A stretch of DNA of 64,000 bases, taken from assembly GCF_002283555.1 (NCBI RefSeq), contig NZ_MVOI01000002.1:1-64000 (forward strand), written 5' to 3'. The stretch comes from Rubrivirga sp. SAORIC476. GTDB taxonomy: Bacteria > Bacteroidota > Rhodothermia > Rhodothermales > Rubricoccaceae. Shown in pieces: positions 1-64,000 of the stretch. Numbering within the stretch: the stretch's first letter is position 1; each line of letters opens with the position of its first letter. Below the pieces are notes generated by a model, which saw only the letters and a list, made by a program, of their open reading frames with translations, was not told the DNA's origin and searched no databases. The translations under genes were made by a program, and so were the position numbers.

Positions 1-271
1 TGGCGAGGATCTGCTTGATGTAGGGGTAGGCGGCGCAGTAGTCGCCGTTGCGGTAGTACTCGGAGCCGAGGCTGAAGTTGGAGCGCGTCGTGGGCTGCAG
101 CAGCACGTACGTCTCCGCGCAGTAGTCGCCAGGACCGTAGGCCGTCGGGGTGTCCGGGACGTACGGCGTGTTGGTCGACGCCGTGGAGGTGCCGCCGGTG
201 GTGGGCGGTGCGCTACACGCCGCGAGGGCGCTGAAGGCGAGCGTGAGAAGAGCGAGGCGAGTCGGACGCAT
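1..271 (-). CDS. Lipoprotein, N-terminal part, cut by left edge
   Basis: The ATG at 269-271 on the minus strand opens a frame that stays open to the window edge, giving about 90 residues. The N-terminus has a short charged start, a hydrophobic core and a lipobox ending LAAC at residues 16-19, so it is probably an exported lipoprotein. A Thr/Pro-rich linker follows, then a tyrosine-rich stretch containing GSEYYRNGDYCAAYPYIK, which looks like the first helix of a TPR repeat. It lies 38 bases after the barrel gene on the same strand and is probably the last visible member of that envelope operon. The lipoprotein call is sound; the TPR call is a guess from the fragment. Confidence 0.75.
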   Translation of the reverse strand, partial: MRPTRLALLTLAFSALAACSAPPTTGGTSTASTNTPYVPDTPTAYGPGDYCAETYVLLQPTTRSNFSLGSEYYRNGDYCAAYPYIKQILA

Positions 272-309
272 GTGCCGAGGTGTGTCGAGTGAGAGAGAGA
301 AGGGTGAGA

Positions 310-1665
310 TCAGTCGAACCGGCGCCGGATGAACCAGCGTTCCCCGAAGTTCAGGGTGAGGGTGCCCTTCAGGAAGGTATCGCGAACGAGTACGCCCTCG
401 GTCGAACCGCGGGTTCCGAGTTCGAGGCCGAGGTCGAAGCGAGCGCCGGTCAGGCGGTTGGGTAGCGAGACGCCGCCGGTCAGGGCGAACGTGGTCACGT
501 CCTGCCCGGCGGGGGCGTACAGCCCCTGCTCGGCATAGCCCCCGATCCGGTACGACGCGCGCTGGAGCATGCTCGCTCGGCGGTCCCGGCCTGCGGGCGT
601 GATCTCGACGCCTCCGCCGACCCGGTAGCGGTCGCGGAGCTGGTCCAGCCCGCTCGACGCGTCGTAGCCGCCGACGGGGAGCGAACTCTCGAATCCCGAC
701 CAGGGCTCGTAGGAGGCATCCAGCGTGGCCAGCCAGCGCAGGCCCGACAGATAGGTGACGCCGACCCGCGCGCCGAGCGGGATGTCGACGTCTCCATCCA
801 GGGAAGTGCTACCGTCTTCGGTCAGGAGGGTGTCGCGGTCGAGGCTCTCGCCGAGCGTGACGGTCCGCGAGCCACTGAGGGTCGTAGGGAGCGTGAAGAC
901 GGCTGCGACCGTGAGCGCGTCGTCCTCGGCGCCCAGCTTGCGCGCCGTTACGGCAGCCCCGAGCGTGCCCGTGATGCCCCGCAGCCGGGTCACACGCGCC
1001 TGCCGCGTCTCAGCAAACCCGGCGCGGTCATCGAACTGAGTCCGCTGCAGCAACTCCTGCGTGCCGAAGAGCACGTCCGCCGACGCGCCCAGCTGTACGG
1101 CGTTGCCGAGGCGGACGCCGAGGCCGCCCGAGAGCTGCTGGAGACCGCCCGCTCCCTCCTGGTTGAGCGTGAAGGCCTCCATTTCACCTTCTACCGACAG
1201 CGAGTCCCGAACCGCGGCGCGATAGTTCACGCGGGAGTACGGGCGATAGGCGATGGTCAGGCCAAGCCGGTTCGGAAGCAGCGGAATCCCGAGGTGCAGG
1301 GCCGAGAGGTCTCCCGCGGTCCCGACGCTCGTGCCGTCCGAGAGGCCGTCCTCGGACGTCACTGTCGTCAGGCTGGCACCGGCGGAAAACGAGGTCAGCG
1401 ACTGGTCAGACCAGAGCGCGGGGTTGGACAGGTTCACATACGTCCCCGAGCGGAGCGCCGTGGAGGCGTTGCCCAGCATCGTGGACTGGGACGATCCCGT
1501 CTCGACGCGCTCCCCCAGACCGTAAAGGGAGTAGATCGAGCCGTAGTTGTTCTGGCCCTGAGCGTGCGCCCCGATGGACAACACGAGAAACAGGAGGAGC
1601 GCGGACGGGCGCATGGACACCGAGGGGAGCGAGAAGAGGGACACGCGGGAAGAGAGGGTCGTCAT
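310..1665 (-). CDS. Outer-membrane beta-barrel protein, secreted
   Basis: A 451-residue protein with a signal peptide (MRPSALLLFLVLSIGAHAQ) followed by alternating, glycine- and aromatic-rich segments typical of a transmembrane barrel. It ends in WFIRRRFD, so a C-terminal aromatic strand is visible. The early motif SQSTMLGNASTAL followed by VNLSNPALWS resembles the fatty-acid-transporter/PorV-type barrels of Bacteroidota, where an N-P-A motif follows a G-rich first strand. The start at 1665 overlaps the stop of the DUF4270 gene as ATGA, suggesting coupling. A second ATG at 1612-1614 gives a cleaner signal peptide and is an alternative start. Role is inferred only as an envelope channel or secretion-associated barrel. 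Confidence 0.8.
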   Translation of the reverse strand: MTTLSSRVSLFSLPSVSMRPSALLLFLVLSIGAHAQGQNNYGSIYSLYGLGERVETGSSQSTMLGNASTALRSGTYVNLSNPALWSDQSLTSFSAGASLTTVTSEDGLSDGTSVGTAGDLSALHLGIPLLPNRLGLTIAYRPYSRVNYRAAVRDSLSVEGEMEAFTLNQEGAGGLQQLSGGLGVRLGNAVQLGASADVLFGTQELLQRTQFDDRAGFAETRQARVTRLRGITGTLGAAVTARKLGAEDDALTVAAVFTLPTTLSGSRTVTLGESLDRDTLLTEDGSTSLDGDVDIPLGARVGVTYLSGLRWLATLDASYEPWSGFESSLPVGGYDASSGLDQLRDRYRVGGGVEITPAGRDRRASMLQRASYRIGGYAEQGLYAPAGQDVTTFALTGGVSLPNRLTGARFDLGLELGTRGSTEGVLVRDTFLKGTLTLNFGERWFIRRRFD

Positions 1666-2849
1666 GAGCTCGTCCCGCCGACCACCGTCAGCGTGAAGCG
1701 AGGAAGGTCGGTCGTGCCGACGCTCGGCAGGCGAATCGGCAGGATGTCGAGAGAGGTCGTGCCGGAGGACGGGAGCACCTCGTACCGGTCGAACCCCGTC
1801 GATGGGTCGAGCAGGATCCGCTGGACCAGCGGTGTCAGGATGCTGGTGTTGGTGACCGACAGCTCGCCGTCGACGTAGAGGACCTCGGCCAGTGCTACGC
1901 GTCCGTCGTCATTGATGCCATACAGGACCGACCGGGCCGGGATCGGCCGAACGAACGGACCCTCCGCTGCAAAGCTCTCGTCGAGGGGAAGCCGGAGACG
2001 CGCCCTCGCGAGCGCGGAGGCGCCGATCGTCGAGAAGTCCACCTCGAAGCCGACCGCCAGCCCCGAGTTGTTGCGGACGGGGAGCGCGGTCGGCGGTGGC
2101 GTCGACGCGGTGCCGGAGGTGACGGAGCTGAACACTTCCGACAGCGGATACACGAGCGTGTCCTCGCCGACGACGACGCGCAGGCCCGAGCCGGTGCTCG
2201 CGAACGTGCTGAACCCGTAGACGGCACCCGGCGCCGGGACGTAGTCGGCGGGGATGTCGATGGCGAAGCCCTCGAATGCGTCCAGGAAGCCGTCCCCGAC
2301 GAGCGTCGCCGCGTTGGCAGCGACCCAGCTCGCGGGCAGGTCGAACTGGCGGAGCGAGTCCGCCACCGACACCTCGGTCGTGGCGAGCACGTCCCCGGTC
2401 GAGAGGGTTCGGTCTCGAGCGTAGTCGGTGTCGGCGAACCACGTCTCCGTAATCGGACGAAGCTCCAGGGGGAGGGTCGTGGTGGTGTCCCCGTAGACGT
2501 AGTTCTGCGTCAGCACGAGCCAGGCCGCGGTCACGTCCTCGGCGGTCGCGTCGCTGGGCAGATTCGCCGCCTGGATCACATCCACGTAGGCGCGGGCGCG
2601 GGCGTCTCCGTACGTGGGGTCAACGACGCTGCCGACGAGCACACGCGTCTGGAGCAGGTCCGTGTTGGTGCCGTCGGCGATTCCGATGGCGATGGTCGTG
2701 TCAGGCGTCGTCCCGAGGCCGGACAAGGCGACGGTGCGGACGCTCGGGTCGAGCTGTTCCTCGTCGATCAGGCCGAGGCCGACCCCGGCGGGGTCCTGGC
2801 AGGCAGAGAGGACGGTGCAGGCCGCGAAGGCGGCGACGAGAAATCTCAC
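1662..2849 (-). CDS. DUF4270-family lipoprotein
   Basis: I place the start at a GTG (2847-2849), where a clean lipoprotein signal begins (VRFLVAAFAACTVLSAC). The frame also opens from a GTG at 2943-2945, which would add 32 charged residues before the signal. After the lipobox come the sequence GVGLGLIDEEQLDPS and long beta-rich segments with many Thr/Ser, matching the general pattern of DUF4270 proteins of Bacteroidota, which are large exported lipoproteins of unknown function. It lies between the glycogen-synthase-like gene and a barrel gene; as I recall, the first of these pairings is common in Bacteroidota. Function is unknown; surface or periplasmic location is likely. Confidence 0.8.
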   Translation of the reverse strand: MRFLVAAFAACTVLSACQDPAGVGLGLIDEEQLDPSVRTVALSGLGTTPDTTIAIGIADGTNTDLLQTRVLVGSVVDPTYGDARARAYVDVIQAANLPSDATAEDVTAAWLVLTQNYVYGDTTTTLPLELRPITETWFADTDYARDRTLSTGDVLATTEVSVADSLRQFDLPASWVAANAATLVGDGFLDAFEGFAIDIPADYVPAPGAVYGFSTFASTGSGLRVVVGEDTLVYPLSEVFSSVTSGTASTPPPTALPVRNNSGLAVGFEVDFSTIGASALARARLRLPLDESFAAEGPFVRPIPARSVLYGINDDGRVALAEVLYVDGELSVTNTSILTPLVQRILLDPSTGFDRYEVLPSSGTTSLDILPIRLPSVGTTDLPRFTLTVVGGTSS

Positions 2850-3013
2850 GGGGCGGAAAGTCGGGCAGGGAAGAGGACGGGCGCTCTCCCAACGCACCCC
2901 TCCAGCGTTTCGCGTGGAGGGGCGAGGATTGGGACGCCGGTTCACAGCCTACCCCGTGCGTCGGGGCCCTGTCCGGGCGATTCCTGCAAAAAAGCCGCTC
3001 GGTGCGACGCCGC

Positions 3014-3784
3014 TCAGGCCGCCAGTGCCGGGTCGAGGCTGGCGTACAGCTCGGCCGCGATGTCGGCGAGAGCCTCGGGGTCGTCACCGAGCTGGGGCCC
3101 GTCCGGCTCGCCGTCTGCGGGCGCGTCGGGCGTCGCGTAGGCCGCCGCGTTGGCGGTAGAGAGCCCGATCTGGCGCATCGTCTGCCCGGCCATGTCGGCT
3201 GGGAGGCCCAGTTCCTGCACCTCCGCCTCGGTGACCTCGTGGACGTAGCCGTCCGGCCCGTCGGGCGTAAACACCGTGCGGACGCCAGCGAACAGCTCGT
3301 TCTCGCCGAGCTCCATGTGGAGCACGTGCGGCACGAAGGCACTGATCCAGCCCGCGGCGTGGACCACGTCGGGACGCCAGCCCAGGTTCTCGACCGTCGA
3401 GAAGGCGGCGCGGGCGAAGAAGAGCGCGCGCGCCGGGTTGTCCGCGAAGTCGGCGCCCGTGCGGCGGTCCGCATGGAGCCCCTTCCGCTTGAAGAAGTGG
3501 ACCGAGTCCATGAAGTAGACCTGGAGCCGGATGCCCGGAATCGAGGCCACCTTGACCTTGAGCGTGTCCTTCGCGGACCCGGCCTCGATCTCGGCGCCCG
3601 ACAGGCGGATCACCTCGTGGAGGCGGTTCCGGCGCTCAGATACGACGCCGTACCGCGGCATCAGAATGCGCGGCTCGACCTCTTTGTGTTCCTGCAACGC
3701 CTCGGGGAGGGTGCGGAGGACCTGGGAGGTCGGGGTGGTTTCGGAGAACGGGGCGACCTCGCCGGCGACGAACAGTACTCGCAT
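3014..3784 (-). CDS. Glycogen/starch synthase-like protein, N-terminal domain only
   Basis: The 256-residue protein opens with MRVLFVAGEVAPFSETTPTS, the first strand and loop of a GT5 glycogen synthase. It continues with family-like segments (RILMPRYG, VYFMDSVHFF, PDVVHAAGWISAFVPHVL). Full GlgA proteins are about 480 residues with two Rossmann lobes; here only the first lobe is present. The K-x-G-G sequence that contacts ADP-glucose in GlgA is replaced (SETTPTSQ). The tail is acidic and low in complexity. Such short proteins are commonly annotated as glycogen synthase in Bacteroidota, but catalysis is doubtful. It heads a minus-strand operon with a DUF4270 lipoprotein. Confidence 0.75.
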   Translation of the reverse strand: MRVLFVAGEVAPFSETTPTSQVLRTLPEALQEHKEVEPRILMPRYGVVSERRNRLHEVIRLSGAEIEAGSAKDTLKVKVASIPGIRLQVYFMDSVHFFKRKGLHADRRTGADFADNPARALFFARAAFSTVENLGWRPDVVHAAGWISAFVPHVLHMELGENELFAGVRTVFTPDGPDGYVHEVTEAEVQELGLPADMAGQTMRQIGLSTANAAAYATPDAPADGEPDGPQLGDDPEALADIAAELYASLDPALAA

Positions 3785-3821
3785 CGATGGGGGACGGTGG
3801 GAAGCTCGATTTCGGCTGGGT

Positions 3822-3829
3822 GAAAACTA
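3822..3829 (-). promoter_or_regulatory. Candidate -7 element, TAGTTTTC
   Basis: The minus strand reads TTAGTTTTC 38 bases upstream of the ATG of the glycogen-synthase-like gene. It fits the TANNTTNG pattern seen before other operons here, except for the last base. No clear upstream -33 element is visible. Confidence 0.4.
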
Positions 3830-3874
3830 ACTCCGAACCGGGGGTGGCTGCCACCGTTCCTCAGCGAGGGCTCG

Positions 3875-3882
3875 TATCATTG
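3875..3882 (+). promoter_or_regulatory. Candidate -7 element, TATCATTG, before HU
   Basis: TATCATTG lies 23 bases before the GTG start of the HU gene. It differs by one base from TANNTTTG. It sits in the 121-base divergent gap shared with the glycogen-synthase-like gene. Confidence 0.4.
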
Positions 3883-3905
3883 ACCCCCAGCCCGGACTCA
3901 GACCT

Positions 3906-4217
3906 GTGACCAAAGCTCAGATCGTCGACCTGATCGCTCACGCGACCGGGCTGACCAAGCTCGAAACCGAGGCCGTCGTGGACGGCTTCATGCACACGGT
4001 CCTCGATGCCGTCGCCGAGGGGGACCGGGTCGAGTTGCGAGGCTTCGGCACGTTCCGTTCCGTCGAGCGCGCACCGCGCACCGCCCGCAACCCCCGCACG
4101 GACCAGCCGGTCCCGGTGCCGCGCCGCATGGTCCCCGTGTTCAAGCCGGCCCAGGAGTTCCGGCGGCGCGTGGAGGAAGAAGGGGCGGACCGCATCGTAG
4201 GCTCGACCGAGGGATAG
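3906..4217 (+). CDS. HU/IHF-family DNA-binding protein
   Basis: A small basic histone-like protein of 103 residues that bends and compacts DNA as a dimer. The N-terminal helices (MTKAQIVDLIAHATGLTKLE) and the signature VELRGFGTFRSVERAPRTAR are diagnostic, followed by the DNA-binding beta arm with RNPRT and the final KPAQEFRRRV. A roughly 10-residue acidic/glycine tail makes it slightly longer than the usual 90. The start is a GTG (gtgaccaaa), the only one that preserves the conserved N-terminus. Only 3 bases separate it from the zinc-ribbon/TPR gene, so the two are probably co-transcribed. Confidence 0.95.
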   Translation: MTKAQIVDLIAHATGLTKLETEAVVDGFMHTVLDAVAEGDRVELRGFGTFRSVERAPRTARNPRTDQPVPVPRRMVPVFKPAQEFRRRVEEEGADRIVGSTEG

Positions 4218-4220
4218 CAC

Positions 4221-5117
4221 ATGACTGCCTGTGACTCGTGCGGAGCGAGCGTCCCCTCGGGGGCTGCCGTCTGCGACCTCTGCGGAACGCCGGTGACGAC
4301 GACTCCCCTGGAGGGCACCCCCTCGCCAGACCATGCCCAGTCGGGCCCAGGAAACGCCTGCCCGCATTGCGGACACGTGGCTCCTGCAGGCTCGCGCTTC
4401 TGCAACGCCTGCGGGGAGCCCCTGCCGACCGACGCGGAGGACGCCGTCGTCCTGCCTCCGGCCAGCAACGGGGCCCCCACCGTCCGTCCGTCGTCCGATG
4501 CCGGGCGTCGCGCGCTGGCCGTCGTCGGCATCGGGGCGGGGCTGGTGATCGGCCTCTACCTGCTGACGGTGTTCGCCCCGCGCCCCGAGCCGGCGCCTCC
4601 CGCCGACCCACAGGCGGAGATCGGACAGGCCGCGCCGATCCCGGACGGCGCGCCGCCCCTGGCCGACTCCCTCCAGACTCCCGCCGACCAGTTCGCGGCG
4701 CTCGGTACCGCGGATGGCTGGTACGAGTCCGGCCGCTACTACCTGACGGCGGCCTTTCAGTCGGTCCAGACGGATCCGACGTCGAGCGTTCGCTGGGCGC
4801 GACGGGCGATCGAGGACTTCGAAAAAAGCCTCGCACTCGCCGAGGACCCGCGAGTTCGCGTCGCCCTCGCCGAGGCGGCCACCTTCGACCCTGCGGACCC
4901 GATGCGGCCCATCCAGGAACTCCGGACGGTGCTGGAGACCGACCCGGACAACCTCGACGCGACCTACCTGCTCGCACAGCGGCGCCTCATGATCGGGCGA
5001 GTGGACAGTGCCCGCGTGGCGCTGGAGCGGATCCTCGAACTGGCGCCTCCGGGCACCCCGGTGCGCGAGCGCGCCGAACAGGATCTGGCGACGATCGACT
5101 CCGAGTCAGGCGGGTGA
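4221..5117 (+). CDS. Double zinc-ribbon, single-TM, TPR-containing protein
   Basis: Two zinc-ribbon knuckles start the 298-residue protein: Cys 4, 7, 18, 21 and Cys 47, 50, 61, 64. A linker and one membrane helix follow (about residues 96-118, LAVVGIGAGLVIGLYLLTVF). The remainder is outside the ribbons and contains TPR-like helices (DPDNLDATYLLAQRRLMIG, DSARVALERILELAP). Proteins of this layout are membrane-anchored with cytosolic ribbons, and their roles are mostly unknown. It sits between HU and modA and overlaps modA by GTGA, so it may be translated with the molybdate genes, but nothing in the sequence ties it to molybdenum. Confidence 0.85.
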   Translation: MTACDSCGASVPSGAAVCDLCGTPVTTTPLEGTPSPDHAQSGPGNACPHCGHVAPAGSRFCNACGEPLPTDAEDAVVLPPASNGAPTVRPSSDAGRRALAVVGIGAGLVIGLYLLTVFAPRPEPAPPADPQAEIGQAAPIPDGAPPLADSLQTPADQFAALGTADGWYESGRYYLTAAFQSVQTDPTSSVRWARRAIEDFEKSLALAEDPRVRVALAEAATFDPADPMRPIQELRTVLETDPDNLDATYLLAQRRLMIGRVDSARVALERILELAPPGTPVRERAEQDLATIDSESGG

Positions 5118-5818
5118 CCGGCTGGGGGTGGGTGACCGCGTTGGTCTTGTGGGGCGGCTGTGCGAGCGGTCCCGATGCGTCCGTCGTCCTCGCCGCCGCC
5201 TCGACCGGGGACGTCGTGCACGCGGTCGCCCAGCGAGAGAAGGAGGCGGGCCGACCGACCCTCGTGAGCGTCGCAGCCAGCTCGGTGCTGGCGCGGCAGA
5301 TCGCCCAGGGCGCACCGGCAGACGTGTTCGTGACGGCCGACCCGGACTGGATCGACTGGCTGATCGAGCGCAGGGGCCCGGTCGTCGAGCGCCGCGTCGT
5401 CGCGACGGGCCGTCTCGTGCTGGTGGGTCCGGCCGATGCCCCGGCGGGCGCCTCGCTGGCGACGGCACTGGCCTCGGCGGACCGGCTTGCGCTGGCCGAC
5501 CCGACCCACGTCCCAGCGGGCTCGTATGCCCGAGAGAGCCTGGAAGCGGCCGGACTGTGGGACGGCGTCTCGACCCGGGTGGTCCCGCTCGGGGATGTGC
5601 GCGCCGCACTCGCCGCCGTCGAGACGGGTGCGGCGGACCGAGCGATCGTCTACGCGTCCGACGCGACCGCGAGCGAGCGAGTGCGCGTGCTCGCCGAGGT
5701 GCCCCATGCCCGGATCGTATTCGAGGCGGCCTTGCTGCAGGAACCGCGGGGCCGCAGAGTGTTCGACGCGCTCGTAGAGGCAGGCGATCTCTGGGCCGAC
5801 GCCGGGTTCGACCGATGA
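5114..5818 (+). CDS. modA: Molybdate ABC transporter substrate-binding protein
   Basis: The 234-residue protein starts at GTG 5114, overlapping the previous stop (GTGA). The hydrophobic N-terminus ends in LWGGCAS, a plausible lipobox, so it is probably tethered outside the inner membrane. The mature part carries the ModA pattern: VVLAAASTGDVV near the start, ASSVLARQIAQGAPADVFVTAD, then GRLVLVGP, and LALADPTHVPAGSYARESLEAAGLW. It binds molybdate/tungstate oxyanions and delivers them to ModB, which overlaps its stop by ATGA. No ATPase gene (modC) follows. Confidence 0.92.
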   Translation: MTGWGWVTALVLWGGCASGPDASVVLAAASTGDVVHAVAQREKEAGRPTLVSVAASSVLARQIAQGAPADVFVTADPDWIDWLIERRGPVVERRVVATGRLVLVGPADAPAGASLATALASADRLALADPTHVPAGSYARESLEAAGLWDGVSTRVVPLGDVRAALAAVETGAADRAIVYASDATASERVRVLAEVPHARIVFEAALLQEPRGRRVFDALVEAGDLWADAGFDR

Positions 5819-6456
5819 GCCCGGCCGACTGGGCGGCAGTCGCCGTGAGCCTCCGGGTGGCCGTGGCGGCCACCCTACTCGCGGTCGGCCCCAGCCTCCT
5901 GCTCGGCTGGGTCCTCGCGCACCGACGAGGGATCGGGGCGAGCGTCCTCGGGTTTCTGGTGCTGCTTCCGCTCGTCCTGCCGCCGGTCGTGACGGGGTAC
6001 GCGCTGCTTCTGGTGCTCCCACGGACGCTGGTGTTCACCTGGTGGGCGGGCGTGCTGGCATCGGCCATCGTCGGGTTGCCGTTGTTCGTGCAACTGGCGC
6101 GGGCGGGGTTCGAGTCGGTGGATCCCGTGCTGATCGAGGCGGCACGGGTGGACGGTGCCTCGCGGTGGGACGTGGCGTGGCGAGTGGTCGCCCCGCTGTC
6201 ATCGTCGGCGATCGCGGCCGGTGCGGTGCTCCACTTTGCGCGGGCCCTCGGCGAGTTCGGGGCGACGCTGGTGGTCGCGGGCAACCTCCCCGGTCGGACG
6301 CAGACCGTCCCGCTGGCCCTGTTCAGCCGCCTCCAGCAGGTCGGAGGAGAGGCCGCCTCGGTCAGGCTGGCGGTGGTGGCGGTGGCGCTCGCGGCCGTGA
6401 GTCTGGGCGCGTCGCGCCTCTTGCTCCGGCGGTGGGGACGCGGCGCGGCGCCGTAG
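5815..6456 (+). CDS. modB: Molybdate ABC transporter permease
   Basis: A 213-residue integral membrane protein with about five or six hydrophobic segments, forming the channel subunit of molybdate import. The cytoplasmic EAA loop that docks to the ATPase is clear: EAARVDGASRWDVAWRVVAPL. Other ModB-like parts include LPLVLPPVVTGYALLL and ARALGEFGATLVVAGN. The ATG overlaps the modA stop (ATGA). The next gene is unrelated, so the cognate ATPase must be encoded elsewhere or be shared with another transporter. Its TAG stop lies inside a TAGCTTCG element that may be the promoter of the following gene. Confidence 0.93.
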   Translation: MSPADWAAVAVSLRVAVAATLLAVGPSLLLGWVLAHRRGIGASVLGFLVLLPLVLPPVVTGYALLLVLPRTLVFTWWAGVLASAIVGLPLFVQLARAGFESVDPVLIEAARVDGASRWDVAWRVVAPLSSSAIAAGAVLHFARALGEFGATLVVAGNLPGRTQTVPLALFSRLQQVGGEAASVRLAVVAVALAAVSLGASRLLLRRWGRGAAP

Positions 6457-6461
6457 CTTCG
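6454..6461 (+). promoter_or_regulatory. Candidate -7 element, TAGCTTCG
   Basis: TAGCTTCG fits TANNTTNG and ends 20 bases before the ATG at 6482. It overlaps the modB stop codon, so the M16-like/TPM operon could have its own promoter rather than reading through from modAB. Confidence 0.5.
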
Positions 6462-6481
6462 GAGGACGCCTACGATCCATC

Positions 6482-7684
6482 ATGCGACCGCTCGTCCTGC
6501 TCCTGTTCCTCGTGTTCGGTGCCGGATGTGCAGGCAGCGCCGCACCCCTGGTTCCGCTTCCCGTGCCCGAGATCGAGCGCGAGGCGCCGCCGCCCGCGCC
6601 GGTCCCCGTCGCCGTCGAGGTGGAGGTGGTCCAGCCTCCGGTGGTGCCGCCCCCGGTCCCGGAGGGGAGGATCGCCCGCCGGGCGGTGTACGAGGACGCC
6701 GGACTCATCGAGTGGACGCTCGAAAACGGCCTGACGGTTGTCTATGTCCAGTACCCCGTCGAGGGCTACCACGCGCGCCTCGACGCGCCGACCGGATGGG
6801 CTGGGCTCCCAGAGAGCGACCGTCCCGCGTACGCCCACATCGGCGAGGGACGGTGGGGAGCGCTCACCGCGCGCCTGGGCCCCGGCTCTCGGGAAGCCGT
6901 CGGCGAATCCGACTCGCTGAGCGACCTGGTCGAGTCGATCCGTTCGCTTCTCACGTCCCCGCCGGACGCTGTGGACTCTTTCGACATGGTCGCAGATGCC
7001 GCGCCGCGGTGGGGACTCGTCCTGCCCGAGACCCGAGCCGATGGTGGGGCCGGGCGGCTGGCGGAGGCCTTCGGTCAGCCCGCCGCGTTTACGGTCGTCC
7101 TCGTCGGTGCGTTGGGGCCCGAGTGGATCGAACCGATGATTGCGTCCCGGTTGTCCGTTCGCCCTGGCGGTGGGCCGACGTTCGAGCGCGCCGACCCTGC
7201 CACGCAGGGTGACCAGCCCCTCCCGGCGGGCTGGAGAGGCGTCGTCAGCGAGTGGGAGGTCTCTGCCGGGTGGGAGGACCGCCCTGCCGCCCTGCTGCTT
7301 CGGGAGATTCTAGCGGCTCGTGCCGGGCGTGACGCCCGGGCCGATCTCTGGTTCGGCGCGGCGCGAGAGACCCTTCGCCTCCGGCTGGCCTCCGCGACGT
7401 CCTCGGACGAACGTGCCCTCCTCGCTCCCCTCCAGGCCGCTGAAGTGGAGGTGGCTCGTCGGCGCGCCGTCGACCGCGCCGCCTCCGCAGCTGGGGTCGC
7501 CGACGCCGTCTCCGAACTCTACGGCCTGAGGGGCCGGTTCCGCCCCGCCCGGAGACCGGAGGACCCTGCGGTACTCGCGGCAGCAATCGCCCGGACGCCC
7601 GCCGGTCGGCTCGATGCCCTCCTGCAACGACTCCTGGCTTCGCCCGACACCGCCCGTTTCTCGACCCCAACCGATTCTCCCTGA
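6482..7684 (+). CDS. Degenerate M16 (insulinase)-like lipoprotein
   Basis: 400 residues with a lipoprotein signal (LLLFLVFGAGC) and a Pro-rich spacer (residues ~25-60). The body keeps pieces of the M16 protease fold: WTLENGLTVVYV resembles the opening strand, and FTVVLVGALGPEWIEPMIASRLSV resembles the FVVVGDV...L...L segment of M16 domains. The zinc-binding H-x-x-E-H box expected soon after the first strand is absent, so it cannot be a normal metalloprotease. It is probably an inactive structural or binding relative. The stop overlaps the TPM gene (TGATG). Low similarity makes the family assignment moderate. Confidence 0.7.
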   Translation: MRPLVLLLFLVFGAGCAGSAAPLVPLPVPEIEREAPPPAPVPVAVEVEVVQPPVVPPPVPEGRIARRAVYEDAGLIEWTLENGLTVVYVQYPVEGYHARLDAPTGWAGLPESDRPAYAHIGEGRWGALTARLGPGSREAVGESDSLSDLVESIRSLLTSPPDAVDSFDMVADAAPRWGLVLPETRADGGAGRLAEAFGQPAAFTVVLVGALGPEWIEPMIASRLSVRPGGGPTFERADPATQGDQPLPAGWRGVVSEWEVSAGWEDRPAALLLREILAARAGRDARADLWFGAARETLRLRLASATSSDERALLAPLQAAEVEVARRRAVDRAASAAGVADAVSELYGLRGRFRPARRPEDPAVLAAAIARTPAGRLDALLQRLLASPDTARFSTPTDSP

Positions 7685-8337
7685 TGCCGCTGTTCACCGA
7701 CGACGAACTGACCCGCATCCGCGACGCCGTCAGCCAGGCCGAGACCCGGACCGCGGGCGAAATCGTGCCGTATGTGGTGCGTCGCAGCGGGGACTACGCG
7801 GTCGCCACTTGGCGCCTCGCGTCGCTCGGGGCGCTGCTGGCCGGGGTGCTGGCCCTCGCTACGGCTTGGCTGTACGACGGCTGGGGGCTGGGCTGGCTCT
7901 ACTCCGCCTGGGCGCTCGCGCTCGTCATGACGGGCGGCGGCGTGATGGGGGGGCTGGCAACCCTGCTCGAACCGGTCCGGCGAGCCTTCGCCGGCATGGA
8001 GACGCTGGACACGACCGTCCACCGCCGCGCGGCTCTGGCGTTTCTGGAAGAGGAGGTGTTCAATACACGCGACCGGACCGGCATCCTGCTCTTCGTCTCG
8101 CTCTTCGAGCACCGGATCGAGGTCATCGGCGACACCGGCATCGACGCGAAGGTGGAACAGGCCGAGTGGGAGGAGGTCGTCGGGCTGATTCGCGACGGGA
8201 TCCGGTCCCGGACCCTCGCCGACGGTATGGTGATGGCCATCGAGCGTTGCGGCGACCTCCTCCACCGCCGAGGGGTGGACATTCGTCCAGACGACACTGA
8301 CGAGCTGCCGGACGACGTGCGCGTGCGGGACGAGTGA
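7684..8337 (+). CDS. TPM-domain membrane protein
   Basis: 217 residues. The first 30 (LTRIRDAVSQAETRTAGEIVPYVVRRSGDY) resemble the start of a TPM domain, known from plant photosystem repair proteins and bacterial membrane proteins. Two hydrophobic hairpin segments follow at about residues 42-62 and 67-95. The second half (FNTRDRTGILLFVSLFEHRIEVIGDTGID) matches the TPM core, with the membrane insertion in the middle. It is coupled to both neighbours by overlapping stop/start codons. Pairing with a second, secreted TPM protein just downstream is common, and the two probably act together at the membrane. The biochemical role is unknown. Confidence 0.85.
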   Translation: MPLFTDDELTRIRDAVSQAETRTAGEIVPYVVRRSGDYAVATWRLASLGALLAGVLALATAWLYDGWGLGWLYSAWALALVMTGGGVMGGLATLLEPVRRAFAGMETLDTTVHRRAALAFLEEEVFNTRDRTGILLFVSLFEHRIEVIGDTGIDAKVEQAEWEEVVGLIRDGIRSRTLADGMVMAIERCGDLLHRRGVDIRPDDTDELPDDVRVRDE

Positions 8338-9269
8338 TGCGGGGCGCCTTCCTCGTTGGCTTCTTGCTGTTCGCGCCGACTGCGCACGCGCTGGATGTGC
8401 CTCGGCTGGCCGGACGCGTCGTCGATCTCGGCGAAGTCCTCGACGACGCCACCGAGGCGGCCCTGACGGCGAGGCTGGCCGCCCACGAGGATTCGACATC
8501 CAATCAGATCGTCGTGCTCACGATCCCGTCGCTCGACGGGGAAGTGCTGGAAGCGTACGCGACGCGGGTCTTCCGCGCCTGGGGCCTCGGTCAGGCGGAC
8601 CGGGACAACGGCGTGCTGTTGCTGGTCGCCGTGGCCGACCGTGAGCTGCGCATCGAGGTCGGCTACGGGCTGGAAGGGGCGCTGACGGATGCCACCGCGG
8701 GGTCCATCATCCGCAACGAGATCGTGCCCCGGTTCCGCGATGGTGACTTCGACGGCGGCGTGCTGGCGGGCGTGGACGCAATCCTGCGAGCTGTGGACGG
8801 CGAGTACGAGGCGGCAGCCGACGGGGGGGCGGAGAGCGTGTCGATCGCGTTCGTCTTCGGGTTCATGATCCTGGTCGGTGGCGTGCTCCCCATGCTTCGC
8901 GCGGGGGACGCCGGGACGGCCGGCGACGCCAAGGCAGCTGCCATGGGGATGCTCACGGGCACCGTCCTCGGCTTCCTGACGTGGCGCCTGACGGGCTGGT
9001 GGCTCGCGGCGATCCTCGTCCCGGTGGCCTTCGCGTTCCTGCTGATCGGCCTCAACCGGTGGCTGGAAGCCCACCCGACCTGGGGACCCAGGCGGCGTCA
9101 CATCCGCAAGAAGCATCAGGCCTTTGCCAGGGCTCGTCGCCGGGGCGCATCCACTGTCGTCGTCGATGGCCGGTCCTATACCGTGCCCACGGCATCGTCG
9201 AGCAGCGGTGGCGGGTTCAGCGGCGGGGGCGGCTCGTCCGGTGGAGGCGGGGCCTCGGGCAGCTGGTAG
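8337..9269 (+). CDS. TPM-domain protein, YgcG-type, secreted/membrane
   Basis: 310 residues from the ATG at 8337 (overlapping the previous TGA; a GTG at 8334 is one codon earlier). It has a signal peptide ending AHALD, then the TPM domain: GRVVDLGEVLDDATEAALTARLAAHE, SNQIVVLTIPSLDGE, DNGVLLLVAVADRELRIEVGYGLEG and GSIIRNEIVPRFRDGDFDGGV. Two or three membrane helices follow (~165-240), then a basic stretch and a Gly/Ser-rich tail ending ASGSW, the typical YgcG ending. It is the last gene of its operon; an inverted repeat begins at its stop codon. Confidence 0.9.
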   Translation: MRGAFLVGFLLFAPTAHALDVPRLAGRVVDLGEVLDDATEAALTARLAAHEDSTSNQIVVLTIPSLDGEVLEAYATRVFRAWGLGQADRDNGVLLLVAVADRELRIEVGYGLEGALTDATAGSIIRNEIVPRFRDGDFDGGVLAGVDAILRAVDGEYEAAADGGAESVSIAFVFGFMILVGGVLPMLRAGDAGTAGDAKAAAMGMLTGTVLGFLTWRLTGWWLAAILVPVAFAFLLIGLNRWLEAHPTWGPRRRHIRKKHQAFARARRRGASTVVVDGRSYTVPTASSSSGGGFSGGGGSSGGGGASGSW

Positions 9270-9311
9270 CCTCCGCCTCGGGGATCGACCGAGACACCGA
9301 GGCGGGCGCTA
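9267..9311. terminator. Bidirectional terminator-like inverted repeat
   Basis: Arms TAGCCTCCGCCTCGG (9267-9281) and CCGAGGCGGGCGCTA (9297-9311) pair at 13 of 15 positions around a 15-base loop. The left arm includes the TAG stop of the TPM gene, and the repeat sits between convergent genes. No long T tract follows on either strand, so termination strength is uncertain. Confidence 0.55.
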
Positions 9312-9319
9312 CGGCGTCG

Positions 9320-9739
9320 CTACAGGGCTTCGATGCGGAGCAGCGTTCCGTCGACGTCGCGGAGGTAGAGGGCGTCGCCGGTCGGCGTGTACGCGATCCC
9401 CTGAAGGTCGAGGCGCGCCCGGAGCAGCGTCACGGTCCGGCGCGGCATCCCGAACGCCAGCTCGTGGACGCCGCGCGCCGTGTCGTCGGCCGACTCGACG
9501 AGTTCAAACACCTGGTTGCCCTCTGCGTCGAGCAACTGCGCGCGCGGTTGCGCGGTGAGCGGGTGGACGCCCAGTCCTCCCAGCGTCAGCCCCAGCGCGG
9601 TGACATAGAAGTCGAGGGCCTCATCGAACCGCGCGGTCCGCACGCAGACGCTCCGGAGCCAGATCGCTGAACTCGGCTTGCGGAGGGTCCGCTCAGCCTG
9701 GCGGTACGCGGAATCGAGGGAGGTAGCGGTGAGGTTCAT
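9320..9739 (-). CDS. VOC/glyoxalase-fold protein
   Basis: From the ATG at 9737-9739 the protein has 139 residues. The segment SVCVRTARFDEALDFYVTALGLTLGG is the beta-alpha-beta opening of a vicinal-oxygen-chelate domain, and ALYLRDVDGTLLRIEAL is the closing strand with the D-x-D-G-T-x-L-x-I-E pattern of these proteins. The longer frame upstream adds only Arg/Ser-rich residues and looks spurious. Substrate cannot be told; VOC proteins include glyoxalases, dioxygenases and resistance proteins. It is a single gene, convergent with the TPM operon. Confidence 0.8.
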   Translation of the reverse strand: MNLTATSLDSAYRQAERTLRKPSSAIWLRSVCVRTARFDEALDFYVTALGLTLGGLGVHPLTAQPRAQLLDAEGNQVFELVESADDTARGVHELAFGMPRRTVTLLRARLDLQGIAYTPTGDALYLRDVDGTLLRIEAL

Positions 9740-9982
9740 CGAGGCGGAACGGGCGCGAGAGTGGGAGAGAGGCCGCCGAGGCGACGGTGCCATCGACTTC
9801 ACGCGGCGTGCCATCAGGCAACGGCTCTCATTACCCGGCTCTGGTGGAACGATCCTTCTCGCATCCTCGGGTCTAATCCGCTGGCGACACGGATTTCCCT
9901 GGGGCGATCCCGGATGTGAGCCTACCTCTCCCTCAGCCTCCGTGCGAGACCTGAGCGTGACGACTGTTGCAGCAGGACGGGC

Positions 9983-11029
9983 TCACTTTAGCGGTGTCGT
10001 CGAGCGCATCGTCTGCATCGCGGAGCCTCCCAGCCACAGATGCCCCTCCGAGTCGACGCCGATGGTGCGGACGACGCCCTGCGCTTCGGGTGCGTTCAGA
10101 ATGGCCATCCCGTCGTACCCGAACGGGTCGGCATAGCCTGGAGGCGGGGGGATCAGGATGCGCCACCGGTTGGAGTCCTCGCGGAGGAACAGCACGGCCT
10201 CACCCGTGTCCTCGGTCCCCGCGAAGGCGCGTGGCGGCCCGTACGGGAGGACCGTCTGTGGACGGTCGCGCTCCAGCCAGTCGCTCACCCAGGAGCCGTA
10301 CTGGTACTGACCCGTGATCGTGTGCGCGGTGAGGGTCGGCCGCGACGCGCCGTAGGTAATCCCTGCGACCACCTCTGTGAACGAGTTGGAGACGAACCTG
10401 GCCCGGAGTCCATACACGGCCACGTCCACCACGGTCGGGTATTCGCGGGTGGCCGGGCGGAAGGGGAGAGGCGGCCGCTCCCAATCCGACGGTCGGCTGA
10501 AGTCGGCCGGGCGCATCAGCAGCGCGCCGTCTGAGCCGATGTCGTTGGCCAGTGAGGCGAAGACACGGTTCGACGCCGTCCGGCACTGCTTCACCGGCCA
10601 GTCCCCGACTTCCTGGCCGATGCCGACAACGTTGAACCGGTCTCGTGCCAGCGTCGTGCCATCGCGCCCGATCCGCCAGAAGTAGGCGTTGGCGCCGCCG
10701 ACGAACAACTCACCCCCGGGCGAGAAGCAGACGGCGGTCGGCCCGGTCGCGATCGGGGCCTGGTCGTCGGTGGTGAAGAGGCGCCGCCAGCCGGAGCCGT
10801 CCTCCAGCCAGAGCGCGGTGCCCGCGCCGTTCAGGATGACGGCCGCCGTCAGCGAGCCGTCGAAGGCCAGGTCCAGAAGGGTTCCAGGAGGAAAGCCCGG
10901 GACCGCCTCGAAGCGGATCGTCCGCTCGCCCTGGAAGGTCTCCAATGGGGCAGGAGGAGGCGGTTCGTCGGGCTCGCTCATGCTGCACGCAGACAGCACA
11001 CACAGACTCAACAGGATCAGAAAACGCAT
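9983..11029 (-). CDS. Lipoprotein, possibly beta-propeller
   Basis: 348 residues from the ATG at 11027-11029. The signal peptide MRFLILLSLCVLSACSMSE carries a lipobox (LSAC), followed by a Pro-rich linker. The body has spaced strands with patterns such as AVCFSPGGELFVGGANAYFWRIGRDG and TIGVDSEGHLWLGGSAM, like the D-x-x-G-x-L-W-x-G blades of two-component-sensor-type propellers. I do not recognise a specific family. It follows sufT on the same strand with a 77-base gap and could be co-transcribed, but has no obvious iron-sulfur link. Confidence 0.7.
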   Translation of the reverse strand: MRFLILLSLCVLSACSMSEPDEPPPPAPLETFQGERTIRFEAVPGFPPGTLLDLAFDGSLTAAVILNGAGTALWLEDGSGWRRLFTTDDQAPIATGPTAVCFSPGGELFVGGANAYFWRIGRDGTTLARDRFNVVGIGQEVGDWPVKQCRTASNRVFASLANDIGSDGALLMRPADFSRPSDWERPPLPFRPATREYPTVVDVAVYGLRARFVSNSFTEVVAGITYGASRPTLTAHTITGQYQYGSWVSDWLERDRPQTVLPYGPPRAFAGTEDTGEAVLFLREDSNRWRILIPPPPGYADPFGYDGMAILNAPEAQGVVRTIGVDSEGHLWLGGSAMQTMRSTTPLK

Positions 11030-11106
11030 CGTGTCGGAGAGGTGGGATCCTCCAATCTGCGTCTGAGCGAAACCGTCGGCCTCCCCGGCAGAGGGGACCC
11101 GCGGGG

Positions 11107-11463
11107 TCACATGAAGCCCAGCGTCATGCGGGCCTCCTCGCTCAGCATCTCCATCGAGTAGGACGGCACGAAGACGAGGTCGATGGAGGCGCGGGCGACG
11201 CCCTCCAGCGCGTTGACGCCCTGCTCGACTTCGGCGGGCAGCGTCTCGGCGGCCGGACAGTTGGGCGCCGTCAGCGTCATCTTGATCGTCACGTCTTTGC
11301 CCTCGTCGCCGTCCTCGATGGTCCACCCGTAGATCAGGCCGAGGTCCCAGATCGGGACCGGGATCTCCGGGTCATAGATCGTCCGCATGACCTGGACCAT
11401 GCCCGTCTCCAGATCGGAGAAGTCGTCCGCCTCGCGGCCGTCGTGGAGGATGTCGCGCGTCAT
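11107..11463 (-). CDS. sufT: SufT/MIP18-type Fe-S assembly factor (DUF59)
   Basis: 118 residues from the ATG at 11461-11463; a longer frame adds a Pro-rich stretch unlikely to be real. The DUF59 core is clear: VMRTIYDPEIPVPIWDLGLIYG, then KMTLTAPNCPAAETLPAEVE with the conserved Cys of the T-x-x-x-C-P motif. SufT-type proteins help iron-sulfur cluster maturation. It is the fourth gene of the minus-strand suf operon (sufB-C-D-T), which supports the assignment over the related PaaD phenylacetate subunit. Confidence 0.9.
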   Translation of the reverse strand: MTRDILHDGREADDFSDLETGMVQVMRTIYDPEIPVPIWDLGLIYGWTIEDGDEGKDVTIKMTLTAPNCPAAETLPAEVEQGVNALEGVARASIDLVFVPSYSMEMLSEEARMTLGFM

Positions 11464-11524
11464 TGGAGGGGTAGGACGTGCGGATGGTGGACCGTTCGAC
11501 AGCGCACGGTCCACCGACCGCAGA

Positions 11525-12835
11525 TTACTTGAGCCGCTCGGCGATGCGGGCGTCGAGGTGGTCGCGGACCGGCTCCAGCGTCACCATCTCGACCACGTCG
11601 TGGGCGAACGCGTAGAGCAGCATGGCCCGCGCGTCGGCCTCGGAGACGCCGCGGCTGCGGAGGTAGAAGACGTGCTCGGGCTCGATGGCGCCCGTCGTGG
11701 ACCCGTGCGAGCACTTCACGTCGTCGGCGTAGATCTCCAGCTCGGGCTTCGAGTAGTGATGCGCGTCGGGCGAGAGCACCACGCCCTGGCTCTGCTGGTA
11801 GGCGTTGGTCTGCTGCGCCTCGCGCTGCACGAACACCTTGCCGTTGAAGACGCCCGTCGAGCGGTCGGTGACGATGCCCTTGAAGAGCTCGTTCGACTGG
11901 CAGCCCGGCGCGACGTGGTCCACCAGCGTGTTGGTGTCCACCAGCTGGTCGCCGTGGCAGATGTAGAGGCCACCCAGCGTCGACTGCCCTCCCTCGCCGG
12001 CGGGCACCATCACGGTGTTGTTGCGGACCGTGCCAGTGGCGAAGGTGAACGTCAGCGTCGACACGTCCGAGTCGCGCTCCTGGTAGGTCTGGACCAGCGA
12101 GACGCCGTTGGCCTGATCGCCCTCGTCCTGGATGCGGATGTGGCGCACCACAGCCGCAGCACCGGCCGAGATCTCGGTCAGGTCGTTGCGGAACGTGGCG
12201 GCGTCGCCGCGGACCACGTAGGTCTCGACGATGCGGGCCTCGGCGGCTTCGCCGACTACGATCAGGTGCCGCGTCTGGACGATCGTCGGCTGGTCAGCCG
12301 TGAGCACGTGGACCACGTGGATGGGGCGCTCGACGGCGACCCCGCGGGGCACCGACAGGTAGAGCCCATCCAGGCTGAACGCGCTGTTGAGCGCCGCGAA
12401 CGCATCGCGACCCAGGTCGACGTGCGCCCCGAACGTGTCCGCCACGACCTCAGGCGAGGTGCGGAGGGTGTGGGCGAGCGACGCGACCGTGACTCCGTCG
12501 GGCAGGCCGTCGAGGTCGGACGCCTCGGCGTCGTAGCGACCGTTGACGACCACCACGCGCGCGGCGTCGAGCCCGTCGATGCTCCCGGCAGCCAAGTCGG
12601 CGTCGGTCGCAGTGGCGCGGCCAGCCGGCGCGTAGTCCGGCTTGAGGGCTGGGCGGAGGTCGGTGTACTTCCACGCCTCGTGGCGCGTCGTCGGCAGCCC
12701 AGCGGACTCGAACGCGGTGCGGGCGGCCTGACGCCGATCGGCGAACGGGTCGGGAGCGCCGTCGCCGGAGAACGCGCCTTCGAGGGCCTCGACGGCGTGG
12801 CGGAGGAGGGCAGGAGCCTTTTCGAGATCGATCAT
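11525..12835 (-). CDS. sufD: Fe-S cluster assembly scaffold subunit SufD
   Basis: 436 residues. SufD pairs with SufB and two SufC ATPases to build iron-sulfur clusters in the cytoplasm. Diagnostic parts are RHEAWKYTDL near residue 50, the parallel beta-helix in the middle, and the C-terminal helical region KCSHGSTTGAIEPEHVFYLRSRG, with the conserved His used in the SufB-SufD interface. The length is normal. An 84-base gap separates it from sufC; that gap contains a short direct repeat (TTCAGAGG twice) but no terminator. Confidence 0.95.
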   Translation of the reverse strand: MIDLEKAPALLRHAVEALEGAFSGDGAPDPFADRRQAARTAFESAGLPTTRHEAWKYTDLRPALKPDYAPAGRATATDADLAAGSIDGLDAARVVVVNGRYDAEASDLDGLPDGVTVASLAHTLRTSPEVVADTFGAHVDLGRDAFAALNSAFSLDGLYLSVPRGVAVERPIHVVHVLTADQPTIVQTRHLIVVGEAAEARIVETYVVRGDAATFRNDLTEISAGAAAVVRHIRIQDEGDQANGVSLVQTYQERDSDVSTLTFTFATGTVRNNTVMVPAGEGGQSTLGGLYICHGDQLVDTNTLVDHVAPGCQSNELFKGIVTDRSTGVFNGKVFVQREAQQTNAYQQSQGVVLSPDAHHYSKPELEIYADDVKCSHGSTTGAIEPEHVFYLRSRGVSEADARAMLLYAFAHDVVEMVTLEPVRDHLDARIAERLK

Positions 12836-12919
12836 CAGAGTTCGGAGTTCAGAGGTCTGTGGTTCAGAGGCCGGGCTCGGAGACGCTCAACGCTGATCTC
12901 CAACCCCAGAATGGTGAAC

Positions 12920-13684
12920 TCAGGCCGCGGTGGCGGCTTCTTCGAGCAGCCAGTCGTAGCCCTTCACCTCCAACTCCTCGGCCAGCTCGGGGCCACCCGA
13001 GCGGACGATCCGGCCGCCGACGAGCACGTGGACGTAATCCGGCGTGATGTAGTTGAGCAGACGCTGGTAGTGCGTGATGAGCACGAACGACCGGTCCTCG
13101 GCGCGCAGCTTGTTGACGCCGTCCGACACGATCCGGAGGGCGTCAATGTCGAGGCCCGAGTCGGTCTCGTCGAGAATCGCGAGGCGCGGATCGAGCATCG
13201 CCATCTGGAAGATCTCGGCGCGCTTCTTCTCGCCGCCCGAGAAGCCCTCGTTGACCGAGCGCTGGGTGAGCTTCGGGTCGAGGTTGACGAACTCGGCCTT
13301 CTCACGCATCAGCTTGATGAAGTCGCCGACCGAGAGAGGCTCCAGCTTCCGGTGCTCGCGAACCGAGTTGACGGCCGTTCGCAGGAACTGGTGCGTGCTG
13401 ACGCCAGGAAGCTCGACCGGGTACTGGAAGGCCAGGAAGAGGCCCTCACGAGTCCGCTCCTCGGGGTCCATCTCCAGGAGGTCCTCACCGTCGAACGTGA
13501 CGGAGCCCTCCGTGATCTCATAGTCATCGCGGCCGGCGAGCACGCCCGCCAGGGTGGACTTGCCGGAGCCGTTGGGCCCCATGATCGCGTGGACCTCGCC
13601 GGGCTGGATGTCGAGCGAGAGGCCCTTGAGGATCTCGGTCTCCTCGACGGAAGCGTGGAGGTTGTCGATGGAAAGGAGTGCCAT
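12920..13684 (-). CDS. sufC: Fe-S assembly ATPase SufC
   Basis: 254 residues, an ABC-type ATPase that powers the SufBCD scaffold. Walker A is GPNGSGKST (about residues 36-44), the signature is FSGGEKKRAEIFQ, and Walker B is LAILDETDSGLD; the SufC-type D-E-T-D replaces the transporter D-E-P-T. The H-loop HYQRLL is present. It lies between sufB and sufD on the minus strand. The 88-base gap upstream holds a GC-rich hairpin that could tune its expression relative to sufB. Confidence 0.97.
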   Translation of the reverse strand: MALLSIDNLHASVEETEILKGLSLDIQPGEVHAIMGPNGSGKSTLAGVLAGRDDYEITEGSVTFDGEDLLEMDPEERTREGLFLAFQYPVELPGVSTHQFLRTAVNSVREHRKLEPLSVGDFIKLMREKAEFVNLDPKLTQRSVNEGFSGGEKKRAEIFQMAMLDPRLAILDETDSGLDIDALRIVSDGVNKLRAEDRSFVLITHYQRLLNYITPDYVHVLVGGRIVRSGGPELAEELEVKGYDWLLEEAATAA

Positions 13685-13744
13685 TCGTCAGTCAGAGTGC
13701 GGCGCCGACGGTCGGCGCGCGGTTCAGGAAAGTCAGGAGGGTCT

Positions 13745-13772
13745 GCCTCGGTGCCGAGGCGGGCGGGGTCGG
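13745..13772 (-). promoter_or_regulatory. Hairpin between sufB and sufC
   Basis: GCCTCGG (13745-13751) pairs with CCGAGGC (13754-13760) across a 2-base loop, and GC-rich sequence continues to the sufB stop. The stretch GCCGAGGCGGGCGGGGTCG is identical to part of the strong terminator at 38445-38463. No T tract follows in the minus direction, so it may act as a processing or attenuation element rather than a full terminator. Confidence 0.4.
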
Positions 13773-15236
13773 CTAGCCGACGCTGCCTTCGAGCTGGACG
13801 GAGAGGAGCTTCTGGGCCTCGACGGCGAACTCCATCGGCAGCTTGGCCAGGATCTCCTTGGCGTAGCCGTTGACGATGAGGTTGAGCGCGTCCTGCTCCG
13901 AGATGCCGCGAGCCTGGCAGTAGAACATCTGGTCTTCGCCGACCTTCGAGGTCGTCGCCTCGTGCTCCACCTGGGCGGTGTCGTTGTGGATCTCGATGTA
14001 GGGGAACGTGTGGGCCCCGCACTGGTCGCCGATCAGCAGCGAGTCGCACTGGCTGAAGTTGCGAGCTCCCGTCGCGTTCTTGTTCACGCGGACGAGGCCG
14101 CGGTACGAGTTGTTGGACTGCCCCGCCGAGATGCCCTTCGAGATGATCGTGCTCCGGGTGTTCTTGCCCAGGTGGATCATCTTGGTCCCAGTGTCGGCCT
14201 GCTGGAAGTCCTTGGTGAAGGCCACCGAGTAGAACTCGCCGACGGAGCCGTCGCCCTTGAGGATGCAGGACGGGTACTTCCAGGTGATCGCGCTGCCCGT
14301 CTCCAACTGGGTCCACGTCACCTTCGAGTTCCGGCCTGAGCAGAGCGCCCGCTTGGTCACGAAGTTGTAGACGCCGCCTTTGCCCTCCGCCGAGCCGGGG
14401 TACCAGTTCTGGACCGTCGAGTACTTGACCTCAGCGTCGTCGTGGGCCACGATCTCGACGATGGCAGCGTGGAGCTGGTACTCCTCGCGCATCGGCGCCG
14501 TACAGCCCTCCATGTAGGAGACGTAGCCGCCGTCCTCGCAGACGATCAGCGTCCGCTCGAACTGACCCGTGTTGGCCTCGTTGATTCGGAAGTAGGTCGA
14601 AAGCTCCATCGGGCAGCGAACGCCCTTCGGGATGTAGCAGAACGAGCCGTCCGAGAAGACCGCCGAGTTGAGGGCTGCGTAGAGGTTGTCCGTGTAGGGC
14701 ACCACCTTGCCCATGTTGGCGCGGACCAACTCGGGATGGTTCTGGACGGCCTCCGAGAAGGAACAGAAGATGACGCCGACCTTAGCGAGCTCCGCCTTGA
14801 ACGTCGTCGCGACGGACACCGAGTCCATCACGGCGTCCACGGCGACGCCGGCGAGCGCGGCCTGCTCACGGAGCGGGATGCCCAGTTTCTCGAAGTCGGC
14901 CAGGATCTCCTCCGGCACGTCGTCGATGGAATCGTACTTCACCTTCGAGCCGGGCGCGGAGAAGTAGTACGCGTCCTGGTAGTCGATCTCGGGGACCTGC
15001 AGGTGTGCCCAGTCGGGCGACTTGCCCTCTTCCAAGAGCTTGAAAAAGTGCCGGAGGGCCTTGAGCCGGTACTCGAGGAGCCACTCGGGCTCCTCCTTCT
15101 GCGCCGAGATGTAACGCACCGTGTCCTCGGAGAGCCCCTTGGGTGCCTTCTCGCTGGTGACGTCCGTGACGAAGCCGTACTTGTAGCCCTGCTCGGCGAC
15201 GTCCTCGAAGAAATCGTGTTCTGTGTACGTGGCCAT
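13773..15236 (-). CDS. sufB: Fe-S cluster assembly scaffold subunit SufB
   Basis: 487 residues, the main scaffold subunit. It starts with [22 protein letters not shown] and has the typical blocks [53 protein letters not shown] and [22 protein letters not shown], carrying conserved Glu/Cys positions used in cluster binding. The length agrees with the family (about 480). It is the first gene of the minus-strand suf operon and is divergent from the SufA-type carrier gene, sharing a 199-base control region with a palindrome at 15367. Confidence 0.97.
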
Positions 15237-15366
15237 GGTGGAGTGCTGGAGTGGGGAGGCGAACCGGGCGTGTCGGACGCAGTTCCACCAAGACGAGGCG
15301 AACGAGAGGCGCCCCTCAGTCTCGCGTGAACCTCATTCGCAGGCGGACCTTGCGCGTCGTGGACAA

Positions 15367-15379
15367 GTTCGGTCCGAAC
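15367..15379. promoter_or_regulatory. Candidate suf operator, GTTCGGTCCGAAC
   Basis: A perfect 6-base inverted repeat around one central base lies in the divergent region between sufB and the SufA-type gene, 131 bases from the sufB start and 57 from the sufA-type start. Position and symmetry fit a dimeric repressor site. Which regulator binds (Rrf2/IscR-, SufR- or Fur-type) cannot be told. Confidence 0.4.
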
Positions 15380-15435
15380 CCCACCTGGCATGGTTCCGGA
15401 GTGGGTGAAGCGTCCCTGAAAGCCCCCTCCCTGTG

Positions 15436-15780
15436 ATGACCCAGACCGCCCCGTTTGCGATTACCGAACGTGCCCGCCAGCGGCTGGCCGCCGTCGCCGT
15501 GAGTGAACACATCGATCTGGAAACCACCTTCCTTCGGGTAGCCGTTGTCCCCGGCGGGTGCTCGGGCCTGACCTACGACCTCGGTTGGGACACTGTCGCT
15601 GGCCCTGTCGACGAAACCGTCGAGGTGGATGGGCTGCGGCTCGTGCTCGACCCGCGGAGCCTCGTCACCGTCGAGGGCACCACGCTCGACTTCACGGACG
15701 GCCTGGAGGGCAAGGGCTTCCACTTCGACAACCCGCAGGCGGTGCGGACGTGCGCCTGCGGGGAATCCTTCAGCCTCTGA
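15436..15780 (+). CDS. A-type Fe-S carrier (SufA/IscA/ErpA family)
   Basis: 114 residues from the ATG at 15436 (a GTG precedes it by one codon). FAITERARQRLAAVA is the first helix; VVPGGCSGLTYDLGWD carries the first conserved Cys, and the C-terminal RTCACGESFSL holds the C-x-C pair that binds the cluster. The stretch TLDFTDGLEGKGFHFDNPQA matches the family's conserved D-G-L-x-G-x-G-F-x-F-x-N-P. It carries iron-sulfur clusters or iron to target proteins. It is divergent from sufB, so it belongs to the suf locus. Confidence 0.93.
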   Translation: MTQTAPFAITERARQRLAAVAVSEHIDLETTFLRVAVVPGGCSGLTYDLGWDTVAGPVDETVEVDGLRLVLDPRSLVTVEGTTLDFTDGLEGKGFHFDNPQAVRTCACGESFSL

Positions 15781-16161
15781 GCGACTCCCTGTAGGGCGCT
15801 CGGACGCCTCGTGGCGGTAACGCTCTGGGTACGAATCGAAGCAAGTCGCAAAAAGTAGCCCGCTGGCCTTACGGGGCCAGCGGGCTCAAGGGTGGGACGT
15901 GGGACGGCACGTCATCACCTGACCTAATCAACGCCTCCAAAGTCGAACGGGTGCCCATTGCATTGCCCTTTTGGATCTCTTCATCACACGGTCGGGGATT
16001 TCCTGGCCCCATGGAGGCCGTAACCGGCCCTCCAGAGGGCGTGAAAGCGTTTTCTTCGTAGGCTGTGGAGACCCGTCGAAGGGAAGGGGGTTCGGCCCTA
16101 ACTAGCGTTTGCTGGGTCGCTCGTCGTGTACGCGGTTCCTCGCGCTCCTCGCGGGGCCGAA
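15781..16161. other. 381-base gene-poor region, lower GC, possible RNA
   Basis: No convincing protein gene is visible. A minus frame across it (16273 to 15869) shows no recognisable domain and lacks the codon pattern of neighbours. The sequence is visibly less GC-rich, with words such as cctaatcaacg and cccattgcattgccc. It holds a perfect 12-base hairpin (15857-15886) with a T tract on the minus strand. This layout would suit a small RNA on the minus strand ending at the hairpin, or simply a long 3' region of the 16162-16761 gene. I could not fold it into tmRNA, SRP RNA, RNase P RNA or tRNA by eye. Confidence 0.4.
15849..15886 (-). terminator. Strong hairpin with T tract on minus strand
   Basis: AGCCCGCTGGCC (15857-15868) and GGCCAGCGGGCT (15875-15886) pair perfectly over 12 bases around loop TTACGG. 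In the minus direction the stem is followed by ACTTTTTGC. It would end transcripts entering from 16162-16761 or from an RNA in between. It may also slow plus-strand transcripts from the SufA-type gene. Confidence 0.75.
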
Positions 16162-16761
16162 TCAGTGGCCTCGTTTCTGCGAGGGGCCGTGGATCCCGCC
16201 TCGGGCCCCGAAGATGGTCTGCAACACGAAAGCGTCTCGCGCAGCACGCGGGTCCCGAAGGCGTGCTCTCCAATCCGACAGGGTCGGACGAGCAGAGCTC
16301 TTCCGCCGGAGTCCGTGAGGGTCATACTCCCGAGAGTCAGAGCGCTGGAGCGGGGCGAAGGCAGGCTGACGTTCGAAGGCCTCCTCTGAGAGCGGGTTGT
16401 CGTCGCCGAAGCCGTGGCGTTCGTGGTCGACGGCAGACGCGCTGTCGAACGAGCCGGGGACGGCATGGAACTCCTGGCCTTGGAACTCTGGCACCGGCCG
16501 AGGGGGAAGCGTGGGCTCCTCGGTCGGCACGGGAGCGTTCTCGGTCGGGAGTCCTCCCGCCGACTCGGCCATCGCCTCTTCCAGTTGTTGCAGAAACGTC
16601 TGGAACGGCGTCGGGTCGCTGGCCTCCTCCGATACCAACTCCGTCTGCGGCGCCTCGACGTGCTGACGGGCAGCCTGTTTCGCGGCAGCCTTCCGCCGGT
16701 TCGACAACAAGTAGTAGAGCCCGATGAACAGCAGCGGGAGGAGGTCGACGAGGCTTTCCAT
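16162..16761 (-). CDS. Single-TM hypothetical protein
   Basis: 199 residues from the ATG at 16759-16761. The N-terminus MESLVDLLPLLFIGLYYLLSNRRKAAAK is one membrane helix followed by a basic stop-transfer, so the rest is probably cytoplasmic. The middle is acidic and Pro-rich. The end has DWRARLRDPRAARDAFVLQTIFGA, a conserved-looking tail motif in otherwise disordered sequence. I do not recognise a family. The longer frame upstream is low-quality Arg-rich translation. It lies downstream of mutY on the same strand, with its own candidate promoter at 16783. Confidence 0.7.
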   Translation of the reverse strand: MESLVDLLPLLFIGLYYLLSNRRKAAAKQAARQHVEAPQTELVSEEASDPTPFQTFLQQLEEAMAESAGGLPTENAPVPTEEPTLPPRPVPEFQGQEFHAVPGSFDSASAVDHERHGFGDDNPLSEEAFERQPAFAPLQRSDSREYDPHGLRRKSSARPTLSDWRARLRDPRAARDAFVLQTIFGARGGIHGPSQKRGH

Positions 16762-16782
16762 GGCACCGAGCGGGGCGAGAGG

Positions 16783-16790
16783 GCAACGTA
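16783..16790 (-). promoter_or_regulatory. Candidate -7 element, TACGTTGC
   Basis: The minus strand reads TACGTTGC 21 bases before the ATG of the single-TM protein gene. It matches TANNTTNG except for the final base, and the distance fits the spacing seen at other operons here. Confidence 0.4.
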
Positions 16791-16814
16791 CGACGCGGCC
16801 AAGCGGGGGATTCG

Positions 16815-17972
16815 CTAGAGCAACCGGGGAGCGCGGACCTGCTCCCGAAGTGCCTCGATGATCCGGCCGTTCGCACGAGGAAACGCGTACCTGTCGAGGT
16901 CGTCCACGGCGACCCAGGCCCAGGGTTCGCCGCTCTCGGTCCGAGGTGAGCCGCCCTGGTATAGACACCGAAAGGCGTGCATCGTGATCCGGAAGTGGGA
17001 ATAGGCGTGCTCAACGCGCGCCACAGGGGGGCCGACAGCGACATCGAGGCCGACCTCCTCGCGCACTTCTCGTGCACAGGCTTCCTCGAGGGTTTCGCCC
17101 GGCTCGACCTTCCCGCCGGGAAACTCCCACAGCCCCCCCAGCATCGCGTCCTCGGGGCGGCGCTGGATGAACAGTCGGTCGGCCTCGTCGGTCACCAGTC
17201 CGACGGCGATGGTGTGGTGGGGGACGGGTGCCCGCTTCGAGACGACAGGGAAGGCTTCGGGCGTCCCGAGTGACGCGGCGGCGCAGATCGCCCGCAGCGG
17301 GCAGACAGGGCAGGCGGGCGACCGGGGGGTGCACACGGTCGCGCCGAGCTCCATCACGCTCTCGTTCCACCGTCCCGGCCGCGACCTGTCGAGGAGTGCA
17401 TCCGAGAGCTCCTGGAGTCGGCGACGGGTCTTGCCGCTCCGCGCGTCCGCCTGGATGCCGAAGACACGGGTCAGGACGCGGATCACGTTGCCGTCGAGGA
17501 CAGCGAGCGGGGTATCGAACGCGAGCGACAGCACGGCCGCAGCGGTGTAGGGGCCGACGCCCGGCAGCGCACGAAAAGCGGCTTCTTCAGAGGGGACCAC
17601 GCCGGAGTGCTCGGCGACCACCCCTTGTGCGGCTCGGTGGAGGTTGCGGGCCCGGCTGTAGTACCCCAGTCCTTCCCACTGCTTCAGCACGTCGTCGAGC
17701 GGGGCCACGGCCAGGTCTGCGACGGACGGAAACCGCTCGATGAAGCGGTCGAAATAGGGAATCGCGGTCTCGACGCGTGTCTGCTGGAGCATGATCTCCG
17801 AAACCCAGACCCGATACGGGTCGCGTCGGCCGTCGGGGCCGGGTTCGCGCCAGGGCATCGGGCGGCGAGCACCGTCGAACCACGCGGGCAGCGCGTCCTG
17901 AAAGGCCTGACGAACCTCCGCGGTGTCTGCTGCGCACAGCGCGACGTCGAGCCCGTCCTCCGCGTCGGCCAT
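16815..17972 (-). CDS. mutY: A/G-specific adenine glycosylase
   Basis: 385 residues. MutY removes adenine mispaired with 8-oxoguanine in base-excision repair. The N-terminal HhH-GPD domain shows VWVSEIMLQQTRVETAIPYF and the hairpin LPGVGPYTAAAVLSLAF with the catalytic Asp in VLDGNV. The iron-sulfur loop is C-x6-C-x2-C-x5-C (CTPRSPACPVCPLRAIC). The C-terminal Nudix-like domain (~240-385) has GGKVEPGETLEEACAREVRE, which recognises 8-oxoguanine. Its ATG overlaps the stop of the small secreted-protein gene (TGATG), so the two are coupled. Confidence 0.96.
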   Translation of the reverse strand: MADAEDGLDVALCAADTAEVRQAFQDALPAWFDGARRPMPWREPGPDGRRDPYRVWVSEIMLQQTRVETAIPYFDRFIERFPSVADLAVAPLDDVLKQWEGLGYYSRARNLHRAAQGVVAEHSGVVPSEEAAFRALPGVGPYTAAAVLSLAFDTPLAVLDGNVIRVLTRVFGIQADARSGKTRRRLQELSDALLDRSRPGRWNESVMELGATVCTPRSPACPVCPLRAICAAASLGTPEAFPVVSKRAPVPHHTIAVGLVTDEADRLFIQRRPEDAMLGGLWEFPGGKVEPGETLEEACAREVREEVGLDVAVGPPVARVEHAYSHFRITMHAFRCLYQGGSPRTESGEPWAWVAVDDLDRYAFPRANGRIIEALREQVRAPRLL

Positions 17973-18322
17973 CAGCCGGTGATCTCGACGAGCAGGACCA
18001 CCTCGCCGTCGGCGCGGCCGGAGACGAGGCGGCGGAGGCGGACCGGCAGCGTGCCGCGCTCACGAGCGAGCGTGCGCCACATGAAGGAGCGGTCGACGAG
18101 CCACGAGAGCGCGGGGGCTTCGTCGATCTCGTACGTCACCTCGTCGCCGCCCGCGCGAGCGGGTAACGAGACGATGAGGGTCTCGCCCGCGCGCACCGAG
18201 TATCGCAGGGTGTCGGCGCGGCTAGCTTGCTCAGACGAGCGCACCATCGGGGCGCGTTCAGCGGAGGCCGTCGGCGCGAGGCCGAGGGCACAGACGAGGA
18301 GTCCCAACCGAAATGCGAGCAC
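17972..18322 (-). CDS. Small secreted protein, unknown
   Basis: 116 residues if started at the GTG at 18320-18322, which gives a good signal peptide (VLAFRLGLLVCALGLAPTASA). A longer frame from 18406 adds 28 Arg/Pro-rich residues. The mature part has strands such as DTLRYSVRAGETLIVSLPARAGGDEVTYEI and LVSGRADGEVVLLVEITG, a small beta-rich domain I cannot name. It overlaps the start of the divergent Omp85 gene by about ten bases and is coupled to mutY at its 3' end. Confidence 0.65.
   Translation of the reverse strand: MLAFRLGLLVCALGLAPTASAERAPMVRSSEQASRADTLRYSVRAGETLIVSLPARAGGDEVTYEIDEAPALSWLVDRSFMWRTLARERGTLPVRLRRLVSGRADGEVVLLVEITG
18223..18230 (+). promoter_or_regulatory. Candidate -7 element, TAGCTTGC, before Omp85 gene
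   Basis: TAGCTTGC lies 82 bases before the ATG at 18313, inside the coding region of the divergent small secreted protein. It fits TANNTTNG except for the last base. Because the divergent starts overlap, any promoter for the Omp85 gene has to lie in this area. Confidence 0.35.
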
Positions 18323-19995
18323 GGAACGGAGGCGCGGTGTGGCGAAAGGTACCACGGGCGCTCGCGCTCGCCGGGCTCCTCGCGTTCTGCGCGCCGGTCT
18401 GCGCACAGGCGGCCTGGACCGTCGTCACGGCGGACTCCACAGGCGTCTCCCGTGCCTCGACTCTTGAGGGGGCGCTCGACTCGCTGTCCGCGCGAGGCTT
18501 TCTGACCGCGCGCCTCGACTCGACCCGTGCCGACACAGCCTTCGTGTGGGCAGGCCCCCGCGCGCGGATCGAGTCGCTGCGTTTGGTGGGTGGCGCGGCG
18601 CTCTCGGATCCGATGGCGGACTGGCAGAGCCGAGAAGGAGGCGTTTTCGACCTGCGGGCGCTTCGCGAGGACCTGCATCGGACGGCCTCCCGGTATGCTC
18701 GCCTCGGGCGTGTGGAGGCCCGCCTCGTGCCTGACCTCCAGATCGCTTCGGGCGGGCGGGAGGTGGCCATCGTCGTCCGCGTCGACGAGGGGCCCGAGGC
18801 CGAGGTGGTGGGCGTGGAACTCGTCGGCGCGCGGTCCCCGTCGCGGGCGTTCGCGTCACGCCGGGCGGGACTGACCGAGCCCACGCCCCCGTCGCAGATC
18901 GACCTGGGGCAGGTCCGCCGTCGCCTCGACGCGACCGGCCTCTACCTTGAAGTCGGCCAGCCGACACTCGCACGTGCCGAGGACGGTGGCCTGCTGCTCC
19001 AGGTGCCCGTCGTGGAGGCCCCGCCGGGTGCGTTCGATGTCGTGCTGGGCTACCTGCCACCGACGGGCGAGGGTGGGGGCAGCGTGGTCGGGAACGGTCG
19101 CGTGGACTTGCGCAACCTGTTCGGCGGTGGGCGGGCGGCCAGCGCGTCCCTGGAGCGAACGCCCGGTCTCGCCTCGGCCGTGTCGGTCGCCGTGTCCGAC
19201 CCCTTCCTGCTCGGCAGCCCGCTTAGTGTCGGCCTCGCGTTCGAGGGAGCGTCGCGCGACTCGACGCTGGCCCGCCAGCGCGTCGCGGTGTCGCTGCGGT
19301 ACGCGCTGGACCCGACGCTCGACCTGGTCGCGACGCTCGCGGGCGAAGCGGTTCGCCCGGGCACCTACGGCGCGACCCTGGTGGACGGGCGCCCGCGCGT
19401 GCGTCGGACCGACGACGTGCTGGTCGGCGTCGGGATCGCGTTCGCGCGGCTGGACCGACCCCGGACACCACGACGGGGGATCGCCCTCGATGTGCTCGCC
19501 GAGCAGGGGCGGCGCGGTGGCGACAGGCTTGGGACGGGACCCGGTAGCCGTCGTCGTCTGACCGTCCGCGGACGCATCTTCGTCCCGACGGTCGCCCAGC
19601 AGGGACTCGTCTTCGGCGCCGACGCGACGGTGACTCAGCAGCAGGCAGGGCTGGACGGGCTGATCGACGAGGGCGACCTCATCCGCCTCGGTGGTGCGGC
19701 GTCGTTTCGCGGATACGACGAGGATCAGTTTCTGGCCCGGTCCGCGCTCCGCGCCCTCGCCGAGTATCGGGTGCGGTTCGACGACGCGTCATACGTGTTC
19801 GCCTTCACCGACGCGGGTGGGTTTGACCGACCCGCAGGCCCCGGCGTGGGGGCCGAGCGCCGCACGCTCCTCGGGTATGGGGCAGGACTCCGCGTGACGA
19901 CGGCCCTGGGGCTCGCGACGGTCACGTACGCCCTCAATCCCGACCTCGGGCCGACGCGCGGCAAGGTGCACGTCGGCCTCCAGGTCGGGCTGTGA
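18313..19995 (+). CDS. Omp85/BamA-family outer-membrane protein
   Basis: 560 residues with a signal peptide ending VCAQA. The first half (~35-230) holds about two or three POTRA-like units (for example ARIESLRLVGGAALSD and VVGVELVGARSPSRAF). The second half is a 16-strand-type barrel beginning about residue 235 (AFDVVLGYLPP, GRVDLRNLFGGGR). The lid-loop motif is RGYDEDQF, equivalent to the V-R-G-F/Y of Omp85 proteins. It is shorter than BamA (~800) and is more like a TamA or accessory Omp85 protein. An alternative GTG start at 18337 would avoid the overlap with the divergent gene. Confidence 0.88.
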   Translation: MRARNGGAVWRKVPRALALAGLLAFCAPVCAQAAWTVVTADSTGVSRASTLEGALDSLSARGFLTARLDSTRADTAFVWAGPRARIESLRLVGGAALSDPMADWQSREGGVFDLRALREDLHRTASRYARLGRVEARLVPDLQIASGGREVAIVVRVDEGPEAEVVGVELVGARSPSRAFASRRAGLTEPTPPSQIDLGQVRRRLDATGLYLEVGQPTLARAEDGGLLLQVPVVEAPPGAFDVVLGYLPPTGEGGGSVVGNGRVDLRNLFGGGRAASASLERTPGLASAVSVAVSDPFLLGSPLSVGLAFEGASRDSTLARQRVAVSLRYALDPTLDLVATLAGEAVRPGTYGATLVDGRPRVRRTDDVLVGVGIAFARLDRPRTPRRGIALDVLAEQGRRGGDRLGTGPGSRRRLTVRGRIFVPTVAQQGLVFGADATVTQQQAGLDGLIDEGDLIRLGGAASFRGYDEDQFLARSALRALAEYRVRFDDASYVFAFTDAGGFDRPAGPGVGAERRTLLGYGAGLRVTTALGLATVTYALNPDLGPTRGKVHVGLQVGL

Positions 19996-20232
19996 TCAGA
20001 CGCTGTCGTTGAGTCCCGTGATGCCAGCCTTCTTCGCGCAGTGGTCGCAGCAGTAGACGGCCGCGCCTGCCTCCAGCCCGTGGCCCAGGACGCGGACGCC
20101 ACAGTGGGCGCACGTCGGCGCGATGCGCTGAGCGGCGCACTCGACGGAGTCGAAGGTGAGCGTCTCGCCTGTGTGGAGGGTGACGGTGAAGGCGCGGTCG
20201 TAGTCGTTGCCGCAGGTGTCGCAGGTCGCCAT
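19996..20232 (-). CDS. Small zinc-ribbon/metallothionein-like protein
   Basis: 78 residues from the ATG at 20230-20232. Cysteines are arranged C-D-T-C near residue 4, a single Cys in DSVECA, C-A-H-C, then CC-D-H-C near the end, with His residues between, so it should bind one or two zinc ions. Similar short proteins in other bacteria share MATCxxCGNDYD...F...GxxxTFDS.EC and are often labelled metallothionein or prokaryotic zinc-ribbon. The stop is directly adjacent to that of the Omp85 gene (TGATCA). It is divergent from rsmB. Confidence 0.8.
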   Translation of the reverse strand: MATCDTCGNDYDRAFTVTLHTGETLTFDSVECAAQRIAPTCAHCGVRVLGHGLEAGAAVYCCDHCAKKAGITGLNDSV

Positions 20233-20294
20233 GAGAGGGGGGAGAAGAGAAGGGGAGATCCGTACGAGGCGCCGGGGCGGAGGGTCCGCGCGGC

Positions 20295-20302
20295 TAGCTT
20301 TC
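20295..20302 (+). promoter_or_regulatory. -7 element TAGCTTTC, leaderless rsmB
   Basis: TAGCTTTC ends only 3 bases before the rsmB ATG at 20306. If it works as the -7 element, transcription would begin at or within a few bases of the A of ATG, giving a leaderless mRNA. Confidence 0.5.
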
Positions 20303-20305
20303 GGC

Positions 20306-21637
20306 ATGCCCGACGCCCCGGACCTCACCGCCCGCCTCCTCGCTGTCCAGCGCCTGCTCCGCGTCGAGGACGACGGCGCACACGTCGCCCGCCTCGCAGA
20401 CGGCTCCCATCCGCCCGAGGTGTCTCGCCGCGCGGTCGACTTCGTGGCCGGGGTGACGCGGCAGAAGCGCTGGCTGGACTTCGTGCTGGCGGCGTTCGTC
20501 CGTGGCCGGCTCCAGGACCTCGACCCCGAGTTGCTTCAGGTGCTCCGGATCGGCGCGTACGACCTCCTGATCCGCGAGACGGCTCCCCATGCGGCCGTCA
20601 ACGAGGCCGTCGAGACCGCCAAGGCCGTATTGCACAGGGGGGCAGGCAGCCTCACGAACGGCGTCCTCCGCGCCCTCGACCGCGCCCGCCGCGCCGGGAC
20701 CCTCCCCCAGCCCGCCTCGGGCGACCTCGCCGACGACCTCGCCGTCCGGTTCTCTCACCCGACCTGGACCGTCCGCCGCTGGCTCGACGCGTGGGGAGAG
20801 GGTGCCACCCGTGCCTTTCTCGCGGCGAGCAACGCCCCGGCGACGTTCACCCTCCGCCTCACGGGCGGCGCCGACGCCCGCGCTGCCGTGACCGCTCGAC
20901 TCGCCGACCTCGGCGTGACCGCCAGCCCCTCTCCCTGGGCCGACGACTTCGTCGAGGTGGACCGGCTCCAGCCCATTCTGCGCTCCGGGCTGTTGGACGA
21001 GGGGACGGTCGCGGTGCAGGATGTCGCGGCCGGGCTCGTGGTCCACGTCCTCGCCCCCCAGCCAGGCGAGCGGGTCCTCGATGCGGCCTCGGCTCCGGGG
21101 GGGAAGGCGGTCTACGCGGCGCTGCGAATGGGCGACGACGGGGAAGTGGCTGCCCTGGACGTGAGCGAGGCCAAGGTGGGGCTGATCGCTGGGGCTGCTC
21201 GCCGCCACGGACTCTCCAGCATCCGGCCGGTGAAGGCAGACCTGACCACGTGGGATGGGGACGGTGCATACGACCGCGTTCTCCTGGACGCGCCGTGTTC
21301 CGGCACCGGCGTGCTCGGCAAGCGCGCCGATCTTCGCTGGCGCCGAAGCCCCGAGGCCCTCGCCGAGTTGACCGACCTGCAGGACCGTTTGTTGGACGCT
21401 GCCGCGGCGCACGTTCGCCCCGGCGGAGTGCTCGTGTATTCGACCTGCTCTGTGGAAGCGGAGGAAAACGACGACCGGGTGACGGCCTTCCTCGCGCGCC
21501 ACCCCGGTTACTCTCTCGACCCGGTGGGGACCCTCGTTCCGGCTGCGCTCGTCGACGGGGACGTCTATCGCGCGCTGCCTCACGTCCACGGGACAGATGG
21601 CGCCTTTGCCGCTCGCCTCCGCCGCTCCGACCCATGA
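20306..21637 (+). CDS. rsmB: 16S rRNA m5C967 methyltransferase
   Basis: 443 residues. The N-terminal NusB-like RNA-binding domain (~1-140) includes RRAVDFVAGVTRQKRWLDF and ETAPHAAVNEAVETAK. The C-terminal RsmB/Nop2 methyltransferase has the SAM motif VLDAASAPGGKAVYAALRM, the D-A-P-C-S-G-T-G loop and the catalytic Y-S-T-C-S. It methylates cytosine 967 of 16S rRNA using SAM. Length and layout are normal for RsmB. The ATG was chosen because the 33 codons upstream are Arg/Gly-rich shadow. Its stop overlaps the DinB gene (ATGA). Confidence 0.96.
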   Translation: MPDAPDLTARLLAVQRLLRVEDDGAHVARLADGSHPPEVSRRAVDFVAGVTRQKRWLDFVLAAFVRGRLQDLDPELLQVLRIGAYDLLIRETAPHAAVNEAVETAKAVLHRGAGSLTNGVLRALDRARRAGTLPQPASGDLADDLAVRFSHPTWTVRRWLDAWGEGATRAFLAASNAPATFTLRLTGGADARAAVTARLADLGVTASPSPWADDFVEVDRLQPILRSGLLDEGTVAVQDVAAGLVVHVLAPQPGERVLDAASAPGGKAVYAALRMGDDGEVAALDVSEAKVGLIAGAARRHGLSSIRPVKADLTTWDGDGAYDRVLLDAPCSGTGVLGKRADLRWRRSPEALAELTDLQDRLLDAAAAHVRPGGVLVYSTCSVEAEENDDRVTAFLARHPGYSLDPVGTLVPAALVDGDVYRALPHVHGTDGAFAARLRRSDP

Positions 21638-22188
21638 CCGATCTCGCCGCCGCCTACATCGAGGCGCGTGAGCGCCTGCTCACCCTCACGGATGGCATGA
21701 CGCATGAGGCGTACAACGCCAAGCCGTCCGAGTCGTCGTGGTCGGTTGGCGAGTGCGTGGTGCACCTCAACACGATCGCGAAGGGCTACCTGCCGGCCCT
21801 GGAAGCCGCCGTCGCCGATCCCAACGCGCCGCGAGGCACGGGGCCGTTCCGCTATGGCTGGGCGGGGAGGAAGTTCGTGGACATGCTCCGCCCGGGGACA
21901 CGCGCGATGCCGACCGCTGGGGCGATGAAGCCGCCGGAGACGGCCGGACTGGTCTCGGAGATCGACCTGGACCGCTCGCTGACGCGATTCCGCGAGGACA
22001 TCGACCGCTACGTCGCCGTCGTCGAGGCCGCGGACGGGCTGGACCTGGCGGCCATCAAGATCCGCTCGCCGTTCCTGAAGCTGATGCGGTTCCAACTCGG
22101 CGTCTTCCTGGAGGCGATGGGCCAGCACTGTCTCCGCCACGTCGGACAGGCGGAGCGGGCCGTCGCTGCAACACAGGGGGCCGCCTGA
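21634..22188 (+). CDS. DinB-family metal-dependent protein
   Basis: 184 residues forming a four-helix bundle. The typical DinB metal ligands appear as W-S-V-G-E-C-V-V-H-L in the second helix and G-Q-H-C-L-R-H-V-G-Q-A near the end. DinB-fold proteins include thiol-S-transferases and stress proteins; the substrate is not visible. Its ATG overlaps the rsmB stop (ATGA), so it is translated from the same mRNA. The large frame that encloses it upstream is out of phase with rsmB and not real. Confidence 0.9.
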   Translation: MTDLAAAYIEARERLLTLTDGMTHEAYNAKPSESSWSVGECVVHLNTIAKGYLPALEAAVADPNAPRGTGPFRYGWAGRKFVDMLRPGTRAMPTAGAMKPPETAGLVSEIDLDRSLTRFREDIDRYVAVVEAADGLDLAAIKIRSPFLKLMRFQLGVFLEAMGQHCLRHVGQAERAVAATQGAA

Positions 22189-22290
22189 ACGCCTTGTCGC
22201 GAGCGCGGCACGAACCGATCTTCCGTCCCGTTCCCCTCCGCAAGCCACCTCGCGCGTCTGCATCCTGGTACGTCGTCCTCTTCTGACTCC

Positions 22291-23358
22291 ATGATTCTGT
22301 CGCCGCGCCGCACCTGGCTGGCCGCTCTCGTCTTTCTGTCGCTCGTCCTTCCGGCGTCGGCCCAGACCGTCGTCAAGTACGGTGCCGACTACCTGGCGGC
22401 CGGGGTGGGGGCCCGCGCCCTCGGGATGGGCGGGGCCTACATCGCCCACGCCGACGACGTCACGGCGGGCTACTGGAACGTCTCCGGTTTGGACGCGGTG
22501 CGGACGCCCGAGGTCGCATACATGCACGCCGAGCGCTTCGACGGCGCCGTCGCATTCGACTACGCCGCAGGCGCCTACCCGCTGTCCGACCGCTCGACGT
22601 TGGGCGTCACATTCATCCGCTCGGCCGTGGACGACATTGCGAACACGCTCGACGCCTACGACCCGGCGACCGGCCAGATCAACCCGGACGACGTCACGCT
22701 CTTCTCGGCCGCCGACAACGCGCTGTTCGTGTCCTACGCGCGGGGCGTCGGCGACAAGCTGTCGCTCGGCGCGTCCGCCAAGGTGATCCGGCGCGGCGTG
22801 GGCGACTTCGCGAGCGCGTGGGCGTATTCGCTCGACGTGGGCGCGCAACTCGACCTCGGGCGCGTCCGCCTCGGGCTGATGGTGCAGGACGCGACCGGCA
22901 TGGTCCAGTCCTGGTCCGTGGACGCCGACCGGTTCGCCGAGGTGGACTCGTCGAGCCGCCCGGTGGGGCTCACCGAACTGGTGCTGCCGCTCGCGCGCCT
23001 CGGCGCCTCCACTCAGATCCCGCTCTCCGACGACATCGGCCTGACGGCCGCCGCGGACCTCGACCTCGGCTTCGACGGCCAGTCGGCCTACGTGCTGGAC
23101 GCGGGTGGGGTCTCGTTCCGGCCACGCGTGGGCGCCGAGTTGACGTTCCGCGACCTGCTCGCCTTCCGGGCCGGACTCTCGGACGTGACCACGAGCGAGC
23201 GATTCGGGACCCAGATCACACCGTCGGTGGGCGCAGGGGTCCGACTGGGTGCGCTCGCTATCGACTACGGCTTTGGCGACTTCGGGGGCGTCACCAGCGA
23301 ACTGGGCTTTTCGCATCGCGTCTCGCTGGCGTATCGTTTCGGCGCGTCCCCCCGCTAA
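22291..23358 (+). CDS. PorV/PorQ-type outer-membrane barrel
   Basis: 355 residues with a signal peptide (ending PASAQ). The first strand region AAGVGARALGMGGAYIAHADDVTAGYWNVSGLDAV is diagnostic for the PorV/PorQ group, which resembles FadL-like barrels and in many Bacteroidota works with type IX secretion. The rest is alternating barrel strands ending in LAYRFG. No other type IX secretion genes are visible in this window. The start follows TTCTGACTCC with no Shine-Dalgarno. It is followed by the TonB-type gene after 4 bases. Confidence 0.88.
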   Translation: MILSPRRTWLAALVFLSLVLPASAQTVVKYGADYLAAGVGARALGMGGAYIAHADDVTAGYWNVSGLDAVRTPEVAYMHAERFDGAVAFDYAAGAYPLSDRSTLGVTFIRSAVDDIANTLDAYDPATGQINPDDVTLFSAADNALFVSYARGVGDKLSLGASAKVIRRGVGDFASAWAYSLDVGAQLDLGRVRLGLMVQDATGMVQSWSVDADRFAEVDSSSRPVGLTELVLPLARLGASTQIPLSDDIGLTAAADLDLGFDGQSAYVLDAGGVSFRPRVGAELTFRDLLAFRAGLSDVTTSERFGTQITPSVGAGVRLGALAIDYGFGDFGGVTSELGFSHRVSLAYRFGASPR

Positions 23359-23362
23359 TCCC

Positions 23363-24133
23363 ATGGTGTCCTCTGACGACCGCGACGGCTTCATCCTCAG
23401 CGTCACGCTGCACGGCGTCGTGCTCCTGCTGCTGGCGCTCGGCCTCTCGGTCCCCCCGGAGGCCACCGACCCGGACTTCCCGCCGCAGTTGACGGAGATC
23501 GAGTTCGGCCCGGCGCCGACGATCCCAGTGATGACCGGTCCGCCGGAGCGCGCCGAGGCGGGGTCCTCGTCGGAGTCGATGACCCAGCCAGAGCCGGAGC
23601 GCCCGACCCCGCCCGCCCCGACGCGCGTCCGAGTTCCGGAGCGCACCCCGACGCCGCCGCGCGCCGAGCCGCCCCTTCCGCGCCCGGTCCAGAGCGACAA
23701 CGCTCGTCCGACTCGGCCCAACCCGCCGTCCCGCGCGACCCGTCCGGACCCCGCTCCGACGGCCCCTACGCAGCCTCGCCCGACGACGGGCACCGGCACC
23801 TCCCAGGGCGACTCACCCACCGCGGGCTCGGCTGAGGGGTCCGGCAACGGGTCCGGAGGCGACGCCCCGGCCGAGGTCGGCTTCCAGTTCGGCAACCGGT
23901 CCTACACCTGCCCGACGCCCCCGTTCGGTGGTATCCAGGGTCAGGTGGTGTATGCCATCACGTTCCGCCCCAACGGCTCGTACGCAGCCGCCCGAGTGTC
24001 GGGGAGCCGCAACGCGGCCCTGCAATCCCAGGTGGAGGGGCTGCTCTCGCGGTGCCGGGCCGAGCCGTTGCCCTCCAACGCGCTCCAGGTGAACCAGACC
24101 ACGAACGCGACCTTCCGCTTCAGCGCGAACTGA
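23363..24133 (+). CDS. TonB-type energy-transducing protein
   Basis: 256 residues from the ATG at 23363. An N-terminal membrane anchor (FILSVTLHGVVLLLLALGLSV) is followed by a long Pro-rich periplasmic spacer (~60-165) and a compact C-terminal domain: GIQGQVVYAITFRPNGSYAAARVSGSRNAALQSQVEGLLSRCRAEPLP. This layout is that of TonB/TolA-type proteins; the C-terminal domain contacts outer-membrane receptors. The anchor lacks the classical S-x4-H only loosely (SVTLH is present). It lies downstream of the PorV-type gene, and its stop overlaps the convergent DUF2156 gene by 14 bases. Confidence 0.85.
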   Translation: MVSSDDRDGFILSVTLHGVVLLLLALGLSVPPEATDPDFPPQLTEIEFGPAPTIPVMTGPPERAEAGSSSESMTQPEPERPTPPAPTRVRVPERTPTPPRAEPPLPRPVQSDNARPTRPNPPSRATRPDPAPTAPTQPRPTTGTGTSQGDSPTAGSAEGSGNGSGGDAPAEVGFQFGNRSYTCPTPPFGGIQGQVVYAITFRPNGSYAAARVSGSRNAALQSQVEGLLSRCRAEPLPSNALQVNQTTNATFRFSAN

Positions 24134-25103
24134 GCCAGTCCCTGGCCGCCTCGGTAGCGTCGCGAATCTCGTGGGCTGCGGCATCGAGCAGCGCTCGGCC
24201 AACGAAGCGGGTCGGAGCCCGTGGCGCGGCGAACGCGGCGGCGACGTCGTGAAACGTGAACACAGAGATCGGGCGTCCGGTCGTCACGAGGTGGAGGGGG
24301 CGCCAGCGGTCGGGGACGAACTTGGCCTTGAAGCGCTCCAGTCCGCCGAAGTTGTAGAAGCGCGTCGCGTGCGCGCGTGTCCACGTCAGGAGCCCGCGCA
24401 CGAGCAGCGAGGGCGCCGTGTCGGACAGTGGGGCATGGGTGGAGAGGGGCACCATGCCGAGCGTGAACGCCGGGCATCCCGAGTCCCGGAGTGCCGTGTC
24501 GAGCAGCAACGCGGCGGTGCCGTTCGGTGCCTCTCGCCGCTGGATGATCCACTCGACGAACACCTCGTCCCCCGGTCGAAGCGCCAGGTACCCGATGGCC
24601 CGGTCGTTTCGTGTCGCGACCCAGAACCGACGGTCGCCCGGAGCGTCCAGCACGAACGGGTCGGCCATGAACGACATCGGCGGGAGGCCGCGTCGCGCGA
24701 GCCAGTCGGCCAGGACGGCGCGGAGTTCGGCGGACGCGCGGACGCGGTCAGAGCTCCACGGCTCGATGGTCACTCCCTTGTTGGCCGCCCGTCGGATCTG
24801 CGCCCTCACCGACGCTTTTCGGGTCACCATCGCGGGCCACCGGCCGGCGCCCCACACCGGCTCCGCTCCGATCACGAGCGACGGCCGGTTCGGTGCGATG
24901 TCCTCGGGGGTTTCCACCCCGAACCAGAGCACGCGGCACCTGTCAGCCCGCGCCTGCGCCTCGAACGCGGCGGCGGCGGCCGGACGGTGGGGCGTCGGCC
25001 CGGAAGGACCTCCTGCCGCGACCCGAACTCGTCCCCACGACTGGATTTCGGTGTAGTCGATGGTCACGCCGAGCGGGCCGGTCCACGTCTGGAGGCTTGG
25101 CAT
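24120..25103 (-). CDS. DUF2156 / phosphatidylglycerol lysyltransferase-domain protein
   Basis: 327 residues from the ATG at 25101-25103. The sequence shows two GNAT-like halves: VTRKASVRAQIRRAANKGVTIEPW, then ATRNDRAIGYLALRPGDEVFVEWIIQRREAPNGTAALLLD, and FYNFGGLERFKAKFVPDRWRPLHLV, a pattern found in the C-terminal domain of MprF and in soluble DUF2156 proteins. It has no membrane segments. Substrate (lipid or other aminoacyl/acyl acceptor) is not known. It is coupled to the Wzi gene by TGATG, which suggests an envelope role. Confidence 0.82.
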   Translation of the reverse strand: MPSLQTWTGPLGVTIDYTEIQSWGRVRVAAGGPSGPTPHRPAAAAAFEAQARADRCRVLWFGVETPEDIAPNRPSLVIGAEPVWGAGRWPAMVTRKASVRAQIRRAANKGVTIEPWSSDRVRASAELRAVLADWLARRGLPPMSFMADPFVLDAPGDRRFWVATRNDRAIGYLALRPGDEVFVEWIIQRREAPNGTAALLLDTALRDSGCPAFTLGMVPLSTHAPLSDTAPSLLVRGLLTWTRAHATRFYNFGGLERFKAKFVPDRWRPLHLVTTGRPISVFTFHDVAAAFAAPRAPTRFVGRALLDAAAHEIRDATEAARDWLSSR

Positions 25104-26788
25104 CAGGGCCGGACGGAGAGCCCGACCCGCAGGAACGTCTCGGCCGCGCGGCCCTGCCACCACTGACGGTCCGCATACAGTCGGAGGGCGACGCCGCGTG
25201 CGGGCTCCACCTCGACGAGGCCACGGAGGCCCGCGCCGCGGTACAGGTCGCCGGAGAGGAACGTCTTCTGCCCATCCTCGGGGGCCTCGCCATACCGTTC
25301 GTCGCCGCCGACCTGGGTCACGACACCGGTACTGGGGTCGATCGGGTTCTCGCCCTTCCGCACGTACCGGCCGGAGAGGCGTGCGCGGGCGCGAAACGGG
25401 AGCCAGACGCTCACGCCCGCCAGCCACTGGTCGGCGTTGGGTCCGAGGGGATGGCCGAGGCCGAGGCCATTGTGCGTGTAGCCGTTGAAGTAGACCCCGT
25501 CCTCCCGGAACCGGTGGGAGTAGGTGTACGGCTCGATGCGGGTGTACTCCCCGAAGAGCGTCGCGCCGGTGCGGGGCAGGGTCGCTTTCAATCCGGCCTG
25601 GATCGCCCACTTGTTGCCGTAGTCGCCGTCTCCGAGCGTCGCAGTCGCGAGGTCGTCAACGAGCCAGGTGGCGTTGGCCTCGACGCCGCGGGCGGGGCGA
25701 ACGGTCGTTTCGAGCGAGAACAGGGTGTTGTCGCGGTCGTAGAGCGCGTGCTCGGCCGCCTTGACGGGAAAAAGCGGGTTGAGGTAGGCGATCTCCGGTC
25801 CGCGCCGCCCGTACACCACCATGCCGGTGTACGCCCAGGTCCACCAACCCGTCGGCTGGACTTCGAGCCGGTGAACAGTGAGGTACCGCTCGGGGCTGTC
25901 GAGGAACAGGTCGCCCCCGTCCGTCTCGTCGATGACGAACTGCGAGGGGATGCTCAGGGCTGCGTGGACCGCCTCTACCGTGACGCTCCGCGTCCGCAGC
26001 CCGAGGCGGACGAACGGGAGGTAGTCGGCGTGGTCGCCCAGCACGAGGGGAGCGTCGACAGAAGCGCCGTAGCGGAGTCGCTCGTTGGCGATCTCCGCCG
26101 AGAACGGCCCCCCCACGACGCGCAGCGACGCGCTCGTCCGGTCGAAGTCGCCTGGGATGTTGGACGGGTCCCGGGTGACGTAGTAGATCGACGCCAGCGC
26201 CGGGTCGGCCGCGAGCACGTCCCTGGCGCCGTCCGTGATGGTGCCCGAAAGCGTGCTCGTGTAGAGCCCGATGTAGTTCCGGTAGCTCGCCTCGAATGTG
26301 AGCCGGGCGCTCCGGCTGCGTCCGGTGCCGATGCGGACGAGGGGTGCGAATCCGACCCGCCCAGGCGTCCTGACGTCCCCGACGCCTCGGTGTTCGATGG
26401 CGCCCTCGCCCCAGATCGAGACCCGCCAGTCGTCGTCGCGGAAGTACCCCAGCGTGCGCTCGGCGCTCGCGTCCTGCCACCGCGCCTCCCCGTCGCCGAC
26501 GTAGCTGTGGACGCCGTCCAGCGGCTCGAAAAACTCGCGTCGGTACTCGGCGAGCCAGAACCGACCGGACGCGGGCAGCCGGTCTTCGCGCACTGTGAGA
26601 CTGTCGAGATGGCGCCGGACCGCGGCTCGGTCGACCGGGATCGTTTCGTGCCGGTACTCCGGCAACGTGCCTGCGACGCGCAGGTCGGCCATCCAGTCGT
26701 ACACGGCGTGCTCGGCCGGGACGATCTCCGGCTGGGCGATCGCCCCGAGAGGGAGGAGCAAGGAGAGAAGCCCGACGAGCCGACGCAT
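25103..26788 (-). CDS. Wzi-family capsule assembly outer-membrane protein
   Basis: 561 residues with a signal peptide ending AIAQ. A helical N-terminal part (VYDWMADLRVAGTLPEYRHETIPVDRAAVRRHLD) precedes a large barrel, as in Wzi-like proteins that bind surface polysaccharide. Typical middle features are RRGPEIAYLNPLFP and WAIQAGLKATLPRTGATLFGEYTRIEPYTYSH, seen in Wzi relatives of Bacteroidota. It ends in a barrel-type strand (RVGLSVRP). Divergent from a WcaJ-type sugar transferase, consistent with capsule or exopolysaccharide. The ATG lies 3 bases from a TACCTTGC element. Confidence 0.85.
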   Translation of the reverse strand: MRRLVGLLSLLLPLGAIAQPEIVPAEHAVYDWMADLRVAGTLPEYRHETIPVDRAAVRRHLDSLTVREDRLPASGRFWLAEYRREFFEPLDGVHSYVGDGEARWQDASAERTLGYFRDDDWRVSIWGEGAIEHRGVGDVRTPGRVGFAPLVRIGTGRSRSARLTFEASYRNYIGLYTSTLSGTITDGARDVLAADPALASIYYVTRDPSNIPGDFDRTSASLRVVGGPFSAEIANERLRYGASVDAPLVLGDHADYLPFVRLGLRTRSVTVEAVHAALSIPSQFVIDETDGGDLFLDSPERYLTVHRLEVQPTGWWTWAYTGMVVYGRRGPEIAYLNPLFPVKAAEHALYDRDNTLFSLETTVRPARGVEANATWLVDDLATATLGDGDYGNKWAIQAGLKATLPRTGATLFGEYTRIEPYTYSHRFREDGVYFNGYTHNGLGLGHPLGPNADQWLAGVSVWLPFRARARLSGRYVRKGENPIDPSTGVVTQVGGDERYGEAPEDGQKTFLSGDLYRGAGLRGLVEVEPARGVALRLYADRQWWQGRAAETFLRVGLSVRP

Positions 26789-26791
26789 GCG

Positions 26792-26799
26792 GCAAGGTA
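26792..26799 (-). promoter_or_regulatory. -7 element TACCTTGC, leaderless wzi-type gene
   Basis: The minus strand reads TACCTTGC, then 3 bases, then the ATG of the Wzi-type gene. The geometry is the same as at rsmB, so the transcript may be leaderless. Confidence 0.45.
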
Positions 26800-26840
26800 T
26801 CGACCGGCGATTGCCCCTTGCGCTCCCTCGAGGGGGCGTC

Positions 26841-26848
26841 TACTTTCG
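26841..26848 (+). promoter_or_regulatory. -7 element TACTTTCG before sugar transferase
   Basis: TACTTTCG fits TANNTTNG and lies 61 bases before the TTG chosen as the start of the sugar transferase. An ATG upstream of it (26787) would lie outside the transcript, which supports the TTG. Confidence 0.55.
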
Positions 26849-26909
26849 CCCTGTCCCCAACCCGATCTGCCCCGAGACTCTTTCGCTACGCGTTTCCTGC
26901 CCGCCGCGC

Positions 26910-28373
26910 TTGTCTCGTCGCATTGAGATTCTGGCTCTCGTCCTCGGGGACGCCCTCGCCACCGCTGCGGTGTTGGGGGCGGTGGTCTGGGGTGCGCCCG
27001 GCTGGGACTGGATCCCCACGGTGCTGGGGTCGCAGGTCCTCGGAGAGAGCCTGCTCGTGCTCGCCTGGGTGCTGCTCTTCGCGTTCTCCGGCCTCTACGC
27101 CGAGCGCTACGCCCGGGGCCGCCTCGACGAACTGGCGACGCTGGTCAAGGTGGTGATTTTCGGCTGCCTCGCCCTGCTGTTCGGGCTCGTGGTGGACCGG
27201 CTGGAGGCCAGCGAACTGCGGACCGCCATCGGGCTCTACGCTCTCGCCCAGTTTGGCGCCGTCGGGACGATCCGGCTCGCGGTGCGGGCGGTGCAGCGTG
27301 CGCTGGTGGTGCGCGGCTACGGCCGCCACCGCGCCATCGTGGTGGGCTGGTCGGACCGTGTCGAGACGCTCTACCACGACCTCGCGCGGTATCCGGCGGC
27401 CAACATCGAGATCGTCGGCGCGGTCCGCCTGCGAGACCGCTCGGCGGTGCCGGTGCTGGTAGAGGACGGACCGGTGACGATCTCCGAGCGCTTCCCCGGA
27501 GGGGATGCACTCCCGGCTGGTGCCATCGAGGTGACGGCCGCCGGGGCACCCCAGGCGGCCGTGGCCGAACTGCCCGGGCTCATCGACCGGCTCCTCGTCC
27601 AGGACGTGATCCTGGCTCTGGGCACCGAGGACCACGCGATGCTGGACGAGGTGCTTCGGGTGTGCGACGGCAAGCCGGTCACGCTCAAGCTCGTCCCCGA
27701 CTTTTATGCCGCCATCGGCGGGATGGCGCGGACGGAGCACACCTACGGGCTTCCCCTCATCGAGGTGCTCCCAGAGCCGATGCCGGCCTGGGAGCGGCGG
27801 ACCAAGCGCATCGTGGATGTGATCGTGAGCGCGCTCATCCTCGTCGTCGGGGCTCCCCTCTGGCTGATCCTCGGCGGGCTGGTCCGCGCGACCTCACCGG
27901 GGCCAGCCATCTACCGGCAGACGCGCGTCGGCCGCCTCGGGCGCCCGTTCACCATGCTCAAGTTCCGGACGATGGTGGACGATGCCGAGCGCCACACGGG
28001 CCCCGTCTGGGCCGAGCGCGGCGACACCCGCGTGACGCCCGTGGGCCGGATTCTGCGCCGGCTGCGCCTGGACGAAATCCCGCAGCTCTGGAACGTGCTC
28101 ACGGGCCAGATGAGCCTCGTCGGGCCCCGTCCCGAACGGCCGTACTTCGTGGAGCAACTCGCAGATCAAATCCCGCTCTACAGCCGCCGCCACCGCATCC
28201 AGCCGGGCGTAACAGGGCTCGCGCAGGTCAAGTGGCGGTACGACACCGACCTCGACGATGTCCGCCAGAAGCTGAAGTACGACCTGTTCTACATCGAAAC
28301 GATGAGTCTGAGCCTGGACGCCAAGATCCTGTTCCGGACCATCCGCACGGCGCTGGCAGGAGAGGGGCGGTAG
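26910..28373 (+). CDS. WcaJ/WbaP-type polyprenyl-phosphate sugar-1-phosphate transferase
   Basis: 487 residues from a TTG (26910). The N-terminal part has about four or five membrane helices and a CoA-binding-like domain. The C-terminal half is the bacterial sugar-transferase domain: a membrane hairpin in KRIVDVIVSALILVVGAPLWL, then SPGPAIYRQTRVGRLGRPFTMLKFRTM, LRRLRLDEIPQLWNVLTGQMSLVGPRPERP and RHRIQPGVTGLAQV. It starts exopolysaccharide or O-unit synthesis by linking a sugar-phosphate to undecaprenyl-phosphate at the inner membrane. Divergent from Wzi, so a polysaccharide locus is likely. Confidence 0.92.
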   Translation: MSRRIEILALVLGDALATAAVLGAVVWGAPGWDWIPTVLGSQVLGESLLVLAWVLLFAFSGLYAERYARGRLDELATLVKVVIFGCLALLFGLVVDRLEASELRTAIGLYALAQFGAVGTIRLAVRAVQRALVVRGYGRHRAIVVGWSDRVETLYHDLARYPAANIEIVGAVRLRDRSAVPVLVEDGPVTISERFPGGDALPAGAIEVTAAGAPQAAVAELPGLIDRLLVQDVILALGTEDHAMLDEVLRVCDGKPVTLKLVPDFYAAIGGMARTEHTYGLPLIEVLPEPMPAWERRTKRIVDVIVSALILVVGAPLWLILGGLVRATSPGPAIYRQTRVGRLGRPFTMLKFRTMVDDAERHTGPVWAERGDTRVTPVGRILRRLRLDEIPQLWNVLTGQMSLVGPRPERPYFVEQLADQIPLYSRRHRIQPGVTGLAQVKWRYDTDLDDVRQKLKYDLFYIETMSLSLDAKILFRTIRTALAGEGR

Positions 28374-28415
28374 GGCACCGCGGTCAAAGTTCGGAGACGG
28401 CTCCGTCCTGCTGGC

Positions 28416-28423
28416 TACCTTCG
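28416..28423 (+). promoter_or_regulatory. -7 element TACCTTCG before E1 dehydrogenase
   Basis: TACCTTCG fits TANNTTNG and ends 19 bases before the ATG at 28443. A GTG at 28425 lies directly after the element and is less likely to be the start. Confidence 0.5.
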
Positions 28424-28442
28424 GGTGTCTCCCCCCGACTCG

Positions 28443-30443
28443 ATGTCCGTCGCCCCGTCCGTCGACTCCGCCACCCGCGTGGCCGAGGCCGATCTTCTTG
28501 CCCGCTACCGGGCGCTCCGCGTCCCGCGTGCCGTCGAGGACAAGATGCTCCGGCTCATCCGCCAGAACCGGCTCTCGAAGTGGTTCAGCGGGTACGGTCA
28601 GGAGGCCATCGCCGTCGGGTGCGCGCTCGCGCTCAAGGACCGGGACTGGCTGCTGCCCATGCACCGCAACCTGGGCGTCTGGACGACGCGCGGCGTGCCG
28701 CTGCGCCCACTCTTCTGCCAGCTGATGGGGCGGGAGGGAGGCTTCACGAAAGGCCGCGACCGCACCTTCCACTTCGGGCTCCCCGAGCGTCGCATCGTAG
28801 GCATGATCTCGCACCTCGCGGCCATGCTGCCCGTCGCCGACGGCCTCGGGCTGGCGTCACGACTGCGCGGCGAGGACGCCGTCGCGGTCGCCTTCACGGG
28901 CGAGGGCGCGACGCGCGAGGGCGACTTCCACGAGGCGCTGAACCTGGCCGCGGTCTGGTCGCTCCCGGTGATCTTCGTCGTCGAGAACAACGGTTACGGG
29001 CTCTCGACGCCGACCGCCGACGCACTTCCGGTCACGGACATCGCCGATGCCGCGGCAGGTTATGGGATGCCCGGCGTGGTGGTGGATGGCAATGATCTCG
29101 ACTCCGTTATTGCAAGTGTCGGCGCTGCCGTCGTCCGCGCCCGGTCGGGGGAGGGGCCGACGCTGCTGGAGATGAAGACCTTCCGGGTGCGAGGCCACGA
29201 GGAGGCCAGCGGGACCAAGTACGTCCCTCCTGCACTCATCGCCGAGTGGGAGACCCGCGACCCTGTCGACCGCTACCGAGCCCGCCTGGCCGACCTCGGC
29301 GTCGCGGTCGACGTTCTCGATGCCATCGACGCGGAAATCGAGGCGGAGATCGAGGCGGTCGCCGAGTGGGCGCTCACGCAGCCTGAGGTGACGGCCACGA
29401 CCGAGCACGAGCACGCCGACCTGTACGCCCCGGCGCGTCCACAGTCCACCTTCGAGTCGAGCCCGGTGGACGACGGCGTCCGCTTCATCGACGCTCTCAG
29501 CGACGGCCTCCGCGATGCGTTCGACGCCGACGACACGACGGTCCTCATGGGGCAGGACGTGGCGGAGTACGGGGGCGTCTTCAAGGTGACGGCGGGCTTC
29601 CTGGAGCGCTTCGGGGCGGAGCGGATCCGCAACACGCCCATCATCGAGAGCGGAGCGCTCGGGTGCGCGCTCGGCCTCGCCATCGACGGCTTTCGCCCGG
29701 TCGTCGAGATGCAGTACGCGGACTTCATCACGTGCGGGTTCAACCAGATCGCCAACAACCTCACCACGACCCACTACCGTTGGGGAACGGCGGTGCCGGT
29801 GACCATCCGCGCGCCGTTCGGGGGCGGCATCGGGGCGGGACCGTTCCACAGCCAGAGTCCCGAGGCCTGGTTTTGCCACATCCCCGGCCTCAAGGTGGTG
29901 GTCCCCTCGACGCCGGCCGACGCCAAGGGGCTGCTCCGGTCTGCCATCGAGGACGACAATCCGGTGCTCGTCTTCGAGCACAAGGCGCTCTACCGGTCGC
30001 TCCGCGGCCCGGTACCGACGGGTCCCCACCGCGTCGCACTGGGAGAGGCCACCGTGGTCCGCCCGGGCGCGGACCTGACGCTCGTCACGTGGGGCGTCGG
30101 GGTGCAGTGGGCGCTCGCGCTCGCAGACCGCCTGTCGGGCGAGGATGTCGCCCTGGAGGTCGTCGACCTGCGCACGCTCGTACCGTGGGACCGGGAGACG
30201 GTGCTCGCCTCGGTGCGCAAGACGAACCGACTGGTCGTGCTGCACGAAGCGGCCCGGACCGGCGGGTTCGGGGCCGAGATCGCCGCGGAGGTGGCCGAGG
30301 CGGCCTTCGCCGCGCTGGACGCTCCCCCCGCCCGTGTGGGCGGGGCGGACCTGCCGATCGCCTTCTCGAAGGCCATCGAGCAGGAGGTCTATTCGGCGCA
30401 GGCGCGCCTGACAGAGGTCGTCCGCCGAACGCTCGCGTACTGA
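28443..30443 (+). CDS. Fused E1 alpha-beta 2-oxoacid dehydrogenase
   Basis: 666 residues in one chain. The alpha half (~1-335) carries the thiamine-diphosphate motif GEGATREGDFHEALNLAAVWSLPVIFVVENNGYG. The beta half (~345-666) has VLMGQDVAEYGGVFKVTAGF, the catalytic Glu in NTPIIESGALGCALGLAI and LVTWGVGVQWALALADRL. It decarboxylates a 2-oxoacid (branched-chain oxoacids or pyruvate) and passes the acyl group to a lipoyl E2, which is not seen here. Fusion of alpha and beta into one polypeptide is seen in several Bacteroidota-related bacteria. Substrate cannot be decided from sequence alone. Confidence 0.9.
   Translation: MSVAPSVDSATRVAEADLLARYRALRVPRAVEDKMLRLIRQNRLSKWFSGYGQEAIAVGCALALKDRDWLLPMHRNLGVWTTRGVPLRPLFCQLMGREGGFTKGRDRTFHFGLPERRIVGMISHLAAMLPVADGLGLASRLRGEDAVAVAFTGEGATREGDFHEALNLAAVWSLPVIFVVENNGYGLSTPTADALPVTDIADAAAGYGMPGVVVDGNDLDSVIASVGAAVVRARSGEGPTLLEMKTFRVRGHEEASGTKYVPPALIAEWETRDPVDRYRARLADLGVAVDVLDAIDAEIEAEIEAVAEWALTQPEVTATTEHEHADLYAPARPQSTFESSPVDDGVRFIDALSDGLRDAFDADDTTVLMGQDVAEYGGVFKVTAGFLERFGAERIRNTPIIESGALGCALGLAIDGFRPVVEMQYADFITCGFNQIANNLTTTHYRWGTAVPVTIRAPFGGGIGAGPFHSQSPEAWFCHIPGLKVVVPSTPADAKGLLRSAIEDDNPVLVFEHKALYRSLRGPVPTGPHRVALGEATVVRPGADLTLVTWGVGVQWALALADRLSGEDVALEVVDLRTLVPWDRETVLASVRKTNRLVVLHEAARTGGFGAEIAAEVAEAAFAALDAPPARVGGADLPIAFSKAIEQEVYSAQARLTEVVRRTLAY
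29104..29116 (+). repeat. AT-rich motif copy 1, CCGTTATTGCAAG
   Basis: Exact 12-base core CCGTTATTGCAA, inside the fused E1 gene. The frame reads GTT ATT GCA (Val-Ile-Ala), codons that are unusual in this GC-rich sequence. Confidence 0.6.
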
Positions 30444-30459
30444 CCGTCGCGGCCTGACC

Positions 30460-30978
30460 CTACGTGTCGATGGCGTCGTCCGCCACGTCCTCTTCGGTGA
30501 CCTGACGCCCCTCGTGGGCATCGTCCGGGCGGGTGTCCAAGACCTCCAGCGTCACCTCGTAGTCGCCGGTCTCTCCGACCTCGTAGCTTGTCACCACGAC
30601 GGTCCACTCGCCGGACTCCTCGGCCTCGACGACGGCCTTGGTCATGGAGGTGTTGCCCGCGGCGGAGTCGTCCACGTCGGTCTGCTCGCCGGTGGGGCTG
30701 AGGATGAGCAGGTACGGGTCGATGTCTGCGGAGACGACCTCGACACGGAGCCACTGTCCTTCGCGAACCACGACCTCGTAGGAATCGAGATACTCCCCGC
30801 TTTCCAGCGTCTCGTCACCTTCTGCGAGCGTGCCGGTGTACACGGTCGGGTCGGCTGGGGCGGCGGCCTCGACCGGAGTGACGTCGGAGGGTGCGTCGAC
30901 GGTGCCGCTCGGGGCATCGCCGCAGGCGCCGAGGGCCAGGAGCGCAGGAAGGACGAGGAGTGGGACGCGTTGGGACAT
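30460..30978 (-). CDS. Lipoprotein with PPC-type beta-sandwich
   Basis: 172 residues with a lipoprotein signal (PALLALGACGD). After an acidic linker, the repeated pattern YTGTLAEGDETLESGEYLDSYEVVVREGQWLRVEVVSADIDPYLLILSPTG...WTVVVTSYEVGETGDYEVTLEV matches the pre-peptidase C-terminal (PPC) beta-sandwich, which usually accompanies secreted enzymes but here stands alone. The acidic C-terminal tail is unusual. It is convergent with the E1 gene (16-base gap). A weak TAGGTTCC element lies about 25 bases before its ATG. Confidence 0.85.
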   Translation of the reverse strand: MSQRVPLLVLPALLALGACGDAPSGTVDAPSDVTPVEAAAPADPTVYTGTLAEGDETLESGEYLDSYEVVVREGQWLRVEVVSADIDPYLLILSPTGEQTDVDDSAAGNTSMTKAVVEAEESGEWTVVVTSYEVGETGDYEVTLEVLDTRPDDAHEGRQVTEEDVADDAIDT

Positions 30979-31055
30979 GGTCGAGAGGGTGAGTCCAGGT
31001 CGTGGAACCTACCGCGAACCGTGTTTGCCTCGCTGACGACCGCGTCGGTTTCTGG

Positions 31056-31706
31056 TCAGGTCTCCACCACGTTCACCTCGGCACCGGACTCGGTGAGGAG
31101 GCGCGCGTGCCACGTCACGGCCTCTGCCAGCCGGCCGGCGAGAGCGGGCGGCGCCCAGACGACCGAGAGCGTACGGCGGGTCCCGGCATGCGTCTTCGTC
31201 CGCTGACTGTCGCGCACCGGGTTGGCGCAGAAGCCGTGAGCGTCGCGGAGTCCGAGCAGTCCCTTCAGTCGAATCTCCTGGCCGCTGGCGTTGAACACGT
31301 AGACGTCATCCGCCCCGCCGATGCCGATGGACAGCGGGGCTGCCGTGAGGTCCAGGTCGATGATGGAGATCGGAAGCCCGCTGTGGAGCGACACCACGTT
31401 GCAGGCGTCGACGGCCACGTTGATGGAGCCGAGGAACCCGCCCTCCGCGGCCTTGACGAGGTACTCCGAGGCTGGCTTGCCCCGTCCGGTCGGCTTGTAG
31501 CCGTCGCGCCGGAGCAGGTCCCGGACCGCGGCGCGGACGTCAGGCTCGCGCTGGAGGGGCGCCTCCGCATCGAGACGGAGGGCGTCGGTCACGGAGGGCA
31601 GGGGTGGGATCTCACCCAGAGGGCTGGGGAAGTCCGCCTCCACCACGCCGACCGCCAAGTCGGGGATGCTGCGAGCGCTGGCGAGGATCGAGGTGGCATG
31701 CGTCAT
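31056..31706 (-). CDS. B3/B4 domain-containing protein
   Basis: 216 residues from the ATG at 31704-31706. The core VRAAVRDLLRRDGYKPTGRGKPASEYLVKAAEGG...INVAVDACNVVSLHSGLPISIIDLD matches the B3/B4 domain, best known from the phenylalanyl-tRNA synthetase beta subunit, where it helps with substrate editing. Free-standing versions are common and may edit or bind small molecules. It is the last gene of the sigma-factor operon and overlaps the DUF4252 lipoprotein gene by ATGA. Role here is unknown. Confidence 0.85.
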   Translation of the reverse strand: MTHATSILASARSIPDLAVGVVEADFPSPLGEIPPLPSVTDALRLDAEAPLQREPDVRAAVRDLLRRDGYKPTGRGKPASEYLVKAAEGGFLGSINVAVDACNVVSLHSGLPISIIDLDLTAAPLSIGIGGADDVYVFNASGQEIRLKGLLGLRDAHGFCANPVRDSQRTKTHAGTRRTLSVVWAPPALAGRLAEAVTWHARLLTESGAEVNVVET

Positions 31707-32314
31707 GGTCCGGCATCGACCGGCGGGCCGTCGTCCGGTTCCACCTCGGTGGGGAGGACGCCCGAGTCGTCGAGCGCGTCGCGGAGGATGGAGTCGCCCA
31801 TGCTCTCCCGGAACGCCTCGAGGGCGAGCGTGGTCAGGTCGCCGGTGATGCGCGTGAGGACCAACTCCTCGTCGGAGACGACGACCGCGAGCAGGTCCGT
31901 CAGGCGCAGGCCCTCGGCGTCCTCGCGGTAGAGCACCCACGTGGCGGACGCCGAGTCGCGGGCCGAGACCATGGGCAGCCAGCCGTCGGCCTCGTAGGCG
32001 TCGAGGCGTGAAGGGCGGGCCATCCGCATCCCGTCGATGGTGCCGACGAGCGGGTAGCGCGCCACCTTCACCTGCCGCACCGACGCACTGAGGCGCCGGT
32101 ACGGCTCGGTGGACTCGGGCGCGACGAGGCGGCCCAGGAAGCGGCTCGTGCCGATGGTGCCGCCCCCGAACGCGACGGCGAAGCCGCGACCGATCTCCGC
32201 CGATCCATCACGCTCGACCTCCTGCTCGACCTCGCGGGCCAGGCGGCCCATCTCGATCGACACGCAGCCGGACAACGAGAGCGCCAGCAGCAGGACCGCG
32301 ATGCGGCTACTCAT
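31703..32314 (-). CDS. DUF4252-type lipoprotein
   Basis: 203 residues with a lipoprotein signal (LLALSLSGCVSIEM). The mature region has the DUF4252-like pattern of alternating strands (VKVARYPLVGTIDGMR, GWLPMVSARDSASATWVLYREDAEGLRLTDLLAVVVSDEELVLTRITGDL) and an acidic Pro-rich tail. DUF4252 proteins are exported and frequently linked to ECF sigma genes in Bacteroidota. It overlaps the next gene by ATGA and the previous by 8 bases. Function is unknown. Confidence 0.8.
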   Translation of the reverse strand: MSSRIAVLLLALSLSGCVSIEMGRLAREVEQEVERDGSAEIGRGFAVAFGGGTIGTSRFLGRLVAPESTEPYRRLSASVRQVKVARYPLVGTIDGMRMARPSRLDAYEADGWLPMVSARDSASATWVLYREDAEGLRLTDLLAVVVSDEELVLTRITGDLTTLALEAFRESMGDSILRDALDDSGVLPTEVEPDDGPPVDAGP

Positions 32315-32852
32315 CGTCGCCCTCGTACACGTCGATGTCGACGTTCCCGAAGCGTCGTGTCAGCGCCCCGACCTGCGCCGGGTCGATCAGCCCGTCGATG
32401 AGCACGAAGACGACGTTTTCGTCCTCTTCGTCGACCGTCATCACGGCCAGCCCACCGAACATGTCGCCTTCGTCTCGGACGTAGACCCAAACGTCGCCGT
32501 CGCTGTCGTCGTCGTTGGGCAGCGAGCGGACACGGACGAGCGTCAGCCAGCCGTCGTCTTCGAAGCGGTGGCCGATGCCCTCCAGCGTGCGAATGGCGAG
32601 GGGCCGGTCGGACAGCGACGCTGGGTAGATGCGGATGGTGATGCGGCGGAGGCCCTCGATCATGGCCGATGCTTCAGGCTCCTCTTCGCGCGTGGCAGCA
32701 GCGGCCAGCCGTAGCAGGGCTCCGGAGAGGTTGACTTCGACCTGGGGCTCAGAGTCGAAGAGGGCGTCCAGGTCGGCTCCCGAGATGGGTTGTGCCGAGA
32801 GGGCGGGGGCGAGGGCGAACGCGACGAGCGCTCCCAGAAGGAGTGGGTTCAT
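32307..32852 (-). CDS. DUF4252-type exported protein
   Basis: 181 residues from the ATG at 32850-32852. A signal peptide ending ALSAQ is followed by RRITIRIYPASL, IGHRFEDDGWLTLVRVRSLPNDDDSDGDVWVYVRDEGDMFGGLAVMTVDEEDENVVFVLIDGLIDPAQV, the same domain plan as the next gene, and an acidic C-terminus. The two DUF4252 proteins may be a functional pair downstream of the sigma/anti-sigma genes. A 4-base gap separates it from the anti-sigma gene. Confidence 0.85.
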   Translation of the reverse strand: MNPLLLGALVAFALAPALSAQPISGADLDALFDSEPQVEVNLSGALLRLAAAATREEEPEASAMIEGLRRITIRIYPASLSDRPLAIRTLEGIGHRFEDDGWLTLVRVRSLPNDDDSDGDVWVYVRDEGDMFGGLAVMTVDEEDENVVFVLIDGLIDPAQVGALTRRFGNVDIDVYEGDDE

Positions 32853-32856
32853 GGTG

Positions 32857-33609
32857 TTAGAAAGGAAGGGTCTGATCGATGGTCTCCGACACGGAGCCGG
32901 CGCGGGTACGGATGGCGTCGCCAGCCCGGGTCTGGGCTTCAGCGACGAGAGAAAACGCGAGGGCGATGTCCCGTTGAGCCGCCTCGACGGCCTCTGGGGA
33001 GAGGTCCTCCTCGGGCTGAGCGTCCCGCTGCGCGATGGCGTCCTGAGGCGCGTCGGCCGGCTCTGGGGCAGGCGCGACGGCCGGGACCGGGGACGGAGCC
33101 GCAGGAGCGCGGCGCGGTGCGGTCGGCTCCGGGAGAGGCGGAGAAGGGGCCACGAGCTCCGGTGCCTCGGCGGGCTCTGGAGTGTCGGCGAGCGGGGGCG
33201 CCTCGGGCTCCGGCGTGAGGGCCTCGCCAGGCGGGGCGATCGGAGGCGTGAGGATCTGCTCGGCGACCACGGGAGCGGGGGCGCCAGACGCCAGGACGCG
33301 GGCGAGGCCGAAGGCCAGGACGGCCACCGCAGCGAGGGCGAGGGCGACCAGCGGTAGCCGAAACCGATACCGTCGGGCGCTTGCCACTGGCGCTCGGTCG
33401 GGCGCTCGGCGGGCGGCGTGCAACGCGGCGTCAAGCACGGCCGGAGGGCACGCGACCTCCCGGAGGGGAGACAGGTCGAGGCCATTCGCGGCGTCGAGCG
33501 CGGCGTCGCAGTCGGTGCAGGTCAGGGTGTGGGTTTCGAACGCCTCGGCATCCGGCTCTGTGAGCCGGCCGTCGAGGTAGTCGTCGAGGCGGAGGCAGTC
33601 GGTCGTCAT
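32857..33609 (-). CDS. Anti-sigma factor with zf-HC2 domain
   Basis: 250 residues. The N-terminal zinc-binding anti-sigma domain has His27, Cys31 and Cys34 (HTLTCTDC), with Cys5 possibly a fourth ligand. A basic stretch precedes one membrane helix (~residues 85-107, LPLVALALAAVAVLAFGLA). The rest is a Pro/Ala-rich periplasmic region with a helical end. It would hold the ECF sigma factor, encoded directly upstream with a 4-base overlap, inactive at the membrane. The signal that releases it is not visible. Confidence 0.9.
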   Translation of the reverse strand: MTTDCLRLDDYLDGRLTEPDAEAFETHTLTCTDCDAALDAANGLDLSPLREVACPPAVLDAALHAARRAPDRAPVASARRYRFRLPLVALALAAVAVLAFGLARVLASGAPAPVVAEQILTPPIAPPGEALTPEPEAPPLADTPEPAEAPELVAPSPPLPEPTAPRRAPAAPSPVPAVAPAPEPADAPQDAIAQRDAQPEEDLSPEAVEAAQRDIALAFSLVAEAQTRAGDAIRTRAGSVSETIDQTLPF

Positions 33610-34112
33610 GGGACCAGCTCGGGTGCGGAGGCGAGGAGGGCGGCCCGGCAGCGGCGGCGGGCACGGTGGAGGTAAACCTTGAGTGTGTTGAGAGGCAGGT
33701 CGAGGGCGTCGGCGATCTCGGCGTAGGCCAGCCCCTCGATCTCGCGGAGCACGAGGATCGAGCGGTAGGGCTCATCGAGCGAGCCGACCGCACGGGCCAA
33801 CTCGACCCGGAGGTCGCCCGCCTCGGCCGCGTCGTCGGGGAGGAGGTCGGAGGCCTCGGGCTCGGCGATGGCCTCGGCCCGGCCGGGTGCGGGGCGCACC
33901 GAACGGCGCCGGAGGAGATCGAGCGCCGCGTTGCGGGCGACGCGGGCACACCACGCGCGGTGTCGCGACGCCTCCACGTTCGAGATGCCGCGCCACACCT
34001 TGACCAGCGCGTCCTGTGCCGCGTCCGCCGCATCGTCCGCCGTCCCGGTGACGCGGAGCGCGACTCGGTAGACGAGATCAGCGTGCTGGCGGACGAGGGC
34101 GTCGGGCGACAT
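33606..34112 (-). CDS. ECF-type RNA polymerase sigma factor
   Basis: 168 residues. Region 2 (~5-70) includes LVRQHADLVYRVALRVTGTADDAADAAQDALVKVWRGI, and region 4 (~110-160) the helix-turn-helix LDEPYRSILVLREIEGLAYAEIADALDLPLNTLKVYLHRARRR. There is no region 3, as in extracytoplasmic-function sigma factors. It is the first gene of a five-gene minus-strand operon with its zf-HC2 anti-sigma, two DUF4252 proteins and a B3/B4 protein. The regulon cannot be seen from the window. Confidence 0.95.
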   Translation of the reverse strand: MSPDALVRQHADLVYRVALRVTGTADDAADAAQDALVKVWRGISNVEASRHRAWCARVARNAALDLLRRRSVRPAPGRAEAIAEPEASDLLPDDAAEAGDLRVELARAVGSLDEPYRSILVLREIEGLAYAEIADALDLPLNTLKVYLHRARRRCRAALLASAPELVP

Positions 34113-34157
34113 GGAGGTGCGGGGTGCATGCGAACGACGCGGCCCCGAACCGGGGAG

Positions 34158-34622
34158 TTACACCCGACCGGTCGAGAAAACCGCATCGGCCTCCTCGGTG
34201 GCATCCGCGCGCCCCGGCCCAGCGTCGGTCACGGCGAGGTCGCGGACGTTTTTCTGGACGCAGATGGCTCCGAAGAGACCCAGCACAAACGACATCCCGT
34301 AGAACCCCTTCTCGCTCAGGGCCAACGAGTCGGCGTTGTAGAGGCCGACGACGAGGAGCGTGACGGCGGCGGCGAGCGCGACCCAGCTCATCCCGAGGTA
34401 GAGGGGGGTGACCGGCAGGCCCTCATCGCGGTCGCGGACCGTCTTGGAGAGCGACACCGTCGCGTAGAGGCTGAACAGGAGCACCGTCAGGTAGTAGCCC
34501 TGCTCGTTGAGCATCATCTTGGCGTTCGTCAGCCCGACCATGAACGCGATGGCGCCGGTCAGAAATGCGATCCAGGACGCGGCGACGAAGGGGACGGACG
34601 GGCGGAGGGTGGCGGGAGCCAT
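34158..34622 (-). CDS. YiaA/YiaB-family inner-membrane protein
   Basis: 154 residues with four hydrophobic helices in two pairs: ASWIAFLTGAIAFMVGLTNA with GYYLTVLLFSLYATVSLSKTVRDRDEG, then SWVALAAAVTLLVVGLYNA with GFYGMSFVLGLFGAICVQKNVRD. The repeated helix pair ending in K-x-V-R-D is the YiaA/B two-helix domain, found twice. Function is unknown in any species. A hairpin lies just upstream of the ATG. Confidence 0.9.
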   Translation of the reverse strand: MAPATLRPSVPFVAASWIAFLTGAIAFMVGLTNAKMMLNEQGYYLTVLLFSLYATVSLSKTVRDRDEGLPVTPLYLGMSWVALAAAVTLLVVGLYNADSLALSEKGFYGMSFVLGLFGAICVQKNVRDLAVTDAGPGRADATEEADAVFSTGRV

Positions 34623-34625
34623 GGC

Positions 34626-34651
34626 AGAACGGGGAGTGTGAGGCCCGTTCT
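34626..34651 (-). promoter_or_regulatory. Leader hairpin upstream of yiaA-type gene
   Basis: AGAACGGG (34626-34633) pairs perfectly with CCCGTTCT (34644-34651) around a 10-base loop, ending 3 bases before the ATG at 34622. It would fold over the ribosome-loading region, so it may control translation; it could equally be a leftover transcription-end hairpin for the upstream gene. Confidence 0.4.
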
Positions 34652-34726
34652 ACGGGGCGAGCGTGCTCCGCCGTGGTTCATCTGCACCATCTCGACCCGG
34701 CGCGTTTGCCCCAGGCTGCCCGCGTC

Positions 34727-35299
34727 TCAGAATCGAACCCGCGTGCCGACACGAGCCACTCCGCTGACGGTCCCCTCGACGCGGTCGTCCCAGAAGTAGG
34801 CGCGCAGGCCGCCGAAGACGCCGACGGGCGCCTCGAACGCGGTGCTCAACTCCGTCCCCACCGACAGCATGTTCACGATCGGCAGCGGGTCGGCGGATCC
34901 GATCGGACTTCCGCTCTGCACCGGGCCCGCGCTCGTCTGGCGCCACGCCGTCACCCAGAGGGAACTGACCACGTCGCCGCGCTGCTGCTCCACCCCCAGG
35001 CCGAGCGCGAAGCCGCCCACCACGGGCTCCCCGAACTCCGTCAGGCCGACGGTCCCCCCGAGGCGGAGCGACAGGGGGCCCAGGAAGGACGTCCGCACCG
35101 TAAGCGAAGCCTCGGCCTCGGCGGTGGTCCCGGCGCCCACGCCGAGGCGGACGTCCCGGCGCGTGACCACCTCGTCTGCGCGCACCTCCAGGACGTGGGG
35201 AATCCCGTGTGGCGAAGCTTCGGCGACCGGCTGGGCCGTCACCGGCACGGTGAGGATGAGGAGAGCCAGGCAAAGCCCAGAACGGGTCGGCAAGCGCAT
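34727..35299 (-). CDS. Small outer-membrane/secreted protein, unknown
   Basis: 190 residues from the ATG at 35297-35299. It has a signal peptide ending VTAQP, then short alternating strands rich in Gly, Thr and aromatic residues (ARADEVVTRRDVRLGVGAGTTAE-like and LRLGGTVGLTEFGEPVVGGFALGLGVEQQ), typical of a small barrel of eight to ten strands. It ends VSGVARVGTRVRF, with a terminal Phe as in barrels. No named family recognised. It has its own promoter-like and palindromic elements upstream. Confidence 0.7.
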   Translation of the reverse strand: MRLPTRSGLCLALLILTVPVTAQPVAEASPHGIPHVLEVRADEVVTRRDVRLGVGAGTTAEAEASLTVRTSFLGPLSLRLGGTVGLTEFGEPVVGGFALGLGVEQQRGDVVSSLWVTAWRQTSAGPVQSGSPIGSADPLPIVNMLSVGTELSTAFEAPVGVFGGLRAYFWDDRVEGTVSGVARVGTRVRF

Positions 35300-35312
35300 G
35301 CGGTGTCGGCGA

Positions 35313-35329
35313 CACGGCGTCACGCCGTG
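35313..35329. promoter_or_regulatory. Palindrome CACGGCGTCACGCCGTG
   Basis: Two 8-base arms around one central base, between a TACCTTGA promoter-like element and the ATG of the small outer-membrane protein gene. Position just downstream of the promoter suits a repressor site or an mRNA 5' hairpin. Confidence 0.4.
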
Positions 35330-35341
35330 CTGTGTGTGGCG

Positions 35342-35349
35342 TCAAGGTA
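35342..35349 (-). promoter_or_regulatory. Candidate -7 element, TACCTTGA
   Basis: The minus strand reads TACCTTGA 42 bases before the ATG at 35299. It lies within 15 bases after the pyrF stop, so the small outer-membrane protein gene can have its own promoter. Confidence 0.4.
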
Positions 35350-35356
35350 GACGACG

Positions 35357-36184
35357 CTACGCGCCGCGCAGCTCGTCCCGGAGGCGGTGGGCCGCCTCGG
35401 CCGCGGCTCCGGCGAAGTCCGCGCCGGAGCTAGCGTAGAGGATCGACCGACTGGCGTTGATCAGGATCGGCCCGTCCGCATTGGCGGCCAGCACGTCCGC
35501 GGCCGACCCTCCCTGGGCGCCGATGCCCGGCACGAGAAAGGGCACTTCAGGATGGCGCTCCCGGAGGTCGGCCAGCAGCTCCGGACGCGTGGCGCCGACC
35601 ACGAAGCCGGCTTCGCCAGCGAGGGGCACCGCCGTGTCGGCCGCCAACCGGGCGACGTGTCGGTACAGCGGCTCCTCGTCTACCGACAGGTGCTGGAGAT
35701 CGGCCGCACCGGGGTTGGAGGTCGCCACGAGGACGAAGGCACAGCGGCCAGCGTGCGCGAGAAAGGGCGCTAGGCTGTCGGCTCCCATGTAGGGAGCCAC
35801 CGTGGCCGCGTCGGCCCCGAGGCGGTCGTACTGGGTGCTGGCGTACCGCTGGCCCGTGTTGCCGATGTCGCCCCGCTTGCCGTCCAGCACCAGCAGGCGG
35901 CCCGTGGCGCGGACGGCGTCGCAGACCGTGGCGAGCACATCGGCGCCGTCCGGTCCTAGGGCCTCGAAGAAGGCGAGGTTGGGCTTGTAGGCCGCAGCGA
36001 GGGATCTCGTCGATTCCGTTATTGCAAGACAAAAGGCCGTCAGCCGCTCCGCCTCGGTCCCCAAGAGGGAGGGGGGAAGTCGGTCCAGGTCGGGGTCGAG
36101 GCCGACGCAGACGGGCGCACCGGTGTCGGCGACCGCGTTCTGGAGGCGAACGGAGAACGGAGTCGCAGCGTTGGAGTCAGACAT
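35357..36184 (-). CDS. pyrF: Orotidine 5'-phosphate decarboxylase, type 2
   Basis: 275 residues from the ATG at 36182-36184, right for the type 2 family. It makes UMP from OMP, the last step of pyrimidine synthesis. The active-site motif is LVLDGKRGDIGNTGQRYA, with Lys and Asp in D-x-K-x-x-D. CVGLDPDLDRLP near the start and ATSNPGAADLQ are typical of the type 2 group. Immediately upstream, TTTGCGGC precedes the ATG, which may be another leaderless start. The coding region contains copy 2 of the AT-rich word on the opposite strand. Confidence 0.95.
   Translation of the reverse strand: MSDSNAATPFSVRLQNAVADTGAPVCVGLDPDLDRLPPSLLGTEAERLTAFCLAITESTRSLAAAYKPNLAFFEALGPDGADVLATVCDAVRATGRLLVLDGKRGDIGNTGQRYASTQYDRLGADAATVAPYMGADSLAPFLAHAGRCAFVLVATSNPGAADLQHLSVDEEPLYRHVARLAADTAVPLAGEAGFVVGATRPELLADLRERHPEVPFLVPGIGAQGGSAADVLAANADGPILINASRSILYASSGADFAGAAAEAAHRLRDELRGA
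36016..36028 (+). repeat. AT-rich motif copy 2, CCGTTATTGCAAG
   Basis: The exact 12-base core on the plus strand, antisense to pyrF. In pyrF it encodes Leu-Ala-Ile-Thr-Glu with GCA and ATA codons, which are rare here. Confidence 0.6.
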
Positions 36185-36347
36185 GCCGCAAACTCGCCTC
36201 TCCTTCGCACGGCCCGCAAGCGGTCTCATCGAGGCGAAGCCTACATTCCGGACCAGAAAAGCGCTTCCGGTCGGAGGTGTCCGATCGCATCCGTTTTAAT
36301 CCGTCGCCGACACGATCGGCTCTCCGTCCCACCGCTCCCCCTCTCCC

Positions 36348-38405
36348 ATGTCCGTACTCTCGAAAATGAAGGGCGTCTCCGCCCGCGACCAGCAGATGAT
36401 CCAGGAAGCCGAGACGATGCTCGGCCCGGAGCCCGAGGAGATGGGCTTCATCAAGAACCTCTTCTGGGGACGCATCCGCGAGGAACTGGTGTTTCCCTAT
36501 CCGGAGACCTCCCCCGAGGAGACGGCCAAGACCGACGCGCTGCTCGCTGAACTCGAGGACTACCTCGACAATGAGCATCCCCGCGTCATGATCGACCAGG
36601 AGCAGGTGATCCCGGAGTGGGTCGTCCAGCGGCTGTTCGACATGGGCGTGATGGGTATGACGGTCCCCGAGGCGTTCGGGGGCCTCGGCCTCAGCGTCGC
36701 GAGCTACAACCGAGTGCTGGAGGCCATCGGCCGCCGCTGCGGATCGACCGCCGTGATGGTGTCCGCCCACCAGTCGATCGGCTGCAAGGCGCTGATGCTG
36801 TTCGGCACCGACGACCAGAAAGACCGCTTCCTGCCAATGGTCGCCCGCGAGAAGCTGTCGGGCTTCTGCCTGAGCGAGCCCCAGGTGGGCTCCGATGCGG
36901 CTGGACAGGAGACGCACTGCGAGTGGAACGAGGAGGAGCAGGTCTACATTCTCAACGGTGAGAAGAAGTGGATCACCTCGGGTGCGATCTCGGGCCTCCT
37001 CACCGTGATGGCCAACCAGCAGGTCACCGATCCCAAGACGGGCCGCGTCAAGAAGGGCGTCTCGGCGCTCATCGTGACGCCGGAGATGGAGGGCGTCAGC
37101 TTCTTCCAGAAGAACCGCTCCAAGGCGGGCATCCGCGGGACGTGGCAGGCGCGCATCCGCTTCGAGAACGTCCGCGTGCCGAAGGAGAACCTGCTGCACC
37201 GCGAGGGGCAGGGCCTGAAGGTGGCGCTTACGTGTCTCAACTACGGCCGTTGCACGCTCTCGGCGGGCGTCACCGGCGCCGCCAAGGAGGCCGCCGAGCA
37301 GTCGACGAAGTGGGTCCAGACGCGCTACCAGTTCCAGCGTCCCCTGGCCGACTTCGAACTCGTGCAAAAGCGTGTCGCCGAGATGCACGCGTTCTGCTTC
37401 GCGATGGACGCGATGCTCTACGCCGTCTGCGGGATGCTCGACCGGCACGACCGCGACATCATGGTCGAGACGGCGGCCTGCAAGTACTTCTGCTCCGAGG
37501 AGGGCTGGAACGTCATCGACTCGGCCATGCAGATCATGGGTGGCGAGGGCTACGTGACCGAGAACGAGTTCGAGCGCCTCTGGCGCGACAACCGCATCCA
37601 CCGCATCGTGGAGGGCTCGAACGAGGTCATGCAGTCGTTCATCTTCGCCTACGGAGGGAAGCAGCTCGCCGAGTACATGCTGGGCGTCCTCAACACGGTC
37701 CAGTGGAGCGATGACGAGACGGTCCAGGAGAACGTGTCGCGCATCCTCTCCGGCGCCTTCAAGCCCCAGACGATCAAGGCGGGCACGCCGTTGGCGAAGG
37801 AGATCTTCCTCGGCCTCAAGGTGCCCAAGCCTGAGGTGACGCGCGTACACCCGTCGCTGCGGTCGTTCGCCGAGCGCCTCGCAGGCCATGCCCAGACGCA
37901 CACGCGCGTCTTCAAGCTGGCCTCGAAGCGGCTGGAGGAGAAGATCGTGACCGCCCAGGTGATGCAAGCCCGCCTGGCCGACAACGCGGTCCTCATGTTC
38001 GCGTGGTCGTGCGTCCTCTCGAAGCTCGACCAGCAACTCGCCCAGGGCGCCGACGGGCCGAAGTGGGAGCGGGACAAGCTCGCCGGGCTCCACTTCATGC
38101 ACCTCGCCCACGAGCGCATCGAGGCCAACGTGGCCGGGCTGACGACCAACTCGGACGACTCGATGCGGCGTGCTGCCGCGGCGGCGCTCGACTGGGTCGA
38201 CACCCTGCCCAACGCGGAGTACTACATCCACGAGTCGTCCCCCTCCGCGAAGGGCACGGGCCATCCCGTCCAGGAGGAGTTCATCAAGCAGTTCCCCGAG
38301 GAGGGCGCTCCCTTCGTGCCGCGCCCCGACGGGTTCTCGGACGCCTACACCGGCGGCGACGGCGCCGTCGCGGAGGCGCAGGCCCCGGAGGCCGAGAACG
38401 CCTAG
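36348..38405 (+). CDS. Acyl-CoA dehydrogenase, long form
   Basis: 685 residues. The N-terminal and middle domains show LFDMGVMGMTVPEAFGGLGLS, FCLSEPQVGSDAAGQETHC and LNGEKKWITSGA; the FAD/C-terminal domain has the catalytic Glu in HRIVEGSNEVMQ. It oxidises acyl-CoA to enoyl-CoA in the cytoplasm with FAD. The extra ~190-residue C-terminal helical region (KVPKPEVTRVHPSLRSFAERLAG ...) is like the mitochondrial VLCAD/ACAD9 type rather than short-chain enzymes (~380). It has a strong terminator after it. Confidence 0.93.
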   Translation: MSVLSKMKGVSARDQQMIQEAETMLGPEPEEMGFIKNLFWGRIREELVFPYPETSPEETAKTDALLAELEDYLDNEHPRVMIDQEQVIPEWVVQRLFDMGVMGMTVPEAFGGLGLSVASYNRVLEAIGRRCGSTAVMVSAHQSIGCKALMLFGTDDQKDRFLPMVAREKLSGFCLSEPQVGSDAAGQETHCEWNEEEQVYILNGEKKWITSGAISGLLTVMANQQVTDPKTGRVKKGVSALIVTPEMEGVSFFQKNRSKAGIRGTWQARIRFENVRVPKENLLHREGQGLKVALTCLNYGRCTLSAGVTGAAKEAAEQSTKWVQTRYQFQRPLADFELVQKRVAEMHAFCFAMDAMLYAVCGMLDRHDRDIMVETAACKYFCSEEGWNVIDSAMQIMGGEGYVTENEFERLWRDNRIHRIVEGSNEVMQSFIFAYGGKQLAEYMLGVLNTVQWSDDETVQENVSRILSGAFKPQTIKAGTPLAKEIFLGLKVPKPEVTRVHPSLRSFAERLAGHAQTHTRVFKLASKRLEEKIVTAQVMQARLADNAVLMFAWSCVLSKLDQQLAQGADGPKWERDKLAGLHFMHLAHERIEANVAGLTTNSDDSMRRAAAAALDWVDTLPNAEYYIHESSPSAKGTGHPVQEEFIKQFPEEGAPFVPRPDGFSDAYTGGDGAVAEAQAPEAENA

Positions 38406-38428
38406 TCCTGCTCCCCTCCGTCTCTCCG

Positions 38429-38469
38429 CCCCGCCCGCCTCGACGCCGAGGCGGGCGGGGTCGTTTTTT
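38429..38469 (+). terminator. Strong intrinsic terminator
   Basis: CCCCGCCCGCCTCG (38429-38442) pairs fully with CGAGGCGGGCGGGG (38447-38460) around a 4-base loop, then TCGTTTTTT. The 14-base GC stem and T tract make it the clearest terminator in the window, ending the acyl-CoA dehydrogenase mRNA. Confidence 0.9.
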
Positions 38470-38519
38470 GACGCGAGCGGATGCCGACCTTCCAGCATCC
38501 CCGCCGCACGCCTGACCCC

Positions 38520-39980
38520 ATGCGCATCCTCCTCTTCCTGCTCCTCGCCCTCCCGGCCGTCGCCCAGCCCACGCTGGGCGAAACCGCGTTCTCCAACTCG
38601 GGCGCCGAGGACGCCCAGGAGCCGTTCCTCCGCGGCCTCCTGCTGCTCCACTCGTTCGAGTACGACGACGCCCGCGACGCCTTTCGCGAGGCACAGGCCA
38701 TCGACCCGGCGTTCGTCATGGCTTACTGGGGCGAGGCGATGACCCACAACCATCCGGTCTGGATGCGGCAGGACCGCGACGCGGCGCGGGAGCCCCTCGC
38801 CCGGCTCGACGCCCAGACCGGCGTGGAAATGACGCCACGCGAGCGGATGTACCTCAACACGCTCGGCGTCCTCTTCGGCGACGGGGCCAAAGAGTCTCGT
38901 GACGACGCCTACGCCGTCGCCATGGAGCACCTCGCCCGCGAGTACCACGACGACCTCGACGCTCGCGCCTTCTACGCGCTGGCGATCCTCGGCACAGCCC
39001 ACGAGGGCCGCGACTTCGCGACCTACATGCGCGCTGCGGCCGTCGCCGAGGAGGTGTTCGACGAGAACCCCCGGCACCCCGGTGCGGCACACTACCTCAT
39101 CCACGCCTACGACGACCCGGTCCACGCGCCGCTGGGGCTGCGTCCGGCCCGGGTGTACGACCAGATCGCACCCGCCGCGAGCCACGCGCTCCACATGCCG
39201 AGCCACATCTACATGGCCCTCGGCCTGTTCGAGGACGTGGCCGCGATGAACCGCCGCAGCTACGAGGCCGCTAAAGCGAACTCCGACCGGCGGGGCGAAC
39301 CGCTCAACGGCCATGGCTGGCACGCGCTCTGGTGGTGGCATTACGCGGCCGACCAACTCGAAGCCCACGCGCTGACCGACAGCCTCTATGCTCTCGCCGA
39401 GGCGCACCACGCCGCATCTCCCGACGGCACGTCGCTGTCCCACATCGTCCGCATCCGAGCCGTGCAGGGGGCCGCGGAGGTCGACCCGGTGCTGAGCCAC
39501 GACCCGCCCGTGTCGGCGAGCCTGAACACGCGTGCCGTGGACGCCCTCGCGCGTGGCGAGCGGCTGGCGGACCTCGGCCGGATGGATGAGGCCCGCGCCG
39601 TCCTCGACGACCTCCGCGCGGCTGTGGACGGGGCCGACGATCCCGGCTGGCAGGCCCGCGCGTCCGTCCTGCAACTGGACGCCTTCCTGACGCTCCTCGA
39701 TGGGGACCCCGAGCGGGCGATTGCACTCGTCCGCGAGGCCGCAGCCCTGGAGAGCGCCGCACCGCTCATGTTCGGCCCGCCGACACCGACGGTGCCCGCG
39801 AACGAGTTCCTCGGGTTGTTGCTCTTCGAGTACGGCGATCCCGTCGAAGCCGAGGCCGCCTACCGTGCTTCGCTCGATCGCGCACCGAACCGCCGACAGT
39901 CGGTCTACGGCCTGCAGCGCATCCAGCGTGAGATGGACCGTCGGCAGGCCGAGGACGAGGCCGACCGAGAGGGGGAGTAG
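38520..39980 (+). CDS. Secreted TPR-repeat protein
   Basis: 486 residues from the ATG at 38520 with a signal peptide ending AVAQP. The body is built of TPR-like helices (LHSFEYDDARDAFREAQAIDPAFVMAYWGEAM, ALGLFEDVAAMNRRSYEAAKANSD, FEYGDPVEAEAAYRASLDRAPNRRQSVYGLQRI). The motif HYLIHAYDDPVHAPLGLRPARVYDQIAPAASHALHMPSHIYMALG with clustered His/Met is conserved in a family of exported bacterial TPR proteins of unknown activity. It stands between two separate operons after the terminator. Role is unknown; export is likely. Confidence 0.85.
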   Translation: MRILLFLLLALPAVAQPTLGETAFSNSGAEDAQEPFLRGLLLLHSFEYDDARDAFREAQAIDPAFVMAYWGEAMTHNHPVWMRQDRDAAREPLARLDAQTGVEMTPRERMYLNTLGVLFGDGAKESRDDAYAVAMEHLAREYHDDLDARAFYALAILGTAHEGRDFATYMRAAAVAEEVFDENPRHPGAAHYLIHAYDDPVHAPLGLRPARVYDQIAPAASHALHMPSHIYMALGLFEDVAAMNRRSYEAAKANSDRRGEPLNGHGWHALWWWHYAADQLEAHALTDSLYALAEAHHAASPDGTSLSHIVRIRAVQGAAEVDPVLSHDPPVSASLNTRAVDALARGERLADLGRMDEARAVLDDLRAAVDGADDPGWQARASVLQLDAFLTLLDGDPERAIALVREAAALESAAPLMFGPPTPTVPANEFLGLLLFEYGDPVEAEAAYRASLDRAPNRRQSVYGLQRIQREMDRRQAEDEADREGE

Positions 39981-40040
39981 ACGCGTCGAATCGCAGGTGG
40001 CGGGGGAACCGTCCCAGTCGCCGGGGATACGGCTCGCCTT

Positions 40041-41294
40041 ATGACTGAACTCCTTCTGACCCCGTCGATCGACCGCACCGTCCTCCCGTCCGGCGTCCGG
40101 GTTTTGACCGAAACGATCCCCTCCGTAGGCTCGGTCGCCGTCGGCGCCTGGGTGGACGCGGGCAGCCGCGACGAGGCCGAGCCGGAGGGCGGCATCACGC
40201 ACTTCATCGAGCACATGGTGTTCAAGGGCACCCGGCGGCGGCGGGGCTACCTGATCAACCAGCGAATGGAGTCGGTCGGCGGGTACATCAACGCCTTCAC
40301 GTCGAAGGAGCACACCTGCTTCTACGCCCGCGGGCTGAGCGAGCATCTCGGCCGGGCGATGGAGACGGTCCTCGACCTCGTCACCCAGCCGACGCTGCCG
40401 CCCAAGGAGATCGAGAAGGAGAAGGATGTCGTCGTGGAGGAGATCAAGATGTACGAGGACGCGCCCGAGGACCACGTCTTCGATCACTACGAGGCACTGC
40501 TTTATCCCGACCACCCGCTCGGCCGACCTGTGATCGGGACCCCCGAGTCGGTTCGCTCCTTTACGCAGGACGACCTGGCGCGGTACATCGGCCAGCACTA
40601 CGTCCCCGACCGTCTGGTGGTGGCCGTGGCGGGCAACGTGCGCCACGCCGACGTCGTCCGCCACGTGGAGCGGTTGCTGGAGGAGTTCGACCGGGCGCCC
40701 AACCCGGCCACTCGCGCCCCGTCCACGTCCTACACGCCGTCCGATCTCGTCATCGAGCGGCCCATCCAGCAGGCCCACCTGGTGCTCGGGACGCGCGCGT
40801 TCGGAGCCCGGGATGAGCGACGGACGACGCTGTCCGTGCTCAACACCATCCTCGGCGGGGGAATGTCTAGCCGCCTGAATCAGAACATCCGCGAGAAGTA
40901 CGGCTGGTGCTACTCGGTCTACTCGTTCGTCAACGTACAGACCGACTCGGGCGACCTCGGCGTCTACATCGGCACCGACGCCAGCCGGATCGAGCGGTCG
41001 CGGACGCTGATCGAGCGTGAGATGACCAAGCTGGCCGAGACCGCGGTGAGCGAACGGATGCTGACCCGCGCCAAGCACCAGCTCAAGGGATCAATCGTGC
41101 TGGGTCTGGAGAGCACCTCCAATCGGATGCAGCGCCTGGGACGCGTGGAGCTGGTCTACGGTCGGACGGTGGGGTTGGACGAGGTGGTGGGCGAGATCGA
41201 CGCGGTCACAGCGGAGGGCGTCCGCGAACTCGCCGCCGAGCTGTTCGCGCCCGGCCAACTGAGCACGGCCGTGATTCTGCCGGAGGATCGGTAA
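40041..41294 (+). CDS. M16-family zinc metalloprotease
   Basis: 417 residues with the full inverted zinc motif H-F-I-E-H (GGITHFIEHMVFKGT) and a third ligand Glu about 76 residues on (DVVVEEIKMYED), so it should be active. The C-terminal half has MSSRLNQNIREKYGWCYSVYSF, the substrate-binding Arg/Tyr block of mitochondrial-processing-peptidase relatives. It has no signal peptide, so it is probably cytoplasmic. It contrasts with the degenerate M16-like lipoprotein at 6.5 kb. Confidence 0.93.
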   Translation: MTELLLTPSIDRTVLPSGVRVLTETIPSVGSVAVGAWVDAGSRDEAEPEGGITHFIEHMVFKGTRRRRGYLINQRMESVGGYINAFTSKEHTCFYARGLSEHLGRAMETVLDLVTQPTLPPKEIEKEKDVVVEEIKMYEDAPEDHVFDHYEALLYPDHPLGRPVIGTPESVRSFTQDDLARYIGQHYVPDRLVVAVAGNVRHADVVRHVERLLEEFDRAPNPATRAPSTSYTPSDLVIERPIQQAHLVLGTRAFGARDERRTTLSVLNTILGGGMSSRLNQNIREKYGWCYSVYSFVNVQTDSGDLGVYIGTDASRIERSRTLIEREMTKLAETAVSERMLTRAKHQLKGSIVLGLESTSNRMQRLGRVELVYGRTVGLDEVVGEIDAVTAEGVRELAAELFAPGQLSTAVILPEDR

Positions 41295-41405
41295 GCCCAC
41301 CGAGGGTGCGGCAGGTGACGGGTCTGGATGCGATCTTGCCCCAGATCCGCAGGGCCTCCTGCAGTCGCTGCTCCTTCCTGACCTTCGATTCCCCGTCGCA
41401 CCGCC

Positions 41406-42368
41406 ATGCCGTTCCGTTTTTCTGATCGCCCCGTCCTCGTCACCGGCGGTGCGGGTTTCATCGGATCCCACCTCGCCGAGCGCCTGGTGGCCGAAGGATG
41501 CGAGGTCCACGTCATGGACGACCTGTCGGGCGGCGTCCGCTCGAACGTGCCCGAAGGCGCGGTCTTCCACGAGCTCGACATCCGCTCCAGGGAAGCGGCG
41601 GCGCTGTTCGGCGAGCACAACTTCGCCGCGCTCTGCCACCTCGCGGCCCAGATGGACGTGCGCCGCTCGGTCGCCGATCCCAAGTTCGACGCCGAGGTGA
41701 ACGTGCTCGGCTTCCTCAACCTGCTCGAAGCCGGCCGCCAGACGGGCCTGGAAAAGGTGGCGTTCGCCTCCACCGGCGGCGCGATCTATGGCGAGCCTGA
41801 CCCGTCGGTCAACGACGGAGGCCCTCAGCCCGAGAGCCACCCGACGCTGCCGATGTCGCCGTACGGCATCACGAAGCTAGTCAGCGAGCACTACCTGCGG
41901 TTCTACGGGCAGACGTACGGCATCGAGTCGGCCGCGCTGCGGTTCGGCAACGTGTACGGCCCGCGGCAGAACCCGCACGGCGAGGCCGGGGTCGTGGCCA
42001 TCTTCGCCCAGCGGCTGCTGCGCGGCGAGCCCATCACCATCAACGGCCCCGGTACCCAGACGCGCGACTACGTGTTCGTGAAGGATGTCGTGGCGGCGTT
42101 CATGGCCGCGCTCGAGAAGGAGGCCACGGACATCTACAACGTCGGCACGGGCGTCGAGACCGACGTGAATCAGCTCTTTCACCACATCAACCGCCTCACC
42201 GAGGCGGGCGCGGACGAGATCCACGGGCCGGCGAAGGCGGGCGAGCAGCAGCGTAGCGTGCTCGACATCTCGCACACGTCGGACGCGCTGGGCTGGATGC
42301 CCGCCGTCGATGTGGCGACGGGCCTCGAGAAGACGGTGGCCTGGTTCAAGGAGCAGGAGCGCGCGTAG
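41406..42368 (+). CDS. NAD-dependent nucleotide-sugar epimerase (GalE-like)
   Basis: 320 residues of the extended SDR type. VLVTGGAGFIGSHLAERLV binds NAD, YGITK holds the catalytic Tyr and Lys, with the Ser/Thr in FASTGGAIYGEPD, and VYGPRQNPHGEAGVVAIF is typical of UDP-glucose 4-epimerases and relatives. It would interconvert UDP-sugars for surface glycans. It ends 141 bases before scpA and does not appear to be part of that operon. Substrate unclear. Confidence 0.9.
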   Translation: MPFRFSDRPVLVTGGAGFIGSHLAERLVAEGCEVHVMDDLSGGVRSNVPEGAVFHELDIRSREAAALFGEHNFAALCHLAAQMDVRRSVADPKFDAEVNVLGFLNLLEAGRQTGLEKVAFASTGGAIYGEPDPSVNDGGPQPESHPTLPMSPYGITKLVSEHYLRFYGQTYGIESAALRFGNVYGPRQNPHGEAGVVAIFAQRLLRGEPITINGPGTQTRDYVFVKDVVAAFMAALEKEATDIYNVGTGVETDVNQLFHHINRLTEAGADEIHGPAKAGEQQRSVLDISHTSDALGWMPAVDVATGLEKTVAWFKEQERA

Positions 42369-42483
42369 CGGCGCCCGTGAGAGCCCGAGAGGGGGGAGGA
42401 GCCGGTTCGCCTCGGGGAGCCGGTGGATGGGGAGCGCACTGCGCTTTCCGCTTCCCTCCTCACCCCTGGCCCTCCCGTCGCTG

Positions 42484-42491
42484 TAGCTTCC
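42484..42491 (+). promoter_or_regulatory. Candidate -7 element, TAGCTTCC, before scpA
   Basis: TAGCTTCC lies 18 bases before the ATG of scpA at 42510, in a 141-base gap after the epimerase gene. It matches TANNTTNG except for the last base. Confidence 0.45.
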
Positions 42492-42509
42492 GCAAAGCCG
42501 TCCCCCCGC

Positions 42510-43289
42510 ATGCATCGCGTCCAGCTCGACCAGTTCGAAGGGCCGCTCGACCTCCTGCTCTTCTTCATCCGGCGGGACGAGATCGACGTCCACGACATCC
42601 CGATCGCCCGGATCGCAGACGAGTTTCTGGAGGCGGTGCGCGTGCTGGAGCATGTGGACCTGGACGCCGCGGCGGACTTCATCTACACGGCCGCGCTGCT
42701 CATCCAGATCAAAGCTCGGATGCTGATGCCGCGCCCGGAGCTGGACGACGAGGGCGAGCCCATCGACCCACGTCGGGAGTTGGTCGAGCGGCTCATCGAG
42801 TACGTCCGCTACAAGGAGGCCGCGGGCGTCCTGGCGGGCCGGTTCGAAGCGCGCCAGCGGCTCCGCCCGCGCGGGCAGGCCGCCGACGAGCGGGAGGCGC
42901 TCGCGCCCGCGACCGAAGTCACCTACCGGGCGACGGTGTTCGACCTCGTCAAGGCACTGGGCAAGGCCATCGAGCGCGCCGCGACCGAGGCGGAGGAGAT
43001 CCGCCACGCGATCGAACGCGAGTCGTTTGCCCTCGACGTGCAACGGGCCTGGTTGCTGGGACGCATCCGCGGCGGCGGCGCGTCGTTCCAGGCGCTGGTC
43101 GCGCGTCGCAGCAAGGCCTTCGTGATCGTCACCTTCCTCGCAGTGCTCGACCTCGCCCAGAGGCAGGCCATCTCGCTCGTCTTCGGGCTCGACCCGCAGG
43201 ACTTCGCCGTCGAGCCCGTCCCCGGCGTCGATTCTGTGGACGACCTCGCTCTGCTGGATGAGGACCCCCCGATCTCCGCCGCTGCTTGA
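42510..43289 (+). CDS. scpA: Segregation and condensation protein A
   Basis: 259 residues from the ATG at 42510. The kleisin subunit of bacterial SMC complexes, which organise and separate chromosomes. The N-terminus VQLDQFEGPLDLLLFFIRRDEIDVHDIPIARIADEFLEAV is diagnostic; the C-terminal winged-helix region contains RRSKAFVIVTFLAVLDLAQRQAISL. The 29 codons upstream in frame look spurious. The stop overlaps the scpB start (TGATG). Confidence 0.95.
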   Translation: MHRVQLDQFEGPLDLLLFFIRRDEIDVHDIPIARIADEFLEAVRVLEHVDLDAAADFIYTAALLIQIKARMLMPRPELDDEGEPIDPRRELVERLIEYVRYKEAAGVLAGRFEARQRLRPRGQAADEREALAPATEVTYRATVFDLVKALGKAIERAATEAEEIRHAIERESFALDVQRAWLLGRIRGGGASFQALVARRSKAFVIVTFLAVLDLAQRQAISLVFGLDPQDFAVEPVPGVDSVDDLALLDEDPPISAAA

Positions 43290-43942
43290 TGATGGAGCCT
43301 GTCGCCCTTCCCGACCGATTCGACCAGGCCGTCGAGGCGCTGGTGTTCGCCAGCGACGTGCCGCTGCGCCCCGAGGACGTGGCGCGGGCATACGGCGAGG
43401 TCACCGGGATCGACGCGTCCGAGGGGGAGGTGGAGGCAGCGGTGGGTCGGCTCAACGCTGCCTACCGGACCGGTGGGCGCGCCTTCCGCATCCAGCGCTG
43501 GGCGGGCGGCCTCCGCATGGCGACCGTCGACGAGGTGCACCCGTTCGTCCGGGCGCTGTTCGAGGAAGACGCGTCCCGCCGGCTCAGCCAGTCGCTGCTG
43601 GAGACGTTGGCCGTTATTGCATACAAGCAGCCCGTCACCCGCCCCGAGGTCGACCACCTCCGCGGCGTCAACTCCGACTATGCGCTCCGCCAACTCCTGG
43701 AGCGGGACTTCGTGACCATCTGCGGGCGAGGGGAGGGGGTCGGACGCCCGCTCCTCTATGCCACCACCGACCGGTTCCTCGACCAGTTCGGCCTCGACGC
43801 GACCGCCGACCTGCCCAGCCCGCGCGAGATCGAGGAGATCCTCGCCGACCCGGCCTTCAACCGCGAGCGTGCCGCGCTCCTCGCGGGCCTCACCTCTCCG
43901 TCCGCCCCCGAACCCACCGATCATGTCGAAGCGGACGCCTAA
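43289..43942 (+). CDS. scpB: Segregation and condensation protein B
   Basis: 217 residues from the ATG at 43289, overlapping the scpA stop; a second ATG follows at 43292. ScpB binds the kleisin ScpA. Tandem winged-helix domains are seen in AVEALVFASDVPLRPEDVARAYGE and QSLLETLAVIAYKQPVTRPEVDHLRGVNSDYALRQLLERDFV, the latter the ScpB hallmark. It overlaps rluB by 20 bases. It holds copy 3 of the AT-rich word (CCGTTATTGCATA) in the LAVIAYKQ codons. Confidence 0.95.
   Translation: MMEPVALPDRFDQAVEALVFASDVPLRPEDVARAYGEVTGIDASEGEVEAAVGRLNAAYRTGGRAFRIQRWAGGLRMATVDEVHPFVRALFEEDASRRLSQSLLETLAVIAYKQPVTRPEVDHLRGVNSDYALRQLLERDFVTICGRGEGVGRPLLYATTDRFLDQFGLDATADLPSPREIEEILADPAFNRERAALLAGLTSPSAPEPTDHVEADA
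43611..43621 (+). repeat. AT-rich motif copy 3, CCGTTATTGCA
   Basis: An 11-base match to the core in scpB, read as GTT ATT GCA in the conserved Val-Ile-Ala-Tyr of ScpB. Confidence 0.5.
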
Positions 43943-44765
43943 AAACGACTCCGTCCGCCGCCGCCATCAGGCGGAGCGGAAGCACCGCCAGTCCAGCGCC
44001 CCCGAGACGGCCTCCCGGCCCGACCCGGACGCGCCGATGCGCCTCAACCGGTTCCTCGCCCGCGCGGGCATCGCCGCCCGCCGCGAGGCCGATACGATCA
44101 TCGCCGATGGTCGCGTGACGGTTAACGGCGAGATGACGACCGAGATGGGCGTCAAGGTCACCACCCGCGACCGCGTCGAGGTGGACGGGCAGCCGGTCCA
44201 GCCGACCGACCTCGCTTACATCCTGCTCAACAAGCCGCTCGACGTGCTCACCACAGTCTCGGATGACCGCGGGCGCAAGACGGTCCTCGATCTGGTCTCG
44301 ATCCCGGCTCGACTCAAGTCGGCCCTCTTTCCGGTCGGCCGCCTCGACAAGGACACGACCGGAGCCCTCCTGCTGACCACCGACGGGGAGCTGGCGCATC
44401 GCCTGATGCACCCCAGCCACGGCGCCGTCAAGTTCTACCTCGTTGAGGTCGACAAGCCGCTGACCGACTCCGACATCGACAAACTGCGCCGGGGCGTCGA
44501 CCTGGAGGACGGTCCGGCTCGTGCCGACCACGCCGCCTTCGTCGACGGCGACCGCCGCCGGTTCGGGCTCCAACTCCACGAAGGCCGCAACCGGCAGGTC
44601 CGCCGCATGGTCGAGGCCATCGGCCGCCGGGTCGTCACGCTGGACCGCGTCGGCTACGCGGGTCTCAATCTGGTCGACCTCCGCCCGGGCCGCTGGCGGC
44701 GCCTGGAGCCGCACGAGGTCAACACGCTCCGCCGTTCCGTCAAGCTCAAACCCGTTGTGTTCTAG
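43923..44765 (+). CDS. rluB: Ribosomal large-subunit pseudouridine synthase, RluB-type
   Basis: 280 residues from the ATG at 43923, overlapping scpB by 20 bases. A basic N-terminal extension (~40 residues) precedes the S4 RNA-binding domain MRLNRFLARAGIAARREADTIIADGRVTVNG, then the catalytic domain with the active Asp in PVGRLDKDTTGALLLTTDGELAHRL and HEGRNRQVRRMVEAIG. It makes pseudouridine in 23S rRNA (or in the related E. coli RluE/RsuA case, a different site). The scpA-scpB-rluB order is widely conserved, which supports RluB. Confidence 0.92.
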   Translation: MSKRTPKNDSVRRRHQAERKHRQSSAPETASRPDPDAPMRLNRFLARAGIAARREADTIIADGRVTVNGEMTTEMGVKVTTRDRVEVDGQPVQPTDLAYILLNKPLDVLTTVSDDRGRKTVLDLVSIPARLKSALFPVGRLDKDTTGALLLTTDGELAHRLMHPSHGAVKFYLVEVDKPLTDSDIDKLRRGVDLEDGPARADHAAFVDGDRRRFGLQLHEGRNRQVRRMVEAIGRRVVTLDRVGYAGLNLVDLRPGRWRRLEPHEVNTLRRSVKLKPVVF

Positions 44766-47364
<2,599 letters not shown>

Positions 47365-47365
<1 letters not shown>

Positions 47366-48426
47366 TGCGGATCACGTTCGCACTGCCCGCCCCGATCCGC
47401 ATTCCGATGGGTGGTGCGGCCGTCGTGTACCGCTACGCGGGGATGCTCGCGGCGCGCGGCCACGAGGTCACCGTCGTATCCCCGAGGCGGACCCGCCCCG
47501 GGCTCGGTGGCGTCGCTGTGGACTGGGCGGTGCAGGTCCGCGACCGGATCCACGGAGTGGGCACCGACGCCTACTACTCGGCACCGGGAGTACGGAGTGT
47601 CGTGGTGCCCCGCCTCGGTGGAACGACCGTGCCCCCGGGCGACGTGGTGATCGCGACGGGCGTCCAGACGGCGCGGCCGGTCGCGGCTCTGCCGCCGGCC
47701 GCCGGGGCGCCGGTTTACTTCATCCAGGGGGACGAGACGTTCGCCGACCCGACGGCGCGTGAAACCTGGCACCTCCCGATGAGACGGCTCACCTGCGCGT
47801 CCTGGCTCGCCGAGGCGGTCCACGCTGCGGGCGAGTCCGTGGAGGCCGTGTTGCCAAATGCCATCGACCCCGTGGACTTCGCACTCGATCGTCCTCTCGG
47901 CGAAAGACAATGTTCCGTTATTGCGTTGTATCATCGACATCCAGTGAAGGGGCCGGACGTGCTCCTAAGGGCGTTGGAGCACATTCGCAGCGTACGGCCA
48001 GATCTTCCGATTCGTGTCTTCGCTGCCCGTCCGCCGTCCCATCGGCTCCCCGAAAGGGTGGAGGTCCACATTCGCCCGGCCCTCGCTGACCTCCGCGACC
48101 TGTACAATGACTCCGCGGTGCTCCTCCACCCGAGCCGGAGCGAAGGATGGCCGCTCGTCCCGATGGAGGCCGCCGCCTGCGGGTGTGCGATCGTGGCGTG
48201 CGCGAACCCCGGCGTCTCGGAGTGCTTCACCGCCGGTATCTCGATGCAGGCGGTCCCGGTCGGGGACGGTGAGGCGTTGGGGCAAGGAGCCCTCGACGTC
48301 CTCGCGGACGATGCCCTACGGATTCGCCTGGCCGAGGCTGGCCGCGACGCCGTCGACCGCACGTCTTGGTCCGCCTCCGCCGACGCGCTGGAGTCGGCCC
48401 TGCTGCGCATCCTCGAGACATCGTGA
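47365..48426 (+). CDS. Glycosyltransferase, GT4-type
   Basis: 353 residues from a GTG at 47365. The first strand MRITFALPAPIRIPMGGAAVVYRYAGMLAARGHEVTVV is the GT-B opening with a glycine loop. The C-terminal lobe has the GT4 signature PSRSEGWPLVPMEAAACGCAIVAC, the E-x7-E-like nucleotide-sugar site, and the helix DLRDLYNDSAVLLHPSR. It transfers a sugar to a lipid or growing glycan in the cytoplasm. It starts a four-gene overlapping set with a GT2 enzyme, an ATPase and a GT-C protein. Copy 4 of the AT-rich word lies within it. Confidence 0.9.
47915..47924 (+). repeat. AT-rich motif copy 4, CCGTTATTGC
   Basis: A 10-base match followed by GTTGTATCATC, in the GT4 gene; the frame reads GTT ATT GCG TTG, encoding Ser-Val-Ile-Ala-Leu. 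The flanks are unusually AT-rich for the window. Confidence 0.5.
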
Positions 48427-49274
48427 TCTCCGTCATCGTCCCTGTCTACAACAGCGCGCCCATTCTGCCGACCACGCTGCCAGCGTTCGCAGCGCTGGAA
48501 GGAGTCGGGGAGGTCGTGGTCGTCGATGACGGGTCGACAGACTCGACCGCGGTTCTGCTTGCCGATACGCCCGGCCTCCGGGTGGTCTCCCTGAAAGCGA
48601 ACCAGGGGCGCTCTGCCGCGCGCAACACAGGCGCTCGCGAAGCGCGCGGGGACGTGCTGGTGTTCTTCGACGCCGACGTGGAGCCGCACCCCGGGTCTGC
48701 ACTCGCGCTCGCCGAGGCGATGGGGCCGGATGGCGTGGCCAGCGTGGCGCGTCTCGACCCCGTGCCTTCGCATCCCGACGACCCGTTTCAGGACTACGTC
48801 TGCCACCACCCGCGCGGACCTGCCCGCAGCCTCCCACCAGGCGTTGCGGTCGCGTGGCGGTTCTTTTTGTCGGGAGCCTGCGCGGTCCGTCGATCCGCGT
48901 TCGAGGCCGGCGGGCAGTTTCCGACCGAGGTGCCCTACGGGGAAGACGTCGCGCTTGCCTGTCGTCTGGCCCGAGCGCACCCGGATGGACTCCGGCTCGC
49001 CGACACGACTGTGCGCCTGCACGACCTCGGGGATCTGCGGCTTGCCCTCACCCATGCTGCCGCGTTCGGTCGGGCGGCTGCCGCGTTCGAGGAGCCCTGC
49101 CCGAGCGGGGCCCTGGATCGTTTCCGTCGCGCGCGGGCCCTGGGCTGGGCCGCGCCTCTGGCCGCTGGCGTGCTGCGCGCTGGAGTACGCGTGCTCCCGG
49201 CCGGCCCCGGGCGACGCCGTGCGGTTCGCTACCTTCTCGCATCCACCGCGCTGAGCGCCGCCCGCCGTGCCTGA
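48423..49274 (+). CDS. Glycosyltransferase, GT2-type
   Basis: 283 residues from the GTG at 48423 (overlapping the preceding TGA). VISVIVPVYNSAPILPTTLPAF, EVVVVDDGSTDST and the D-x-D-like FFDADVEP define the GT-A nucleotide-binding domain; GEDVALACRLARA is the catalytic-base loop of this family. A basic C-terminus with hydrophobic stretches suggests membrane association. It would add a sugar to a polysaccharide or lipid. It overlaps the RsbW-like gene by 8 bases. Confidence 0.9.
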   Translation: MISVIVPVYNSAPILPTTLPAFAALEGVGEVVVVDDGSTDSTAVLLADTPGLRVVSLKANQGRSAARNTGAREARGDVLVFFDADVEPHPGSALALAEAMGPDGVASVARLDPVPSHPDDPFQDYVCHHPRGPARSLPPGVAVAWRFFLSGACAVRRSAFEAGGQFPTEVPYGEDVALACRLARAHPDGLRLADTTVRLHDLGDLRLALTHAAAFGRAAAAFEEPCPSGALDRFRRARALGWAAPLAAGVLRAGVRVLPAGPGRRRAVRYLLASTALSAARRA

Positions 49275-49656
49275 GTATTGCCGTCCCCGGCGCGTCGAGT
49301 CCGTGGCCGAGCTGTGTGAGGTCGCGGATGCGCTCGTCACCGAGGCAGGCTGGGTTCCTGCAGACCGGACCCGCGTCGCTCTGGCCATGGGAGAGGCCCT
49401 CGCGAATGCCGTCGAGCACGGCGGGGGCGAAGACGATCTGCTCCGCGTGCGCCTCGACCTGGACGGTGCGACCCTGGATGTCTGCGTGTCCGACGGCGGG
49501 GACGGTCCCGACCCCGACCGACTCGCAGACGCCGAACTTCCATCCGACCCTCTCGCCACCGAAGGACGGGGACTCTACATCCTTCGGACCGTCGCCGACG
49601 CCGTGCGGGTCGACGCCCGAGGGGGGCTGTGCGTGACGGTATGCGCGCGCTCATGA
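49267..49656 (+). CDS. RsbW/SpoIIAB-like ATP-binding protein
   Basis: 129 residues from a GTG at 49267. The GHKL fold is visible: N box VALAMGEALANAVEHG, with DVCVSDGGDGPDPDRL (G1), and ATEGRGLYILRTVADAVRVD (G2), as in anti-sigma serine kinases (HATPase_c_2). It usually regulates a sigma factor through an anti-anti-sigma STAS protein; none is encoded beside it. It is embedded in a glycosyltransferase operon, overlapping both neighbours. Function here is unknown. Confidence 0.85.
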   Translation: MPEYCRPRRVESVAELCEVADALVTEAGWVPADRTRVALAMGEALANAVEHGGGEDDLLRVRLDLDGATLDVCVSDGGDGPDPDRLADAELPSDPLATEGRGLYILRTVADAVRVDARGGLCVTVCARS

Positions 49657-50984
49657 GTCGTCGGTGGGTACCGTTGGGGGTCGGAGCCGTGCTGGTGCTC
49701 TCCCTCGTGATGACGGCTCGCATCCCCGAGGCAGGTGCCGGGTGGCGGGTCGCGTTCGTCGCCATCCACCTCGTGGGCAGCGCAGGCCTGTTCGTGTATC
49801 TGCGAAGGGCGACCGTATCGGTGCGTCGACTGATCGGTGTGGCCGTCGTGCTGCGCTTGCTGGCGCTCCCCATGCTCCCGACGCTCTCCGACGACGGATA
49901 CCGGTACCTGTGGGATGGGCTGGTCGCGCAAGAGGCGCAGGTATCTCCATACGACTATCGCCCCTCTGACCCTGTTCTCGCCCCGTGGCAGAGCGAGACG
50001 GTGTTCGAGGCCATGAACTCGCCGGCGTACTACTCGGTGTACCCCCCCGCATCCCAGGCGGTGTTCCGTCTGTCCACACTCGGGTACCGGACGGTAGGAT
50101 GGGAAGCGAGCTGGTGGATGCTGAAGCTGCTGCTCGTCCTGACCGAAGGCGTAGGAATTGTCGCTTTGGCTCGGCGGGTCGGGGCAACGCGAGCGGCGTA
50201 CTACGCCTGGAGTCCGCTCGCTGTGGTCGAGATCGCGGGCCAGGGGCACACCGAGGCGCTCGTCGTCGCGGGACTCGGGGCCGCGCTGTGGGCTGGAGCC
50301 ACGCGCATGCCCTGGGCCTCGGTCGGGGTCATGGTGGCGGCCCTCGCCAAACTGTACCCGTTCGCGCTACTTCCGATGGCATGGCGACGCGATGGGGTGT
50401 GGGGCTTTGTGGCCTCCGCGGCCCTGGCCGTGCTGCTCTCCGCCCCGGTCTGGTCGCCCGACGCGGGGAGCCACGTTCGGGAGTCGCTGGGGTTGTTCCT
50501 GGGCACCCTTGATGCCTTCGCGGCACCGTACCGGGCGTTGAAAGCGCTCCTGTATCCGCTCGTCGGTGAAGCCGCCGGGCGGTGGGCGAGCGGTGCATTG
50601 ACCGCCGTCTTCGCGAGTACCGCCGGTGTCGCTCTGCTGGTCGACGACGGGACCCGACGCGGCATGCTGCTCTCGCTCGCTCTCGTGGTGGTGGGGTTCA
50701 CGCTTACAGCGGCCACCCTGCACCCCTGGTACTGGCTTCCCCTGCTGTTCCTGTATCCGTTATTGGAAAACCGTTGGATCTGGTGGATCTGCGCAACATC
50801 AACCCTCGGATACATCCCCTACGTGCTTCCTGGAGCCGATCTGCTGGTGCTCACCGTCGGGTGGGGTGGGGCCGCCGTGCTGGCCTGGAAAGACCGACCT
50901 CAGCCTGCAGGCCATGGGGCGAGCTCCGCGAGCAGCGAAGCGGCCGTCGTGGCTGACGCGTCGACCCAGCGTGCCTCGGGGTAG
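49653..50984 (+). CDS. GT-C-type membrane glycosyltransferase (GT87/DUF2029-like)
   Basis: 443 residues from the ATG at 49653 (ATGA overlap with the RsbW-like gene). It has about ten hydrophobic segments. After the second helix comes LSDDGYRYLWDGLVAQ, the acidic loop of GT-C enzymes that use polyprenyl-phosphate sugars; other family-like parts are NSPAYYSVYPPASQAVF and LHPWYWLPLLFLYPL. It probably transfers a mannose-like sugar outside the membrane. Its last 85 bases overlap miaA on the other strand. Copy 5 of the AT-rich word lies within. Confidence 0.85.
   Translation: MSRRWVPLGVGAVLVLSLVMTARIPEAGAGWRVAFVAIHLVGSAGLFVYLRRATVSVRRLIGVAVVLRLLALPMLPTLSDDGYRYLWDGLVAQEAQVSPYDYRPSDPVLAPWQSETVFEAMNSPAYYSVYPPASQAVFRLSTLGYRTVGWEASWWMLKLLLVLTEGVGIVALARRVGATRAAYYAWSPLAVVEIAGQGHTEALVVAGLGAALWAGATRMPWASVGVMVAALAKLYPFALLPMAWRRDGVWGFVASAALAVLLSAPVWSPDAGSHVRESLGLFLGTLDAFAAPYRALKALLYPLVGEAAGRWASGALTAVFASTAGVALLVDDGTRRGMLLSLALVVVGFTLTAATLHPWYWLPLLFLYPLLENRWIWWICATSTLGYIPYVLPGADLLVLTVGWGGAAVLAWKDRPQPAGHGASSASSEAAVVADASTQRASG
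50757..50766 (+). repeat. AT-rich motif copy 5, CCGTTATTGG
   Basis: A 9-base match to the core (CCGTTATTG) in the GT-C gene, in a different reading frame from copies 1, 3 and 4: CCG TTA TTG encodes Pro-Leu-Leu. Confidence 0.4.
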
Positions 50985-51814
50985 CGGCGGTACCAGGTGA
51001 GCTGTCGCTTTGCGTACCGGCGGGAGTTGCGCTGGATCAGCCGGATCGCCTCGTCGAGATGTCGCTCCCCATCCAGGACGGGAAGCAGTTCGCGGTACCC
51101 GATCGTCGCCTCCAGCGTCGGCCGGGCATGGGGCGATGCCTCGAGGATCGACTGCACTTCGTCCATCAGACCCGCCTCGATCATGTCAAGCACTCGCGCG
51201 TCGATGCGGCGGTACAACTCGTCCCGAGGTCGCGTCAGGACGACCAGGATCGCTGGATGGGGAGGAGCCACGCCTTCCCACGCGGTAGACGGCCGACGCC
51301 CGGTTTCGCGCCACAGACCGACGAATCGAATCAATCGGTGAGTCTTGGATGGGTCCAACGTGTCAGCGGCTACCGGATCGGCCGTTCTCAACTCCTCATA
51401 CAGACGCTCGGCGCCGTCGGGCTGGGCGACCTCTTCCAGAAGCTGGGCTTCGAGCGATGGGGAGACAGCGGGGAGGTCGGCCAGCCCCTCCAGAAGTGCA
51501 TGCACGTACAGCGTCGATCCTCCGGCGACCACGACGGGGTGTTGCCTCTGCTCAATGTCCGCTATTGCCTTCTGGGCAACTTCCAAAAAACCACCCGCAG
51601 ACCAGCGGACGCCCGGGGCCAGAATGTCCACGAGGTGGTACGGATGCTGCTCCCTCTCGTCATCCGACGCTTTCGCCGTTCCGATGGTCATCCCGCGATA
51701 GACCTGACGGCTGTCGGCCGACAGGATCTCCGCCCCGACGATTCCTGCCACCTCGTGGGCGAGTGACGACTTGCCGACGCCGGTCGGCCCGGCGATGATG
51801 AGGAGCGGGCTCAC
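50900..51814 (-). CDS. miaA: tRNA dimethylallyltransferase
   Basis: 304 residues from a GTG at 51812-51814. It adds a dimethylallyl group to A37 of tRNAs reading U-starting codons. The P loop is IIAGPTGVGKSSLAHEV, followed by LSADSRQVYRGMTIGTAK, PYHLVDILAPGV and VVVAGGSTLYVHALLEGL, all diagnostic. The C-terminal part (ATIGYREL, RRYAKRQLTWYRR) is typical. It is the last gene of the minus-strand operon (integrase, oxidoreductase, moeB), overlapping moeB as GTGA. The 3' end runs 85 bases into the convergent GT-C gene. Confidence 0.96.
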   Translation of the reverse strand: MSPLLIIAGPTGVGKSSLAHEVAGIVGAEILSADSRQVYRGMTIGTAKASDDEREQHPYHLVDILAPGVRWSAGGFLEVAQKAIADIEQRQHPVVVAGGSTLYVHALLEGLADLPAVSPSLEAQLLEEVAQPDGAERLYEELRTADPVAADTLDPSKTHRLIRFVGLWRETGRRPSTAWEGVAPPHPAILVVLTRPRDELYRRIDARVLDMIEAGLMDEVQSILEASPHARPTLEATIGYRELLPVLDGERHLDEAIRLIQRNSRRYAKRQLTWYRRYPEARWVDASATTAASLLAELAPWPAG

Positions 51815-52878
51815 GACGTGGCGTTCCAGGCCTCCATGCCGCCGCGAAGCGACACGGCTCGAAATCCGCGATCCCGGAGAGCCTGTGCGCCGCGTGCCGA
51901 CCGGCCGCCCGAGGCGCAGTACACCACGATGTCCCGGTCACGGACGTCGTCCAGTTCGAACGCTCGGATGTCTAGCTGCCCGAGCGGGATCAGCCGGCCG
52001 CCCAGGTTGTCGGCGTGGTGTTCGGTGGCCTCGCGCACGTCGACGAGAACTGGACCGGCACCGGTGACGAGTCGTTTTCGGAGATCGCCGACAGTGATCT
52101 CGCTGACGACCTCCGCCTCCGGAGTTTGCAGCTCTCCAGAACCGCATGCCGGACAGCCGGGGTCCTTCTCGACCGCGATCTCGCGGAACTCCATCGTCAG
52201 CGCGTCCACCAGAAGAAGGCGCCTGACGAGCGACGTGCCGATCCCAAGAATCCACTTGATGGCTTCGGCGGCCTGAATCATGCCCAGGAGGGAAGGCACG
52301 ACGCCCAGAACTCCGCCTTCTTCGCAGTTCGGAATCAGGTCTGGCGGAGGCGGCTCAGGGAAAAGACACCGGTAGCACGGCCCCGTTTCCGTGCCGAACA
52401 CCGAGGCCTGTCCCGAAAACCGACTCACAGAGGCAAAGATGTTCGGCGTGCCGGTGCGCACAGACGCGTCGTTGACCGCATAGCGTGTCGGGAACGTGTC
52501 CGAACCGTCCAGCACGAGGTCGTAGCCTCCGATGAGGAGATCCGCGTTGGCGGCCGTGAGCCGGGCCGCGTGCGCCTCCACTGTGACAGAAGGGTTGATC
52601 AGGCGGAGACGCTCCTGGGCCGCCTCGATCTTCGGCCGCCCCACGTCGGGAGTCGCGTACAGGGTCTGCCGGTGCAGGTTCGTGAGGTCCACGTCGTCGA
52701 ATTCGACGATCCCAATTCTGCCCACCCCTGATGCAGCGAGATGATGCAACACGGGTGCCCCGAGCCCGCCCGCGCCGACCACCAGAACGGAGGCCTCTGA
52801 CAGGTGGGCCTGGCCCTCGATTCCGATCTCGGGCAGCCGGATCTGACGGGCGTAGCGGAGAGTGTCTGGAGCGGTCAT
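51811..52878 (-). CDS. moeB: MoeB/ThiF-family adenylyltransferase with rhodanese domain
   Basis: 355 residues. The E1-like domain (~1-250) has [46 protein letters not shown], the Arg and Asp of [16 protein letters not shown] and two C-x-x-C zinc pairs (YRCLFPE area and PGCPACG). The C-terminal rhodanese domain (~265-355) has [17 protein letters not shown] and the active Cys in [18 protein letters not shown]. This is the MoeZ/MOCS3-type fusion that adenylates and sulfurates MoaD/ThiS-like proteins. Overlaps both neighbours by 4 bases. Confidence 0.92.
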
Positions 52879-54407
52879 GGTGTGGAATCGAGAAACTTCA
52901 AAACGACACGTGCGGCATTCCGCCCGGATGCACCCATGATGCCGCCACCAGGATGCATGCTGGCACCTGTCAGGAAGAGGCCGTCGACCGGGCCCCGGTA
53001 GTCACTGAGGCCCATGGAAGGCCGCAGGCTGAACATCTGGTCGATGGTCATCTCAAGGTGCATCACGTTACCTCGGAACAGGCCCAGTTCTCGCTCCAGC
53101 CACAGGGGGTGCTGGAACAGCTTGCCCACGACCGAGGCCTTGGTCCCGGGTGCATACGGCTCGAACGTGTCGAGTATCCGATCTGCCACCTCATCCTCGA
53201 TCGCGTCCCAGGTGCGTCCGCCGGTCATCTCGTATGGGAAGTACTGGGCCCAGAGCCAGAGCACCTCGCCGCCCGGCGGAGCCAGGGTGTCGTCGACCGC
53301 AGAAAAGCTCATCCCGACGATGGGCGGGTCTTCGGCTGGATGTCCCTTCAGATAGTCGGCATACGCGTCGTGGATCTGCTGGCGGTCCCGACAGACGAGT
53401 TGGAGCGCCGTTCGCGACTCGAGCCCGGGACTGGCGGCATACTGCAGCGGCCGGTCGAGCGCAAGCCTCAGGATGGCTCCAAAGCCGTTCCCGACCCGCA
53501 TGGTGTCTGCCTCGGCAGGCCGGTGGACAGACGGGAGCAGCTTGTCGAGGGTCTCCAGGACGTGGGTCCCGGACAGAACGGCCTTTGCGAGGACAGGCTC
53601 GCCATCGACCTCGACTCCGACCACCTTTCCCCGCTCGACCAGGAGCCGCTCTACGGGGGACGAGGTAAACACGTCGCCGCCGTGGGCGCGGATCATGGCC
53701 GCCAATGCTTTGGTGAGTCCCCCCGATCCTCCCCGTGGTCGGGCAACGCCGCTCTCATGGTAAAGCGGGTGCCAGAGCAGAAACGGCGCGCTCAGCGTCT
53801 CGGTAGGAGGGGGGCCGCTCTGCGCCGCCATCCAGACGAGCGGCGTCTTCACCTTCTCCTCGGTGAAGTACTGGTCCACCACCTCGCCGTATGGCTTCGT
53901 GATCGCCGTCAGCGCTCGCTGCCAGTCGAGATCGGCGGAGGGACCGAAGGCGAACGCCTTGCCGAGTTCGAGAGGACTGGGGGTCGACAGAAAGACGTCG
54001 CGGACGGTCTGGGAGAAGGGCCGCCACGTGTCCACGAAGCGTCGGTAGCGCTCGCCTTCGCCGGGGAACTGTTGGTCTAGCCCCTGGCACGTCTTGTCGA
54101 CATCTCGATGGATGAATACAGACGATTCGTCTTCGTACGGGGCGAAGAACAACGGGTCTACTTCGAGGTAGTCGAGTCCGTAATCCTCTAAGCCCAACTC
54201 TTCAACAATCGGGGTCAGCCGGATGAGGATGTGCGCGGAGCCCCCGAGGTCGAACTGGTAGCCCGGAACATGCTCCACCGTGGACACGGCGCCGCCCACG
54301 ATGGCCCGCCGTTCGAAGACGCCGACCCGGTACCCGGCCTTGGCCGCGTAGGCGGCGGAGATCAGGGCATTGTGGCCCGCGCCGATGACGATGAGGTCGT
54401 AGTCCAT
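52875..54407 (-). CDS. FAD-dependent oxidoreductase, phytoene-desaturase-like
   Basis: 510 residues. The N-terminal FAD site [34 protein letters not shown] continues with [24 protein letters not shown], and [28 protein letters not shown] closes the flavin site near the end. This is the arrangement of the CrtI/PYROXD2 group; the substrate could be a carotenoid, a fatty compound or another hydrophobic one. It is the second gene of the operon, starting directly after the integrase stop (TAAATG) and overlapping moeB by ATGA. Confidence 0.9.
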
Positions 54408-55361
54408 TTAGAGGTCGATGAAGTCAGCCGCGCTGTTCGCGAGCTTGTCTCGCTGGTGGATGTATCGCATGGTCGTCTCTATGTTTTTGTGACGGGCGTG
54501 CGACTGGACTTGCTGAAGAGATGCGCCACCTTCTATGGCGAGGGTGCACCCCGTATGGCGAAGAGTGTGGGCTCCCACCTTGTTGCGGATACCGGCCGCT
54601 TTGCTCAGCCCGCTGACGATCTTGTAGATCGCCGAGCCGGAGAGTCTCTCACCTCGATTTCGATTCGACACAGACCGCCAGACGGGCCCTGATATGTATC
54701 CGTTATTACGTATGTACACATTGAGTCGGGTGGCAACATGTCTCGGGACCTTGACGATCTGATTGGCACCACCTTTCGCTCGCTGGAGGGTGAGGATCGC
54801 GTGGCCGTCCATCGCGCCGAGATCCTCCACATTCAGGGCTGCAGCCTCAGAACGGCGCAGTACGCAGTGCAGGAGAGTCAGAACGAGCGTGTAGTCGCGC
54901 TCACCCGACGGCTTCGACAGATCGATCGCATCCATCATTCTGGATGCCTGTTCGCGGGTAAGGACGGTCACCAGTCGGTCGGCATCCGAAGACTTCGGAA
55001 TGCGTCGGACGAGGTGTCGATCGGCGGGATTGAGGTCGATGAAGCCGAGGGCTGCGAGCCATCCGAAGAACCCCCGGAGCGATGCGAGAAAGCGTCGCTG
55101 TGTCGCAGGGCTTTTGCCTTGAGAGTCCAGAGCATGAAGCGCCTCGTTGACGTCCGTAAACGTCACGGTCGCGGCCATCTCCAGCGTGACCGTGGCCGAG
55201 CCGAAAAATGACTCGATGTCTCGGGCGTAGGCGCGGCGTGTGTTCTCGCGATCGTACCGGAGCAGAAACAGCGGAACCAGATCGGACTGGGCCGTGAACG
55301 CGCGGCCGAGGCGGGCGTGCACCGTCGGCAGGGTTACCGCTGAGGGGTCGGGGGCATCCAT
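54408..55361 (-). CDS. Tyrosine recombinase/integrase (XerC/D-like)
   Basis: 317 residues. The N-terminal SAM-like core-binding domain (~20-115) is followed by the catalytic domain with Arg in CVLRRSEAAAL, Lys in AKGGANQIVKVP, His-x-x-Arg in AHTLRHTGCT, His in ARHKN and Tyr in TTMRYIH, so it is complete and should be active. It has no recognisable mobile-element neighbours. It heads a minus-strand operon (oxidoreductase, moeB, miaA). Copy 6 of the AT-rich word lies in it. A palindrome (55429) lies 68 bases before its start. It may be an Xer-type chromosomal recombinase or a remnant of an element. Confidence 0.92.
   Translation of the reverse strand: MDAPDPSAVTLPTVHARLGRAFTAQSDLVPLFLLRYDRENTRRAYARDIESFFGSATVTLEMAATVTFTDVNEALHALDSQGKSPATQRRFLASLRGFFGWLAALGFIDLNPADRHLVRRIPKSSDADRLVTVLTREQASRMMDAIDLSKPSGERDYTLVLTLLHCVLRRSEAAALNVEDLGAMDGHAILTLQRAKGGANQIVKVPRHVATRLNVYIRNNGYISGPVWRSVSNRNRGERLSGSAIYKIVSGLSKAAGIRNKVGAHTLRHTGCTLAIEGGASLQQVQSHARHKNIETTMRYIHQRDKLANSAADFIDL
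54700..54711 (+). repeat. AT-rich motif copy 6, CCGTTATTACGT
   Basis: An 8-base match to the core (CCGTTATT) with AT-rich flanks (ATGTAT before, ATGTACACA after), antisense to the integrase and in a third frame. Confidence 0.35.
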
Positions 55362-55428
55362 TGCGATCTCATCCGGGGGACGGACACGTTACGCAGAGCC
55401 GGTGCGCTTCGGCAGCCCTGCGCCAGTT

Positions 55429-55446
55429 CGATAATTAGTGTTATCG
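55429..55446. promoter_or_regulatory. Palindrome CGATAATTAGTGTTATCG
   Basis: Arms CGATAA and TTATCG flank a 6-base centre in the gap between the integrase and the ABC ATPase gene. The AT-rich content is unlike its surroundings. Two short arms around a 6-base centre resemble a tyrosine-recombinase crossover site, but a repressor operator or promoter for the integrase is equally possible. Confidence 0.4.
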
Positions 55447-55525
55447 GGAATTGGGGACAGGTCAGTGCTCCTGTCGGTGGGTTGCCCCGCCTCGGCAGCT
55501 CGGCGGCCTGCGCTCGATCCAGCGT

Positions 55526-56614
<1,089 letters not shown>

Positions 56615-56633
56615 GGGGATGCGAAAGGGGATC

Positions 56634-56641
56634 CGAAGATA
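56634..56641 (-). promoter_or_regulatory. -7 element TATCTTCG before ABC ATPase
   Basis: The minus strand reads TATCTTCG, fitting TANNTTNG, 19 bases before the ATG at 56614. It lies in the 88-base gap divergent from the small zinc-ribbon gene. Confidence 0.55.
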
Positions 56642-56702
56642 GCCGGATGCTCGCAGGACAGGGTGGATCGGCGACCTCGACGCTTCCATCCCTTGTTTCC
56701 CG

Positions 56703-56918
56703 ATGACCCTCCCCCACATCCCGTGCCCAGCCTGCACAGGGGACATTCCATTCTCCCCGTCTGAGTTGCTCGCACAGGGCGGCGCGGAATGCCCGGACTG
56801 TGGGACGAGGATCCGCCTGGCAGCCTCACCCGTGCCGCTCGACCCGATGCAGAAGCTCCTCCGCAACGCGGCCGTTCACGGAAGACGAGAGGAACAGGAC
56901 GCCGACGGGGAAGCGTAG
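56703..56918 (+). CDS. Small zinc-ribbon protein
   Basis: 71 residues from the ATG at 56703. Two C-x-x-C pairs, [12 protein letters not shown] and [12 protein letters not shown], lie about 22 residues apart and would bind one zinc; a short helical tail with acidic residues follows. Small single-ribbon proteins of this form are common and mostly of unknown role. It sits 23 bases before thiD-like gene and divergent from the ABC ATPase. Confidence 0.75.
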
Positions 56919-56941
56919 GGCGCCTCTCCTCCCGGATCTAC

Positions 56942-57772
56942 ATGGCCCTCTCCCCCGTCGCCGTCATCGGCGCCATCTATACCGCCAGCGAGCGCGGCCT
57001 CTCGGCCGACGTGCTCGCCGCTCGCGCGCTCGGACTCGCCCCGCTTCCCCTGTGCACCTCCATCGTCGTCGCCAGCGGTGGACGCGTGACCGATGTCACG
57101 GATGTGCCCGTGGACACGGTAATCGCGCAACTGGAGCACCTCGCCGCCAGCGGTCCACTGGCGGGCATCAAGGTCGGCATCCTGGGGTCGGACAAGACCG
57201 CCGCGGCCGTGCTCGACTGGGTGGCCGCCCACGACGTCCCGTCTGTGTTCTCTCTGACTGCCTCGGGGCCCAGTGGGGAGACCGTCATGGAGGCTCGCGC
57301 CATCGACGCCGCCGCGGCGCGGCTGGGCGGGGTGTCGCTCGTCACCCTCTCCAAGTCTGACGCTGAGCTCGTCACCAACACGCAGATCGAGTCGCTGGAC
57401 GATGCCCAGGTGGCAGCCCAGCGGCTCCACAATCGAGGGGGTGCAGGGGTCGTGATTCGGTGTGGGAGCCTCCCCTACCGGTTCTACGACGCCGCCGACG
57501 ACCCCGGAGCAGAGGGCGGGGACGCGTTCTTCGCGGACCTGTACTACGACGGCGAGGACTTCGCGCTCTTCGAAGCACCGCTGATGTCGGCCCATCCGGA
57601 CGGTGCCTCGAGCGCGTTCGCCCTCGCGACACTGAAGGGGCTTATCGCGCAGGCCTCGCCGGAGGAAGCGCTGCAAGCCGCGAAACGCTTCGCGACCGAC
57701 GGGGTGCGCCAGGCCGCCGAGGTGGACGGCCACGCCCCTCGCCTTGGCCTGCACGGCGTTACCGATTCATAA
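56942..57772 (+). CDS. thiD: ThiD-like hydroxymethylpyrimidine/phosphomethylpyrimidine kinase
   Basis: 276 residues from the ATG at 56942. The ribokinase-fold parts are SERGLSADVLAARALGLAPLPLCTSIVVASGGRVTDVTDV, then IKVGILGSDKTAAAVLDWVAAHDVP and SLVTLSKSDAELVTN, which follow ThiD order. The C-terminal GASSAFALATLKGLIAQ area corresponds to the anion hole. Compared with typical ThiD (TIAGSDSSGGAGIQAD) the opening is altered (VIGAIYTASERGLSAD), so the kinase function is probable rather than certain. No other thiamine genes are near. Confidence 0.75.
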   Translation: MALSPVAVIGAIYTASERGLSADVLAARALGLAPLPLCTSIVVASGGRVTDVTDVPVDTVIAQLEHLAASGPLAGIKVGILGSDKTAAAVLDWVAAHDVPSVFSLTASGPSGETVMEARAIDAAAARLGGVSLVTLSKSDAELVTNTQIESLDDAQVAAQRLHNRGGAGVVIRCGSLPYRFYDAADDPGAEGGDAFFADLYYDGEDFALFEAPLMSAHPDGASSAFALATLKGLIAQASPEEALQAAKRFATDGVRQAAEVDGHAPRLGLHGVTDS

Positions 57773-57794
57773 ACCCGCGTCCCAGGACCGCCCG

Positions 57795-57802
57795 TAGCTT
57801 CA
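57795..57802 (+). promoter_or_regulatory. Candidate -7 element, TAGCTTCA
   Basis: TAGCTTCA ends 21 bases before the ATG of the LacI-type gene at 57824, and it agrees with TANNTTNG except for the last base. Confidence 0.45.
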
Positions 57803-57823
57803 GGATTCCTGGACACTACCCCC

Positions 57824-58861
57824 ATGCCCGACCGCTCCACAGGCTCTCGCCCGACGATCTACGACGTCGCAGACGAGGCCGGCGTCGCGATCTCCACCGT
57901 CTCCCGGGTCCTGAACGGCTCCCACGAAGTCTCCGATGCGACGCGCGGCCGCGTCCAGGAGGCGATCCGGAAGCTCCAGTTTCAGCCCCAGCGGATCGCC
58001 CGCAACCTCGCCCAGCAGTCGACGACCTCGATCGCGGTGGCGCTCCCGTCGGCGACCTCGATGTTCTTCGTGGAGATGCTGAAGGGGGTCAAGGACGCGC
58101 TTCGCGACGAGGACATCGACCTCCTGCTGTGCAATCTGGGCTCCTCGCAGCCCTACAAGACGCTTCAGCGATTCCTGAACCGGGGAGCCGTCGACGGCCT
58201 GTTGCTGATGTCCCTCCCGATCGAGGGGGCCGTCGCCGAGCAGTTGCTGTCGTTCCAGGCGCCTGTCGTGCTGCTGGGCAGCCGCTACGAAGGGCTGGAC
58301 ACCTACTGGTGGGACGACAGCGAGGGCGCGCAGATGGCGACGTCCTATCTCATCGAGCAGGGGCACCGTCGCATCGGGCTCATCACGGCCCAGGCCTGGA
58401 GCACCAGCGCACGGCCTCGGCTGGATGGGTACCGCAAGGCCCTCTCGGACGCGGGCATCGCGTACGACCCGGAACTGGTCGTCGCCGGCGAGACCTCCAA
58501 GCACGCAGGCTATTCCGAGGAGGCGGGTGCCGAGGCCATGGAGATGCTTCTCGCGCTCGAGGAGCCACCCACGGCCGTGTTCGCGGCGTCGGACGTGCAA
58601 GCCTACGGAGCGTGGTCGCATGCTCGGGATACCGGGCTGCTGATCCCCAGGGACCTCTCCATCGTCGGATACGACGACCTGAAGCTGAGCCGCTTCCTTG
58701 ACCTCACGACAGTGACGCAGGGCATGCAGGAAGCAGGCTTCCAGGCCACGCAGCGCCTGCTCGCCCGGCTGGCCGGACGGGCCGAGGAGGAGCGAGTGGA
58801 TGTCCAGTTGCCCCTGTCGCTCGCCGTCCGCGGGTCGACCCTGCTCGCCTCGGCATCGTGA
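57824..58861 (+). CDS. LacI-family transcriptional regulator
   Basis: 345 residues. The N-terminal helix-turn-helix PTIYDVADEAGVAISTVSRVLNGSHEVSDATRGRVQEAIRKLQFQPQRIARNL and the hinge are followed by a periplasmic-binding-like effector domain with GNAT-like blocks such as HRRIGLITAQ and PTAVFAASDVQAYGAWSHARDTGLLIPRDLSIVGYDDLKLSRFLDLTTV. Such repressors usually sense a sugar or a purine. It is followed by purC with a GTGA overlap. Its target is not evident; the divergent orphan ABC ATPase upstream is one candidate. Confidence 0.95.
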   Translation: MPDRSTGSRPTIYDVADEAGVAISTVSRVLNGSHEVSDATRGRVQEAIRKLQFQPQRIARNLAQQSTTSIAVALPSATSMFFVEMLKGVKDALRDEDIDLLLCNLGSSQPYKTLQRFLNRGAVDGLLLMSLPIEGAVAEQLLSFQAPVVLLGSRYEGLDTYWWDDSEGAQMATSYLIEQGHRRIGLITAQAWSTSARPRLDGYRKALSDAGIAYDPELVVAGETSKHAGYSEEAGAEAMEMLLALEEPPTAVFAASDVQAYGAWSHARDTGLLIPRDLSIVGYDDLKLSRFLDLTTVTQGMQEAGFQATQRLLARLAGRAEEERVDVQLPLSLAVRGSTLLASAS

Positions 58862-59793
58862 CGCTGCCTCCTGCGCTCGCTGCCACGCACCTGGGCCTCG
58901 GAACACGCTACCAGGGAAAGGTCCGCGATACGTACGACCTCGGAGACGGTCGCATCGTGCTCGTCACGACGGACCGGATTTCGGCGTTCGATCACGTGCT
59001 AAACCAGGCCATCCCGCTCAAGGGGCAGGTACTGAATGGCGTCGCCGCGTTCTTCTTCGAGCGAACCGCTGACGTGGCGCCGAACCACGTGCTGTCGGTG
59101 CCGGACCCGAACGTGACGGTCGGGGTCCGGTGCGACGCCCTGCCGATCGAGTTCGTCGTCCGGGGCTACCTCGCGGGCCACGCCTGGAGGGTCTACCGAG
59201 ATGGCGGCCGGGAGCTGTGCGGCGAACGCCTGCCCGACGGGCTCCGCGAAGCCGAGCGTCTGCCCGCGCCCATCCTGACGCCTGCGACCAAGGCCGTCGA
59301 AGGCCACGACGAGGACGCCTCCCGTGCGGAGATCCTCGAGCGGGGCATCCTTGACGCCGACACGCTTGCCGAGGCGGCCGACCTCGCGCTGGCGCTCTTC
59401 GCGCGTGGCACCGAGATCGCCGCCGAGCGCGGGCTGCTGCTGGTCGACACCAAGTACGAGTTCGGCCGGGCGCCCGATGGCCGGCTGCTGGTCATCGACG
59501 AGGTCCACACGCCCGACTCCTCGCGCTATTACTACGCCGATGGCTACGAGGACCGGCTGGCTGCAGGGGAACCCCAGCGGCAGCTCTCCAAAGAGTTCGT
59601 CCGTGAGTGGCTGATGGCGAATGGTTTTCAGGGTCTCGACGGGCAGACCTTGCCCGACATGACACCAGAGTTCGTGGCCGACGTCAGCGCCCGGTACGTC
59701 GAGCTGTACGAGACCGTGACCGGCCGGGACTTCGTACCGGACCTCAACCCAGAGCCGGAAGCCCGTGTCCGAGAAGCGCTTCGCGCGATCTAG
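58858..59793 (+). CDS. purC: Phosphoribosylaminoimidazole-succinocarboxamide synthase
   Basis: 311 residues from a GTG at 58858. It joins aspartate to CAIR in purine synthesis. Diagnostic blocks are QGKVRDTYDLGDGRIVLVTTDRISAFDHVLNQAIPLKG, PIEFVVRGYLAGHAWRVYRDGG, LLVDTKYEFG and DEVHTPDSSRYYY. The length is that of the longer SAICAR synthase group (yeast-like) rather than the E. coli type (237). Its stop overlaps the convergent nitrilase stop (CTAG). Confidence 0.96.
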   Translation: MTLPPALAATHLGLGTRYQGKVRDTYDLGDGRIVLVTTDRISAFDHVLNQAIPLKGQVLNGVAAFFFERTADVAPNHVLSVPDPNVTVGVRCDALPIEFVVRGYLAGHAWRVYRDGGRELCGERLPDGLREAERLPAPILTPATKAVEGHDEDASRAEILERGILDADTLAEAADLALALFARGTEIAAERGLLLVDTKYEFGRAPDGRLLVIDEVHTPDSSRYYYADGYEDRLAAGEPQRQLSKEFVREWLMANGFQGLDGQTLPDMTPEFVADVSARYVELYETVTGRDFVPDLNPEPEARVREALRAI

Positions 59794-60593
59794 CTCGCGT
59801 AGAGGCTCGGCCGTCGGTCCGTGACCCGGTCGTTGTATGTGTTGAGCGCGGTCACCCGTGCCTGCCTCGGATCGATCTCAGCCCGGACCACGGCCTCGCC
59901 CTCGATCGGGGCGGTCGCCAACACTTCCGCCCTGGGCGAGCAGATGCGGCTCTGGCCGACGAACGTGAGGGTCTCGCGCCCATTCGACTCGTCGCCGACA
60001 CGGTTCGCGGTCGCTGTGAACACGCCGTTCTCCAGGGCCCGGATGGGCATAGCGGACGGGCAATGCGGCAGCACGAGATTCGACGGGTGAGCGATCACAT
60101 CCGCTCCGTCGAGCGCCAGCGTGCGGGCCGACTCCGGGAAGAACCAGTCGAAGCAAATCATCACTCCGAGGCGGTAGCTCCGGCGCTGCCGGTCGGTGAC
60201 CGTCCAGACGTGGAAGCCGTCGGCGCCGGGCGTGAAGTGCGTCGTCTCCTCGTAGTAGAGGTGAGTCTTACGGTACGTCCCGAGCCACCCGTTCGGCGTG
60301 ACCACGACGGCGCTGTTGTAGAGCCGGTCGCCGTCCCGCTCGGGGAGGCCAGCCACGAGCGTCGCGCCGGACTGGCGTGCCCAGTCGTGGAGGCGCCGCG
60401 TCGTCGGGCCGTCGGGCACCGCCTCGGCGAGAGCACGGGCCTGGTCGGTCGACTCGAAGAAGTAGCCCGACGCGAACAGCTCCGGGAGGACGACCAGGTC
60501 CGCGTCGGCCCCGAGGACGGCCGCCTCGACCCTGTCGAGGTTGACCTCGGGGGCACCGAGGCGGGGCGCGGTCTGGATGCAGGAGACGATCAT
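59790..60593 (-). CDS. Carbon-nitrogen hydrolase (nitrilase superfamily)
   Basis: 267 residues with the Glu-Lys-Cys triad: Glu in VVLPELFASGY, Lys in YRKTHLYYEE, and Cys in VMICFDWFFPE. It cleaves C-N bonds of amides such as omega-amides or N-carbamoyl compounds; the substrate is not determined. The final HNTYNDRV-like part is typical of the group. The 17-base gap to pta suggests co-transcription. Its stop overlaps purC's on the opposite strand. Confidence 0.93.
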   Translation of the reverse strand: MIVSCIQTAPRLGAPEVNLDRVEAAVLGADADLVVLPELFASGYFFESTDQARALAEAVPDGPTTRRLHDWARQSGATLVAGLPERDGDRLYNSAVVVTPNGWLGTYRKTHLYYEETTHFTPGADGFHVWTVTDRQRRSYRLGVMICFDWFFPESARTLALDGADVIAHPSNLVLPHCPSAMPIRALENGVFTATANRVGDESNGRETLTFVGQSRICSPRAEVLATAPIEGEAVVRAEIDPRQARVTALNTYNDRVTDRRPSLYAS

Positions 60594-60610
60594 GACAGGA
60601 GAATCGGCCG

Positions 60611-61603
60611 TCAGGCGCCCGCCTGAATGGCCGTGATGGTGGCCACGTTGGCGATGTCCTCCCAGTCGGCCCCACGCGAGAGGTCGTTGGCAGGCAGGCG
60701 CAGGCCCTGGAGGACCGGCCCATAAGCCTCCGCGCCGCCGAGCCGCTGCGTGATCTTGTAGCCGATGTTGCCCGCGCCGAGGTCGGGGAAGACGAACACG
60801 TTGGCACGCCCCGCGACAGGGCTGTCAGGCGCTTTCCGCTTCCCCACGTCCGGGTCGATGGCGGCGTCGAACTGCATCTCCCCGTCCAGGATGAGGTCCG
60901 GGCGCTGCGTGTGAGCGATCTCGACCGCCTCTCGGACCGCGTCCACGGCTGGATGCTCGGCCGAGCCCTTGGTCGAGAACGACAGGAACGCGACGCGAGG
61001 CTCTTCGCCCGTAAGGAAGCGGTGGTTGGCCGCCGCATCAATGCCGATGGAGGCGAGCTGTTGCGGCGACGGGTCGGGATTGACCCCGCAGTCGGCGTAC
61101 GTGAGTGGCCGTCCGTCGGGCAGCACCATCAGGAAAAACGACGAGACCAGCGCTGATCCCTCTGCGACACCCAGCACGTGGATCGCCGCCCGCACCACGT
61201 CTGGCGACGGGTGCGCCGCGCCCGCCACACACCCATCCGCGTCACCCGCGTCCACCATCAGATCGCCGAAGTAAAGGACGTCGCCGGCGATCTCGCCTGC
61301 TTGCTCGTAGGTCAGTCCCTTGTGCTTGCGCTTCTGATAGAGCGCCTGCGCGTACCCCTGGCGTCGCTCGCTCGTGGACGGGTCGACGATGGGGACGGTG
61401 TGGGGCAGCGCGACGCCGAGGTCGGCGGCGCCAGACCGGATCGCGGCCTCCCGGCCGATCAGGATCGGGCGGACGATCTCCCGTTCGGCGAGCCACGCAG
61501 CGGCCTGGATGGTCCGCGGATCCTCGCCTTCAGGGAGCGCGATCCGTTTCCGGAGAGCCCGGGCACGGTCGTGGAGGTCGGTGAACGAAAAGCGGTCAGA
61601 CAT
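60611..61603 (-). CDS. pta: Phosphate acetyltransferase, short form
   Basis: 330 residues consisting only of the PTA/PTB domain. It interconverts acetyl-CoA and acetyl phosphate. Family blocks include IALPEGEDPRTIQAA, GDLMVDAGDADGCVAGAAHPSPDVVRAAI, SVSSFFLMVLP-type core (SALVSSFFLMVLPDGRPLTYADCGVNPDPS) and KAPDSPVAGRANVFVFPDLGAGNIGYKITQRLGG. The length matches type I Pta (~330) without the DRTGG domain. An acetate kinase gene is not next to it. Confidence 0.93.
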   Translation of the reverse strand: MSDRFSFTDLHDRARALRKRIALPEGEDPRTIQAAAWLAEREIVRPILIGREAAIRSGAADLGVALPHTVPIVDPSTSERRQGYAQALYQKRKHKGLTYEQAGEIAGDVLYFGDLMVDAGDADGCVAGAAHPSPDVVRAAIHVLGVAEGSALVSSFFLMVLPDGRPLTYADCGVNPDPSPQQLASIGIDAAANHRFLTGEEPRVAFLSFSTKGSAEHPAVDAVREAVEIAHTQRPDLILDGEMQFDAAIDPDVGKRKAPDSPVAGRANVFVFPDLGAGNIGYKITQRLGGAEAYGPVLQGLRLPANDLSRGADWEDIANVATITAIQAGA

Positions 61604-61604
61604 G

Positions 61605-62018
61605 TCAGGGGGCGTGCTCGGTTTTCCAGATCGGTGTCGAGGCCTTGAGGGTGTCGATCAGCCAGCGCGCGGCCTCGAACGCGTCGGCGCGATGCGGGCT
61701 GGCGACGCCGACCGCCACGCTCGCCTCGGGGGGCGGGACAGCACCGAGACGGTGCAAGACGGCCACCCGTACGACGTCCCATCGGTCCGCCGCCTCGACG
61801 GCGAGCCGCTGGAGATCGGCCTCGGCCATCTCAGCATAGGCCTCGTATGTCAGCAGCGCCGTCTCGACGCCGTCGGTCCAGCGGCGGCTCGTGCCGACGA
61901 ACACGCAGGTTCCGCCCGTGCGCTCGTCACTCAAAAAGGCGTGGACGGCGCCGAGATCGAGCGGGTGCTCGCTCAGCGCCGTCCAGATAGAGTCATCCGG
62001 GAGATCAGGCGTCGCCAT
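61605..62018 (-). CDS. moaE: Molybdopterin synthase catalytic subunit
   Basis: 137 residues from the ATG at 62016-62018. It transfers sulfur from MoaD to precursor Z to form molybdopterin. RTGGTCVFVGTSRRWTDGVETALLTYEAYAEMAEADLQRLAVEA, VAVLHRLGAVPPPEASVAVGVASPHRADAFEAARWLIDTLKASTPIWKTE are diagnostic; the Lys of IWKTE is the active one. MoaD is not adjacent. Overlaps peroxiredoxin by 14 bases and ends one base before pta. Confidence 0.95.
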   Translation of the reverse strand: MATPDLPDDSIWTALSEHPLDLGAVHAFLSDERTGGTCVFVGTSRRWTDGVETALLTYEAYAEMAEADLQRLAVEAADRWDVVRVAVLHRLGAVPPPEASVAVGVASPHRADAFEAARWLIDTLKASTPIWKTEHAP

Positions 62019-62478
62019 CGAGCGCGGACAGGATGGCGTCGAAGTCGGGCTGGAGACCCGCATTGTCGAGTACCTCGGCGTAGGCCAGCGTTCCGTCGGC
62101 GTCGACCACGAACGCGGCGCGCTTCGAGATGCGGTCCAGGCCCATCGGCGTGAAGTCGTTGTCGTACTTCGCACCGTAGGCGGCCGAGACGCTCCCGTCG
62201 TGGTCCGACAGCAGCCGGAACGGGAAGCCATTCACCTTCTTGAACTCGGCGAGGGCGAACGGCGAGTCGGTCGAGATGCCCACCACCTGAGCGCCGGTGT
62301 TCGTGTAGCGCTCATAGTCGTTGCCGACGGTGTTCAGCTCGGTGGTGCAAACGCTGGTGAAGGCGCCCGGAAAGAACAGCAGCACGACAGGCCCGTCGGC
62401 CTCGGAGAGCGTGAAGGGCTGGGTCGCGTCGTCGTAGAGGGTGAAGTCGGGGGCGGAGTCGCCCTGGGAGAGAGCCAT
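62005..62478 (-). CDS. Peroxiredoxin
   Basis: 157 residues. The peroxidatic Cys is in FFPGAFTSVCTTELNTV, in the family's P-x3-T-x2-C pattern; ISTDSPFALAEFKKVNGFPFRLLSDHDGSVSAAYG and RISKRAAFVVDADGTLAYAEVL are the AhpE/BCP-type partners. It reduces peroxides with an electron donor not visible here. A second Cys in the resolving position is not obvious, which fits a one-Cys or AhpE-type enzyme. Confidence 0.92.
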   Translation of the reverse strand: MALSQGDSAPDFTLYDDATQPFTLSEADGPVVLLFFPGAFTSVCTTELNTVGNDYERYTNTGAQVVGISTDSPFALAEFKKVNGFPFRLLSDHDGSVSAAYGAKYDNDFTPMGLDRISKRAAFVVDADGTLAYAEVLDNAGLQPDFDAILSALDGDA

Positions 62479-62574
62479 GCGAGGAGGTAGAGAGAGGGAG
62501 TCCGGCTACGTTCGTCTCCGTGCGCGGTTCGGAGTCGCGCACCTTATCCCCGCTCCCCGGCCCGGCCGATGGCC

Positions 62575-63831
62575 CTACCCGCCGAACCGGATGGTCCGCA
62601 CCGGCTCCACGTTAGCCGCGACGCGTGCCGGGAGGTAAGCGGCGAGAACGCAGATTAGTATGGTTGCAATAACGGTCACGCCGATATCCAATCCACTCAT
62701 CTCGATGGGAGCCCGGTCGAGGAAGTATGAGTCCTGCGGCAACCGGATGGGGGCGAACCGGGCCTGGATCGCCCCCAGTGCGACAGCCACTCCCGTCCCG
62801 ATGGTGGCGCCGATCACGCCCACCATCAGCCCGAACACCAGAAACAGGCGCCGCACGGAGGACTGACTGGCGCCCATGGCGAGCACCGTCCCGATCTCGC
62901 GCGCCTTCTCTAGAACCACCATCAGCAAGGCGCCGACGATGTTGAACGCGGCCACGATCACCAGGATGGAGATGACCAGGGGCACGATGCTCTGCTGGAG
63001 TTCGACCCACGCGAACAGGCCACGGTAGACCTCCTCGATGGGGCGAGCGTAGAGCGGCGGCCCCATGGTGTTGGTGACGGTCTCGGCCACCTCCTGTGCG
63101 TACGCCCGGTCGTCCAGGGTCAGGTCGAGGCGGGTGACTTCATCGGGGCCGTAGGCGAACAGGCCCCTCGCCACGTCGAGGTCGACGAAGGCGAACCGCT
63201 CGTCGAAGTCGCCCAGGCCCGTTTCGAAGACCCCCGCGACGTGGTACTGGCGCACGCGGGGCCGGGACTGGATCTGCCCGGAGCCGAGCCCTCGGGTCGA
63301 GTACGCCGTGATGCGGTCGCCGGGCCCGAGGCCGAGACTCTCGGCGAGACGGGCACCGAGCACCACGCCGGGGCGCCCGTCGGCATCGGGCGAGAGGTCG
63401 AAGGCTCCCACCTCGGTGCGCTCGGCGACGAACGGGAGGTCGTCCGGCCGGGTGCCCCACAGCAGGATGCCCTGCACCGTTTCGTTGCCCGACCCGCGAC
63501 TGCTCAGGAGCGCGAAGTCGACGAGCGCCGGGGCGACGTGCTCGACGTGGTCCAGCGCCGCGACGGCCTCGGCGAGGCTGTCGCCATGGACGAGCGGGTC
63601 GCCCAGGAAGGACTCCACCTGCACGTGCTGTCCGAAGCCCACGATCTTGGCCTCGATCTCGCGGCTGAAGCCCCGCACGATCATGAGCGCCAGCAGAAGC
63701 GCGCCCGTCCCGACGGCCACGCCACCGATTGCGGCCACGACGACAAACCGGAGGAAGCCGCGGCGCTCGTCGCGCCCCTGGGCCCCGCGGAGGTAGCGGA
63801 GAGCGAGCGTGCGTTCGAAGGGGCCGATCAT
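62575..63831 (-). CDS. LolC/LolE-type lipoprotein-releasing ABC permease
   Basis: 418 residues from the ATG at 63829-63831. The first helix (FLRFVVVAAIGGVAVGTGALLLALMIVRG) precedes a periplasmic MacB-like domain (~60-265) and three C-terminal helices (VPLVISILVIVAAFNIVGALLMVVLEKAREIGTVLAMGA, VFGLMVGVIGATIGTGVAVAL, DIGVTVIATILICVLAAYLPARVAANVEPVRTIR). The KAREIGTVLAMGAS loop that contacts LolD is clear. It helps move lipoproteins toward the outer membrane. No lolD gene is adjacent. An alternative ATG at ~63890 would add 20 residues. Copy 7 of the AT-rich word is in the last segment. Confidence 0.9.
   Translation of the reverse strand: MIGPFERTLALRYLRGAQGRDERRGFLRFVVVAAIGGVAVGTGALLLALMIVRGFSREIEAKIVGFGQHVQVESFLGDPLVHGDSLAEAVAALDHVEHVAPALVDFALLSSRGSGNETVQGILLWGTRPDDLPFVAERTEVGAFDLSPDADGRPGVVLGARLAESLGLGPGDRITAYSTRGLGSGQIQSRPRVRQYHVAGVFETGLGDFDERFAFVDLDVARGLFAYGPDEVTRLDLTLDDRAYAQEVAETVTNTMGPPLYARPIEEVYRGLFAWVELQQSIVPLVISILVIVAAFNIVGALLMVVLEKAREIGTVLAMGASQSSVRRLFLVFGLMVGVIGATIGTGVAVALGAIQARFAPIRLPQDSYFLDRAPIEMSGLDIGVTVIATILICVLAAYLPARVAANVEPVRTIRFGG
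62664..62675 (-). repeat. AT-rich motif copy 7, CCGTTATTGCAA
   Basis: Exact 12-base core on the minus strand, in the lolC/E-type gene, read as GTT ATT GCA within Thr-Val-Ile-Ala-Thr; flanked by ATACTAATC. Confidence 0.6.
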
Positions 63832-63900
63832 GGGGCGACGGGGGGACCCCACAAGATCGCTCCGCGGCGCGCCTTCGTCGGGGCTCCCCATCCGGCCTCC

Positions 63901-63908
63901 TATCTTGC
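63901..63908 (+). promoter_or_regulatory. -7 element TATCTTGC before pruA
   Basis: TATCTTGC ends 23 bases before the ATG at 63932 and fits TANNTTNG except for the last base. Confidence 0.45.
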
Positions 63909-63931
63909 CCTTCCCTCGCTGCCCGACCCCT

Positions 63932-64000
63932 ATGCACAACGCGATCGCTTCCCCCCCCGCCGCCGTCAACGAGCCCGTCCGCAGCTATGCGCCGGGCAGT
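63932..64000 (+). CDS. pruA: L-glutamate gamma-semialdehyde dehydrogenase, first 23 codons
   Basis: The ATG at 63932 starts MHNAIASPPAAVNEPVRSYAPGS, which matches the conserved opening NEPV-x-SYAPGS of 1-pyrroline-5-carboxylate dehydrogenase (RocA/PruA), the NAD-dependent enzyme that makes glutamate from proline. Only 23 residues are inside the window, so it rests on this short but characteristic N-terminus and an upstream promoter element. Confidence 0.8.
   Translation, partial: MHNAIASPPAAVNEPVRSYAPGS

Follow-up and report, generated by a model that had tools for sequence, protein, structure and literature searches.

The analysis of a 64,000-nucleotide stretch of Rubrivirga sp. SAORIC476 (contig NZ_MVOI01000002.1, positions 1 to 64,000; hereafter the window) points to a tyrosine recombinase gene and an adjoining dif-like site that in all likelihood form a chromosome dimer resolution module served by a single recombinase, provisionally named XerR/difR. 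As far as sequence comparison reaches, what is established is an intact active site, a conserved and partly symmetric site linked to the gene, a terminus position in relatives assembled as single contigs, and the lack of a canonical XerC/XerD pair. The initial annotation had raised a chromosomal Xer-type system with a palindrome as its crossover site, and this proposal is supported by the missing canonical pair, the conserved palindrome, and the terminus position in relatives. It had named as contrary evidence a normal XerC/XerD pair including the window protein, together with a unique and unconserved palindrome; neither was found.

The recombinase gene (provisionally xerR, 54408..55361, minus strand) encodes 317 aa, and its TAA stop codon abuts, at 54408/54407, the ATG of a FAD/NAD(P) oxidoreductase gene (52875..54407, minus strand), a junction that had been described correctly. 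Beyond it lie, on the same strand, the gene of a ThiF/MoeB-type protein with a rhodanese domain (51811..52878) and miaA, which encodes an IPP transferase (50900..51814). All three are recurrent neighbours in relatives: the oxidoreductase, moeB-type, or miaA gene occurs within the 1.5-kb flank in 27/30 loci, our own counted, and none of them does in L022, L026, and L028, so that gene and site sit in a stable chromosomal neighbourhood. A MalK-type ABC ATPase gene (55526..56614, minus strand), which lies beyond the site, is given for context only. The recombinase had been called lone, which holds for its surroundings: ARAGORN detects no tRNA anywhere in the window, as had been stated, and none of the four nearest genes is an IS or phage gene by its Pfam matches. 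The description fails genome-wide, since the draft assembly (4.48 Mb, 19 contigs, completeness 97.5%) holds ten Phage_integrase matches, one of which is a paralogue with 48% identity to the window recombinase and intact catalytic residues (L004, 1084-2085 on G000:C3); because of this paralogue, the word "single" is itself not certain.

The catalytic residues of the window protein, reported initially as Arg, Lys, His-x-x-Arg, His, and Tyr, are indeed kept, with all six (R, K, H, R, H, Y) aligning with E. coli XerD positions 148/172/244/247/270/279. Its SAM-like and Phage_integrase domains are the pair that makes up simple Xer-type recombinases, so the protein combines the R-K-H-R-H-Y set with the SAM-like plus catalytic architecture that marks this type. 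Across the family, R, R, H, H, and Y are present in 35/35 rows (paralogue L004 included) and K in 34/35, the partial L045 and the duplicate L053 being left out of the count. An AlphaFold2 model reached a mean pLDDT of 83.2, with residues 293-305, which include the catalytic Tyr, below 50; its Foldseek matches include XerA at the top, XerH, the Tn1549 integrase, an integron integrase, lambda Int, XerD, and Cre, with TM-scores of about 0.4-0.7, and these matches to a predicted structure establish the fold and do not separate Xer types. Named database homologues with at least 51% identity come from Rhodothermales, Rhodothermia, Rhodothermaceae, Roseithermus, Rubrivirga, or unplaced Bacteroidetes (a Rubrivirga homologue shares 71% over residues 121-317), after which identity falls to 34% or less. 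The suggested phylogeny against XerC and XerD was run as a quick tree, in which the family forms one clade (SH-aLRT 99) that includes neither canonical XerD nor E. coli XerC. This tree took 65/110 rows, leaving out 20/30 Bacteroidota XerD, 18/30 catalytically dead-type, and 7/35 family rows; it was built without XerH, XerS, XerL, or Bacteroidota XerC rows, and the two rows entered as "XerA" are incomplete proteins from Methanolobus, so labelled because of their source.

Upstream of the gene, the palindrome CGATAATTAGTGTTATCG (core CGATAA-N6-TTATCG, 55429..55446, no strand) has the 6-base arms and 6-base centre first noted and is separated from the ATG by 67 bases. With up to 2 mismatches allowed, the core motif occurs once in the window, and shuffled sequences gave a mean of 0.43, with at least one occurrence in 33/100; the 18-mer on its own is not beyond chance. 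It goes beyond chance because it is conserved in relatives and extends to a 28-bp dif-like site (55424..55451, no strand), in which CAGTTCGATAA and TTATCGGGAAT flank the 6-bp spacer TTAGTG (plus strand). The window thus holds, beside the gene, the near-palindromic site of about 28-31 bp by which a single-recombinase dif is recognized. GC content is 36% in the site and 69% in the window.

Comparison of the locus across relatives, as had been advised, found the palindrome conserved, with the exact core GATAA-N6-TTATC upstream of the gene, read in gene orientation, in 20/32 loci (own included) at distances of 20-638 bp. This count rests on a scan for the core motif, used instead of a general palindrome scan that often put GC-rich repeats first. 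It omits L031, whose gene is cut by a contig end, and, from the homologue search, L056, with 25 upstream bases, the repeats L055 (= L022), L058 (= L027), L053 (= L019), and L060 (= L031), and homologues under E 1e-16 from other phyla. The exact core is absent upstream in 12/32 loci: L038-L042, which make up five of the six loci of genus g6 (L018, of the same genus, has the core); L020 and L032; L034, where match coordinates place a site about 4 kb upstream of the gene; L036, which adjoins a XerD-like gene; L037, which comes with no upstream sequence; and L054 and L059, where the core is present with one mismatch. By match coordinates, G020, G028, G040, and G052 also have the core, immediately ahead of the gene segment that was matched. 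Somewhere in the genome, the core was found in 45/60 genomes, with a reversed control at zero in 37/60 and non-zero in 23/60 (up to 7, in G038), so a lone core occurrence means little in the latter genomes.

The symmetry extends in part beyond the core. The two arms match at 13/13 positions in L018 and L025 and at 11 or 12 in five more loci; in the genus of the window, they differ beyond the core. The base beside the core is C/G across the arms in 11/19 sites and T/A in 7, complementary in 18/19 against a shuffled mean of 9.9, and the outer arm pairs 5/28 and 7/26 also exceed shuffles. The outer pairs 1/32, 2/31, 3/30, and 6/27 have no excess symmetry (1/32, 2/19 with 4.5 in shuffles; 6/27, 10/19 with 12.1). 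When the eight outer pairs are pooled for 17 distinct sites, 74/136 match, against a shuffled mean of 58.3 (4/5000 shuffles as high), a contrast whose independence is overstated because the sites are related by descent. The arm statistics used 19/20 sites, L019 being cut by a contig end.

The position of the site in relatives is consistent with a role at the terminus. Expressed as a contig fraction, the distance from dnaA to the site is 0.531 in G015, 0.476 in G019, 0.572 in G003, and 0.537 in G004 (the last two on contigs that are not whole genomes), and 0.605 in G032 and 0.459 in G041, where two DnaA matches each make the origin less sure. In G024 and G010, which have no site near the gene, the gene itself lies at 0.476 and 0.467 from dnaA. 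GC skew was read in sampled 20-kb intervals. In G019, the interval that contains the site has +0.016 and the sampled interval after it −0.112; the corresponding values in G015 are +0.036 and −0.012, and some stray intervals there have the other sign. In G032 and G041, which belong to one genus, the skew has already changed sign about 50-80 kb ahead of the site. In the four single-contig relatives (G015, G019, G032, and G041), the site is therefore at the skew switch or 50-80 kb from it. Sampled windows of G003, of the same genus as our strain, gave no clear skew switch, and the skew of the 64,000-nucleotide window itself does not switch at the site, which in this draft genome is not placeable relative to the terminus.

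The distribution of canonical recombinases adds to this picture. With the XerD model at E 1e-60, all 53 phylum genomes sampled outside the order gave one match over the cut-off plus a second match, the latter identified by the XerD model alone, and 0/8 genomes inside the order, own included, gave any match. The XerD cut-off was likewise reached in 0/60 relatives (own included). The window family, at 140 bits or more, is present in 36/60 relatives, again with our own, and 24/60 have no match that strong; in a class sample, 34/117 genomes match the family at E 1e-25, and all 34 belong to the same order. A XerD-like match above 165 bits occurs in 13/60 relatives, two of which (G008 and G057) also carry the window family; relatives with neither type perhaps reflect gaps in draft assemblies or divergence. 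Ten XerD-like loci were read, and six have an upstream palindrome (L043, L044, L045, L046, L049, and L050), five of the form CATAA-N6-TTATG and one close to it, so that a XerD-like gene with such a palindrome is perhaps a second linked gene-plus-site replacement. The window-family and XerD-like genes adjoin in both genomes that have the two: in G008 (L036/L045), they are divergently oriented with a palindrome between them, and in G057 (L044), the family copy is divergent.

Further recombinases of the genome bear on whether one protein acts alone. Two or three strong family matches were also found in G014, G047, G053, and G059; the congeners of our strain, G002 and G003, each carry a single family match scoring at least 140 bits. 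A catalytically dead Xer homologue (L007, G000:C3:810895-811821) fits the XerC model best at 119.8 bits, far under its cut-off, and 57/60 relatives have L007-type matches, with identity as low as 33-38% in five. In all 30 L007-type rows read, none of which comes from those five relatives, both active-site arginines are replaced (the one by S in 27, A in 2, and T in 1; the other by T in all 30), and the Tyr is replaced in 5/30; the 27 rows used for alignment share 111 invariant columns. At E 1e-20, the L007 family also appears outside the order, in 7/53 phylum genomes (one match has 30% identity, another an internal stop codon), so its distribution does not tie it to the window system, and a role for L007 at the 28-bp site is speculation. 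The idea that the dead Xer is a positional descendant of XerD was not supported: a lipoyl E2 gene adjoins the L007 type in 15/30 loci, as opposed to 0/30 canonical XerD loci. A literature search for papers on XerD-like proteins without catalytic residues found none. Elsewhere in the genome, near the start of G000:C4, a recombinase (L001) that presumably resembles an integron integrase, judging by a motif, is followed by short tandem repeats.

The search for palindrome copies across the genome, which had been recommended, yielded one further copy of the 28-mer. The pattern CAGTTCGATAA-N6-TTATCGGNAAT, written after both copies had been seen, gave two matches in our genome with up to 3 mismatches allowed; both proved exact, and the reversed control had none. 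The second site (L012, C17:1233-1260) equals the window site at 21/22 arm bases and has another spacer. It lies on a contig of 4425 bases, 2755 of them read, in which the genome domain search found no recombinase domain; the contig stretch matched no plasmid record, and four of its ORFs had no Pfam match. By its size, C17 would be a plasmid, which would then use the second site; mobile elements are known to carry dif mimics (PMC9765430).

Against this background, other explanations were weighed. It is quite unlikely that the order dropped XerC/XerD and came to rely on one active recombinase with a conserved but dead, L007-type structural or regulatory partner at the site, which small plasmids borrow to resolve themselves. 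A related view, about as unlikely, is that the window protein fills the XerD role in a two-recombinase system whose other half is L004 or the L007 protein. The near-universal L007 type in relatives and its affinity for the XerC model speak for it, as do the presence of L004 and the unequal arms in this genus; set against these are the loss of both active-site arginines in 30/30 L007-type rows, the occurrence of the L007 family outside the order in genomes that carry canonical XerD and a second match, the one family match each in G002 and G003, and the seven loci whose arms match at 11-13 of 13 positions.

The remaining alternatives fare worse. That the protein is a mobile-element integrase and the palindrome its attachment site is very unlikely: broad PHROG integrase families match the protein at 149 and 122 bits and some genomes have two or three copies, but the chromosomal neighbours recur in 27/30 loci, the window has no tRNA, and the site lies opposite dnaA in relatives. 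A domesticated element recombinase, another initial suggestion, is possible as a remote origin. The palindrome could in principle be an operator of the recombinase gene only, with the crossover site elsewhere, given that 12/20 loci have 20-88 bp between the core and the gene; this we regard as scarcely credible, since the core is 582 and 638 bp from the gene in G015 and G019, where the skew turns at the site, and since the second copy is on C17, where no recombinase domain was found. Equally implausible is a phase-variation invertase that flips a nearby segment. The link of a recombinase to a short palindrome had suggested such a phase-switching enzyme, a proposal that gained no support: the window has no second copy of the palindrome (up to 2 mismatches), and its single counterpart elsewhere in the assembly sits on a different contig and has a different spacer.

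The single-recombinase reading can be set beside known systems. The classical dif of XerC/XerD has an 11+6+11 layout and an ATAA-N6-TTAT core, both shared by the window site. That system uses two proteins, and the window protein misses the canonical cut-offs of XerC (NCBIfam equivalog TIGR02224, 118.5 bits vs 335.15) and XerD (TIGR02225, 123 bits vs 329.6). XerA/dif of archaea likewise has one recombinase, and XerA is the best phmmer match as well as the top Foldseek match, yet the score of 111.8 bits is under the XerA cut-off of 220 (NF040815). Such systems are described in streptococci and lactococci, Helicobacter and Campylobacter, archaea, and Legionellales (PMC5357621, PMC9765430). XerS/difSL of streptococci and lactococci resembles our module in pairing a single recombinase with a site that adjoins its gene, and differs in the 11-bp central region of difSL (PMC5357621), compared with 6 bp here, and in the XerS model, which the window protein matches at 55.5 bits vs a cut-off of 267 (NF003462). 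XerH/difH of Helicobacter and Campylobacter also pairs one recombinase with a site near its gene, but XerH has 354-362 aa (PMC5357621) and its phmmer match to the 317-aa window protein (41.6 bits, E 7.1e-10) is weaker than that of XerA or XerD. XerL/dif of Legionellales, compared by description, shares the one recombinase, the long inverted-repeat arms, and the terminus position, and is unlike the module in that gene and site are >400 kb apart in L. pneumophila (PMC9765430). As no tested family cut-off is passed, we treat the module, provisionally named, as one more form of the single-recombinase type; its mode of action would be that of XerS/difSL and XerH/difH.

A 2011 survey based on XerCD profiles predicted dif in 19/19 single-chromosome Bacteroidetes (PMC3025954); neither Salinibacter nor Rhodothermus appears in its main text, and since its supplement could list them, novelty is not secured. 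Searches of the open literature found no paper on such a single-recombinase system in Rhodothermales.

In the proposed mechanism, the recombinase would bind both half-sites of the adjacent 28-bp site. A chromosome dimer has two such sites, and four recombinase copies bound to them would carry out strand exchange across the 6-bp spacer; at the terminus, this would resolve the dimer into two monomers. The sufficiency of one protein and control by FtsK are presumed. Within the order, the module would stand where the sampled phylum genomes have canonical XerD and a second Xer. If this is true, it would show again that the XerC/XerD pair is replaceable by a linked gene-plus-site module, here in an order whose sampled phylum relatives (53/53) keep canonical XerD and a second Xer, and a compact recombinase with a 28-bp site would be on offer.
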